Of a stretch of 64,000 nucleotides of DNA, positions 1 to 64,000 are shown in pieces. This stretch comes from Zoroaster sp. YZ-2022 (taxonomy: Eukaryota; Echinodermata; Asteroidea; Forcipulatida; Zoroasteridae). The position numbers and the translations under genes were made by a program. The DNA lies in contig CM055816.1 of assembly GCA_029582265.1 (NCBI GenBank), positions 81,028,472 through 81,092,471 on the forward strand. Direction: 5' to 3'. Numbering within the stretch: position 1 is the first letter of the stretch; each line of letters begins with the position of its first letter. The notes under the pieces are model-generated. The model made no database searches. It was not told where the DNA came from and saw only the letters and a program-made list of their open reading frames with translations.

Positions 1-126
1 TAGTTTCATTTGTTTTTGTTTAAATAAAACACAATATTATAAAGGGATAGGTGAAAAGGTGAAGGGTAGATGTTTATTTTATGGAGTGAATTGGTAATAA
101 ATGGATTTTTATTGAGAAAAAAAAAA

Positions 127-128
<2 letters not shown>

Positions 129-164
<36 letters not shown>

Positions 165-493
165 GTGGACTTATATAGCGCACGTATCCACCAACTGAGT
201 GGTGCTCAAGGCGCATATTATTACCCCTGCTCATAAGGCTCATAAATCATTCCTGAAACCATCTCAGCTCCCTGGGGAGTATACAGCTCAATTGCTGCCA
301 TTACAGCGCATATAGGGCTAATCAACCAACTCTGCCCTCACAGGTACCCATTTAACCCCTGGGTGGAGAGAAGCAATTATGGTTAAGTGTCTTGCTCAAG
401 GACACAAGTGTCACGGCCGGGATTCGAACCCACATTCTGCTGCTAACACCAGTACTTGAGTCCGGTAAGCTAGACCGCTCGGCCACGACACTT
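129..493 (-). mobile_element. tRNA-derived SINE with (ATT)n tail
   Basis: Read on the minus strand, the element starts near 493 with a tRNA-like promoter. An A-box-like TGGCCGAGCGG lies around 478-489 and a B box GGTTCGAATCC at 419-430. A ~170-bp body follows. The 3' end (164-215, minus) reads gcgccttgagc...gtggatacgtgcgctatata and runs into an (ATT)n tail at 129-163. The same 3' segment ends the LINE at 8414-11071, so the SINE probably borrows that LINE's reverse transcriptase. Target duplications were not clear. The layout (tRNA head, body, LINE-derived tail) fits invertebrate tRNA SINEs; the exact family is not assigned. Confidence 0.8.
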
Positions 494-817
494 CATAATG
501 CTTGAAACTGACACACGACGAAAAAACAATCTGCATATTCTTCATCCCAATTAAGCACATACTATGAAATTGCTTGAAGTTATGTTTTTTTACTGCAGGT
601 ATATGCTACATGCTATGACGTTACATGGGGGATTCCACTTCACCTGTTGCTTCAGGGATAGCTCCAACTGGGTGTGCTATGATGCTCTAAGGCGTCACCT
701 GTATGACCGTGATTCATCACCAACAATCCAGCCAGGCCAGTCGATTGGTTACCTAATCTACATACGCGAATCACTCACAAACTGAAATGTATTTAAACCA
801 AATGGACCATACGCTGT

Positions 818-1202
818 TAGTTTAACCAATAGCTAGAAAGCTAGAATTATCCCAGCTCATAATTCATATGTTAAAATATACTTTTGAAGATGCATCTCGC
901 GATCTTGGCTGAGCACGATAACAAAGAATAATTTTACGAGCGACCGATTTGTTAATGCTTATTAAAAATATTTAAAGTTTAAATTATTTTTCTTTGTGCA
1001 TATTCTTATTCTTAGTTTAACCAATAGCTAGAAAGCTAGAATTATCCCAGCTCATAATTCATATGTTAAAATATACTTTTGAAGATGCATCTCGCGATCT
1101 TGGCTGAGCACGATAACAAGAAGAATTTTTACGAGCGACCGATTTGTTAATGCTTATTAAAAAAATATTTAAAGTTTAAATTATTTTTATTTGTGCATAT
1201 TC
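818..1202. repeat. 195-bp tandem duplication, two copies
   Basis: The segment starting tagtttaaccaatagctag at 818 recurs at 1013 with the same order of sequence, both copies ending in tttgtgcatattct. The copies differ by a few substitutions and small A-run length changes. No coding potential was recognised in the unit. The copies are near-identical, so the duplication looks recent. Confidence 0.9.
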
Positions 1203-1310
1203 TGACCGCTGGTGTGTGGGAACGTCCATGTTGTATGTAGGTAAAACTTGTAGCTTTGCATGGTGAGGATGATAAGTAAGAATAATTGCGGTGACACAAT
1301 GTGGAATCTC

Positions 1311-1400
1311 AATTGAGTAGTAATTAGTTCTGAAAAGAACTGGAGGTACAACTCGACGTTTCGATCAGTATGCTCTGATCGTCCTCATGAGAATGCCGGA
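1311..1400 (-). repeat. Penelope/retrozyme-like GAAACGTC repeat end
   Basis: On the minus strand this stretch contains CTCATGAGGACGATCAG...CTGATCGAAACGTCGAG followed by a tract ending in cttttcagaac. The GAAACGTC-type motif with a flanking small stem is a known landmark of Penelope-like elements and hammerhead-bearing repeats. A similar motif recurs at 14830-14880, and a weaker one near 11755. The canonical CUGAUGAG core is not intact here, so ribozyme function is not claimed. Confidence 0.35.
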
Positions 1401-2060
1401 CTCTGGAAAATGCTCCTGCTTAAGTAGGCTGCTGGAGGATCATCCCATGAATGGATGCTGGAGGATTAGTTCGTTGAGGCGCGCAGGCGGGAACTGTTGA
1501 GACTAGGATCCTAGGGGTTGGGGGAGAGGAGTGTGTGCTCACTGAACTGAATCATTTGTTAACAAGCACAGGGGAAGGAGGGTTGTATGTAATAAAGCGA
1601 TTGGTCCAGATATTGTATGTCTACTTGCATAAGTTTTAATTTCTTATTTGAACAGACCTTTTCAAAGACCACTTGGTAATACCCGGGAGCCGTATTTGTA
1701 TAATATTACATGGTGCCTAAGTCATGTGACCAAGTTACCGGGCCTGATGAGAAAAACCAAGGCAGACCAGTATAAGATACAATTTTGATTAGACCTTTAT
1801 TATTAAAAAAAACTCCTACCTCTATAGTTAAGTATATATTTACAGTGTCAGGACATATCACGCCGAAAATCACTACCGCTACCTATCAGTAATACCATGA
1901 TTCCATCACACACGTCATACGTAAATATGCGCGACCTTATACTGACACTTGATATCATGTCCTACCTTTGTATTTTTGAATTTTTCAATGAAAATACGGT
2001 TCTTAAAATTGACGGCTTATTTTCGCTTAGTCTGAAACCAAAAAGTTGAAAACTTTATTG
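1401..2060. other. no feature recognised
   Basis: There are no convincing open frames and no tandem structure before the satellite. A G-rich tract lies at 1500-1530 and the region is otherwise AT-rich. Nothing here supports a gene. Confidence 0.6.
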
Positions 2061-2079
2061 ACCCCCAGAACCAAGGATA

Positions 2080-4402
2080 AGCTTGGACCGGAATAAGCAT
2101 GGTAGTATTGTGAAGGTTAGATCCTCCTGCACGCCCTCTGACTTAGCGGTGCCTGGTCCAAGACGTCATTCATCATTTAAAGGGGCACTATAATATGCAT
2201 GCATATTACACATGATACGCAAAAAATGCATTTATATAAAATTATTTTAAAAATACTGGAACCCTAATGACCGGGATAAGCATGATAGTATTGTGAAGGT
2301 TAGATCCTCCTGCACACCTTCTGACTTAGCGGTGCCTGGTCCAAGACGTCAGTCACCATTTAAAGGGGCACTATAATATGCATGCATATTACACATATGA
2401 TACGCAAACAATGCATTTATATAAAAATTATTTAAAAAATACTGGAACCCTAATGACCGGGATAAGTATGATAGTAATATGAAGGTTGGATCCTCCTGCA
2501 CACCCTCTGACTTAGCGGCGCCTGGTCCAAGACGTCAGTCATCATTTAAAGGGGCACTATAATATGCATGCATATTACACATATGATACGCAAACAATGC
2601 ATTTATATAAAATTATTAAAAAAATACTGGAACCCTAATGACCGGGATAAGCATGATAGTATTGTGAAGGTTAGATCCTCCTGCACACCCTCTGACTTAG
2701 CGGTGCCTGGTCCAAGACGTCAGTCACCATTTAAAGGGGCACTATAATATGCATGCATATTACACATATGATACGCAAACAATGCATTTATATAAAAATT
2801 ATTAAAAAAATACTGGAACCCTAATGACCGGGATAAGTATGATAGTATATGAAGGTTAGATCCTCCTGCACACCCTCTGACTTAGCGGCGCCTGGTCCAA
2901 GACGTCAGTCATCATTTAAAGGGGCACTATAATATGCATGCATATTACACATATGATACGCAAACAATGCATTTATATAAAATTATTTAAAAAATACTGG
3001 AACCCTAATGACCGGGATAAGCATGATAGTATTGTGAAGGTTAGATCCTCCTGCACACCTTCTGACTTAGCGGTGCCTGGTCCAAGACGTCAGTCACCAT
3101 TTAAAGGGGCACTATAATATGCATGCATATTACACATATGATACGCAAACAATGCATTTATATAAAAATTATTAAAAAAATACTGGAACCCTAATGACCG
3201 GGATAAGTATGATAGTATATGAAGGTTAGATCCTCCTGCACACCCTCTGACTTAGCGGTGCCTGGTCCAAGACGTCAGTCATCATTTAAAGGGGCACTAT
3301 AATATGCATGCATATTACACATATGATACGCAAACAATGCATTTATATAAAATTATTTAAAAAATACTGGAACCCTAATGACCGGGATAAGCATGATAGT
3401 ATTGTGAAGGTTAGATCCTCCTGCACACCCTCTGACTTAGCGGTGCCTGGTCCAAGACGTCATTCATCATTTAAAGGGGCACTATAATATGCATGCATAT
3501 TACGCATATGATACGCAAAAAATGCATCTATATAAAATTATTTAAAAAATACTGGAACCCTAATGACCGGGATAAGCATGATAGTATTGTGAAGGTTAGA
3601 TCCTCCTGCACACCCTCTGACTTAGCGGTGCCTGGTCCAAGACGTCAGTCACCATTTAAAGGGGCACTATAATATGCATGTATATTACACATATGATACG
3701 CAAACAATGCATTTATATAAAAATTATTTACAAAATACTGGAACCCTAATGACCGGGATAAGTATGATAGTAATATGAAGGTTAGATCCTCCTGCACACC
3801 CTCTGACTTAGCGGTGCCTGGTCCAAGACGTCAGTCATCATTTAAAGGGGCACTATAATATGCATGCATATTACACATATGATACGCAAACAATGCATTT
3901 ATATAAAATTATTTAAAACATACTGGAACCCTAATGACCGGGATAAGCATGATAGTATTGTGAAGGTTAGATCCTCCTGCACACCCTCTGACTTAGCGGT
4001 GCCTGGTCCAAGACGTCATTCATCATTTAAAGGGGCAATATAATATGCATGCATATTACGCATATGATACGCAAAAAATACATACTGAATAAAATTATTT
4101 AACAAATACTGGAACCCTAATGACCGTAATAAGCATGGTAGTTTTGTGAAGGTTAGATCCTCCTACACAACCTCTGACTTAGCGGTGCCTGATCTAAGAC
4201 GTCATTCATCATTTAAAGGGGCACTTTAATATGCAGGCATATTACACATATGATACGCATTTATATAAACTTATTTAAAAAATACTGGAACCCTAATGAC
4301 CTGGATAAGCATGATAGTATTGTGAAGGTTAGATCCTCATGCACACCCTCTGACTTAGCGGTATCTGGTCCAAGACGTCAGTCATCATTTAAAGGGGCAC
4401 TA
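2080..4402. repeat. Satellite array, ~185-bp monomer, 12-13 copies, dimeric pattern
   Basis: The motif actggaaccctaatgaccgg recurs at 2255, 2441, 2626, 2812, 2996, 3182, 3366, 3551, 3737, 3922, 4108 and 4284, giving a period of 184-186 bp except for the last interval (176). A truncated, diverged unit opens the array near 2080. Each unit carries gacttagcggtgcctggtcc, aaggggcactataatatgca and an A/T tract. Between 2255 and 3365 two variants alternate: one has gcatgatagtattgtg with cagtcacc, the other gtatgatagtatatg with cagtcatc. That is a higher-order dimer of ~370 bp. Edge monomers are the most diverged, as expected for unequal-exchange homogenisation. Confidence 0.95.
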
Positions 4403-4815
4403 CTTTAGCCATTGGATATTATACAGAATGTACTGTGGACTAGGAAACCAGTCTAATTGTAACCGTCCGCATAATGCGCACGAGACTTTGCAACTGCGCA
4501 CGACAAGGAACGCCTACGTGTAAGTACATACATACATAATAACGTTGATGCGAATGTCCAATAAGGAATAAGTAACTAACTTCACACCGCTGGCCTGTAG
4601 GCCTATGTTTGTTGGACACAAACGTAGATCTAGAATAGATGCAACGTTAGAGGGCTAACAAATATCTGAAGTTAACGTTAGGCCTATTCACACATGTCAC
4701 ATCACAGTGACACAGTCCCAATCACCACTCACTCAATCAAAGCTTTGGCTTATATCCCAAATAGGCTAGGCCTTAACGTTAGGCTTAAAACTAAAAGCCT
4801 TAAGTTTAGTGCACC

Positions 4816-4953
4816 ATGTACACATGTGAAATTTGTGGTAAAACGTCTAGTACATTAAAATCATATTGTGATCATTTTGGCCTTCATAGAAGCATTCCAA
4901 ATTATTCATTTCCATGTTGCATTGAAAACTGTTCTAGTGTTTATCAGTTATTC
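4816..4953 (+). CDS. First exon of a C2H2 zinc-finger, transposase-like gene (partial)
   Basis: The open frame from ATG 4816 encodes a C2H2-type start: CEICGK followed by HFGLH, then CCIENC opening a second finger. The frame runs into a CAG/gtttc splice-donor-like site near 4953, and the second finger would be completed downstream by FISHLKLH, encoded just after 5320. This modular layout (two or three N-terminal fingers spread over small exons) matches the multi-copy gene family continued at 5305-13576. The splice phase to the next exon does not fit cleanly, which suggests decay or a misplaced junction. Confidence 0.5.
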
Positions 4954-4970
4954 AGGTTTCAAAAGTCATA

Positions 4971-5300
4971 CTCTTTCATTTCATTTCATTTCATTTATTA
5001 ATTTCTCAGGTAAAAACATTAAAATACAGACATTATAAATCAAATACATATTAAACAAGAAGCAAGAATTAATAAATATACACAAATTGATTAGACAATA
5101 AACATTTTAAAGACAGGACAATGGCACACCTGAAGGATTACAAAAAAGTAAACTTAATTACTATCGAGTTGTTTTCCGACTGCCATTAGACAATACATAA
5201 AACCACTCTACTCTTCGTGACCACGGCCATGGGTCCAATAAACCAGCTGGTAAATGCACTGGTGGTAACAAGAGCTCAAATCAAAAGAGGATTTTAATTT
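4971..5300. repeat. (TCATT)n tract followed by AT-rich insert
   Basis: A pentamer run (catttcatttcatttcattt) at about 4974-5000 is followed by ~290 bp of AT-rich DNA, ending in a segment with cgaccacggccatgg near 5220-5230. A pentameric tail plus non-coding DNA inside what should be a short intron looks like the 3' end of a LINE on the minus strand. No reverse-transcriptase frame is present to confirm it. Confidence 0.35.
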
Positions 5301-5304
5301 GCCA

Positions 5305-7631
5305 GATTATGTCATGCTTAACAGAATTTGATAATCGTTGTGATTTTATTAGTCACTTAAAACTGCACATCAAAGATGGAGTTAAGGTGGCTTGTCCTTT
5401 CAGTGGTTGCACAAGACAGTTCACAAATACTTCATCTTTCTCGGCCCATAAATGTAGGTGTCATAAAGATTGGACTAGTAACCATATATCAGTTGAAAAT
5501 TACCATTACAATGAAGTAGATACAAATGATACAGTTGATGGACGAATGTGTAGTAATGAGCAATCTGATTCAGAGGAGCATGACCATTCACTTCGGGATG
5601 ATCATTCACAAAATGAAACAGACATTAATGGTCATGCAGAGGGTACAGATAATTTACAGGAAACCTTTATCAATAGTTTGGCACTGTTATATTTGAAGTT
5701 GCAAGCTAAGTATATTATCCCAGCATCAACAATCCAGATGATTATAGAAGAATTCCAAACTGTTTATAATCAGGGTCAAAATGTCCTTCATGCCAAACTT
5801 CTGAGTAGATTTGGTAATTTAAGTATTGATATGGACAACGGGAAGATAAAAGAAGTTGTCAAAGACCTATTTGAAAGTGACATCATGAATTTTGTCATTT
5901 CAAACCAACTGAAAACTGATCTCCGCCGGAAATCTTGTTTCAAAACAAACTTCAACTATGTACAACCATTAGAGCTATACTTAGGTAAGGATAGCAATAT
6001 GAAGGAAAGGTACTATCAGTATGTGCCTATCAAAGAGACAATCATTGCTTTATTCAAGCACCAGTCTGTGCAAAGACAGCACCAGTGTATATTTCAGGTT
6101 CAACAAAAAGAAGGTACATTAGGAGATGTACATGATGGTACATTGTCTAAGGCAAACTCTCAGTACTGTGCTCATCCTGACTCGTTGCAGATAATTCTTT
6201 ATCAAGATGCATTTGAGGTCGTGAACCCACTTGGTTCAGCCAAGAAAAAGCATAAAATCATAGGTTTCTATTTCACTCTTGGTAATTTTGAACCCTACAA
6301 TAGGTCTAATATTGACCACATGCAGTTAGCTATTTTATGCAGAGTATCAGATTTTAAAGAGTTTGGCCAAACACAAGTATTTTCTCATTTACTTACTGAC
6401 TTGAAAGACTTGGAACAAAACGGCATTGTACTTGACAATGGAAAATCATTGAAAGGTACATTGTGTTGCATTTCAGGTGACAATTTGGGCTCTCATGCAA
6501 TTGGCGGATTTGCTGAGAATTTCAGCACTGTGCAATACTTTTGCAGATATTGCTTAGTAACTAAAGATGAATTTTCAAAAAATTGCATTGCCCAGGGACT
6601 TTTGCGGACTTATGATAAATTATGATAATGTTGTGCAAAATTTAATCACAATAGACGATCATGTTAGCTTGTTCGAAAGCAAGGGCATTAAATTTGCCTC
6701 ACTGTTCAATGCTCTTGAATATTTTCATGTCTGCCAGCCAGGCCTGCCTCCATGTTTGGGGCATGATTTATTTGAAGGGATAGTCTCTGTTGATTTGTCA
6801 CTCTATATAGAATACTTTGTCAAGAACAAGTGGTTTACATATGACCACCTTAATAGAGTAATTGCCCAGTTCAAGTATCTTGGAGGTGATAGTAATAACA
6901 AACCCAATGGTGTTAACAAGAATGGAACTACATTGGGGGTGGGGGGGGGGGGGGCACGCAGTACAACATTTGTGTCTTTTGAGACTTTTCCCACTGTTCA
7001 TCTGCATTGCTCATGGCAATGATGAGGTTTGGCAATTATGTCTGTTGTTGAGAGAGATAGTGGCATATATATGTGCTCCTTTGATTACACATGGTCAGGC
7101 TTATTTGAAACTCATGATAGAAGACTATCTGGATCAAAGGATGCATTTATTTCCTGAAAAGAGGCTAAAACCAAAACATCACTATCTTGTTCACTACCCC
7201 GATTTGATTCTGAAACTGGGCCCTCTGTTGATAATAGTTCATGAAAGTGCTGTGTACTTTATTGTGAGGGAAAGTAAAGTAGAAATCTTGGCTGATCTAC
7301 ATGTTAATAAATTAACAGCTTCCTTGAATGTTGTTTGTGTGATGCAAACAGTTTGTTGGATTACTATCCACTACCAATCTACGAAATAAAGGGCCACTTT
7401 GTCATACCACTCCATCATACACCAGTTTCCTGGAACGAGACTTAATAAAGGCCGAAATAAAAGACTGTCTACCAAGTGTAACGGATACAGTTGTTACTGC
7501 TGTGTTGGAAAAGCTTGATCAAGCTGGTGTGCAGTTAAAGGATGACCTTCAATTTGTTAAAGAGAGTGACCTCCAACCTGACCTAAGACCCATCCAGATC
7601 CGAAAACTCCTCCAAAAATGGTCTTCAACAG
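5305..7631 (+). pseudogene. Transposase-like core and SAM domain of a multi-copy zinc-finger gene
   Basis: One large exon carries, in order, a C2H2 finger (CPFSGC...HKCRCH), a ~400-residue core with QDAFEVVNPLGSAKKKHK, GDNLGSHAIGGF and YFCRYC, then RLKPKHHYLVHYP and GPLL, and finally a SAM-like domain at 7440-7631 (KDDLQFV, DLQPDLRPIQIRKLLQKW). It ends at a GT donor (7632). I recognise this as a family common in fish and marine invertebrate genomes, often annotated as sterile alpha motif domain-containing protein 3-like. It probably derives from a DNA transposon; that is family knowledge, not proven here. The frame shifts near 6600 and again at a run of about 13 G at 6944-6956, and is broken again after 7240. 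The gene is decayed, or carries homopolymer errors. Confidence 0.7.
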
Positions 7632-8054
7632 GTATGCATCTAGTTATTGTGATATTCATATCAAATGATGTCTAAACAAGACATAAAAGAATATGTGACA
7701 AATAAATTGTCACGTTTTCTGTCACTTCTTTAACAAGCAGGGTTCACACATTTTTCCAGCATAATTCCTTTCTTTTTTGTTTTCTTTTTCACCCCTGTTT
7801 ATCTCTTTCTCCAGTTGGAAAGAGTGGTTTACCAACATCGCTCTTGAAAAGATTAGCTTTTGCACTTAAAGTTAAATTAACTATATAGACAAGAGCCATT
7901 CACCCGATTTCTTTGCTCCCCCTCAGGGAAACCCCCTCCCCCCCAAACAAAAAATCTAGATCAATAAATAAATAAATAAAATAAATATATAAATAAAAAC
8001 AAATGCACACTGCATTAACATTTCTTTTTTGTTTTTGTTTACTTTGTGTTTCAG

Positions 8055-11071
<3,017 letters not shown>

Positions 11072-13576
11072 AGAATAAGGAAGCAGCGTGTTACACAAAG
11101 AGATGCAGACAGCGATGAACCATTGGCTAAGACTCCAAAGCTAGACAGTTACGGATGCACCAAATGGAAATCACCTCTGCCTGACGGAGAGACAGAAGAG
11201 AGCCAGATGCTTATTAAAGAGGAACTGAAAGGCTTATTTCCTCTGGGACGAAAAGAGTGGGACTTAGCCAAGATAAAAGAGTTGATGCTACTCACGTATC
11301 CTTCACAGCGTAAAGACATGTGGTGAAACAATTACTGAGCTTCAGAAGGAATGGCCTTTCCTGTTTCCATCTCTTTTGTGTCATTTTGAAGAGTTGGTTG
11401 GTTTCCCTTTGCTGGCCACTTTGACCGCAGCAATTCGATCAAAAGGAGAGATGATGAGGAAATACTTTTCTTCTAAGAAGGTGCAAGCTGTCTTAAAAGA
11501 TGCAAGACCCTTTCTAGAAGTCTCCAATATTGACATCAACATTGAATCAGCAGTGGTTGTGCTGCTTCTACTGGCCCACTTTGGGGAAAAGCCCAACACC
11601 TTCTTCTTTATGACTGAGGTACGTAACAGTTAAAACAATGAGAAGGCAATAACTGATGACCCTTAAAACATTTTCTGAAAAAAAGACTTGGCTATTGCAA
11701 ACTGCTTACCAACCAAAAATGACCTGAGGTATAAATGCAGAATTAGTCACCACCTCACGTTTCGACCCCATAGCAGAGTCTTTCTGAAATGTTTAAGCTG
11801 TTTTTCCTAAAACAGTCTGTCATTTGAAAATAAAAAAAGTTCCTTTCTTCCGTCTCTGTGCAAACAATTGGTTTATTTACCTGATTTTGTGAGGTTTTTA
11901 CTTATCATTAAAAATCGAAGGGCTTTGTTCTTTTTTATACAGAGTACCACTGTAGCTCGGGATATGTCAGGCAATGCTTCCCTGCCTAAAACACCGTGTC
12001 TGGTTGTATGTGGTAAGTGGAAATATTATATTGCAGTTGAACTAACTTCATCTAGTCTTGTTAAAATCACTGGGATCTATTTCACATATAATTGTTCTAA
12101 TTACATACAGGCCTCACACTTAACACTAGTCGGTGTACATCCCATTGTGTAGTAAAAACTGCTGCGGACTAACAAAAACCACTTCTAAACTTGCCGGTGT
12201 GGGCTACTTAAAAAGTGTGTAATATTCTTTGTTTTCAGATGAGAATACAGAAAATAAAATGAACTTTTGCAAACCTTGTAACTTTATAAATTAAACCATA
12301 ACAAAAATTTAACAAAACTGATTGTGAGAACAAATGTTGAAAAATGACAAAGAAGACGAAGACATACAATAAAAAATGCAAGGGATAATATCGCTAAGAA
12401 TTAGTTTAGAATCTGGGTTTCTAAAAGTGTCCCCGGGCAAGTAAAATGAACAATTGTGGCAAGTTTTATGAAAATCGGTCGTGAACTTAGGAAAATACGA
12501 AGGGGGGGCACATTGTGCCCCCCCTCCCACTATAACTCAAACCTTTCACAGATCTTTGGATACTGCAAAAAATAAATTGTACTTTATTTGAATCAATTGT
12601 TTTTGTTGAATAACTTTCTTCAGGATGCTTTTGTTTTATGTTTCTTGCATTTTTTCCCTTGTTTGTGTGTCAAAAGGTGAAACGTTGATGGTAGCAAGAC
12701 GCTTCATGCTTGTGATCGACCACTGTGTTGTAAATTACAGTATCAACAACTTCACAAGGGCACTTGCGGAGATGTTTGCAGCATTCTATGTGTATAACAT
12801 CATGTATCCACATGATGGAGCACACACTATGGAGTATATTCAAAGGCAAGTTTGTTTCATTATCCTTCCTGTATACCCTAACAACAACAGTTACAACGGA
12901 CCTGATTTTCAAGACCATTGTGTGACTATTGTAGCTGTTGCATAGTCACCATCTTACTTATCTTATTCTTCCATACGTTCAAGATCAAACAGATGGTTGC
13001 CATGGTAACATTTGACCTCCGAGAACTTTTTTTTACTATCATGACCATAGACAATTTTTGGGGAAAGGTCAGAAAGTTTGGTGGTGGCTCATATGCAGTG
13101 TTAAAACTTTAAGGGGAAAATATTGTAGGGTGGGGGACATTGCCAACACCCCCCCCCCCGTCCTGATAGGGTTTAGAAATCAACATCCACTAAGCAATAT
13201 TGTATCAACAATCATCGACCTATGTATGAATTTGAAATCCAAACTTGCAGCAAACGTTTCTGCCTGTCGGTATGTGCGCGCATCCTGTTTTTGCATAAAT
13301 TTGGTTTAGCAGTGACGTCACAAGAAAATTTATGCATACCGCCGTGCAGAAAACATGACTGCACGATGATTTGGTAAACAAAATCATGGAGTACATCATC
13401 TAAATTTGTATGCAAACACTTTGATGTTTGTTACTGTTCTGTTTTTTAGGGTATTTGCTTGCATCAATCCGGATGGGAACAAGATCGAACGACGTGGGAA
13501 GAAGGTGTCGGCAATATCACCAAGGCTTCTGACCCTAACAAATGCAGTTGCTCACTTTCACATGCTGAACAGATAG
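11072..13576 (+). pseudogene. C-terminal exons of the zinc-finger/SAM transposase-like gene
   Basis: The frame interrupted at 8412 resumes at 11072 (RKQRVTQRDADSDEP, then GCTKWKSPLPDGETEE). After a frame change near 11325 it continues with ELQKEWPFLFPSL and LLLLAHFGEKP to a donor at 11618/11619. Further exons are 11943-12012 (TPCLVVCG), 12677-12845 (ETLMVARRFML, AAFYVYNIMYP) and 13450-13576 (FACINPDGNKI, KKVSAISPRLLTL), ending in TAG at 13574. Splice phases agree for the last four exons. The intron 12846-13449 uses a GC-AG pair (AAG/GCAAGT). The ending is typical of the family, so the 3' half is better preserved than the 5' half. Confidence 0.7.
12502..12524. repeat. G7...C7 perfect hairpin in intron
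   Basis: GGGGGGGCAC-ATT-GTGCCCCCCC, a perfect 10-bp stem with a 3-nt loop. It lies in a ~60-bp stretch (cccactataactcaaacc) that looks like a dispersed repeat, in the intron between 12012 and 12677. Confidence 0.8.
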
Positions 13577-14010
13577 GTTGGATTGAATCAAACTAACTCT
13601 CTCAAGAAAGCACTAAGATGTGTTGTACTTATTCTCAAGGTGGATCTTGAAAGAGGATCAGGATCAACTATTGTAATGCAAGTTTTACTTAACCTATGCA
13701 AAATTTCATTTAAATTTACTCATTTTTATGATTTAGAATTGATGTAAGTCTTTTTCATGCATTCTAATTGTTTTTTGGGTGTTACAACAACACAAAGCTT
13801 ATGAAAACTGAAAAGAACTGTCACTGATAATAATCAGTTTAGAGGTCCCATATTTAATATGATGGGATTTAAACCTCAGTGAGATTGTTACCTTTTATCT
13901 TACATGAACTTAACATTTTCTTATTGGTGAACCAAGTAGATTTTTATTAAATAGGATTTGAAAATTTGCATGGTGTTAATACAATCTAGTAATGTTTGCG
14001 GTAACACCAT

Positions 14011-14777
14011 TGTTACGAACCCATTTAATTCTTTAATCCGTTGGAGTATGTCTCCCCGCACTATAATTGTTTGGAATTTTTGGAATGTTAGATTAACTGG
14101 CTATTATTCGGTGTCGGTCAGTGCCCCTGTACACACGTTATTGTGGGACTCTATAACAGCGCACCTTTGGGCCAGCATCTCGTTGTCCACCTCGTCGCTG
14201 GATCGTCGTCCACCTACCTGCTTCACATCGCTAGATCGTGGCCGAGGCTGACGGTGCTGACGGACTCTTGGATTGTCGTGGCCGTTGTTGCTGAATTCCT
14301 GGGGTTCAACACCTACCTGTGCCTTGGCTGATCCGGTGCAGTGTGGAGATGCTTGGCCCGACGGTCGCGCTGTATTTCTTATGGGCATTGGCGGGGCGGG
14401 GCCTTTCCTGCAGGTTCCTTATTTTATCAAGGTACATGTATTCGGCCGAATATGATTTATAAGTTGCCTTTTGTTTTGCCTGTAACCTTATTTTGCTGGC
14501 TTGTTGATTAATGTTGTTGTTTAATGTTATTGTTTGCCTCACGATCTATGTAATTAATTTGCTTTGCCTGTATTATGCTTTTGTTATTTTGCATGTTTAA
14601 GTTTAAGTTGCTATTTAACTGAAAACACTTTCCTCATTTGCTTTTCCGTTGATTGAATTCAGACGATTAATTAAATTTTGATGAATTATATTTGGTTTGC
14701 GTGAATTTTGGCTTTGCTTTAAAATTGTCATGATTCTCTTTTAATATCTTTCTGCCGTGCGCTCGCCGTACGTAACA
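14011..14777. mobile_element. Solo LTR, Ty3/Gypsy-type ends
   Basis: A 767-bp segment starting TGTTACG and ending CGTAACA, giving 7-bp inverted ends with TG...CA termini. CCAT directly precedes (14007-14010) and follows (14778-14781) it; ACCAT would be a 5-bp duplication if the terminal A is shared. TGTTACG/CGTAACA ends are common on Gypsy LTRs. No internal gag/pol or second LTR is adjacent, so it is a solo LTR left by recombination. Short open frames inside it are not convincing genes. Confidence 0.75.
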
Positions 14778-14804
14778 CCATGTAAAAATCTTGCTATGAG
14801 TTGC

Positions 14805-14916
14805 GGTGGTTTTGAAAAGAATCAGTGGTTTAACAACTCAACGTTTCGACCAGGAGAAGATGATCAGCTTATCGAAACATAAAGTTTTTAAACCACCGAT
14901 TCTTTTCAGAACCACC
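14805..14916. repeat. Inverted repeat with GAAAC-type core
   Basis: Left arm ggtggttttgaaaagaatca (14805-14824) and its continuation to 14831 are matched in reverse complement by 14890-14916, with two mismatches over 27 bp. The loop contains caactcaacgtttcgacc and tgatcagcttatcgaaac, the same style of GAAAC motif as at 1311-1400. It starts 27 bp after the solo LTR. Confidence 0.75.
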
Positions 14917-14919
14917 ACA

Positions 14920-15788
14920 TTATTACAAGGTGTTACCACAAACCTTACTAGGTTAGATGGTTGTTGCAACTACTCAATGAAGCAGTTTTGTTGAAGTTTG
15001 TTCCATGTTTAACCTAATACTTTATAGTTTAACCTTGCATCTCTTTGATTTTGTAACACTAACAGTAAGGGGTCACAGAAAGCTTTAAAGCTGACATACA
15101 CAGAACCCACCCACCCCATTATCTACTTAAACAGAAGAAACAAACTATGTTGCACTGATGTGTCATAAACCATTCTGCCTAAAAGTATTATTCCTGGCAA
15201 GGTTTTACATAGCAAAGGTAACTTCAGTTTTGTCAGAGTTAACTTGGAACATGTTCAATTTGTTGAAAAGGATGTTTAATTAGTGAATTATTAATTGGGC
15301 CAGTTTTTGTGTAGTTTTCGAAATATTCCAAAATGTACTAAAGAGCTTCATTGTGGTTCCGAAAAAATTTATGAACTTCAAGTGCTAACGATAACATTAG
15401 CAATTTTAAGTTAAAAGGCTGAACGATTTAATCAGGGCTGGCTAAATATATGTGTTTTTTTTTGCAAAGTGGGGAACAATCAACATTACCCAATTTATGA
15501 AACTTATGATGTAAAATTAAAGAGGGAGTTTTATTAAAAATTGAAAAAATTATAAGAAAATATGTTGTCTGCTGTTATTTTTAAGTTACGTGTCAATGCA
15601 TAAATTTTGAAATGTAAAATTTTCAATAATTTACTGGCAGTGGTTATTCTAATTTCTTATACAAACATTTGAAATGTATGCAAATAATAATGTTGAAAAT
15701 GACTAGTATTTCAATAACGCTTGAAGTGATTGTATCACAAACAACTTGAAGTAATTTAACAGCTGTCAGTAGACTATTGTTGATATTA
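14920..15788. other. no feature recognised
   Basis: AT-rich sequence with no long frames, no repeats and no recognisable element ends. It probably continues the intergenic or older-repeat DNA in which the nearby insertions sit. Confidence 0.5.
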
Positions 15789-15796
15789 CAGTATTG

Positions 15797-16924
15797 TGAC
15801 GAAACAGTGGTAGACTTATATGTAAGTTTAGGGCTCTGATCACGCATGCGCTGGCAGCACGCATTGCGTGGGGTCCTGTGAGAGCTAAAGAGTCGCGTGA
15901 TCACGTTTCGCGGGCATTCTTGTTGCTGAGCGCTGATGCTGAATGGTCGCAACGTAAGCTGTCCTGTTGCTGAGTTGTGTGGTTGCTGAGGTATAGCGGA
16001 TTTGGAAGGCCGATACGTGCGTGGACGCAGCAAGGCGGTTGTCTTGTACAGCGTAGCGGAGGCAGGAAGCTACTGCTGGCGTGATCAGTGAGGTTCGTTG
16101 TAGATTATTACAATTAGGCAGATTTTTAGGATTGTTTTGGGAACGTGAGTGAGCGTGAGTTTTGGACCTATTATTGGGAAGGCTGAGGAGCATAGGAGGG
16201 TTGAGGATTACATGTTGTAGTACACCTCTGGTGGGATTGACGGCTGGATTGTATTCCTATTACCTTTGTGCTTGCTAACCCGGTGAGGTTAATTGGTTGT
16301 AGCGCTCTGGGTTCCTGTGAGGGTTATGGTAATCCTCAGGTGTAAGAAACCCCGTTAGATAATCTGTTGCCGACATTTCACTTGATTGTGGTTAATATTA
16401 TAACCTGTTGTGAGGTATACCTGTTGCTGGGCTAAGCCGGCAGTGAGTTAGCCTAGTTGAGGTATACTGGTTTTAAGGTTCACCACGAGGTTATTCTCAC
16501 TGAGGTATATTGTGAGGATTGTGTATATAAAGATATTGAATTGTATTTAAAGAAAGCAACGAGGTGAGGTTTAGCCTTACCTTTGCCATTGTAATTTAAT
16601 ACAAGACTTTATAAAAGAATCATTGATAAGAATAAACCATTTAATTACTGTCTTTGGTAACACTGTATCCTATTGAGGTTACTGGTAATTGCTCTAATTC
16701 CATAGAGGTATAATCATTCCCTAGGCGGTGGTACATTTCCACCAAAACGAACTGCCCCTTGGTTTAGTCCGCCGTTCGTTAATTGTCCCCCCTTGTGTTC
16801 GGGTAGCCGCTCACCCGTGCGCAAGGTTAATAAATATTTTTGTTGGATAATAGGCGCTGGTCGGTGTCCATGGTTCAATAAGATCAGTCTCTTGGGTTTC
16901 CCCCGGCGTCGAATAAAAACGCCA
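15797..16924. mobile_element. 1128-bp TG...CA insertion, LTR-like, 8-bp target duplication
   Basis: CAGTATTG occurs at 15789-15796 and again at 16925-16932, bracketing a segment that starts TGACGAAAC and ends AAAACGCCA. Interior features fit an LTR: a TATATAAAG box near 16523, AATAAA-type signals near 16630 and 16910, and a GC-richer block at 16740-16930. Several gaggtatac-type motifs recur at 16410-16510. An alternative reading gives a 6-bp duplication (GTATTG) with the end at CCACA. It could be a solo LTR, or a non-autonomous element of a superfamily with 8-bp duplications. No protein frame is supported. Confidence 0.6.
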
Positions 16925-16987
16925 CAGTATTGTACATTTATTTCATCTATAGGGGGTTCAACAAATTAGTGTCAATATGACAGTACA

Positions 16988-17713
16988 TAGCTAGGATGAT
17001 CCTATCCCTTATGTTTCCACATAAGGGCTAGGATAAAGAATGTAAAAAAAAAACGTAGATGCATGTTACGTGCATTTAGATTTCCATTATCATTTGTCTT
17101 TCCACATATGGTCCTTTGCATTGTCATGTACAATTATCAGAGATTTCCTTCACAATGTCATTGAAAAGAAGCTGGGCATAATGCAATAGCGGAATGGAAA
17201 TCTAAATTCCATCTATTGAATAGCTCCATTCTGCCATTGAACATATTGAATAAAACTGAAACAGCCGTGGGTTTGTATTGCACAAGTTTTCAACACGCAT
17301 TTAACACATTGAGTCGGTCGGGGGCGCTGTTTGCCGCTCCGCTCCAGAGCCAGCCCAATATACGGCTCTGCTCGGCGCCGGTAATTGCACCTATGACCGT
17401 GAAAACGGATGGAACAGTAGGTGTACGCCGTGTTATCACATCGTGCGGACAGAATCGAACCGCAGAGAAGATCAAAACAAGGCAAGAATTGGTCAAAAAC
17501 ACAGTGTAAGTTGCAATATTTTTTATGATCAAAGGCATACACATAATAACAATACAGTATAGATTCATAGTAGATTCATAGATTTAAGGTATTTACAGTG
17601 CAATGTGTGTATTTCTTCGTAAAACATGCACATAAACATGCATCTACGTTTTTTTGTACATTCTTTATCCTAGCCCTTATGTGGAAACATAAGGGATAGG
17701 ATCATCCTAGCTA
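16988..17713. mobile_element. Mutator-like MITE, ~78-bp TIRs, 9-bp target duplication
   Basis: Terminal inverted repeats start TAGCTAGGATGATCCTATCC and run ~78 bp (16988-17066 and 17635-17713) with only a few differences, mainly A-run length. GACAGTACA is duplicated exactly at 16979-16987 and 17714-17722. A 9-bp duplication with long TIRs is the signature of Mutator-like elements. Each TIR itself contains a hairpin (cccttatg...cataaggg). The 570-bp interior has no transposase frame, so the copy is non-autonomous. Confidence 0.9.
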
Positions 17714-17962
17714 GACAGTACACTACTGTTTTATCATTTACAGTAGCTTGGAAGAAAGTATGACTTGCAGTATAATACGGTTGACTCATTAACAGTAACT
17801 TACTGTTTAAGTGAACAACAGTAAATTACAATGTTGTTTACACTACACTAATGTAATCGTATTAACAGTAATACAAAATTATAATGTAATTTTTACAGTA
17901 TGTTACTGGCGCCCGTGCTGCCAGTAATTTACTGTTAACTTTTACAGTAAATATTTTAGAGT
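17714..17962. repeat. ACAGTAA/TTACTGT motif cluster
   Basis: At least ten copies of ACAGTA or TACTGT in both orientations lie within 240 bp, e.g. ttaacagtaacttactgttt and ccagtaatttactgttaactttacagtaa. Related motifs occur just left of the two insertions (attacagtattg at 15787, tgacagtaca at 16978). This looks like the subterminal region of an older DNA transposon in which both the LTR-like element and the MITE landed. Confidence 0.6.
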
Positions 17963-18840
17963 GTAAGGTTGTTGTTCTGATAGTTTGATCCCAACATCCA
18001 GGTAAAGACATTTGATTAGTTCTACCATGTGCTCAGAAAACCCAAGACTTCTCATCACCTCCCACAGCTTATTATGTTCCACTGTGTTAAAGGCTTTTAT
18101 GTAGTCTATGAAACAAAACAAAAAATATATTCTTCCCCTCTCTACAAAAATACTTTTCAACATCTTGCCATAAATTGAAAACTTGATCTCTAGTTCCTAC
18201 CCCAAGGTCTAAATCCACATTTTGTTTCACTAATCTTCAATATTTTCCTCTCGATTATTTTAGAGATAATCCGGATAAAATGTTTGGATGAGTGTAAAAT
18301 CATACGTTCTATAGTTGAAACATTCGCCTGTATCCCCTTTCTTATTGAACGCAACTATCACTGGACTTACCCAGTCATTTGGCCATTTCCTATATTTCCA
18401 GATCAGTCTACAAATTTCAAGCAGTTTTTCCGCCCCATTTCTCCCTGTATGTTAACAATTCTCCTTGTATGTTATCTATTCCAGGTGCTTTACTGTTCTT
18501 TAAGCACTTGATCGCTTCCTCTGACATAAGGATGACCGGTTCTAGTTCGAGAGCGTCATTTTCCAATCTTGAACTTAAAGGTACGGTTCACCCACATACT
18601 CTTCCCATCTTTTGCAGATTTCGTCAGGTTCATATAGGATCCGTCCTTCTTTGTTTTTAATGTGACAGGGTTTACCGGTTTTATGTTTTGTCAGCTTTTT
18701 AATTGCGGTCAATATTTTGTTTGAGTTTTTCCTACGCATGTCTTCTATTTCTTCACACTTGGCTTTTATGTCTTCTCTTTTGTCTTCTCTGCATGTTCTT
18801 TGTACTTCTGTTTTCAGTATTCTTCTTGATTGTTGTTTTT
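17942..18840 (-). pseudogene. LINE reverse transcriptase fragment
   Basis: The minus strand encodes FIDYIKAFNTVEHNKLWEVM and MVELIKCLY, the motif-A region of a non-LTR reverse transcriptase (catalytic Asp in the FIDYIKAF block). Further right on the same strand, scattered frames give RT-like pieces upstream of motif A (WPNDWVSPVIVAFNKKGD, fNYRTYDF) with several stops. The fragment is truncated at both ends and decayed. It differs from the LINE at 8414-11071, so it is a second lineage. Confidence 0.65.
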
Positions 18841-18985
18841 CTTCGCATTGTGTGTGCGTAATTTAGATTGATTTTAATTTAGATTATTTACGATCATTGT
18901 TTAACTGTTGATTTAAACTCTGTAATAAACATCATTTGAAGAACGAGGCTATACAATACTGCAGTAAGGCGGTTGTCATGGTATT

Positions 18986-19005
18986 AACGTCTTTATAAAG
19001 ACGTT
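18986..19005. repeat. Perfect 20-bp palindrome
   Basis: AACGTCTTTATAAAGACGTT is identical to its reverse complement. It lies just upstream of the DIRS-like relic and may belong to its terminal repeat region, but this could not be shown. Confidence 0.7.
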
Positions 19006-20464
19006 GGGGGAATAGGGATAATTATCGTACCCAAGAGGGGCGACAATATTTCAGATTGACACCCTCCTTCCCACGATCATTTGACGACCATATGCTTAAT
19101 GAATTGGCTGCCATAGTCAAAAATGACAATAAAGTGGGGCCAGCTATGAATGAGCAGTTGGCTCACATTGTGAACGCCTTAATCAGAGGCAAAATTCAAC
19201 CTCAAAAGCTCAATGAAAAGTTTAAGCTTTACAATAAGCCTAACACGAGTTAATCCAGAAATCTGGTCCATTCTGAAATCGACAACAAAGTCACATGATG
19301 CAAAGCTACAAAAGATTCAAATTCTAAAAGTCCGTAACAATAAATCGGAGGCCAGCATTGACTCGGCCAGCCAAACTAATCCACAATCTTCATTGATGCA
19401 ATTGCAGTTCTTGGACGTGGAAATTCATTGCTAAATTTGTGGTCCACGCGACGCAACTCGCCCAGATTTGAGTCAGAATTTCGCTACTCTTTGTTCCTCA
19501 CAATTAAGTCCCATATACAAACTTTTGTTTGGGGATGATTTGGCACAGTCGTGCAAAAGTATTCAGAATTCCAATAAAATTGGATATAAAGTACATTTTA
19601 TGTGCAGCGACCTGATAGTGTAAACAAAACCTATTCACACAGCTTGCATGCTCTTCAGGGGATTGGCGTTTCAGGCCCTCCTTTGAGGGCGCCATATTAC
19701 CGAGGAGGTCCAGGGTCAGGAACTCAGCCATTCAACCCGTACCCGATGACTAACCAGAGCCAGTTACGGCCAGCCAGCTCTTCGGGCCCGCCAGCTCTTC
19801 GGGCCCAAGCAAGCAGTCGACAGCATGACTAACCGCAGAGAACACTAACCTCGTGAGTAAGTACACCATTCAAAAATTTACCCATTTTGCGGGATTGAAG
19901 CAATTTGTCTCTGCCTGGGCCAATATCACATCTTACAAGTGGGCCCTAGACTAGACACGGTGGCACATTGCCATACTGAATTCGATACAGTTTTCAAATT
20001 CTGAAGCTGAGATGATAGATAAAGAAATAGATTCAGTGTGTACAAAAGGTGCCATTGTCGAAGCACAGCCCTGTCAAGAGCAGTTTTATTCCAATATTAT
20101 TGTGACAACGAAAAATAATGGCTCTTTGCGGCTTATCATCAATTTGAAACATTTGAATAAATTTGTCACATATCACCATTTTAAAATGTAGACGGCGAGA
20201 CGCTAGAGGATGCACTTACGCTCATTCGCCCTAATTGCATTTTAGCATCGGTAGATCTCAAAGATGCATATTTTACCATTCCAATGGCCCTTAAAGAGCA
20301 GAAATTCTTAGATTTATAAGGCGAGACAAACTGTGGCAATTCACTTGATTTGTTTTTGTTTGTTTGTTTGTTTGTTTTTGCCCGTCAAGCGCACCACGTA
20401 TATTTACTAAGGTCATGAAACCAGCGATTGCAATAGTGGCCATATATCTGCGAGCTATATTGAT

Positions 20465-21438
20465 CAGGCCTGTGAAATCTCCGCGTTTTAGCGGATTTCC
20501 GCGTTTTTCATTTCCTCTCCCGATTTTAATTTCCGCTTTTTTTTTTAAATCCGCCCGAAAAAAAAAATCCGTTTTTTATTTTGTTGTAAATTGCGCATTG
20601 CGTGTAATTATTGTTTCACGCGGATCTCGATCGGCGATCCGTGCGTTGGTTCCCACACCAGATACCGCCTGTTGGATATAGAGCGCGCGAACCAGCGGTA
20701 TGGCTGATCGTCACACTGTATTTCGGCTGTGTCCTACTTCGTTGGCTATGGCTGGAAAGTGTGCCTACGGAAGCCAATAGCTAGCGGCTGCGGTCAATTC
20801 CCATAGACTTGCGTGTTATTTCCGGCCGTAGCCAAGGAATTATACGGCCTAACAACACGCCCGACACACCACAACAACTGCCATTTTGTATTCTACGTCC
20901 ATGTGCACTACGTGACACGTGCATGGTTACTACTTAGTACTTGCGAGTTCGACATTTTTCAATGGTTGAATGGTTTTGTTGTATTGAATCGCCAAGATGT
21001 CCGGATCTATGGTGCAGCACAAATGCGTGATAGTCCAAAGAGGATCAGAATTTGACACCGACGATGATAAAAGGAGCAAGGAACTTACTAATCCGTGGAA
21101 TTGGTCCTGGATGGAATACACCGTAGATCACGATGGACACAAACAGAAATTAGGCGATACCATCAGAAAGCTTCAGAAAGTCGGTGTTGCGATGTGTATT
21201 CTTTGCGATAAAGAAATTAAATATGGAAAACGTGGAAGAATTTCTCAAAAACCCAGGAGCTTTGGGGGGCTAATAAGCCCCCTCAACCCCCACCGTGGCT
21301 TTGCCCCTGGACCCCACCAGGGGACCTAAGGCAGGCCCCCTGGATCCCCATCCTCACGATGTTCTCCATTGACACCGGGTCTTTTTTAGGTTCTCCTCTT
21401 TTTTCCTCTTTTTTTATCAAACCCCACTCACAGACCTG
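20465..21438. mobile_element. hAT-like element with CAGGCCTGTGA / TCACAGACCTG ends
   Basis: Left end CAGGCCTGTGA at 20465 and right end TCACAGACCTG at 21428-21438 are inverted with one mismatch, in the CAG...CTG style of hAT termini. DIRS reverse-transcriptase coding stops at the left end and resumes at the right end, which fixes both boundaries. An unambiguous 8-bp duplication was not seen; the flanks tatattgat and attaatgat agree at 6 of 9 positions. The interior holds a short coding block and a G/C-rich tail (21258-21350). It is too short for a full hAT transposase. Confidence 0.65.
20997..21250 (+). CDS. Short zinc-finger-like ORF inside the hAT-like element
   Basis: The frame from 20997 encodes an acidic/basic start and NPWNWSWMEYTVD, LGDTIRKL and VAMCILCDKEIKYGKRG. 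This has a Trp-rich segment and one CxxC pair, as in BED- or TTF-type N-terminal domains carried by transposons and dispersed host genes. After ~21250 the frame runs into the G/C-rich repeat and is not credible. It may be a captured first exon. There is no catalytic domain, and I do not assign a function. Confidence 0.4.
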
Positions 21439-22739
21439 ATTAATGATTCCCTTCTCATTGGGGACACAGTGAATGAATGTACAAACAATCATCAAGCTAG
21501 ATGTACACTTTTAACCGAATTCGGTTTTGTCATCAATCAGACCAAATCACATCCTAACCCTACTAACATTTTTACATTTTTGGGTTCTGTGATAAATACA
21601 GTAGAAATGACGGTGCGCTTGCCGACCAATAACATATATTTGGTTGTTAATGCATGTCACCATCTAGTCAATTAGACAAATCCAAGCATTTTATTGGCAG
21701 ACTAGCTTCATGTTTCTCTGCAGTGCCACTGATCCTGCTGTTTTACAGACATTTAGAAAGGGCGAAAGATGAAGCGCTCAAGAAACATGGGGGAAATTTT
21801 CACGCCAAAATGTCTTTGCCTCAATCAAGAGGCTGTTTTCGAACTGCAATGGTGGATGCAAGTTTTAACTAATCCATATCGCCCAATAATGCCTCGGGTT
21901 GATAAAATTCATGTGTAATAATGCTTCCCTCAGTTGTTGGGGAGCAGGTTGCCCAGTTGAAGCAATTTTCCACATAAATTATCTGGAATTATTGGCAGTC
22001 TATTATGCACTTAGATGTTTTGCTACTCACATACAAAACAAAACTGTTTCACTACATGTACTGCATACCACTGTGGCATACATTAATCATAATATTGGGG
22101 TTGCCAATCCCCGGCACTAGTCAATACTTTGACTATAAAGCAGTTATGGCTTCGGTGTTTACAACATGGTTCGAGGATAATGGCATGCCACAGTCCTGGC
22201 ATAGAGAATGCTCATTCAGATTCTTTTTCAAGATCAACAGATGACCACTTAGAATGGAAGTTGAATAGTCAGGTCTTCCAGAAAATTTCATCAACACTGA
22301 ATATTTCATCAATTGTTTATTTATTTTGTTCTAGAACTAATTATTAGTTCAAGCCATATGTATATTTCTCTGACCCCGAGACAGTAACATCTGATGCATT
22401 TTCTTTCTCTTGGGAAGATGAAATAATTGATGCTTTTCCTCCATTTGCTCTGATTGACAGAGTACTGCAGAAATTAGAGCACGACAAGGCTATCGGTATT
22501 CTGGTCTTCCCCCTCTGGCAGACGCAACACTGGTTTACAAGGTTACTACGACTACTAATAACATATCCAGTAATAATCCCAAAAGAGCCAAGACTGCTGC
22601 AGATACCACACGCTCCAGAGCGTCCAAACCCGTTGAAGAATAACACAAATCAGCCATATCCAAATGGCTTGACTTCTATGCTCAACAGACATTGGATTCA
22701 ATTCATGCCCTTTAAGTTCGGTATTGGACCTTCAACAAA

Positions 22740-23330
22740 GTGTGTGATCGTGTTTTTTTGTTTGCCTGATGCATACGGCAGTATCTGCATTAAATAGCGC
22801 CCTCTTGTGTATTAACCTCCGACATTAACCTTCGATCACAGACTTGGGAATGTTGTTCATCGGTTTGTTCACACCCTATTGCGAATTAGTCAAAAAGTGG
22901 ACGGAACAATCTGATTGGTTGGAAACTGCAAAAGCCTTCCATAACATGAATATTCAAACTAAACCTTCTACATGCAGTTGGAGGAGATGTACTCAACGGT
23001 TACATTTAAACTGTAGGTAAGACGTTTTTTGTAGAGAAGGAATTATGTATTTTATTTTGTGCTTTTTTACAACTCTAACATCTCATTAAATTTACCTATA
23101 CATTTCAAATACTATTTACGTCCCAAGCACTATACAAATTTAATATCGAATGAATATTACAGAAATAATTTTAAGCGAGTGTAACCTGTTAGTAATAGAC
23201 GCGGCCCACAAGGTTTTTGTGGCCTCCTGATTGGCCATCTCTCTAGCATCCGTATTATTATGTAAATTTTAGCTATGAATACATGAATATCCCACAAACA
23301 CAAGAGGGTCAAGTCTGAGATCGTGAGATC
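22740..23330. other. no feature recognised
   Basis: The sequence after the DIRS relic has no coherent frames. It may contain the eroded DIRS 3' end, but no repeat of the 5' region was visible. Confidence 0.4.
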
Positions 23331-24215
23331 GTGTGGAGGCCCCAGGGCAGCCTTCAGTAGTGAGGCCCACCCTACCTTTCGTATATATGGGGGGTAAACG
23401 GCATTTTGCGTGGCTGATGCAGACAAAAATAGCCGCGATCTCAGACTTGAAATCAAGTCTAGGGTCTCATCCACATTTGGGATGTCAGTCGATTAGGATG
23501 TCAGTCGATGTCAGTCGATTCAGTAATTTAGAGTCTCAAACATTTGACCTTTGAACCTTAGAATCCACCCTATTATTATTTTCGATGGGGCTAGTGTAAT
23601 GGCTACACTATCGAGATTTAAATCCCTGAGGCACCAGCGGTATAATGTTTTACAGTACCGAGGAGCAGATTCACGCGTTGTATATTACATATATTTCGGA
23701 TAATCTTCAAACTATAATCTATTAGTCCTAGTGATATTATTTGTCACCACGGTCAGGGCCGGATTTAGACATGTGGAAGCCCCCTGGGCAGCCTTCAGTA
23801 GTGAGGCCCACCCTACCTTTCGTATATTCACCAACAAACTGTATTGTGTCAAACCAAACCCATCCACCAAGCTTCGTCCGAATTCGTCATTAACTTTTGA
23901 GATATTTTGTGCACAAGCAAATTGTTATTTGCCACAACGGTGACCTTTGACATTTCAGATATTCGCCAAAATTCTACACGATTTGTCGATTACCCAACCC
24001 ATCCACCGAGTTTCGTCCGAATCTGTACATAACTTTGTGAGATATCTTGGAGAGTATCTTGGAAAGAAACAAAAATTCACCAAGGTGACCTTTGACATTT
24101 CGGATCTGTACCACACTCATATCGATTAGTCCTTGTGATCTACCGACCACACACACTCACAAACAAGCACCCACAGCCCCCAACACTGGGTGAAAACATA
24201 ACCTTCGGTAGTGGA
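23330..24215. repeat. Dispersed-repeat cluster, internal direct copies
   Basis: gcagccttcagtagtgaggc with flanking text appears at 23346 and again at 23790, each followed by ccaccctacctttcgtatat. Further right, acccatccaccaagcttcgtccgaa (near 23859) and acccatccaccgagtttcgtccgaa (near 23997) form a second pair. ggtgacctttgacatttc is likewise repeated at 23940 and 24083. The block ends in a CA-rich tract. It looks like a non-autonomous element with tandem internal modules. No coding function is apparent. Confidence 0.6.
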
Positions 24216-26693
24216 GGTATTATAAATGCTAAAGCATGAGCCAGCTAATTTTCCAGTACCACCTGGAGGGACTAATTCTTTTATAAGTTTTCTTTTAATA
24301 ATTCTTTTATAATGTTAAAACTGTGTGACGATTGGTAACAGATGTAGTACAATAATTAAAGTTATAAACAGCAACATAAAACAACCGTTGTACACCAACA
24401 TTTGAATCAACACAACCATTGTCTAAAACTTATATTTCTCCCTAGAGAATACATATTTGTGAAGCAAACTCCAAAGTTTTACAAGATTCACCTCTTTAAC
24501 AGAAAATAATGTCTGTTGGGTTTGTGTTTTGGTACATTAAGCTACAATTTATTCTTGCATTTAGGGACCTATACCTACAAGCTTTGTTTTAAATTGGCCC
24601 CTTCTGCAGATCACTCCTTTGTTTTATATAATTATGTTCAAACTTGAACTTGATTTTAGGGTCAGTTTATCGCATTACATTTTCATCGAAACCATGTACG
24701 TTACTGCTTTAGTTTATAATCAACTGGCTCAAAATTCATTATTTCCCCGTGGAATCTAGAAGGACCACTTTTTCCAGTACACTTTTGTTGGAACTTATCT
24801 TTATCGGAAAAATACGATAGTTATAAAAGGGTTCGCTTTATGTTACAACTGGTGCCTTTTCAATGACGTCATTGACGGGGAAAATAATTATTTGATATTC
24901 AACACACATTATTAAAACATGAAATATAACCCAAAACATTGTTCAACAGAAAATATTCATCAATTTTCCTAGAATGGATCTAGGACGGTGAAGTCAGTAC
25001 ATTAACAAGGATGGGAGGCACACCCATCATCTAGAGGTAAATTACTACTTTGGACATTTTTTCATCAGTTCTTTTTTTCCTAAATTTAGGTACCTCCAAA
25101 TGCATATCCCTTTTAAATTACTATGATATACATTTTTCATCATGGGTAAAATTAATACCCTTACATACACATCACAAAAAATAATCATATTTAGGAGTTT
25201 AATTCAAATTACGGTTCTAAATATAGGCATTATATTTCCAAACGCTAAACTATCATCATTTAACCCTTTCATATAAACGGGTTTATGCTATGAAGTTACC
25301 CCAACAATAATTTCGAGAAAACAAATACTTTGGCGATAAATGCTCCAGTCATTACTTCCTCTGTTATAATGACACGCAACATGTACAACGGCTGTTTGAA
25401 ATTGGCTTTTTTAAATTTAGCTTAAATATTTTACTGCGTTTAAAAGTATGGAAACTTTCTTCTGTTGAGCTATCATTAAACAGTCATAGGACTTTTTTGA
25501 GCGAGGATAAGCATTTCCATATTAAACAGGATTAAAATCCTTTAATTGTAAACTTACACTAAGCTATACCGTTCCAGCTATATATTTAATAAATAAATGT
25601 TATGCAAGTAGAAAACATATAATAGATTTAGTCCCAAGTGGTACCGGCAAAGTACTGTTCAGCCCTTGGCACATGGACTATAATTTGTTAGTAAAAGTCT
25701 GGAATTGTCATGGTAGGCCTACAAGACGAAGGATTAATATATTCGACACTGCTTTCTGGTGTGGTGTTTAATCGCAGGTTGACATTTGACCCCTTAAAAC
25801 GATACAGGTGTTTACCCCTATGATATTTAAATTTTCAGCTGTAAACATAATTATTCTTTCGAACTGAATAAAATGTTAATAAACGAAGAAATTAAGTTTT
25901 TGTCTAAAAACCACCACTGTCAATTAACTCAAACTCGGCCCAATGTTGTGCCAGCAATTAGCCCCTATGTAGGCCCAAAGTTGGGTTAACGTAGAATTAA
26001 TTTAAACAGCAGTTTTATTATTATGAACGTCCATTTTTCCATTTGTTTGTTTCCTAATTTGGCTTATGTAATAGGAATTATTAAATGCACACCTGTGTAT
26101 CCATCTTGACATAACTTTGATACCTTTAAATTGCCAATCTGTGGGTGTTTTGATTCTTTGTGGAAATTGTTGGTATCTCTGCTAATAACAATTTGCATAT
26201 TCACGAGCACATCTGTGATGTCATGACGTGATAAGGCTCAACGTCACGCATAGTTGGTTGGTGTAAACAAGTTTAATGAATTTGTAATCTTTTCAATAGT
26301 CAGTTTTCTGAACCATTGTGTTTTCTTGTTAAGTGAGTGTTTGGTGCTAATCCCATCGGCTACTAACTTTTTATTTAAATATGCAAGACTTTTGGATATT
26401 GAAATCGTCCCGTCCAAGGCGAGACAGCAGTGGTTACGAGGTACATCGAAACTGCTCAAAAACCTTGGAAACGAGGTTTGGAAGAATTTAAAGTTGTTAT
26501 GCATATTTCGTGCGCATAGTATTGTATGTGTATGTTGATGATATTCTGTGAGATTTCATTAACATTAACAATACGAAAAATAATAGGTTGTGTGTCCTTT
26601 AAACAATATTTCCTTACCACGAAATTAAGAAACACGTACACATATTATAACGCTTGAGCGATTTAGCGAAGTAGTTGTTTACTCATAACTTAC
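24216..26693. other. AT-rich DNA, nothing assigned
   Basis: About 2.5 kb without a convincing frame, tandem repeat or element end on either strand. Short frames near 26250-26540 are unsupported by any motif. Confidence 0.5.
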
Positions 26694-26828
26694 CGGTACT
26701 TGATTGTGCCATGACGACACAGAATCCCTGTGTCATAAGAGCTACAACGATGAGATCCATGTAGCCCATAGTTTCTCGTCCCACCTGTCCCGCTAATGTT
26801 AGAGATGGTTTAAGAGATGAACTACTAC
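26694..26828 (-). CDS. Candidate signal-peptide exon of a host gene
   Basis: On the minus strand a polypyrimidine/tttcag acceptor precedes 26828 and a consensus donor (CCG/GTAAGTT) follows 26694. ATG at 26769 opens a 25-codon frame. It has a short polar start (MGYMD), a hydrophobic core (LIVVALM...CVVMAQ) and small residues at the end (AQSST). This is a textbook signal peptide with a likely cleavage after the Ala-Gln region, and it ends in phase 1 at the donor. The stretch from 26770 to 26828 would be 5' UTR. No following coding exon was found in 24216-26693, so the next exon must lie further left or the gene is broken. Confidence 0.5.
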
Positions 26829-27432
26829 CTGAAATACATACAAAGTAAAACTAAAATGAAAGTAAAAACATCAACACTGGTGATACAACTTAAAGGGACA
26901 ATATTAAACAGTAAATTTCTATTCAACGATTGCTGATCATTGAAATACTGCTGTGTGATGTGCAATCAATTACTAAGTCGAATTACATATTGATTTAAGG
27001 GGAAATGTAATCTACAGGCAAATCAAAATTCTACAATAGATTTTATATTGACAAGAGTAAGAATTGTAATTGACCGTTTGCACCTTTGTTAAAAAAGGTT
27101 TGGATGAAATTAGACAAAGCAGGTTGATCAATTATACTAGGATTCCTACCATTTTACCATGTATGGGTGCGTGGATTACTGGTTGTGTGATTATGCACAC
27201 CCTGCAAAAACTGAGGTGTTAAAATAACACAAGTGGTGTCAACTTTATTCTTCCATGGTGTTTATATTATGTGACTGAAACATATTTACTAAACAAAATA
27301 ATTGTTTTACGCTCTACAAATCTCATACACATACAGTAGCAGAGTGTATTAATGTTCATTACATGTATGTTCTCTGAGATAGTAATAATTAATACATAGC
27401 ACTAGGCTACAAACATATACAATGTACTTTAA
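26829..27432. other. no feature recognised
   Basis: AT-rich spacer between the candidate signal-peptide exon and the left end of the Harbinger element. No repeats or frames were seen. Confidence 0.5.
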
Positions 27433-27590
27433 GCGTTTCGAAACGACTGGCTTTGGCTTCAGGCTTCGGCTTCACTTTTTCTGGCTTCGTCTCCGCGCGG
27501 CTCCGGCTTCACAAAGTACAACATGGTGATGAGATCGTTTCGAGCGTTTCGGCTCCGGCTGGCTTCGGCTTCAGCTCTTTGCTTACAACT
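27433..27590. repeat. Left end and GGCTTC-type subterminal array of the Harbinger element
   Basis: GGCTTC/GGCTCC hexamers recur (ggcttcaggcttcggcttc, ggctccggctggcttcggcttc), with a second gatcgtttcgagcgtttcgg copy near 27530. Subterminal arrays like this are usual binding sites for Harbinger transposase or Myb-like proteins. Binding here is inferred. Confidence 0.7.
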
Positions 27591-28800
27591 AATTTGGGTC
27601 ATGGGTCATGAAAAACAACTGATGTGTGTAAACACATGTACAGCACTGTTCAAAAACATGAAGGAAGCAAAATGAACGAAGGTGATGAGGACATTGTAGT
27701 GTTTATATTGCAAGCAATCTCACATTTTTTGAGCGTTAATACAGTTGATGACAAGGAGACGTCAATTGGCCATTGGCGTACTGCAGCAACTTAATAACGT
27801 GAGTAATTCGAGTTTTATTGAGTGCTTTTCCCAGGAGGTGGGGCTGGGGACGGTAATGCATAACATTGCTCCCAAACATGGCAAATAATTGTTCCATAAA
27901 GGAGAGATAATTCATATTTTGCATTTTTAATAAATTTTCTCAGCCCCTTAAAGAGTCTGGGAAAGAATGTAGTATTCAGACGCCACTTTGTTGGTTGTTG
28001 GAGACTCGTGAACATTTTAAAAGTATTTTCTATTTTCTAACAAAATTTGAATTTTTTTCAGTCTCAAATTTGTGTTTTTTTCAACATAATTATTAGCAAT
28101 GACTGCATGACCATCATTGAAGATATATATGGTGAAAAAAGTGGTGTTTGAATACTACATTATTTCCTTAAGTTGAACATGTTGAATGAAAGTCATGAAT
28201 GTAACAGTAATTTTACTAGTTCCGGATAGCACATTTCTTTTGAGTATCTCACATTTCAAATGAAATACAAAATTTTTGTTAAATTTACCTCATAGAAATG
28301 TCACAAACAGCACAGAAGGTTTCACTCCTTAAGACACCTTCATTTGATTTTGAATACACGATTTAAAATATCTTCTGGCCCATTTTCCTAGATCGAATCT
28401 ATTCCGGATAGCAATGTTAAACCAATGGGTGTCATTGCAGAACAGCTAAGTTCATTCACACAAAAATTGCACGGGCATGAATATTATATCCGGAACTGGC
28501 AAAAAACTTGCTGCCATTCTTTTTGTGATTTCTCAATTTTCACGGCACATTGCATTTAAATTTCAGTACAGACTTGGAGCTTTGAAAATGTTAACTGTTT
28601 CAATCAAATTTGAATGTTTAAAAATGTTTGGATTGATCTTGTAAACAACAAAAACCTCTGGCGGCGTGATTCAAGATGGACATGTAGGGTTGGAAAAAAT
28701 TTACCTGACCTGACCCGAACACTATCTAATGCAAAGACAAATAGAAGCCTTAACAACCCCATTATATATTCATGATTCTTTTTTTGTTGACTCTGTAGAT

Positions 28801-30245
28801 TCCCCGTGGGCCGTACTGCAAGTTTGGGACATCCTTTTTGTTGTCGACCCTGCAGAATGGAGAAGTAGACCTAAAGAAGGATTTCCGGTTATCAAGAAGA
28901 GCATTTGTCAAGCTCATTAACATTATAAGAGTAGACAAACATCATGGCTGGCAGACTGAGGTAGAAGTACTGCTATTTTTGTTTTGGCTGGCATGTGGTT
29001 GTGCTTACATGGTTGTGACGAGGAGCGTTGGTGTGCCATTGGTAACTGTACATGATGTTGTACATAGACAACTTAATGCCATTGTCAAACACCTTCCACA
29101 ATTCATCCATTTCCCAAATCCAGAGGAATACAATGATATAACTCAAGGGTGTTCTTGTCTGGCGGGAACCCCAGCCATGAATAGGGCAATTGGTGCTATA
29201 GATGGAACACACATCAGAATAATTCCTCCAAGTCAACACAAGGAAGACTACCACAACCGCAAAAAACAATATTCTATTCAACTTCAAGCTGTGTGCAATC
29301 ATGAGGGTGTTTTTACAAACATCTTTACGGGCTATCCTGGTTCAGTACATGATTCAAGAGTATACACCAATAGCCCTCTGTATTTGAATCAGGATATTCC
29401 TCCTGATGGATACTACCTTCTGGGAGACTCAGCGTACCCGCTCTCACATTCACTAATAACTCCCTACAAGGAGCCAGATGCCCTACTACCCATACATGCA
29501 AGATTCAATTACCACCACAGCAAAGCCAGGTCCATCATAGAAAGAGTGTTTGGTCAACTAAAAACACGATGGCGTAGCATCTTCACCAAAGACGTAGAAG
29601 TAAGGTGTAGCTGTGTTCCACAGATTATAACAGCTTGTGCTGCGATGCACAATTTGTGCCATGCTTCTGGTGAGTATTTGTGTACACCATTTGTACAGTG
29701 TATTCATACTTTAAAAGGCTGAGGAAATATGTACAGAAACCAACTTAAACTGAAAGTTACATCTGATTTGATCACTGTACCATTTACAAAAAAGGGAATG
29801 TATTTCGATTTCTTTACAAGTATTCATTGTAAAGTAGACATTGGATCAAAATTGTGATACATTCTAAATTCTACTTTACATTTCACATTTTCTTGAAAAT
29901 GAAAATATGTCAAGCAGAAATTTTACTTCATGTTTACATGTAGTATTTTTATTGTATAAATTTGAACTTGTACTTAAAATAAGAACTCAGTTAAGCTTTT
30001 ATCAGACTGTGAGGTTTAATTTTTTAGTCATTGCAAGATTTCCTAATTTTATTTTCACAGGTGATATTTTGGAAGTGGAGGATGAAGACGATGATAATGG
30101 TATTGATAGACATGATATCCAAGCAGGAGAGATTGAAGAGGCTGAAGGTGTTGGCATGAGGGCAAGACTTGCACCGCTTATATCAGCTCCTGCAGACTAC
30201 CCTGACCACATGCATGACCATGAATATGTCATGTTACACCCATGA
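28801..30245 (+). CDS. PIF/Harbinger (HARBI1-like) transposase
   Basis: Nuclease that cuts and moves the element, acting in the nucleus with the Myb/SANT partner encoded at 33622-35224. Exon 28801-29669 follows a tctgtag acceptor and ends at a GTGAGT donor. Exon 30061-30245 follows ttttcacag, and the phase agrees across the junction (CAT GCT TCT G / GT GAT ATT). Catalytic acidic residues are visible in AIDGTHI (D1), GDSAYP (D2) and IIERVFGQLK (E), the DDE_Tnp_4 pattern. Other family blocks are NRKKQYSIQLQAVC and GYPGSVHDSRVY. The C-terminal exon is acidic (EVEDEDDDNGIDRHD). No stop or frameshift is seen over ~350 residues. The initiating exon was not identified upstream of 28801. Confidence 0.9.
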
Positions 30246-33200
30246 GGTATTCCTGATAACGAGATATAGACAAGGTGTTCAGTTGTGTATAAATGATTTC
30301 AAGCTATTTATTTATAATATAATTGCCAGTATGGCACAAATTGTGCAGGGCAGCATTAGTTTCTGTGATCCTTTGAACACAGCTATATATTTTTTAATTT
30401 AATTGACAAAAAAGTAAATAATTTATTTTTTTATACACCAATAAGTTTTGAAATCATTATTACCAATGTTTTACCCTCCCTGTAATGAGTTATAAATTCC
30501 TGAGTCAAAAGGAAGACCACTTTTTATTTGTTTCTAATTTCCACTTTATTATGGAATTGCCCATACTCGAGAAGGTGAAGCCCCCCCCCCCCCCCCGCCA
30601 AACTACATACCTCATAATGCACATGCCTGATGTGTTGGCAGTCTTTTGTCTATTCTCTGAACAGAATCCATGTACGTTTGGGTGTCAAAAGAACTTTTTA
30701 TTTTGTCTTGTTCAAAGGCAGCACACTTTATACTCCCCATAGTGTAATTTCTAGAATTTTTGAAAAACATGTTTGAACAGTTTTTCTTAAACTTTCTTGG
30801 TGCATGAAGGTAAAATTAGCTATCTCCATGCCTGATGAAAATACATGTAGGTTTTTCACTCACATTAGACTTCAAGTAGGAAATTATATCTTTAGAAAGT
30901 AAAAGGGTAATGTAACGTATTCTGCTGCCCTGTTTGCAATTAACCCATTCACTCTCATGTCATTGACACTTTCCACGCAGAGATGTAAACTTGTGGAATA
31001 TAACTAGGTTTAATCTGAAATTAACCACATATCAAACAATATATGTAAATACATTGTTATCATGATTAAATAAACATTATATGAAATAATCAACATGAGA
31101 AGTATAATCGCCAGTTATTTGAGGTCAAACAGAAATCGTGGCAAACAGTCAGGACCTACATGAAGCAAATTACACTGCATGAATTTATACGTGTACCCCC
31201 AAATATGTCTGCCCTACAAATAATTAACTTCAAATGAGCCCAAACGTTATTGTAAATGTTTGCATACATAAACGGTCATGAAACTAAAGAAACTCACCAC
31301 TTTGCTGAGCATAGGCCAAAAGACGACAAACTAAGCAGAAATTACGTCAGTTCAACTGCCTAAATACCGCTTTATGTTGGTAATTAAACAAAGGAAATAT
31401 TCAGGCTTATTTCTACCCCAAACGTTGACAGATGGGATTTTACAGCACATGTAAAATGACCGCCCTAAATGCACACATAACGATGCCTATTTATATGCAC
31501 CAAACTAAAACCACGTGGGTGAGGCAAAGAATATTGACCCCCACACATGATTTTCTGGTGTAACATGGTAATATGCACAGCCAAATACACTTAAGGAAAA
31601 ACCTGTGTGACAGGTAATGACCTGGTCTCTGGTCTCTACTGGCCAGTAAAGACTGGGTACCCCCAATGTGATGATCACGTTCCGTCCAATCAGATTGTTT
31701 AAACTGTCTTGAGTATTTATGGATTTTTCTTAAAAATTACAACAACTCGGACAAAGTTTGAAAAGTGACAGGAGTTAATTTATTTGTGTAATTATTTATT
31801 GAAATTTTCCCAACAATATAATTTTCTTAGCAAACAACATTTAAAAACAAATGACTATTTACTTACATGAACTTCATGTCATTTTGTTTGTTCATAAATA
31901 ATAATAGACAAATCTATGTTTTTGCCATCAAACAAAATTACATTTAACTTGAGAGGAGACGGTGGTTTAAGTGCAGAAAGTGGTTTGTATGCAATAAGGT
32001 TGTCTTTGCATCAGCACATTGACTGGTTTTCAATCTAGAGGATACATTGCACTGGTATGATGACTTGTTCATAAAAGAAAATAATATAAAATGTAATATT
32101 ATATGTTGAATTTAATAATATATTATATGTCAATAATATAATTTATGTTAATTCTCAATAAATAACAACAACAATATACAGAAACTGTTCCAACTTTCAG
32201 GTTTGTACACAATCACAGCAAGAACTTGAACAAAATCTTATACAATTTTGAGTCCTTTCTGCAACAATAAAATAAAAAAATACTTATTAAAGGGCCCCTT
32301 AAGTGGAATTTTTATTACATATCCGGATTGAACGTGCACTTGTGTATCCAATTTACCATCACTTTAAACCTTTCTGTTGCCATTTTGGGTGTTTCATAAA
32401 TTTTTATCTTCCAGCGAACTTGAATCAATCCTGATTGGTCAATCCACAGTGTATTGCACTCCCTTAGCTGTGATTCTGATTATTTGAACTAGTTCAGTTA
32501 TTAATCTTGCGTGTACAAGATGGCGTGTAAAGAGATCTGTCGCTAAAACTTCAATTGTCCGTAAACATTTTGCAAGCCATTCATCAACTCTCCAAATGCA
32601 ATTATTTTCAGCGTAAATTGAATTTCAATGGGTATGTTTACATTGTGAAGGTCTATGAACGTCAGATGAATTGGACTTTTAAAATGTTGGTCAATCAAGT
32701 TTGCTGGAAGATAATTCATTATCCATGCGCGCTCATGGAACACGGAAAACTGTAGTGCGTCTGCATCCCATACGCTATTAGGCCTTTGGCCTTGTGGCAT
32801 ACGGGACGCAGAAGCACTGCACTTTCCGTGTTCCATGAGTGCTCGTAGGATTAATATTCATCAATTTCAAGGGTTTTATGCTCATGTGAATTTCCATATT
32901 CATGCGCACAGCACTGATGTCATCTTAGGCAAAACCATCACTATCACAGTTGATTTGTGCATTAAGGTTGCAAGAATTGTCGGTGTTTCAGGATTGCTTG
33001 AAAACTAGTTGGTAAGCAAACTGAATGTACAAACTGCTCCAATTGGCCAAATTTTAATTTTTTTTGGTTCAGTTAGTGTCTAAATTCGCCCTCATGCATC
33101 CGGAAATAGCATGAACATTTTAAATATTGAAGAAAAAACTCATATTTTGTATTGCAAGCCCCAAAAATGTATATGCCATTATGTTTATACAATTTAGAGG

Positions 33201-33621
33201 CATGGATATCTGCACAAAATATGATTTAATATAATATTATTTCACTGGGCCTTTAAACCATTAAAATTGAAGATTCATGTCGCAAAGGGAAGTTTATCTT
33301 GAGGGAGGGGAACATTTTCAGGATATTTTGTACCATTACTATCTTTCATTCATAAATACCTGGGACATCATTCACTGTTCCTAATGATCGAGAGCTTGTC
33401 TTAGTATACTCGCGTTTCGCGTTGAATTATACCGATGTGATTGGACATGGTTTCACAAGTTGTGTTCATGCGAATCTACCTTGATAGGTCAATTGTACAT
33501 ATCAGTTAAGAAAAAGTGGGGTGCAAAGCTATGTTATCATGAACATTTTAAATAGAGAATTTTTTTAATTTGTTTTATTAAAAGTAAAAAAAGGGTATGC
33601 ACTATGCCGTTGTATTTAAAT
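30246..33621. other. Interior spacer of the Harbinger element
   Basis: About 3.4 kb between the convergent genes. It has a poly-C run of about 18 at 30580-30598, a polyA-signal-like AATAAA stretch, AT-rich DNA and an inverted repeat at 32729-32841. No coding exon was recognised. Confidence 0.5.
32729..32841. repeat. Imperfect inverted repeat, ~45-bp arms
   Basis: ctcatggaacacggaaa...gtgcgtctgcatcccatac on the left is mirrored by gtggcatacgggacgcagaagcactgcactttccgtgttccatgag on the right. The loop is short (gctattaggcctttggcctt). It looks like a small MITE or hairpin insertion inside the Harbinger spacer. Confidence 0.75.
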
Positions 33622-35224
33622 TTATCTCTTCTCCAGAATTTGCACCAGCTGTTGCATTGTCTTAATCATTATTTCTTGCTGGTCAAGCAGTCTCTTATCG
33701 GACTCAGCCATTTGCTGCAGCAATGCTGATGTCTGGGATGAGGAAGCAGAACTTTGTGCCCTTTTAGCCTTTGGGCTTGACTGGGGACTTCCCTGTACTT
33801 CAGCAGGTTTATCCATTGTGCCATCACAACTAGAAATAAGTAGTGGTGGCACAATGGCATGTGTTCCACCTATGGCCTCATCCATCGCTTCATAGAGGCT
33901 CCACGATGGTGGTTTGCCTGTCCCTGTTGACGGGTTCTTGATGTCCTATTTAAAAATATTAACAGAGTGACTTCTTTAATGTAAGCTTGCAGACAAAATA
34001 CTGACAAAATACTTACCCAGGGTAGTAGTTTATCAGCTATCAATACTGAGAGGAATTTCACCTATCCCACCAAAATAGAGCATGTTACATTTGATTTGCT
34101 TAAAATCATCTTACATTTTGCAATGTTAATTAAATTTACAGATCTCCAAAATTCAAAATTTCTTATTATTAGCCTACTTTGATTTTTCCTTATTTGCACT
34201 CAGGCCACATTTTTATTCAACTGGAATTAAATAACTCTGAAAGGTGTTAAACAAAGGTTAATACAAAACAGTAAAGCGAAAAGAATTATAATGATGTGTG
34301 AAACATCATTTTATTGACAGAAATTTGGCAACTTGGCAAATGTTTATCACTACGAACGATCCCGAACAAATACAATGTAATCGATTCTATGCCACATATA
34401 GTGGTCCTGATCTTGAGACCAGCAAATTATCAAGACCTCAACTGTGCGAGACCGAGACCACAGGATACCAAGATCGAGAACGAGACTAACACCAGCAAAA
34501 ACCAGTCTCGATACCGAGACTGGTTTCGAGACCTTCAATACTGTCAACCAATAGTAATAGTCAAAAGGTATTTATGAATCTTATTTATTTGGCAAACAAC
34601 GTCAACATTAAAACAGCAATAGAACAAGTACAAATACAATTTAGTCATTGACATAAGCCAGGAAATGAAAACAATTATTTACACTCACTAAACTCTATAT
34701 TTCTTACAAAGGTTGTTCCACTTTTTCCTCAGTTGTTCGGCACTTTGCAGGCCAACTATCTCCAGTTCTGTCACAATGTCCCTGTATTGGAAATAATTCA
34801 TAGATTTTACATAATTGCTTACTTGCAAGGACTTAAGCCTGGTTTGAACGGGAAAATATTCAGTTTTTTTTTTGAGCTTTGGTTGTGACACACCCTACTT
34901 TTAGAACACGCCGCTGCATAACATAAGATTAAGAATACATGTGTATGTACATGTATTTTTGATTATCACCTTTGCACATATATGTCTTAGCAATTAGACC
35001 ACAGTCAAACCAAATCAATTGCTTAATTCTCCGATCAAATTGCATACAAAAAGCGGTACCCACTGGTATGAAGCCAGGCTCCTGGTGAAAAATTGATGGT
35101 TGAATTGTTTTATGCTGGAACTCACTTGTATATTGTTTTGTGGGTTTTCCCTCCCACTCCAGAACTGCTCCATAAAACCTGAGCGTATGGAAATAAATTT
35201 CCTTGTTAAATCTTCTGTCCCTGT
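33622..35224 (-). CDS. Myb/SANT-like (trihelix) protein of the Harbinger element
   Basis: Accessory DNA-binding protein of PIF/Harbinger elements, thought to bring the transposase to the nucleus and to the ends. Three exons on the minus strand: 35126-35224 (DLTRKFISIRSGF), 34694-34781 (DIVTELEIVGLQSAEQLRKK, then WNNLCKKYR) and 33622-33945 (DIKNPSTGTGKPPSW, AMDEAIGG). Together they form one Myb/SANT fold followed by a Ser/Gln-rich tail and a short coiled-coil-like end (LLQQMAESDKRLLDQQEIM). Acceptors and a GTGAGT donor are visible. The second-to-third exon phase agrees; the first-to-second does not by one base, so that junction is uncertain. The initiating exon is not identified. Confidence 0.75.
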
Positions 35225-35814
35225 CTAAAAAAAAGTAGCATAAATATTATTTTCATTAAAGGGAAGGTTCAAATGTTGGTATATCTTAACAGCCAACAAC
35301 AACAATGTAAATACATTTTAAAAAGAGAAAAGAATTTCAGCAAAAACCAAAACATGAATGAATTCAAACAAAATGTTGAGACCAGATGAATTGTTACAGA
35401 GACCGTTGTTATCAAAACTACAAGATAAATTAAGGTCATGTAAATCCCTTACTATTTGTATTTAGTAAAATCAGTGGTTATAAACAACTTTTCCACTTTC
35501 ACAATCACTAACTTTCCAGTAAATCATACAATTTCACTATGATTTGTATTTTTGTAACAAGCACTACTTAGATAAGTTTATGCAACCAGTAATACGCCAT
35601 AGTTTTGTAAGTTTTCCAAGAAATGCTAAGCCAAAGGTAAGTGCGTCATTTCACGAGTGCGGCGAATTACGTACATGGACGATACATGCTTCATCATGCT
35701 TCATCATGCTCAATATTTATTTATTTTCCCCCTGAAAATTGGGTTTTTTACTCACACTGGAATTCCACGGACATGGTTGCCAGTACAGCACTAGTCGTCG
35801 AAGCACAAACTGAC

Positions 35815-35970
35815 CAAACGCAGCCAAATGAAAATACAATCAATTATCAAGCCGGAGCCGGACGTTTCGTACGCGGCTTCAAAATGGCCGAAATCGACGA
35901 AGCCGAAGCCGAAGCCGAAGCCGAAGCCGAAGCCGAAGCCAGTCGTTTCGAAAACGCTCTTTGTAGAAAG
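35815..35970. repeat. Right end and GAAGCC array of the Harbinger element
   Basis: About seven GAAGCC hexamers (35898-35940) run into AGTCGTTTCGAAAACGCT, the inverse of the left end at 27433. The Glu-Ala repeat frame across the array is an artefact. A CpG-rich stretch outside it (36000-36180) shows no element signature. Confidence 0.7.
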
Positions 35971-38900
35971 CATTGAATGACCAACAACGGACTGCTGTGC
36001 ATGCGCACCAAAAATGGTGGGCCGCGCTAGCATTTCAAATTGACGCATGCGTAGTGGTTCCCACGTTTCCGGGGGGAGATTCTACGAAGTTCACAAGACA
36101 GTGTTTGATAGCGGTTCGTGTGTGGGGTAGCCGCTGCGGTTCGTGATTGTAGCGTTCGTTTAGCGCCGTCGGATCGTGTATCATAAACATACAAACGTAG
36201 TTTTGAACCAAGACTTAATGGCTGGGCGGCTGTGGCAATCGGGATTTTTGTACGATGTGTAATGATACTAGGATCGAGATCACACGCTTTATATAAATTT
36301 AACTGAAGTTTCTACGATGTCGATCTGTGACCTCCTAAACTGTTTTAATCTGGTGATAAATCATTTCAAGTGAAATCCTCCGTGGACTTAATTAATTACT
36401 TACTAGCTGGCTGAGAGTTTTCAGACGAAAATAAGCACAAAAACCTGTTGAAATACCATGTGAATATTGAAAGTACTGACAAAAAACGATTACATTACTT
36501 TTAATCATGAATAATACCGAGTATATGCTATAAAGATTTGGTGAAATATATCTCAGACCAGCTGCCGTTGCAACTACCAAATTACGTGTGCTGTGCGTGT
36601 GTGTGCGTGCGCGTAAGCCTACTTCATTAATTAATAGTGATATGAAAATAGATCCAACAAAATAGTAATAATTTGATTTAACTATATTTATATGGTTTTT
36701 CACTTGTGAATATACACTTTTATTTAAGTATCTTTTTTTCATAAATATTTTTTGAAGCAGCTCGACAAAGCTGTAGTCCTACTATTTTTGCAGTGGATGT
36801 GCAAACCACACACAGTCCTTCAATAAACACGCATGCGCACGACGGCCGGCCGGTAACTAGACATATATCAGTGTGCATGGCCAGCGCAAGGCATGATCAC
36901 ACAGAGATCCTGGCCCGGCTTAATAGGCTGCCTACACACAATGGATTTTTGTTAAAAAGTGGAGATCCAAACAAGCGAAGCGAGCTCACGGACAAGGCCC
37001 CGGGGCCCGTTTATACAATGAAATGTTATTGAGTCCAGAGAATGATCACAAATATCTTCGGAAATATTTGTGATGTCGCGAAAAAAATTCACAAACAAAA
37101 TTAGCCAGTTTTGGAGAATTTTAGATTTAGTTTTAGAGAATCATTACCTCCTAGGTTGCAAACAAAAATATTCAATGCTACATGTGATTATTTGATTCAA
37201 AAGTGGGTGAGGGGGAATCAGAACCTTTTCTAAAGTGAGGGAGGACCGAAGTGTCCCCTTACCCCCCTCCACTTCCGCCTCTGGTGCTATTCATTCAAAT
37301 CCTGTTTGACATCTAGTATCTTTGATTCCAAAAATGGCCATATGGCCATTCCAATTCTCCCTCCCCCTCCCCATGTAGTGCCCGTTTTTGTAACTGAGTC
37401 TTAGAAGAACCACTAGTTAACACATTAATGACGAGGATACATTATAATGCAGCAGACAATAGGTATCCTTGTCACCCAAGGGTTTCATGATTGTAACAAT
37501 TGCTATCCTCATTGGGAGAATATATGGTTTCAATTAAGAATCTCCCAATCGGGATACAATAGTTGATATCTACCCAGTGAGCTATGTTTATGACGGTATC
37601 AAACATATAAGGAGAAAGACATCATTCTGCCTGAGGTTCTATTATTTTATGAAATAAGAACTGCAAATGAATTTTTATTTACAACCCATCTTAAGATAAA
37701 GACTTATGCATATTATGGGAATAAACACTTTGCGTCAATTGACCACTTTGAGAAATTATATTAACTTTTGGACTTTGCTCATAATATGGATCAATTTTCA
37801 CAGGTTGGAATCATTTACTTAAAGTGAATACTTACATCTAGCATTATATGTGAAGATTGATCTTTAACCTGATAAGGTTATGAAGGGTTTAATCTAAATA
37901 AAATAAACTACGATAGTTAAGGAAGATTCAATTCTCATATTAATTTAGCTTGAGTGTTTGTAGATAATTGCTTTGGCAATTTATTCATGTTGTACACATA
38001 TACTGTATGTACAGTACACGACTACACGTTTGTATCCCATGATGTTATGTACTGTGAATGCATATAAGAGTACCAGGCTGATTATAAAGGTGTCTTGGTA
38101 CTAGACTATTATTCTTATTCAGTTTCTAGTTCATTGCAGTTCAAACTAGTTGATACCAATTTTATATATCTTGCCCTCATTATGCAATATAAATTGTGTT
38201 CAGTTGGTTATCACATGGGGGAATGGCATGGCATTTTGTGCATTGGTACAGTTGTGCACAAATGTCGCACTCAACCAATTGGTGTTGCAAAATGACAACT
38301 CTAACACAACGAATGGATGAAGACAGGAAAGACCATATTGTTTTGTTGTATCATATGATGGATACTGTTATAATTCAATCTTGATATATCTTTTATTGTA
38401 AGGTCTTCTGTTTATCAATTGACTTAATGGTTGCCCATAACTGGCTTGCTTGTAGCATTTTGGTTGTATCATATGATTTGTATCAACAGTTGAATGGTTA
38501 GTTTTATTACTGGCATCATCAGACAAGGCTAGACAAGGCTCTAGGCTGGAAATACATTTAATTAATTAATAATGTTGCTGCTGGTAATGTGAAAACCATT
38601 ATGGCTACAATAAGGAAACTGTATATCATGTAGATGTATTGCTGTATATTATGAAAGGCTTAATGAAATTGAGAAGATTGACAAGTGGACAAATTAATAC
38701 TATTCAGTGTTCAGTCCAACGTGTCTCCAAAATAATATTGAATTTGCAGTGTTACATGGATGGGTGTCGATAGCTACCTAGAAGTGGTGGGGGGGGGGGG
38801 GGACATGTAAGTAGTGTCGGATCTAGGATTTGGGAAAAATAGGGGAGCACCCTGCTTTTAGACATCATTTTTGGGGGCAAAACAATTACGAGTTGATAAT

Positions 38901-41900
38901 TGCAGTAAACAAATTATAATTTTTATCATTTGTTTGTAATCTAACTCGAACCAAGCGGGTAGGGGGAGGGGGATACACTGTACGCCTTCTTCATCCACCC
39001 ATCCGTCACCAAGGGTAGGTCTGGAGCCAAATGCTGGATTGGGTTATTTACGCATTCTAGACGCTCTGTAATGCAGTATGAGAGTTTTCGAGGACCAAGT
39101 TTGTAAAGTATTCTGGCTGATGATGCAGATATGAATTGGCACCTCACCTTTAAATTTTCCAAACCAACATACAACAATTTTGAGGGGGGGGGGGGCGGGG
39201 CTTTGAAAAAAAAAGAGTTTGGGGTCATTACCCCCTTGTCCCCCTGTATCCACCCTTGTCCGCTACTCTGCATAAGTGATCCTTGGTGTAAGGGACGGCC
39301 TTGACGGATACCGGATATTGTTTGATTCATGATGCTCAGTAGTACGTTCTGAGCCCTTTAAATTTACTACATTTTTCCGATGACTGTATTTCATGATTAT
39401 AGATATGAAATTAGACAAGTCTGACATCATAATAAAGTGCATGTTCTCCTCTTTCCATCAGTATATAATGTGTCTGTGTCAGTGATTGTAATATTCTCTA
39501 AATAAGGAATCTTTCTGATTGTGTGCAAAAACAATGTATCTCTGTGCGGGGGCTTAGGCACATACAGTCTTTTGTGTGTTTACATGGTTAGGCGGATATG
39601 GGTTAAGACGACTTCTTTTACGTTTTGTGGGATTGCATGAAAAACTGTAAGATAACTCTCAGGATTCAGGGTAAGCTTACTTAATTATTTGAGGCATTAT
39701 TTGTTATAGGCTATTAAAATAGTGGTGGGGATAAATTATTGATGTACTGTCCCACTCTAAAAAAAAAAGTGGGGAATGCATGTCCCCCAATTGGCTTCAA
39801 ATCAAAACTGATGGACGCCAATGAACCGATGGACGTCAAAGAAAATGAAATATCCTAAATTTCTCTCATTGACACGAAGAAGATCTGACCTTTACTTCCG
39901 GTAGAAACAGGAATATTAAATTCAACATATTCTAACGCAAAAATGGACAGGTCTTGTAATTCCGGCCATTTTCAAGAAATTTGATTGTGACGTAATCAAT
40001 GATAATTTCACGAAACTTAAATCCCTCCCCACGCGCCGTCACTATCAGTTCATTATGAGTCATCTAGCTCAGTACTCTGACTGGAAAACGGGGGGTTGCA
40101 GGATCCTAATGGACAGCCTTTACAATTTTTTTTGCCACATCACATACAAATCAATCACAGTGTTTACTAAACGTATGGTGCGATTCTGATTTCGAACGTT
40201 CATGTTTGTCAAGAAATATAGTATGCTCACAAAACTGGAGGAACCCTCGCATATTTCTTGATTTACTTGTGAATTTCTAGGAATGTTTATATATAGTCTA
40301 GGAATTTTTGGGTCTAGTAAAAAAAAATCATTCAACAAATTCCTCGTTAGCATTTTTATATTACGTTTGAAAATGACTGATGGGTCACTTTTTCAAATAG
40401 AAAAAAAAATACAAAACATACAAAATTATAAACCTTAAAAAAATTCCTGTTCAAAGCATTTTAATTTGTTTCTTCAAAACTTGTTTATTTTTTAATGTCG
40501 AAAAGTCATCAAATATTGCTGGTTTTGTAAGCATGGTGTTAAGTGGCGGTCTTTTGAATTGGAAATCTTCCCTATCTTTGACAACAAATCTACACAACTG
40601 ACTTCCAGTTCTCGTACGTAACACACTACATATCCCCATTTTCATGTGTTTTTGTTTTCATATACATTATAACTATGAGTCCACAAGTCCACACCGGGGC
40701 TGGAAGGAAAATGGGCTGGCATACTATTTATGTATGAGCATCAGGGCGAATACTCTATCCACGCATTCTGTTGACTCCCCCCCCCCCCCTCCCCCCAGCA
40801 AATATACTCTAAAATATTCGTGGTAATTTTAGGGTGAATAATTTTGTTTTCCAATTTTCTCTAAATAAATGAGATCATCAAGCATCTTTGTTTGGATGTT
40901 TTTTTATTGTCAATATGTTAGTTTTGTTACATCCAACTGTCGTATCATCGCTAGGAGGCAACCATTTAAAACGCTCATTTTTAAACAAAAACAAGGTGAA
41001 GAACAAACAAATCTCAGACGTTTTACACTAAAAACTGATGTGCACCGTTTGTGTTTATATTGAGTAATTCACCAATATAAATACGTTGGAAGAAATAATT
41101 GACAACGCGCTGTTGTAGTGTTTACACCCTGGTGTATAGACAGTATCCGATTTACATGGTTCTGTTGTTATCAAAATAGTTTTGACAGGTCGTCTACACT
41201 TCTGGTTGTATGTAGGCCCTAAATGAATCCATATTAAAACAAAATCATCAGACTCCTGTTTGTAAACATTTCAGCATAATTCGTGGTGTCGTTCACGAGA
41301 AAATTGTGAAATGCATTGATATTGTTATATTTGTTCTCATGTGGAAATTGATCATCAGCTGATTATCCATTTCAGATTTGAATTTGTATACATACATTTC
41401 AGTCGTTTTATTTTAATCAATATGTTATATTATTGATTGAACATGTAAGACAGAAGAAGATGTTATGCCATTTCGATCTTAAAACCAAGTATTAAGCTCA
41501 TTAATAACAACTCGTTCAGTTACTTTTGTGTAATTGCCAATGGCGTAAGCCTATTTACAGAGAAAAAGGTAACGAACAAAACATTATTTCCACAATACTA
41601 TGACCATTATACAAAATAATTGTAATTGCATTGTAAATAATAATTGCTCACTTACCTTGAAACGTTTGATGTCCAGCCTCATAAATCACCAAGAGGTAAG
41701 ATGTTGAACCTATTACCGGTTTAGTTAGTATTCCAAATGTAAATCAGATCTAGTTAGTTGTCCGTGAGAAACTCAATAATGGTTATGACGGATTTAACAA
41801 TCAACGTTGATACATGGAGCCTGTGCCCAACCAACGCATTACTGTAATAGGCTGACGTCACAGTAATTAGTGGAACTGTACTGTTCTCTGTTTTTTCGAG

Positions 41901-42289
41901 TTCGTGACGTGAAGGTGCCAGGCGCATCCTCAGAAGCTGAGTCTAGAGGGATATGATTGCTGCTGTAATCGATACCACAAAGTCCAAGACCGAGATCTGG
42001 TTGTCCGAGGGGGTGGTAGACATTTGTGTCCGAGACCAAAACCTCGAGACCCTGTGTGAAAAATTACATAACAAAAAAGTAAAGTAAGATGAATCAAAAT
42101 TGCATGTTAAATAAACAAAATATGAATTATTGTATGTGATATGCAATGTTTCTGTTTGGTTTCAGGTATTAATGCACAATCAAATATACTCTTTAAAACA
42201 CCAGCACAATGAGCACATTAGGAAACTGTAAACCTACTGTACATGAGAACATGTATATTCAATATTTGAACTCAGCTGAATTCATATCT
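35971..42289. other. 6.3 kb with no assignable gene
   Basis: No supported frame was found. Visible landmarks are GT/CA-type and TATATG low complexity, a G-run at 38789-38803 followed by gtgtcggatctaggatttggg (dispersed-repeat style), and a G-run block at 39184-39199 with gggtggatacagggggacaa on the minus strand near 39250. There is also a short splice-donor-like site on the minus strand (CAAG/GTAAGTGAGC near 41655). A palindromic CRE-like tgacgtca lies at 41851-41862. I do not connect these into a gene. Confidence 0.5.
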
Positions 42290-43157
42290 ATACCTACACG
42301 TACATGTACTATATGCGAGTTGTATACAATACTCTTATTTCTCCCTATCTAACCTACTGTAACATTATCTGGGCACGTGCAAGCACCACCAAACTTAACT
42401 CCCTTTTTGTCATCCAAAAACGGGCCATCAGAATTTGCACTTTCTCTCCACCTCGTGCTCACACTGCACCTCTTTTTGCTCAGCTAAATATACTCACACT
42501 TAAGGATATCAATAATCTTCTTACAGGGATGTTCATGTACAAATGTATGAATGGTCTACTTCCTTGCACATTTTCGTCTTATATTTTACTTCAGTCCATG
42601 ATACTCATAAATACCATAGCAGATCACATAATAACCTTTTTCTACCATTCACCCGCACATGATACTCGTAGCTTTCCTCTCTCATTCTTTGATTATTTTA
42701 AGCCTCCTTAGTTTTGAATGGTATTATTTTTCTTCCCAACATTCCCCCTTTCGTCTGTTATTGTCCTCCCCTGCTCTCGTCCCCTTTGTTGTCTGTTTTA
42801 TGTTAAGGCACACCCCTACAAGCTCTTGCTTACATTCTCATATATTATTGTACGCTAAAAAAAAATTTTTTTTCTCTTATTCTTTGTCTTATCTTCTAAT
42901 ATGTTTGTCTATATGTATATATCTATGTATATGTGTATGCATGTGTGTGTATGCATGTAATGTATATTTGTTTATATTACTTTAATTAACTATTATGTGT
43001 GTCAAGTTGACATTGACAAGCTTCCGCTTATTATGTCTACATCTTGTTTTCTCTGTTTTTCTATTATACTCTGTATTGTACATCTTATAAATGTGTCCAT
43101 TTATAATGTATCTAGAGAATGGAAATAAATGTAATTATTGGATTGAATTGAATTGAT
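42290..43157 (+). mobile_element. 5'-truncated LINE, reverse-transcriptase C-terminus and 3' tail
   Basis: The frame from 42304 encodes YNTLISPYLTYCNIIWA, LFVIQKRAIRIC and INNLLTGMFMYKCMNGLLP, the region after the catalytic core in Jockey/CR1-type reverse transcriptases. A 3' UTR follows, ending ggaaataaatgtaattattgg and then a (GAATT)n tail that stops at ~43157. The element is truncated within RT, which is usual for LINE copies. It directly abuts the left end of the Polinton. Confidence 0.8.
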
Positions 43158-43172
43158 GTCATCTATGACATC

Positions 43173-43245
43173 AGTAGAGGTAGAATAGGAGTCCCCGACC
43201 ACTTCGTTTCACTTCGTTTGCGGGGACTCCTATTCTACCTCTACT
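43173..43245. repeat. Perfect 25-bp inverted repeat at the Polinton left end
   Basis: AGTAGAGGTAGAATAGGAGT... (43173-43197) is the exact reverse complement of 43221-43245. The 23-nt loop carries a direct repeat of acttcgttt. A second, smaller palindrome (tgatgtcat-ct-atgacatca, 43154-43173) lies immediately outside. The structure could be a folded terminus or part of the terminal inverted repeat. Confidence 0.9.
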
Positions 43246-43249
43246 TGCA

Positions 43250-43425
43250 TAGGTCAATGACCTTAAGGTCAAATGTCAATGACGTTAAGGTCATAGAGGT
43301 CAAATGTCATATAGGTCAAGGTCATAGACGTCAAATGTCATATAGGTCAAGGTCATAGAGGTCAAGGTCAAATGTCAATGACCTCAAGGTCATGAGATGA
43401 CGTCACACACACACCCATAGATGTC
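43250..43425. repeat. AGGTCA/TGACCT hexamer array
   Basis: More than ten AGGTCA hexamers occur in 175 bp, separated by aat, aaatgtc, taga or atata spacers, with ggtcaaatgtcaatgac and ggtcatagaggtcaa modules repeated. It lies between the terminal palindrome and the first Polinton gene. AGGTCA is the nuclear-receptor half-site in animals; a regulatory role here is only a possibility. Confidence 0.85.
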
Positions 43426-43625
43426 ATTGACTTTTAGAGTTTAAATGTATTTAAAGTTTTGAGCTCGATGATTTTTTTTAGATGACGGCGTAAAAAAGTT
43501 TGCGAAAAAAAAGATATCGAAAATGAGACTTTTAAAAATTGCAATAATGAATTAAGATTTGTAGATGAATAGTAAAAGACGAGTATAACTACAAAATATT
43601 TATCGAAAACGATTATTCCGTGCGA

Positions 43626-43887
43626 ATGGCTTTTAGTTGGCAAAACGGACAAGTGTTGTATACCCAGTGTAAGGGTGGTGACGTATTTTGCACGCAACAT
43701 CAGTGGCGCATTCGACACGGGAAAAGTATACCAACTCCGTGTCGAAAATGGTACAAAAACAATGACAAATTTATGTACGAAATGCGGTTATGTAATAAAA
43801 ATAAATTATTTAAAGCGCGTTGAAGGTAGAGCTAAAAGAAATTATAATAAAGTGATGAAAGAGTTGTTAGATAAAAAAAGATATTGA
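43626..43887 (+). pseudogene. Small Polinton protein with one CxxC
   Basis: Two overlapping frames together look like one short basic protein: MAFSWQNGQVLYTQCKGG, then after a frame change TGKVYQLRVENGTK, NLCTKCGYVIKI and a Lys/Arg-rich end. A single CxxC (LCTKC) could be half of a zinc ribbon. I do not recognise the family. It is the first frame inside the left terminal region and is read away from the end. Confidence 0.4.
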
Positions 43888-43945
43888 AAAATGAGAGTTA
43901 AAAAAATGAAATAACGAATTGAGATTTTGTGGTTGAATAGTAAAG

Positions 43946-44410
43946 ATGACGACAAAGTATTTATCTGACGGGAGATTGAGAGAATTTAAATTCGTTAATA
44001 CGGCGCTAGAAATGATTATCGAAAAGTTAACTTTAGCCTTGCCAGAATTTGGATGGATAGAGTTTAATTTAACTTTACGTATTAAATTTCGAAAATATAT
44101 AGTAGATGGCAGGACGGCTTTAGTACTAGTAGAACCGTTTCGTAATTTATTCGGAGGTTTTTTTAGCGATAAGAGTGAAATTGATTATAGAGTAATTGAA
44201 TTTTTTTTTGAAATTACTGAGGAAGTAAAAATATATACGCACAACGGTTCTGGGTGGGTTAAAGATTGTATTGAAAGTATAAGTATTAATTTAACTAAAA
44301 TTACTAGGAGAAGAGGTTTACAATCCTTCGAAACGGATCGTTACATTTGGAATATAAAACCACACCCAAAAAAGATATGTATATGTTTAAAAATAAATAA
44401 AAATAAATAA
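43946..44410 (+). CDS. Polinton protein with GSGW-type domain
   Basis: 154 residues. The C-terminal half reads VKIYTHNGSGWVKDCIESI then an SINLTKITRRRG-type strand and YIWNIKP. The FxxxGSGW...I..L.I...Y.P pattern is known to me from the region that precedes the exonuclease domain of Polinton-type PolB proteins. Here it stands alone, so it is either a separate domain protein or a detached copy. The frame is intact. Function unknown; inference only. Confidence 0.55.
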   Translation: MTTKYLSDGRLREFKFVNTALEMIIEKLTLALPEFGWIEFNLTLRIKFRKYIVDGRTALVLVEPFRNLFGGFFSDKSEIDYRVIEFFFEITEEVKIYTHNGSGWVKDCIESISINLTKITRRRGLQSFETDRYIWNIKPHPKKICICLKINKNK

Positions 44411-44484
44411 ATAAAAGAATCGAAAGCTGAAAAAAATAAATAAACAAGAGTCGTTATAGGTAAAACTTGTAGAGTCGTTATATA

Positions 44485-44622
44485 AATAAAATTTACTTGA
44501 ATTAAATGAATATTTAGATTTTTATGACATTCAGTTGGATAAAGGAAGCGGCAGCGGGCGAGGAGGAAGGTTATTAAAAATAGACTACATCGAGGCTATT
44601 CAAATTATAATCTTTGAATGAG
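44485..44622 (+). CDS. Short conserved Polinton ORF end
   Basis: The open frame ends with FYDIQLDKGSGSGRGGRLLK and IDYIEAIQIII before TGA at 44620. A GxGxGGR(I/L)xKxD ending is, in my memory, common on a small Polinton protein. The N-terminal part is missing or frameshifted, and AT-rich DNA with several TAAATAAA repeats precedes it. Its 3' end overlaps the minus-strand gene that ends at 44600. Confidence 0.4.
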
Positions 44623-45298
44623 GAATCGATGACGTCGCAAATTTGAAGAAAAAATTTGAATTATACGGGGGAGGTTTATCATTTGTAATTACCCGCTCCG
44701 CCGATATCGGCGAAGCGGGTTTTTCATCGTAAAATTTTTCAATAGTAAAGTTTACTTTAAATTCATAATTTTTTCTATGAGTTCTTTTGTTTTCTTTGTC
44801 GATGACGGGTTTTACATCTTTTTTTTCGTCGACGACGACGACATTTTTAGGAGTAAATTTAGTTCGAATGTTTTCTTTCATTTGGCAAAATTTATTTCGC
44901 TCTTGACAGATTAAATTAAATTCTTCTTGACTTATAACAACGTCTTCGATCGCTTTCGAAACGTGATCGTCGACGGTGTTGAGTTTACTTTCGGCTAAAA
45001 CTCTAATCTCGTCGTGTTTTTTAGCTTTTTTTAATAATTTAGATTTCGCGTATCTGACAGCAAACGTCACACCACTCAGCCCTAAAGCTAGTCCTTCGAG
45101 TATAAATCCGACCGGCGATGCTACGACGGTAGCGATGCTTGCGATTCCGACGGCTCCTGCCCCCATACAGCCCAATTCTGCCATCGTTTCTACGACGGAA
45201 CAAGTTTTAATGATTTTATTATATTTTTTATATACGGCCTCGCGCTCGTTTCTTTCTTTTAAAATATCTTCTTTTTGAATATCGTCGATTTTTTGCAA
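44600..45298 (-). CDS. Conserved Polinton membrane-type protein with PPPY motif
   Basis: 232 residues, intact frame. An N-terminal charged helix (IQKEDILKERNEREAVYKKY) is followed by a Gly/Ala-rich hydrophobic double segment (CMGAGAVGIASIATVVASP, FILEGLALGLSGVTF). A conserved helical block follows (KKHDEIRVLAESKLNTV, VISQEEFNLICQERNKF) and then a polar tail with PPPY. The hydrophobic pair plus the KKH.(E)I..LA.SK...ISxEEF block is a widespread Polinton accessory family. Its role may lie in virion or membrane association, which is inferred. PPPY is a WW-domain or late-domain-like motif. Confidence 0.7.
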   Translation of the reverse strand: MQKIDDIQKEDILKERNEREAVYKKYNKIIKTCSVVETMAELGCMGAGAVGIASIATVVASPVGFILEGLALGLSGVTFAVRYAKSKLLKKAKKHDEIRVLAESKLNTVDDHVSKAIEDVVISQEEFNLICQERNKFCQMKENIRTKFTPKNVVVVDEKKDVKPVIDKENKRTHRKNYEFKVNFTIEKFYDEKPASPISAERVITNDKPPPYNSNFFFKFATSSIPHSKIII

Positions 45299-45481
45299 AA
45301 CGAAACGCGTTCACGTTTAACTTTTGTTCATTATCAAAAGTACCCGTATCCATCATATACCGTACATCTGGATAATGTCTCTCTATTTCTGTACAGACGC
45401 TCATTATTCTATTAATAATACAATATTAAAATTTTATTTTAATCTAACGGTAAACTTTTAATTTTTATATCGTAACAGATT

Positions 45482-45915
45482 TTAGTATTTACAGCGCCAA
45501 AAAAGCTCGCACGTATAAACAACTTTTACGTCTCGAGTTTTATAGCAAATTTCGTATTCCAAATGCTGCGATTCATTGGTAAAAATAAATTTAATATCTC
45601 GAGCCGGAGAAGGAATATGATATACGTGGGGTGGAAAATTGTGCGTTGCTAAATGCGAATAAAGACTACCACCTTTTATGAATTTTACAAAATTTGAACA
45701 GTATGTCGGTGATTGTTTAAACATAAAAAGGGTAGTTTTAATACACCGTGCAATCCGAGTTTAATGTCGACTTTTTCGAGTAAATTTATCAAAGTACTCG
45801 TTTGTTGAATTTCATTCGAGTCTAAAAATCCGTGACGTTCGTAAATAAACAGATTTTGTTGTAAAACGTTGCTGACGCTATCGCTTCTTCGACTAGGACC
45901 GTAAATACTCGCCAT
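45482..45915 (-). pseudogene. Small Polinton protein, frameshifted
   Basis: The frame opens at 45915 (MASIYGPSRRSDSVSNVLQQ) and continues to a block LEKVDIKLGLHG, then shifts near 45715. A second frame carries FVKFIKGGSLYSHLATHN, HVYHIPSPARDIKFIF and EYEICYKTRDVKVV to a stop at 45482. The two pieces are contiguous and on one strand, so a single gene of about 140 residues with one indel is likely; two overlapping genes remain possible. Family not recognised beyond its Polinton context. Confidence 0.45.
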
Positions 45916-45958
45916 ATTTATATTATAGCATTAATGTTTTTTTAATTTAATTTCAAAG

Positions 45959-46641
45959 GTTAAAAAATCGGCATACCGTGATTATTTATGTCTCTACCTA
46001 ATGAATCTTAAATTTGAAAACTCAATTCGTTAAAAGTACTAGATTTAAGATTTTTTCGTAACGGATTAGAATATTCCATCCACATACTTTCCCCAACGAT
46101 TTATCTTGCAATGGAAAAACGTTTTTAAAATAGTACAAGGTTTACCGTCGAAAAGATTTTCGCTGGTAGAAATTTGATCGCAATGAATGTATAACATTTT
46201 AAAAGGTTGCAAATCGAGTCTTCTTCCTACGTGCTCTCCTTCACCTAGATAATCACTCGGAAATCCGAGTAAATTAGCTAATCCCAACGAAAATTTAATT
46301 TTCCGTTTTTGTTGAGTAATATTTATAAAAGATTTACCGATTTTTTCATCGACAACGAACGTGAGCCAATGTGTGTTTTTTTTAAGACAATGTCGATAAT
46401 TTCATTTATATTATAAAGTCCGGGTTCGATAAACTCAATTTCTTCTTCTTCACTTTGCTCATCGAGAATATTTATCCAGCTTTTCCATCGCCATATTTTT
46501 TTCTTTTTTACGCATGTTATAATAACCGACCCAAATGTTAATGCTATTTAAAGAAATACTGAGTCGTCCGTGTTTATTATCGATCGTATTATTTAACGAG
46601 ATTGTATTATTTAAATTTTTAATTTCGATCGTATGATACAT
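45959..46641 (-). pseudogene. Penton-like minor capsid protein
   Basis: Predicted vertex (penton-type, single jelly-roll) protein. From the right: TIEIKNLNNTISLNNTIDNK, YYNMRKKEKN, a break, NINEIIDIV, LANLLGFPSDYLGEGEHVG, DLQPFKMLYIHCD, a break, then STFNELSFQI and DSLGRDINNHGMPIF. The LYxHCD block followed by a C-terminal IxIRDxxGxPIPF-type strand is the hallmark of Polinton minor capsid proteins; here that strand appears as the FNELSFQI...GRDINNHGMPIF part. At least two frameshifts and one in-frame TAA break it. Confidence 0.6.
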
Positions 46642-46680
46642 TTTAATATTTAAAATTTATAATTTTATTATAATAAAAGG

Positions 46681-48006
46681 TCAATTCCACAAGCGTTTAA
46701 AAGCAATTTATCGAAACGGTATCCTCAATCTGGAAATTTTACACCCACTCATAATATTACTTTTCGAGATTTTACGAATATAGATATTTACGTTAACGAA
46801 AATGAGTTTTTTAACGTAAAATTCTCTAATCCTTTTGAAAAATATAGGTTACCTAACATTCATAGTCAAGAGGTCGTAGACGATTGGAAATCTAGTCCGC
46901 TAAAAGTTTTATCAGAATCAAATAAATTTTGTAACGTGGTGCAGTACGACGGGATGCGGCGTGAGTTATAAACATTTGTTTCATTCAAACTCGATGATTC
47001 GTAGTTTTGTTTAGATTTCACGTCTATTATCAAATTAGACGATTGCTAAAAGAAATGAGCTGCCCCGCGTCTTTTCAAAATGTTTACGACGCGTTCGAGA
47101 CATTGGCGCGTATAATAAAATATGCAATGAATTTCACGTTTCACCCAATTCTAGTTGGAAACAACGAGTCGACATGCGCAGTAATGGACTAGGCACCGCT
47201 TATTTTTGGAGGAACATCGGTAAAAGATACGATCCGGTACCCGGACACAACTACGATAATTCTATTATCCGCGACCCACATCCTAAACCAATTCCCCTCG
47301 ACCACCTCTCCTCAGACTTTGATAAACACGGTGAAAAAATAATGGCTTTTGACGACGGTGTACATAATCGTAAAGAACATACCATTAGAGTCAGTTACAT
47401 TTCACAATCTGTCGCTACAGAGTTTGCTTGGATTAAATTTATACTCGACGAGTCTCAAGGTTTTACCGATATAGGTACGGAACGAATCAATGATTCTATA
47501 ATAACGTACGTTTACGCGATATTGGGAGAATTTTTTTAACATTCTCGACGCTTCTATCGATTCTCCGGTCGATTTACAATCTTCAATTCAACGATATCAA
47601 GATAATTTACAATACACTCGATCACAATTAAACATGAATTTCGACATGAATTTGCGAATAGGTACGTACGTAGGATACAACAACAATATTTTGATCGCAA
47701 CGAACGATTTATCTCTCGGCTCGAATTGAGATACGAATTCGACACCCGTTCCACCGCCGCCGTCGCAATCGTTAAAAGTTGCAAAAAGTAAAACTCAACA
47801 ACCACCTGCGAGCGTCGATAATTTTACTAAACTCGGCTCTCCGATCGTCGTCAATCAACCGCCTTTACCGATCATCGTCAATCAACCGCCGTTACCGATA
47901 TACCACAAAGCGCTACTCACCGAGAAGAAAAACATTCTTTAATTTTTGGTTTCGCGGTTATTACAGGATTAGCTATTCTTATTTACGAGTTGATAACGCG
48001 ACGCTA
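46681..48006 (+). pseudogene. Conserved Polinton protein, Pro-rich with C-terminal membrane segment
   Basis: Successive frames on one strand: FTPTHNITFRDFTNIDIYVN, SFQNVYDAFETLARI, TAYFWRNIGKRYDP, DDGVHNRKEHTIR, VSYISQSVATEFAWI, LRIGTYVGYNN, a Pro-rich part with two copies of IVVNQPPLP/IIVNQPPLP ending PIY, and a last piece HSLIFGFAVITGLAILIYEL, a membrane helix followed by TRR. The order fits one ~440-residue protein known from Polintons. Breaks occur near 46960, 47150, 47535, 47725 and 47935. Function unknown; a virion membrane or tail-like role would be a guess. Confidence 0.55.
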
Positions 48007-48060
48007 GCGATGACTCTGTATATAGGTTAAAATTAAAACTCCGACTCCGGTCAAGGCTAG

Positions 48061-49339
48061 CTACACGTGTTCCGCCGCCCATCCGACTACTTTTGAAATT
48101 GTCGTCAATAACCAACTCAACACCGATCCAATGATACCCGGTAAAGCGGCTAAGGCTTTTGTCGCTAGCTTTTTTTTAGCAGATCCGATAGATTTTTAAA
48201 AGTTTTTCGTATCCACTCTCCCCCGCCACTCGGTGTAGGCGGGGCGGACGATGGTGGTGGAACGATCGGTTTTACGCTCGCAAAGATCGAAGCGACGATG
48301 GTACTGATGGCTAAACCGACGACCGTTAATAGACTGACGATCGTTACGCCTTGTTCTCTGAATAAAGTTTTAATTTTTTCACCTAACGTAACGTCGCTTT
48401 CCAATGTGTGACGAATCGTTTCTTTGATTCTATTGATTTGACCGCGAAGAATGTGATCTTACGTGCTCGCGGCCTCCAATCTAGCTCGTCTTTCGTCTCG
48501 TAGTTCTCGCAGTTGTTTCTTGAGTTCGTCGACCATTTCTTCGTCTCCTACTCATCTTCGTCGATTCTTTGCACGAGATCAGAGATTTCTTTGTCGAGTT
48601 GGCTCAATCTAGCTAAATTATTTGCTAGTTCGCCTCGATCCGTTTGCATGGCTTTATTGAGACCCACCAGTTCTCGCATTAAAAGTCCATCCGGTCGCAA
48701 AATAGGATCTTCGTCAAGATGATCGTCCAATTCAAGTTCATCCGCGAGAGGAAATTCGTTTAGAATAAAAGTTATTTCATCGACGTCTTGTTCTACATTC
48801 GTCGCGACTTGCGGTAACTCTTTCATTTCGACGCTTTCTGGAATTATTTTATCGAGATGACTGACGTTTTTGTTTACGCCTCGCGAGCCTTTTCCGAGAC
48901 TTTACTCTTGCCGTCTATACCCAATGCTTCTTGAATAAATAATTTTGGACTTTTATATCCTTTTTCGGCAGCTCTTCGTTCTATCGTTTTTAGAGCGGCA
49001 AAACAATCTGGGTTGGTTTGGTACGTTAAAAGTACATCTTTGTAATAAAAACGTTTGACTAAATTTTCGGTAATGCGTTTAAAATTGTTTGTATTTCTCC
49101 TATCGCTAGGGTCATAGCCGTCGACGTGAAGTCTACGAAAATCATCAATCTTTTGATTGAGTAGTTTCGTCGATGGATTTAAATTAGAAGAGAAATCGTT
49201 CTAAATTCTCTCGCCTTTCTCTTTCAAAAGTATCCTCACCGGCAGTCGTTTCTCGTATATCATCGACGTCGTCTTGTTGTCGTTGTTGTTCCGGTGGATT
49301 AAAATCATCCATCTCCATCTCTAACCCTCCTTTCGCCAT
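48061..49339 (-). pseudogene. Long conserved Polinton protein, coiled-coil plus hydrophobic C-terminus
   Basis: From ATG 49339: an acidic Gln-rich start, then LLNQKIDDFRRLHVDGYD, NNFKRITENLVKRFYYKD, SPKLFIQEALGI to a stop at 48874. An acidic block (VDEITFILNEF, ELVGLNKAMQTDRGELANNL, coiled-coil-like) follows, then LRDERRARLEAA, GEKIKTLFREQGVTIVSLL with a hydrophobic helix, GGGEWIRKTFKNL and LPGIIGSVLSWLLTTI ending at 48061. The GEKI..LFREQG(V/I)T(I/L)xS(I/L) and EWI(R/K)K blocks are a common Polinton signature. It could be one gene of ~425 residues or two adjacent genes. At least four frame breaks are present. Confidence 0.6.
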
Positions 49340-49361
49340 TTACAATTAGTTTACATCTTTT

Positions 49362-49807
49362 TTAAAATAATTTATAACTCGCGTAGCCTACTATAGTCAT
49401 ACCTAAAATAACGAATAAAATTTATCTCGTTTTTTTTATCTTCGCTCGGAACGTAAAAATCCTCTAGTTTAGGTTCGTCGTATAAATCTTTCGGTAAATC
49501 GAGTTGTTTACCGGTAACGTTATAATATTCGTTCATCGCTTCGTCAATGTCGTTGAAAGTGTTTTTAGCGTTCGATTCTTTTCGTAATCGTTCGTTTAAA
49601 TAATTTAGATATTTTGTACGCTTTTTATACCATTCGTCTCTCGCTTTCGTAAGTTGTTCTAGCGCTAAATCGTGTCTCTTTCGTTCTTTTTCGATATCGT
49701 TAGAACGTAAACTAGAAAATAAAAAAATTAGATCCGCTAAAAGCTAACGCGTTTACCACGGCGCCTCCGACCATCTGAACGAATGGTAAAACTAACGCCG
49801 TCGCCAT
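49362..49807 (-). pseudogene. Conserved Polinton protein with ALAFSGSN motif
   Basis: ATG 49807 opens a hydrophobic start (MATALVLPFVQMVGGAVVNA, then LAFSGSN). After a frame change at an A-run (49718-49731) it continues with KERKRHDLALEQLTKARDEW, LRKESNAKNTFNDIDEAM, EYYNVTGKQLDLP and LEDFYVPSEDKK. A second break precedes GYASYKLF and the stop at 49362. This family (ALxFSGSN, RHDLAxExLxxAxxEW, DYYxPSxxQ) is widespread in Polintons. It is a small membrane-anchored coiled-coil protein of unknown role. It is divergently arranged with the capsid gene, 61 bp from its start. Confidence 0.65.
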
Positions 49808-49867
49808 TTTTATAATTTAATATTTATTTTTTTAAATTAAAAAATAAAATAATGTTTTGTAGTAAAT
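49808..49867. promoter_or_regulatory. 60-bp divergent promoter gap
   Basis: An AT-only-like spacer (taatttaatatttattttttt, aaattaaaaaataaaata) separates the starts of the minus-strand gene (49807) and the plus-strand capsid gene (49868). Its position and composition suggest a shared bidirectional promoter. No specific factor site is recognised. Confidence 0.45.
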
Positions 49868-51137
49868 ATGAGTCAAGTGTACGGAGATAAACTAAATCCA
49901 TACAGAAAATTAAGAGAACCGTTAGGTTTAAAAGGAATACGTCAACAAGTCGTCATTACAAACAATCCGAGCACAATCACCGAAAATCAAATGTTGACTG
50001 TTCGTTTTCCAAATTTAGGAAAAAACGACCTCATCGTTCCGGATACGGTTAGATTAGCTTTTAACATTGATCTCGAATCTTCCGACGACGATACGAGAAC
50101 GATCGTACATAATATAGGCAGAGCCATCGTAAAAAATATAACCATTAAAATGGAGGGAAATGAAATATTTTCTTTAGACGATGCGGACGTGTTCAATTGT
50201 TTCAAAGACGAGTGGTTAACGAAAGATCAACGAGAACATCTAGCGTACCAAGGAATCGAACCCGATAACGTGAGTGTAAATTAAGAGTAAATGCCAGCGA
50301 CGCCGTTCCCGCCGGCGAGGGAGGAAAAGACAAATCCGTCGCGGATACTCAAAAAAATAGATATCACATTCCGCTCGATTTTGAATTATTAACCGATCAT
50401 CAACCCTATTTTCAATCGGGGATCGGGGATCGTCTGACCTACGAACTCGAGTTTAATAAATTTTCTAAAGTTATCAAAAGCTCCGACGATAATGCTAAAT
50501 GTATCATAAGCGGAATTTGTTTAGAATACGAAGTCGTTAATATGCCGCATCTCGCGCAAACGATTAACAATCAGTATAACAACAAGTTGGCGATATTGTA
50601 CGATAGAGTTTTGAGGCAGAGCGTGACGCCGTTAAACAAACGCGATACGACGTGGAATATAAATCTAAATACGCCAGCATGAAAGGAATATTGTTTTTAT
50701 TCAAAGAACCCGACGTAAAAGAAACGTGGAAGTTTTATAATCCAAAAATCGATAAAGTTTCGATTACTATCGAAGGAGTTCCAAATCAACTCTACGCGCA
50801 GGGAATGCGCAGGTATCAACACTGGGAAGAAATTCAAAAATATTTCGGAGATTCAAAAAAAGAACACGGTATGTGAGTGACTAAAGCTTTAAATTTATCG
50901 AACGTCAAACAAGCCGATTATTTACTAAATAGATACAGTTTGTTTTTAGATATGAGAAGCATCGACGACAACAAAATTCACGGAAGCGGAAGGCGAGTAG
51001 AAAACTTATCCGAAGGAATTACCCTTCAAACGGATAAAGAAGCGGAAACCGCGGGTGAATTATACATCTACACTTTTATCATCATGGACGCGCAACTCAA
51101 TATCGAAAACAGACGATTTCATTCCGCGGTATATTAA
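49868..51137 (+). pseudogene. Polinton major capsid protein (double jelly-roll)
   Basis: Predicted major capsid protein forming the icosahedral shell. It opens with DKLNPYRKLREPLGLKGIRQ and has the strand-rich blocks ENQMLTVRFPNLGKNDLIVP, IVHNIGRAIVKNITIKMEGN and EIFSLDDADVFNCFKDEW. Later come RYHIPLDFELLTDH, ICLEYEVVNMP, MKGILFLFKEP, WKFYNPKIDKVSITIEGVPN and the C-terminal FLDMRSIDDNKIHGSGR, TLQTDKEAETAG, IMDAQLNIENRRFHSAVY. Length (~420 codons) and block order fit Polinton MCPs. Breaks are a frame change near 50282, another near 50680, and a TGA at 50874. Left to right it is followed immediately by the packaging ATPase, the usual order. Confidence 0.8.
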
Positions 51138-51138
51138 C

Positions 51139-51801
51139 ATGTTGACTATTATTAAAAAAAACATGTTAAAAACAATGTTACCGAAATATCCGCACGCCGC
51201 ATTAATTTGCGGACAGACCGGATGCGGAAAAACATAATTTTTTTAAAATCTATTACAAAAAGAATATCGTAAATATTTTGAATAATATTATATCGTCGTA
51301 TTATGCCCCACAGTCGCTGTAAATCTCGCTTATCAAAATAGAAAATGGATTTGGAACGACGAGCGAGTGCACGTCGACGATCTGAGCGATTTATCGTTAA
51401 ACAAAGCGATATAAATTTATAGCGACGTCTTCAAAGGAGATGAAACGTTGTTTATCATCGACGACTGCAGCGCGAGTAAAGAATTGCAGTATAAAAAATA
51501 CGACGAGAATAATAAATGCATGATCAGTCAGTTGGCTTTTAGCGGCAGACACGCCAACCACAGCTGTTGGATTCTTTCGCAAAAATACAATAGCGTGTTG
51601 AAAAGTTTTAGAGAGCAACTAAAGTGGACGGGTATATTTTATTGTAAAGATAGAGATTCGTTCGAAAATTGTTTTCGAGAAAATGACGTCGTACCGACTA
51701 AAGAGTTGAGAACGCGAATGCACGAACAATTAAAACGAGTCAAACACAGCAAGTTAATTCTAAAAACGGATCAACCTTCCGATTACGCGATACTCGACTA
51801 G
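51139..51801 (+). pseudogene. Packaging ATPase (FtsK/HerA type)
   Basis: ATP-driven motor that loads the genome into the capsid. Walker A is visible in ALICGQTGCGKT (51208-51237) and Walker B in LFIIDDCSASKE (51449-51484). A sensor-like RHANHSCWILSQKYNSV and a C-terminal NDVVPTKELRTRMHEQLK also match Polinton ATPases, where the last part often reads as a Phe/Tyr-rich C-terminus. The start is at ATG 51139, two bases after the capsid stop. The frame is broken between 51237 and 51448 (several shifts and stops around the Walker A loop exit), so the copy cannot work. Confidence 0.75.
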
Positions 51802-52070
51802 GTTGCTATAGGCGACTTGACAGGTGACTTGACAGGTCGTACTAAATGACTTGACAGGTCGTACTAAATGACTTGACTAGGTCGTACTAAATGACTTGAC
51901 TAGGTCGTACTAAATGACTTGGCTAGGTCATACTAAATAACTTGACTAGGTCATCTAGGTAACTTGACTAGGTCATCTAGGTAACTCGTTAGGTTACCTG
52001 TAAGGGACTTGTTAGGTCGTACTAGGTGACTTGACAGGTGACTTGTTAGGTTGTTATAGGTAACTTACTA
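51802..52070. repeat. Minisatellite, GACTTGAC(T)AGGTCGTACTAAAT unit
   Basis: About eleven copies of a ~22-bp unit (gacttgacaggtcgtactaaat and variants with tagg, tcatctaggtaa) start directly after the ATPase stop. Units diverge progressively to the right. A tandem array inside the gene block of a Polinton is unusual, though non-coding here. Confidence 0.9.
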
Positions 52071-52099
52071 AGATTATATAATAAAATTTATAGATAAAT

Positions 52100-52282
52100 A
52101 TGCTCGTTAAATGTTTAGTTACAGTTTGTATTTTAACAAACTGTTTGGTGTTAGGTGGGGTTGGATTTTTGATTCATAAATATTCATACATTGAAAAAGA
52201 AATTATAAAACTGTTAACAATAACGAAACAAATTATATATAAATTAATTTCTCGCATTATATATAATAATGGAAGAAGTTGA
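52100..52282 (+). CDS. Small single-pass membrane protein
   Basis: 60 residues: LVKCLVTVCILTNCLVLGGV forms a membrane helix right after the start, followed by a basic/hydrophobic helix (IIKLLTITKQIIYKLISRII). Intact frame. It lies between the ATPase and a second hypothetical frame. No family recognised. It might continue by frameshift into the next frame at 52279-52479 (Ser/Thr-rich, then SKKYFGKEYSISEVEALNL). Confidence 0.4.
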   Translation: MLVKCLVTVCILTNCLVLGGVGFLIHKYSYIEKEIIKLLTITKQIIYKLISRIIYNNGRS

Positions 52283-52487
52283 GAATTGTTAACGAAGAGT
52301 CAACAACAACAACAACGAGTAACCTCGAATCGCTACCATCACCACCCTCGAGTCAACGCATCGATCGGCTCGTTGCTGTCGTAGCCGGAGGAAACTCGAA
52401 AAAATATTTTGGTAAAGAGTATAGCATTAGTGAAGTTGAAGCTTTAAATTTAGCTGACAAAGATACGAAGCGAGATTAGGTCGCGAA

Positions 52488-52951
52488 ATGATATCTTCGT
52501 TAGGCTCGTCGACTATAACTCTATATGCTAAAGCATTGGGATCGAGTTTAAACTTTGTCAGTGTGATGGGATATGAGTTTACGATCAATGACGAAAACAA
52601 ATTAATTACAGATTTAGAAAAAGACCCACTCATTTCGAACGCTTTTTCTTGCGGATTATGCGAAATATACTACAAGTACGGAATATTCTTAGCACCGATC
52701 ACAGCGACACTAATTTCGATGAAACATTTAAAAAGAAAATATTCTTGTCTAGATTATAAAGACGATGGAGATGGAGAAAACGGTAGAGAATGGCCGCTAA
52801 AAAGCGTTAAAAATAAATCCACCCAATTTGGGAAAGCTAGATGTAAAACGACTCGCTTAAACTCACCGCTCTAACCGCAGGGGCGCTAATGACGCAAAAT
52901 TGGTTGGTTCAACAACAAATTTTACCCAACAGTATTATGAATTCTACTTGA
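52488..52951 (+). pseudogene. Hypothetical Polinton protein
   Basis: The frame encodes LYAKALGSSLNFVSVMGYEF, LITDLEKDPLISNAFSCGLC and YYKYGIFLAPITATLISMKH, a helix-rich protein with one or two hydrophobic stretches. A frame change near 52855 leads to LTAGALMTQNWLVQQQIL and a TGA at 52949. The position (between ATPase and integrase) is often occupied by virion-associated proteins. I do not recognise a catalytic Cys/His set, so it is not a clear protease. Function unknown. Confidence 0.4.
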
Positions 52952-52974
52952 TTTATATATTTATAAAATAATAA

Positions 52975-53981
52975 ATGGATAAGCGTACGAGACAAAAATT
53001 AGAAAACGTTTATTATAGTCCAATTGGATATCAACAAGGTCAATCTGCGATCTCAACTTTAGCTAGAGAAACTAAAGTTTCTGCAAGTTTAGTTCGACAG
53101 TGGATAAAAAAGGAAGCGCTGTGGCAAATTTATTTACCCTATCCTAAATACATTCCAAGACCGACCAGCTCCAACTCGATTCTAGAAAAACCGAACGAGG
53201 TTCATCAAGCGGATTTATTGTTTCTTCGTCACGATACGGTTAATAAAATTACATACAAGTACGCGTTAACCGTCAGTGACGAAGCCAGCAGGTACAAAGA
53301 AGCTGAACCATTAATCGATAAAACCACCGCGCGAGTAAGTAACGCGTTTGAAAAAATTTACAAGCGCAGTTTACTAACTTGGCCGAAAATTCTCAAAGTC
53401 GATCCGGGGAAAGAATTTATGTCGAGCGTCAATACTTTAATGAGTAAAAATAACGTCGTTATACAGAGAAGCGAAGCCGGTAACCATAGAGCCCAAGGTA
53501 TAGTAGAACAATTCAATAGAACTTTAGCCGAAAGATTATTTTCTCATCAATACGCGCGAGAAATAGCGACTGATGAAAGATCTAGAGAATGGGTAAAAAG
53601 ATTGCCGCTTGTTATACAAGCTCCTAACAACGAAGAAACCAGACTCATAAATTTAAAACCTAAAGATGCGATTAAAATGAAACTCGTCGAGCAAAATCCA
53701 GCCTCACCGGCTATTAAAAAATCTAATGAAAAAAGAATCGATTCTACGCTCTAGTCAGATATTTATACGCGCCCGGTGAGGATGAAAACGATACGAGAAG
53801 ACGCGCAACCGATCCGATTTGGTCTATAAAAATTTACAACATTAAATCTTCTACGAAAGCTCAAAATCAACTGATGTTGTATTATTTAGAATCGGGTCCC
53901 GCGCGTAGTTTTGTGAAAGAAGAATTACAAATAGTTCCTCGAGATACAGAAAATCCACCAATTTTTTTTTTAATCTTCTGA
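52975..53981 (+). pseudogene. Polinton integrase (rve, DDE) with chromodomain-like tail
   Basis: Joins the element ends to host DNA; retrovirus-like c-integrase. N-terminal helix-turn-helix (SAISTLARETKVSASLVRQW). The core has catalytic acids in HQADLLFL (D1), LKVDPGKEFMS (D2) and GIVEQFNRTL (E), about 35 residues apart for D2-E. After a break at 53752-53757 the C-terminal part runs in another frame with ATDPIWSIKIYNIKS, YYLESGPARSFVKEELQIVP, a chromodomain-like barrel. The stop at 53979 makes the 3' end overlap the converging polB stop (53970-53972). The catalytic core itself is intact. Confidence 0.85.
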
Positions 53982-56521
53982 AATCTTATAATGACCGTAA
54001 GCCAAAGTGCGTATTCCGTTTTCTAAAATATATCTCTTTGTATCTAAAGGAGATAAGGAGATTTTTTTTAGCGCGTATCGTGTATAATCGATGATATTCG
54101 TGTCTAATAGAATTCATAAAATGATAAAGCGTATCATTTTGAAAAAAAACTTAAATTGCGAGTGTTTAATTACATTTTCCAAAAGTTGTTTTTTAACGCC
54201 TTTTGCTTTTTTTTTATTTCGCCCTCGTTCGATAAAAGCATCGAGTACATTTTTGGTCTTAAACCGACACATTCGAGGATTGGAATTCCGGCCGTCTCGT
54301 CTTTAAATTTCCCGATGACCTTTTTATTCTTTTCGGAATAAAGATCATTTGTTTTTAAATAATTACTAAAATCGTACAAATGCGCATCTTCTTTCATGTC
54401 TTTAAAAACGTCTTTCGTTTGAATCTCGACCAACAAGCTATCCGTATCCGTGTAAAGTAGATTACATTTATCGCCGTACTTGCTTTTTAGATGATTGTAA
54501 TAAAAATCGTACATGTAAGCTTTAGATAAATCCAAAATAACCATTCCGACGTATATGGGGCGGTCGAGTACGAGTTGTAGTTTATGATTTTGAATCGCCA
54601 CCAAATTGTTATCGAAAATTTTAGCTTTGGCGAATGTCGGCTTCGCGATTGCTTTACGGATTTGTTCTTCGTCTTTTTTATCGTTTAATCTCATGAGATT
54701 CACGTTGACTCGATTTCGTAAACTTTCCATCGTTTTTCCAAAGACTGAATTATTCATGAGCTTGTATAAATCTTTTTCAAAATCTGACTTTGCATTTTTT
54801 CTGAGTTTGGTATTTAATTCGATACAAGACTTCATCCACGGCGTTTGATTAAATTTTAAAACGCGATGAATTTTAGTCAGTTTCATACCGAGTTGTAAAT
54901 GCAATTGTAAATTGCGATAATCGAGCACGTATTTCGTTTTGTTGTATAAATTGGGAACTAATTTTTTTTACGTTTGGTGCGGGTTTGTCGTTTAATAGGT
55001 TTTGCTGAGTTTCAGACATCCATTCTCTCGGTATCTTCAACGACTCTGGCGCGAGCGGATAATCGTTGTGAGAATCGTGAGAATTCTTTAACATATTCTA
55101 AATCCACTTCTAAAATGTAGCCCTCGCTCGATTCCGACGAAATTGATTTTATATCGAGTTTATTAATTTCACATTTATCTAACCATTTAAATTTTCCGAT
55201 CGGAAGGTATTGACTCATCGCCCAACCGTATAAATTATTCGCGTCTAAATATAAGATGTAATTCGTAGGTTTTGATGAATCGTAATTTTCAAGGTGCGAA
55301 TTGTTTGCTTTAGCGTATCTCTGACTTGTCATCGATATACCTCCCCTAATGCCTTTTTCTATAAATAAATGCATGTCGATATCGGTCAACAATTCTAAAC
55401 GTACTTTCGAATGTTTTAACAAAGCGTCCCAACTCAAACCGGGACCCGTGTAATATTGAGCCGGATCCAACTTGTAGTTTTTCATGCAAGTTGTACGAAA
55501 ATTTTCAAACACGTCGGCTAATAAGCATACATCCGTGCGCACGTATAAATCGTGATAATCTCCTAGAGTTTTACATTCGAATTTGTTCCAAACGTTCTTT
55601 GCGCGATCGTATTCTTCGCTCGTATTCTTCGCTCGTAATGTGTTTTTCGTTTAAACGACTATAAAAAGCTTCTTTCGGAGGAAGACTCGTTTCTTTAAAT
55701 CGTTGGAAACTATCCATGTATTCGTATGGATAAACGCCTTTCTTTAAAAGTAGCTTTAATTTTTCTAAATTTGGTTCGTGTAATTTAGAAATGCGAAAAT
55801 AATCTAGATCGTTTGATTTTACGAGTTTATCGAGCGAAGCTTGTAAAAATTGAAAGCTGTCGATAAAACGCAGTTGCTCGATCGAAAAAGAAGTGTACTC
55901 TTCCATATCGTTTGGAATACAGTTTAATGTTCCTTTCGTTTGACTCGCGGCTTGCATGATGAGATGAGAGTCGTATCCTCGCAAATTATGAAATACCACC
56001 GGAATAAATGTTTTGTTTGGTTTTATGCTCAGTTTTAAATTACATTTCCTATGCGCCGCACCGCGATATTTTCCGGTAATGTGACAATGAAACCTGACTT
56101 TCTCGTATCCGTTTTTAAAATCTTCTACTTTTTCTTTTTCGCAATATAATTCGTTAGAATATGCTTTTTCGCACGCCCAACAATCGCATTTACCGCCCGG
56201 AGTTTTAAAATATTTTTCGTCGAGAGTGTGAAAACTTTTCCACCCGCAAATCCAACATTTTTTAGCTTTTTTATAATTTTCTTCTTCTTCTTTAGTCATG
56301 ATTATTTTTTCGGGGGTTTTAAATATCTCGTTGATTTTTTTTTACTTCTTCTTGCAATTTGTCTAAAAAGTGTTTGGCGGCATCTTCGCCTCTGTACGTC
56401 TTGCGCGAAAAATCTTTACCGTCGCATCGAACGATTACGTACGAACAACCGCAAACGACGTGTTCTTGAATTTTTTTAGTATTGGTCGTACTCGCATCGC
56501 CGTCAACCTTTACGAGTATCG
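53970..56521 (-). pseudogene. Polinton family B DNA polymerase, central and C-terminal parts
   Basis: Protein-primed-type replicative polymerase with 3'-5' exonuclease. Reading leftwards: a Cys/His zinc-like block (KKCWICGWKSFH, FHCHITGKYRGAAHRKCN), Exo II (VFHNLRGYDSHLIMQA), Exo III (RTDVCLLADVFENFRT), motif A (LDANNLYGWAMSQYLP), motif B (KLMNNSVFGKTMESLRNR), motif C (LLYTDTDSLLVE) and a C-terminus KRYILENGIRTLAYGHY, ending at 53970. Frame breaks are at ~56300, ~55570, ~55015, ~54930 and ~54170. A short tandem duplication (gtattcttcgctc) lies near 55605-55640. The gene is cut at 56521 by the nested transposon and resumes at 63628. Confidence 0.9.
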
Positions 56522-56535
56522 CACGGCTGTTTCAC
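56522..56535 (+). repeat. Left terminal inverted repeat of the nested transposon
   Basis: CACGGCTGTTTCAC, preceded by the target duplication ATCG (56518-56521). A CpG-rich subterminal stretch (gcgtatgtgacgcgcg) and a tgacgtca site (56609) follow. Confidence 0.95.
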
Positions 56536-57289
56536 GCGTATGTGACGCGCGTAAAGAAGTTTTCCCAGACCGTAGCCACTCATGCATAATTCATGTGAAA
56601 ACGATGACGTCACGCCAATAATGGCTGCCCCCATAGATCACAGAGCTGACGAAAACAGGGTCGAAATATCAGCGAAATTAAACCTTCACACGAAGGAAAT
56701 AGACGTTCTATTAAACTTTTCTGATGAATCATAATTAAATTATACTGTTGTGGTTAGTGGGTGCTTACAAAAATTTAAAAGCCGGGGAAAAAAACACTTT
56801 TTACGTCGTATTCGTACATCGTCTTTGGTTGTTCGAAAGATTCAAACGACGTTCCAAAAACCTCCCTTGTTACTTAACAGGGGCTAGTTTTAACTTTTCA
56901 AGAAGGATTATTAAAACGAACTACTATGATCACTTTTTAAACGTTTAATCTCATGTAGGACATTTTGTTTAAGTATTCAATAATGTTGTTGAAAACTTGT
57001 AAAAATCGAGGCCTAACAAAACTGCCATTAATATCGTTTACGAACGTTCCGTGCAGACGGCCCAGCCGCAGTAACTTTTTCGCTGGTAATCCCATTAACT
57101 CTATCATTTTGTACGGTGTTGTGTGGGCACCGGTGATATACGTCAGAATGGCGCGCTATGTAAATACACTAGTTTACACACAAAACTTTCATCAATATTC
57201 TACACAGTAGATTATACGGGAGTACAGTGATAAAAAACGCACAGGAACAAAGATGAGTTTCAGTGATATTTACACATATTTTATTCATT
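56536..57289. promoter_or_regulatory. 5' leader of the nested transposon gene
   Basis: 750 bp without a supported frame between the left repeat and the first ATG. It includes tgacgtcacgcc (56609) and a ttataaa-poor AT-rich stretch. It presumably holds the promoter; no TATA box is evident. Confidence 0.4.
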
Positions 57290-60200
57290 ATGAGTTTCAA
57301 ATTCCATCAACAAGCTCTAGGAAAAATTTGTAGAGTATGTACAAACAGAATCACAATTCACGGTTCTCGTAACCTTCCAAAGGAAACCAGTGAGTATAGC
57401 AAATAATTATTTAATAATTTCGGTATAAGTGTATGGGAAGATTCAGCGGACCAGCATCCATCAAAAATATGTGAAAAATGTTCAAGAAAACTAAGACACT
57501 GTAAATCTGGAGAACGATTTTATACTGTTCAGAGCCTCAAAGATAAACAGCGAATCCAACAAAATTGGCCAAAGCATACAAGAACTGGAACTTGTTTCGT
57601 GTGTGAACTTTTTACGCAACAGTCTAGAGGAGGACCGCAGTCTAAACCAAAGGCTGGTAGGCCTAAATCAACAATAGCTTGTACACAAACTTTGCCATTT
57701 TCACTGAGCGATGACAATATATTTCATCAATTAAGTGATGCGCAACATATGGAATATCCCATTAGTTTTGAAATCATTGGTCATCAGTGGGAACAGTCAC
57801 TCTTCATTTGTAGTATTTGTCGATGTATACTGGGAAAGCCATCAGTTCAGACACCGTGCCAACATAACTTCTGTGCGCAATGTTTGACACAGTGCTTTAA
57901 GCATTCGTTAAGTCCAAACATCAACTGCCCAATATGTAATAAACATGTACAGTATAGTAGCATCACTTCACGTCCCAGAGTGCTGTGTTCAACTGGACAA
58001 TCTAAATGTTGTGTGTACAGCATGTGATGGCATTGGACAAATAACCCGATTATTGCAACATGAGTGCCGTGTTAAACAGCCCAAGCCAGTTTCAAATTCG
58101 CCGGTCTTCAAACTGGATGAAAAAGAAAACGACCCCGAACCCTTTGACCCAACAAGTGCTGCAGAGATGCTAAAAAATTTAGCGAAGGCCCATAAAGTTG
58201 GAGACCCCCTTCCCCCTGCAATAGAGGCAGCTACAGACAAATGGATGTGGTTGAAATTAAAATCGGCCAAGTCAGGAGACTGTACCACCATACACACTGG
58301 AGGTCGAGTAAGTTTTAGCTAATTTAAATTGACATAAGTACATGTTTGTACATGTATATTCACATTTTAACATTGTTTATAAAATATAAATTTAAATTAA
58401 ACTATGTCCAACTATAAAAAAAAAACTTGATAAATCGAAAATACAATAGTATGCTTTTATACAAAAAAGTAATTAAAGAGTGGTTTAAGCTTCAATCATC
58501 TAGTTCTTAAAAATTTTTGAAATACAGACTTGTCTTTATCTCATTTATATTCTATTATTTACAGCCTGCTCGTATCCAAAAGGTGACCCCACCAACCAAA
58601 GTCACGCCTAAAATACAACAGAGTGCAACTTTATCAGCTGACACAGCCCTTGCCATGATGCGAGATTGCCATCTGGCCTGGGACCAGCTAAGGAAGCTTC
58701 GAAGGTAGTTGTGAACAAATATTTGTAATAATGCTATTAACAAAATACATTTTTGCAGTTAACTATTTCATGAAAATTGAATGAAAATATATCATAATAA
58801 AATTTATAAATAAATATGAGTGTGCAAATCTACATCTATTTCACTTATGTGGCCAATACAATTTTACAGGAATCCACAACATTAATTACCCACAGATACT
58901 TTGACAACAGCTTCAAAATTACTTTCGAGAGAAAAATGAGACAAAAACAAAACAGCCTTTTGAAGGACAATTTGCAAGGGGAGAAAATAAACCTTCTCTT
59001 CAACAGCACTACTGCTGATGGCAAAAATGGTTTGTCAGCACAAAGTGTTCCCTTTGTGTTTGTCAGAGACATTGCTGCCATGATAGTAGACTACCTGGAT
59101 CGTATCGACAGGTAAATATTGTCACAACACTTTTGTGAAATTTTAATGTTTCAGTTAAAGAATGTTTGTTTTACCTAAGCTAGTAATATCAAGTGTATGG
59201 ATAATAAAAAAATTAAAAAAATAGAACAAAAAAACAAAAAAAATACTCATTGACCAACATACAATTGTTTACATGAATACTGTCATTTCCATCCACAGGC
59301 AAGGTATCTTAACATGGCATGAAGGTATCTTAACATGGCATGAAGGTGTCATTCCCCATGATGAAATATGGATTAAGTTTGGTGGGGACAAAGGGGGCAA
59401 CTCATTTAAAATGAGTTTTAAAATCTCCAATGTCCCACACCCAAACTCACTCACAAACACCATCGTTTTTGCATGCTTTGAGGCCACCGATTCCTATGCC
59501 AATCTCCTGTGCACACTTCCACCAATAATGGACCAGATTGCTAAACTGTCAACACAGACATGGCAGTAAGTGCTTTTTTGTTGAGTTTTAAATGCACATT
59601 CAATGAAAATTTGTAAGTCTCTCACTGCCAACGCCAAATCAATGCTTTTTATAAACAGGCATATTATTTTGCATCGTTTCTTTTTGCAGTGACCGATCTT
59701 TCAGACTCTTTGGGTATGGAGATTATGAGCTTCTCAATAAGCTGTATGGAATCAATGGATGCAATGGTAAGTACATTTATAGCTAGTTATTACAACTTAC
59801 TGAAATTTATTTCAACTGGCACATGAATTTATCTTTTTTGTATTTTTTGTTTTCACAGCTCGGTACTGCTGCATATATTGTGAAGCGTCCAAGGATGATA
59901 TGCAGCATCCATACCAAGAGAGAGCACCCTCAAAACCAAGGACACTCGCTTCAATTCGTTCTAGGTACCAGGATTTTCTCAAAGACGGTGCGAAAAAACT
60001 ACGATCAAAGGAAGTTTCCTTTAGTGTAGTCCATGAGCCAATGATGCCAATTGAAATCAACCACGTAAGTTTTGTACATACTACCACATTAAAATCACCT
60101 GCTGTTTAAAGTGTATCCTTCAGCACTGTACATGTACTATTTGTTTCCATCGGACTTAAATGAAATACCTATTTGTATTACACTTTTACAGGTCGTACTT

Positions 60201-61834
60201 CCCAGTCTCCATCTCTCTCTGGGCATTTACAAGAAGCTATTTGATCTTTTTGAGAGTGCCTGCCATGATCTGGATCTGCAGCTTTGTCAGTTGAGAGCTC
60301 AACATGATGACACCGATCTTCCTTCCAGTTCCAACTTTGAAGATCAAATTCTAACAGAAGCAAAGCGTCAACAGGAGATCAGTGCTGTGCTGGCTGAAAA
60401 GCGTGTCTCTCTTGAGAAGATTGAGGAGGACTTACCTCTGTGCGTCCTCAACAAACAACAGTTTAGTGTTGAATTTCGTGAACTGGCCAATGAAGCTTTC
60501 AGATTGAGAGCTGAAATAATGGAGCAGATGTGTAATCTATCTGGTTATTCACAAAAATACATGCAAGTTTTTGTGATTGTCACTTTTGTACACCCCTGTA
60601 TTTTCATTAATTCTTATAAGAATTTGTGCAAGTTTTTGTGATTGTCACTTTTGTACACCCCTGTATTTTCATTAATTCTTATAAGAATTTTTCCCCTCAG
60701 GAAAATGAAGCAGCTTCCACCATAATGAACTTTGCCACAGGTCCTGTATCTAGCGCCCTTGATCATGTCTTGAGTTCCTTCAAAGTTCATAGGCAGGCTT
60801 ATCATGGGAAGTCTTTCGTCGGCAACCATGTGCACAGATGCTGCAAGGTAAAAAGAAGCCAAAAATGTTTTTAAAATATTAGTAAAAAACAAAAATTAAA
60901 ATGGTCTGTGTAATATTTTGCACTTTAAAAAGTATGAGTTCTTTGTACTTTTCAGCCAGATGTGATAGAAGCCCTAACTTCAGTTCCAGTGCAGAAGGTT
61001 GAGGAGAATCTCAGCGGTGACATACCTCTTGCTGCACAGGACCGCTTAAATCGGCAGGCAGCAACATGCCGCAGCAACTTCAGTAATATTTTTCTGAAGT
61101 TTGCCGACGTGCATCATGGTATAAACCATGCAGAGCGACTTGATGTACACAATCTAAAACGAATTGGTATGTATAACAATACATAGCGACTGTACATCAC
61201 TTTGAATTCTTTGTTGGTCAGGGGCCAATTTCATAGCGCTGCTTAACAAGTAAGCAGATTTTTCTGCATACTTTAACAGAAAAAAGTTGCTTACTCGCAA
61301 GCGTATTTCACAGGTTAGCAAGAAAATTAGGCGACCAGCTTGCGCGTTTACTTTGGATTTGCATTGTTACTTCATTCAATAACGTTAGGAGCACCATGAA
61401 GTATAAATCGCACTAAGCAACAAATCGGCTGTTAAGCAGCTCTATGAAATTGGGCCCAGCATAGAGGATCCTTTATGTAATGTTAACCATAAATTGGCTT
61501 CTTTTGTTGAATTACAGATGTTTGCATCAAAGATTTCATGAATTCATACAGGCTGATGTTCCCAACACAAAATATCACACCAAAACTCCACTTACTCGAG
61601 GACCACGCAGTCGAACAGCTCACCAGGTTTCAAGTTGGATTTGGTTTACTCAATGAGCAGGGTGGTGAGCTGATTCACACTGAGTTTAACCGCACAGGGA
61701 GAATCGTCAATGGTATGCGGGATGACCTGGAGCGACTGATGTCCATAATGAGGCGGCATCACATCAGTACCGCACCAGAAGTGCGGTCAAAAGTCATCAA
61801 GCCTGCAAAAAAAATAATAATAATAAATAAATAA
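57290..61834 (+). CDS. RAG1-N-terminus/transposase fusion protein, 10 exons
   Basis: Exons: 57290-58307, 58565-58704, 58870-59111, 59299-59565, 59690-59766, 59859-60064, 60192-~60562, 60701-60847, 60956-61166 and 61518-61834, with consensus GT-AG sites at nearly all. Exon 1 has zinc-binding pairs ICRVC, ICEKC and CFVC, then a RING: CSICRCIL, PCQHNFCAQC, CPICNK, followed by CTACDG...HEC. This spacing mirrors the RAG1 N-terminal region. Exons 4-10 encode a DDE-like domain: IKFGGDKGG (D), LFGYGDYELL (D), a YCCIYC finger, LHLSLGIYKKLF, and NEQGGELIHTEFN (E). The catalytic roles are inferred. Defects are a TAA at codon 39 (57404) and a frameshift near 57970. A 24-bp tandem duplication sits in exon 4 (GILTWHE twice). 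Confidence 0.8.
60561..60692. repeat. ~68-bp tandem duplication across an exon 7 boundary
   Basis: tgcaagtttttgtgattgtc...cattaattcttataagaattt occurs twice in direct succession. It begins exactly where exon 7 should end (AAATACATGCAAG/TTTTTG), so the 5' splice site region is doubled. The next acceptor is ttcccctcag at 60691-60700. The donor itself is weak (GTTTTTG). Confidence 0.85.
61222..61457. mobile_element. MITE with GGGCCAATTTCATAG ends in the last intron
   Basis: Terminal inverted repeats GGGCCAATTTCATAGCGCTG and, inverted, GGGCCCAATTTCATAGAGCTG, each followed by CTTAA. The element is 236 bp and lies wholly within intron 9 (61167-61517). Ends of the GGGCCCAATTTCATAG kind are common on palindromic invertebrate MITEs. 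Superfamily and duplication were not resolved. It is the third nesting level: MITE in transposon in Polinton. Confidence 0.75.
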
Positions 61835-62129
61835 ATAAAGGATAAGCAAAATGAAAATATCATATTCCTGCAAATTCCACAATATTAATTTTTTACATTC
61901 CACAGAGTTTGCAATATTTGCACAGGAACAGTACATACGTGTCCACAAAATTCCCCTGTGAAGAAATAAAGTCCCCCATACAGGACTCCCACTGGGAGTT
62001 CCACAGCTATGCACAAGCTGTATACCGAGTGTTTTTGCCCACAATGTTTACTTACCTATTCTATGATGATCGCCAGCGTCTTCGGCTACTAGTCAAAGAT
62101 GCCTCAGCGTTAACTATAAACTTTGTTTT

Positions 62130-62166
62130 TTATGATCGCGCGTCAAGTTTTCAGTTGCGCGATCAT
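62130..62166. repeat. Short palindrome TGATCGCGC...GCGCGATCA
   Basis: Arms of 9 bp around a 15-bp centre, just downstream of the transposase gene. It might be a subterminal site or the edge of another small insertion. Confidence 0.6.
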
Positions 62167-62235
62167 CGATAACGAAAAATGCAGGTCGCATGAGGTCATA
62201 CTGTCGTATCGGTGCGCATGAGCATCAGTACTTAT

Positions 62236-62293
62236 CATGGCGGCTGATGTCGGTAAAGCAGTATCAATTCTCTATAAATTTCAACAAAAAAAG
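62236..62293 (+). CDS. Candidate first exon of a second gene
   Basis: ATG in a strong context (atcATGGCGG) opens MAADVGKAVSILYKFQQKK and runs into a consensus donor AAA/GTGAGT at 62293. An initiator-like CpG-containing stretch precedes it. No matching downstream exon was found before the element end at 63627. The exon could belong to a second transposon gene, or be chance. Confidence 0.3.
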
Positions 62294-62533
62294 TGAGTGG
62301 AATACCGATTTTCTTTTTACTGGCGAGCATCATAACATATGTAAGAAAACATTGTGGGCAAAATTTAAGCAAACATTGTACCGTTTTTTATCGAAATCCA
62401 TTTGACTGACTAGCGCTATGAAGGCATAGGGCCAAGAGTCAGACAGAGTCCACAATATTGGCACTAATTATGCGTCTAATAATAACCCAAAGTTGAGCTG
62501 TTCAATTAAAATACAATAACTTCAACCAAAACT

Positions 62534-62617
62534 TACCGCTCTACGAAACCAACAGACTGTGTCATCTGAAGGATGAATAGCACTCGAGTAGTTGAACATC
62601 CTGGAATTCGTTGAAAC
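62534..62617 (-). CDS. Candidate minus-strand exon in the transposon right arm
   Basis: Flanked by a ttttgtag acceptor (right) and GCG/GTAAGT donor (left) on the minus strand. It contains ATG followed by FNYSSAIHPSDDTVCWFRRA, open throughout. It is short and without recognised homology. If real, it would start a second, divergently transcribed gene near the right end. Treat as a hint only. Confidence 0.3.
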
Positions 62618-62619
62618 CT

Positions 62620-63613
62620 ACAAAATAAACCAATGCAAATTTAAATAATAGTTATAAAACAAGTAGGCCTATTTCTAAATTTGTGGTGTAATGTTTTGAC
62701 ATTCTGGAATACATCAAACACAGCTTGCAACTTATGACTCACAGGGGGGAGCATTCTAACAATTAGCGAAAGATAACACGCTTATTGTATACGTTTTAAT
62801 AATACTATTAGTATTACTGTATTTTATACATATGTACAAAAATTAAAAAGTTTTTTGTCAGGTAATAGGCCCTAACTAATAATATTACCAAAACCAAATG
62901 ATATGGTAGGGAAGCCAAATGTTGTGGTACGTTAGGGAATGGAAGCAAACAAGAGCTATAAAAATCATGACATTCAACGTCAATAAACATGTGCTAAAGT
63001 CCCCAGTTTTTAACATGTGTACAGTTCGCCCCCACAAATCTCGCCCCGTTGCATCTTATTCTTCATTGGAATTAAGGGGCGAAGTTGTATTGGGGCGAAA
63101 GCACGTGAAACGTATAAACGGTGTTGAAATGTTTACAAAAAATGCCAAACTTTTCATAGCTTTAAATCATCCAAAACAAAATGTCCTACACTTACTTGTC
63201 CATTTTTCCTGAAGTACATCATCTTGTGAGATGATGACATGTTTTTAGGGTCCGTTGTGACTTGTGTTTATGAGAAATGAGACAAAATGTCTGGTGATCG
63301 TCCGTCGACATGTAGAGCAGTCCAGACACAATGCGGGCTGTGTGCGTCACGTGTATCTTTTTCCCGCATTAACTCCATGACCCCAACGTACTTCTGCTTG
63401 GTAGTGGCGGAAGGTCACATATTTTTAAATAATTTTACCAGTTTACATATGTAAAAGTTTCTATCAACCAATCAGGTTATCGCTTTTTACGAGGCCACTT
63501 TACATAACGGTTGACGCGAAAAGGAATGTTTATAAATAAACTGCATGGGTGACGTCATAGACACATTATGCACACTGACTAATATCAACCGAAAGAGGGC
63601 GCCTTTTAAAACA
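62620..63613. other. Right arm of the nested transposon, mostly non-coding
   Basis: AT-rich sequence with one MITE-like inverted pair (TTCGCCCC near 63027 and GGGGCGAA near 63075-63100) and a tgacgtca site near 63551. The 97-codon frame at 62919-63212 spans that repeat and is not a credible gene. Confidence 0.5.
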
Positions 63614-63627
63614 GTGAAACAGCCGTG
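63614..63627 (-). repeat. Right terminal inverted repeat of the nested transposon
   Basis: GTGAAACAGCCGTG, the exact reverse complement of the left end, followed by ATCG (63628-63631). Confidence 0.95.
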
Positions 63628-64000
63628 ATCGATTCAAAATCCGCGTATATTATAATATACGCGGATTGTTTTTTCATAAAATGAATATTCATGAGGCGTT
63701 AATTAGCGCGTCATACGAAAAAAAAAGTCGGCGCATGCGCAATGCGTTTATTCCATTGTCTGTCTACGTGATTACGAAAGGAACTTTCATCATTTTATGA
63801 AAGTTTTTAAATTTCATTATATCGTTTTACCCGCTTCTGGCATGACGATCGCCGTCGGTCTGTAGTCAATTCCCTCGCACTCTGGGATGTGTTTTTGTAA
63901 CGAGGCTTCGGTCGTATAACCGTGTAAACATCTCGTACAAACATTTTTGCGTCCATTATATTTTGTTTGATCGTGAAGTAAACGGTTAAAATTCTTGATC
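63628..64000 (-). pseudogene. Polinton DNA polymerase, N-terminal part (continues past window)
   Basis: On the minus strand from the window edge: NFNRLLHDQTKYNGRKNVC, RCLHGYTTEASLQKHIPEC (a C2H2-like finger), TAIVMPEAG, then after a frame change FKNFHKMMKVPFVI. The ExoI segment YADFES (63631-63650) follows, but a 118-bp insertion (63653-63770) separates it from the preceding piece. The ExoI Asp and Glu are both visible. The fragment stops at the target duplication of the nested transposon (63628-63631). Confidence 0.85.
63653..63770. other. 118-bp insertion in polB forming a 30-bp palindrome
   Basis: The polymerase coding segments PFVI (63771-63782) and YADFES (63631-63650) should be adjacent but are separated by 118 bp without coding sense. 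ATTA flanks the insert on both sides (63649-63652 and 63771-63774). The insert's left 15 bp are the inverse of the neighbouring polB bases, so 63638-63667 is a perfect palindrome. The ends are not inverted copies of each other, so it is not a standard MITE. It contains an A9 run and gcgcatgcgcaatgcg. Confidence 0.8.

What the first reader, a model, noticed from the sequence alone, without database searches (positions are those of the whole stretch)
56522..63627. RAG1-N-terminus-bearing transposon inserted precisely in a Polinton polymerase gene
Exact 14-bp inverted ends (CACGGCTGTTTCAC), a 4-bp ATCG duplication and resumption of polB coding on the far side define the element to the base. It lies within the ExoI motif, so it would inactivate polymerase. 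A RAG1-N-like transposon caught as a dated insertion with intact ends gives the target-site length and termini of this poorly characterised group. The ends start CAC like RAG signal heptamers and Transib ends, but the duplication is 4 bp rather than 5.
Basis: partly seen in the sequence, partly recalled or inferred. Interest (0 to 1): 0.9.

Follow-up and report, generated by a model that had tools for sequence, protein, structure and literature searches.

The report
RAG1-like Chapaev jumping gene family
This is a Chapaev-like jumping gene, near-identical copies of whose front part lie at 40 scored places in one animal genome; its enzyme family matches the front part of the antibody-recombination protein RAG1 in sequence and is predicted to share the fold of RAG1's cutting core, and most copies checked have lost most of that core and keep mainly the RAG1-front-like part, a likely source of earlier puzzling 'RAG1-front-only' transposons.

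Summary
56522-63627 (7106 bp) has 14-bp exact inverted ends and an ATCG duplication. Of 40 copies examined in the same genome, window included, 25 had both ends in the fetched DNA; 19 of these 25 had an exact 4-bp duplication, none 5 bp.

The interpretation needs correcting. This is not a stray RAG1-N fragment: it has a predicted 10-exon gene with a RAG1-N-like zinc-finger region, a RING finger and its own DDE transposase core. CAC/GTG ends, 4-bp duplication and C(2)C, LH and H(4)H motifs fit Chapaev, two subgroups of which are described with the same Chapa+RING front end (PMC4411706).

The window copy is broken. Naming the host gene Polinton polB rests on motifs read by eye.

The parts
56518..56521 (.). 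left target-site duplication ATCG
56522..56535 (+). left 14-bp terminal inverted repeat CACGGCTGTTTCAC
56522..63627 (+). whole element, 7106 bp, full-length class (class A)
57290..58307 (+). predicted exon 1: RAG1-N-like (Chapa) zinc-finger region, RING finger and following zinc finger; broken in this copy by a stop at 57404-57406 and a frame change near 57983
58565..58704 (+). predicted exon 2 (follows the GGR that ends exon 1, giving GGRP)
58870..59111 (+). predicted exon 3
59299..59565 (+). predicted exon 4, DUF1280 match; predicted first catalytic Asp (GGD) at 59387-59389; holds an in-frame 21-bp tandem duplication 59301-59342
59690..59766 (+). predicted exon 5; predicted second catalytic Asp (GDYE) at 59721-59723
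59859..60064 (+). predicted exon 6; C(2)C zinc motif
60192..60562 (+). predicted exon 7; LH motif; GC donor in all 7 of the copies compared that keep it
60701..60847 (+). predicted exon 8
60956..61166 (+). predicted exon 9
61518..61834 (+). predicted exon 10 with stop; H(4)H motif and predicted catalytic Glu region EQGGE (61655-61669)
58056..61640 (+). stretch missing from the short class (class B) copies; contains both predicted catalytic Asp codons
62033..62363 (.). 44-nt inverted repeat pair, MITE-like, inside the element; unassigned
63614..63627 (-). right 14-bp terminal inverted repeat
63628..63631 (.). right target-site duplication ATCG

Best explanation
This is a likely young, multi-copy Chapaev-like cut-and-paste DNA transposon whose predicted gene encodes a RAG1-N-like zinc-finger region, a RING finger and a DDE transposase predicted to have the RAG1/Transib core fold, and which likely moves by cutting at its 14-bp CAC ends and joining them across a 4-bp staggered target cut. 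Shown: shared ends, the 4-bp duplication, at least 40 places, two size classes, all ten predicted transposase exons open in another copy (L012, which lacks its left end), and RAG1-N homology by profile. Inferred: the splicing; that the transposase binds the 14-bp ends and makes RAG-like hairpin breaks; and that full-length copies supplied transposase to the short copies, which have lost both predicted catalytic Asp codons and share a stop codon. The window copy is a dead insertion, broken by a stop and a frame change, in a gene that looks like a Polinton polymerase.
Against: No Repbase Chapaev sequence could be compared, so placement is by hallmarks, not by a tree. The fold is a prediction for a relative, not for the window's own protein. 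Core homology to RAG1 is weak by sequence profile alone (probability 14%, E 0.0019). No support for a RAG1-type nonamer-binding domain beyond a GGRP motif (probability 0.4%). The first Asp (GGD) is not among the columns at least 90% conserved, where several rows are cut short. RAG1_imp_bd was not found in the nearest relative P0001 or in the window's own piece, which starts after its stop. A search with P0001 1-345 returned only itself. Six of 25 complete copies lack a perfect 4-bp duplication. Age is uncalibrated. Catalysis and splicing are untested.
Confidence: 0.86

Rival explanations
1. A RAG-like (RAGL/ProtoRAG) or Transib transposon with an unusual 4-bp duplication.
Against: Duplication 4 bp in 19 of 25 and 5 bp in 0 of 25 complete copies, whereas protostome RAGL duplications are invariably 5 bp (PMC7204232). 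Core sequence similarity to RAG1 is very weak, while a DUF1280-bearing relative matches at 63% over 99% of the core. No ORF over 105 aa 3' of the transposase, so no RAG2-like gene seen.
Confidence: 0.06
2. An N-RAG-TP element proper: a transposon group that carries only the RAG1-N-like gene and depends on an unrelated transposase.
For: 31 of 40 scored hits stop matching at 58055; the 12 of these fetched long carry the RAG1-N-like exon without the core. N-RAG-TP is described as composed entirely of RAG1-N-like sequence (PMC8355894).
Against: Full-length copies with the same ends and a complete transposase gene exist. The short copies are internal deletions of these (58055 joined to 61641 in 11 of 12, to 61670 in L021) and keep a remnant of the last exon.
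Confidence: 0.04
3. The short copies keep the RAG1-N-like exon because its protein is selected for, for example as a repressor of transposition.
For: The deletion leaves the front exon up to 58055 of 58307, and the short class gives more scored places (31) than the core exon does (21).
Against: All 12 short copies aligned share a stop at codon 58 and 11 of 12 another at codon 93, so the exon is unlikely to be translated as such in this class.
Confidence: 0.03
4. Assembly artefact at the junctions.
For: No reads were available.
Against: Same ends and 4-bp duplications at many other sites.
Confidence: 0.01

Closest known systems
Chapaev superfamily, subgroups with Chapa + RING (Kapitonov and Jurka 2007 as cited; PMC4411706 passages)
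   Same: CAC/GTG ends, 4-bp duplication, C(2)C, LH and H(4)H motifs, front-end zinc fingers plus RING before a DDE core
   Different: No direct sequence comparison with named Repbase members was possible; own ends and host; many front-exon-bearing deletion copies
Vertebrate RAG1
   Same: Colinear front end (105-395) by profile and, in the predicted model of a relative, the core fold (460-1008); same spacing of metal-binding and acidic motifs
   Different: Mobile; no RAG2 seen; 4-bp target duplication; nonamer-binding domain not supported; long extra helices between LH and H(4)H in the model (about 695-813)
RAGL / ProtoRAG transposons
   Same: CAC ends, RAG1-like protein
   Different: 5-bp duplications and a RAG2L partner in RAGL (PMC7204232); neither seen here
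Transib
   Same: CAC ends; predicted core fold
   Different: Transib has 5-bp duplications and no Chapa or RING domain (PMC4411706)
N-RAG-TP of Aplysia (Panchin and Moroz 2008; seen only as cited in PMC8355894)
   Same: Short class B copies carry mainly RAG1-N-like coding sequence
   Different: Class B are deletion derivatives of a full Chapaev-like element; the Aplysia sequence itself was not available to compare

Membership tests
Chapaev | termini 5'-CAC and GTG-3' | tested here: met
   hallmark from PMC4079192
Chapaev | 3-4 bp target-site duplication | tested here: met
   19 of 25 complete copies exactly 4 bp
Chapaev | C(2)C, LH and H(4)H motifs in a DDE transposase | tested here: met
   motif list
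Chapaev | Chapa domain (RAG1 N-terminal part) followed by RING, in two subgroups | tested here: met
   profile of relatives matches RAG1 105-395; RING hits in the window copy; definition
Chapaev | groups with named Chapaev transposases in a tree | not testable with these tools
   Repbase sequences not held
RAGL / ProtoRAG | 5-bp target-site duplication | tested here: not met
   0 of 25 complete copies
RAGL / ProtoRAG | convergent RAG2-like gene in the element | tested here: inconclusive
   no ORF over 105 aa 3' of the transposase; exons could be missed
Transib | 5-bp target-site duplication | tested here: not met
   0 of 25 complete copies
Transib | RAG1/Transib core fold | tested here: met
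N-RAG-TP | element composed entirely of RAG1-N-like coding sequence | tested here: not met
   the window element has a core; the 12 class B copies come close but keep a remnant of exon 10
N-RAG-TP | sequence relationship to the Aplysia element | not tested
   sequence and paper not held

The most novel reading that the evidence does not exclude
RAG1-N-only transposons of the N-RAG-TP kind are internal-deletion derivatives of Chapaev elements that already carry a head-to-tail RAG1 homologue (Chapa zinc fingers, RING, zinc finger, RAG1-fold DDE core). RAG1 then needs no fusion of an N-RAG-TP with a Transib: its whole architecture predates the split of Chapaev from the Transib/RAG lineage.
Probability: 0.45. 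Interest if true: 0.72.

Novelty: new member of a known kind. Interest (0 to 1): 0.5.

Why it matters
A Chapaev-like family with many near-identical copies, exact ends, a transposase gene open in all ten predicted exons in one copy, and an abundant short derivative makes the origin of RAG1's N-terminal half testable. It shows a route from a full RAG1-like transposon to elements that contain mainly the RAG1-N-like part. It also supplies a predicted RAG1-fold transposase with 4-bp target staggering, to set beside the 5-bp RAG and Transib enzymes.

Tried and rejected
Rejected: RAGL or Transib membership (no 5-bp duplication in 25 complete copies); selection for an N-only protein in the short class (shared stops); junction artefact. 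Led nowhere: N-terminal protein search with P0001 1-345 returned only itself; profile test of a nonamer-binding domain (probability 0.4%); PDB sequence search with the core (3 hits at E 0.048 to 0.49, none a transposase); naming the host polymerase by Pfam, NCBIfam, PDB or viral contigs; the Aplysia N-RAG-TP paper is not held. Not done because the genome search stayed busy: copy counts by end probes, by the end pattern and by the class B junction, and a search of the polymerase flanks for empty sites.

Full report
Observation. Reading both ends gives CACGGCTGTTTCAC at 56522-56535, its exact reverse complement at 63614-63627, and ATCG on each side. The 14-mer with up to 2 mismatches occurs three times in the window against 0.20 expected; the third, with 1 mismatch, is at 17256-17269. 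The window lies in a 1.0-Gb assembly of 616 contigs, so other copies could be sought.

Other copies. A probe of the RAG1-N-like part (57250-58100) gave 112 first-look candidates, of which 40 were scored, window included. All 40 were 96-100% identical; 9 spanned the whole probe and 31 stopped near its base 806, that is window 58055. Twenty copies besides the window were fetched long and the other 19 only at the ends expected for a short copy. Of the 20, 18 begin to align exactly at 56522 and 14 stop exactly at 63627. Of the 40 copies 25 had both ends in the fetched DNA, and 19 of the 25 carry an exact 4-bp duplication: 12 of 14, the window included, and 7 of 11. None has 5 or more. I did not count as complete the pairs in L013, L019 and L020 that used an end-like site with 3 mismatches, nor the unrelated downstream site in L024. 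Of the six without a perfect duplication, L009 and L017 differ at one base of four, and L033, L043, L047 and L063 show none. The other 15 of 40 lack one or both ends in what I fetched, some perhaps because the guessed end window missed. The 19 duplications show no strong motif.

Gene. On the plus strand ten predicted exons run from 57290 to 61834 with AG acceptors and GT donors, except a GC donor after exon 7 in all 7 of the copies compared that keep it (in those scripts the exon 6 end was set one base short, and its GT begins at 60065). Exon 1 encodes a cysteine-rich region and a RING finger (Pfam zf-RING_UBOX E 7e-6, above cut-off; the best PDB hit is RAG1, E 4e-6, although TRIM RINGs score alike). 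Later exons match DUF1280 (E 5e-19). A search with the core found 30 proteins among 7992 scored candidates; the 26 with a named source are from echinoderms, lancelets, a hemichordate and cnidarians, best P0001 from Asterias amurensis at 63% identity over 99% of the core. In a 24-protein alignment LH is invariant, and the GDY Asp, the two C(2)C cysteines and the two H(4)H histidines are at least 90% conserved. The first Asp (GGD) misses that list, several rows being cut short there; EQG.E is invariant in 8 longer relatives.

State of the copies. The window copy has a stop at codon 39 and a frame change at codon 232 of exon 1, and an in-frame 21-bp tandem duplication in exon 4. In copy L012 exon 1, exon 4 and exons 2, 3 and 5-10 are open with splice sites kept, but it lacks the outermost 65 bp of its left end. 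L009 has an open exon 1 but frame changes in exons 2, 3, 6 and 9. So an intact transposase gene by these predictions exists in the genome; I did not look for a fully intact element.

Two size classes. Eight fetched copies (L009-L016) align with the full-length element in whole or in part. Twelve (L017-L028) break at 58055; 11 resume at 61641 and L021 at 61670. They thus keep exon 1 up to 58055 of 58307 and a remnant of exon 10; in the copies whose frame reaches the joint, it runs out shortly after it. Eleven of the 12 carry 514-548 bp of extra sequence at 57167; L017 does not. The deletion removes both predicted catalytic Asp codons. In addition 11 of the 19 copies sampled at their ends had both ends at the spacing expected of a short copy. 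All 12 share a stop at codon 58 and 11 of 12 a stop at codon 93. The short class is therefore best read as one founder lineage of passive derivatives, likely moved by full-length copies' transposase (inferred). Mean K2P in the shared segment is 1.4% within class A, 1.0% within class B and 2.1% between them (L016 was dropped because it did not span the segment; no clock). A core-exon probe finds fewer places: 20 candidates, 21 places, 12 of them near full length at 87-100% identity, two elements split in two pieces each, and five weaker places.

Comparison with the literature. Chapaev: CAC/GTG ends, generally 3-4 bp duplications, C(2)C, LH, H(4)H (PMC4079192, passages). Two Chapaev subgroups have the Chapa domain followed by RING as in RAG1, and Chapaev transposases are only distantly related to Transib (PMC4411706, passages). 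EnSpm, Mirage, Chapaev, Transib and RAG1 share motifs, and the CMCT clade makes 2-5 bp duplications (PMC12730594, passages). Protostome RAGL duplications are invariably 5 bp (PMC7204232, passages). N-RAG-TP of Aplysia is described as composed entirely of RAG1-N-like sequence and proposed to have recombined with a Transib (PMC8355894, passages); the original paper was not available. The paper searches made (listings) showed no title reporting N-only derivatives of Chapaev; the library is partial.

Verdict. The element is a new family of a known kind, the Chapa+RING Chapaevs. What adds interest is the whole-length RAG1 parallel and an abundant deletion class that comes close to the N-RAG-TP description.

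Host site. The flanks look like a Polinton-type polymerase gene on the minus strand (YADFE at 63633-63647; YTDTDS and LYLDANNLYG in ORFs further left), with integrase-like and A32-ATPase-like ORFs nearby below their cut-offs. The gene is broken in several other places.

Noticed in passing
17256-17269 (-): CACGGCTGTTTCAG, one base from the element's end. The same variant occurs once in copy locus L024 (offset 7531 on its turned strand). Possibly the end of a related family.
   Followed up: partly
62033-62363: 44-nt inverted repeats, 89% complementary, 243 nt apart: MITE-like insert inside the element.
   Followed up: partly
61221-61457: 28-nt inverted repeat pair within the intron before exon 10; a second MITE-like insert.
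   Followed up: no
63650-63775: About 120 bp that by eye do not look like coding sequence interrupt the putative polymerase right of the junction.
   Followed up: no
28799-29719 (+): DDE_Tnp_4 (Harbinger-type) transposase ORF, E 1e-40.
   Followed up: partly
8396-8816: About 400 bp of near-pure trinucleotide repeat (ATT/AAT type), open in several frames.
   Followed up: no
9092-11140 (-): Broken reverse-transcriptase-like ORFs, non-LTR type by eye; no Pfam hit for the one piece tested at E 0.01.
   Followed up: partly
G000:C150:5228-5581, C3:53154224, C11:3067924, C1:73571389: Weaker (67-80%) core-exon matches: probably other, older relatives of this transposase in the genome.
   Followed up: no
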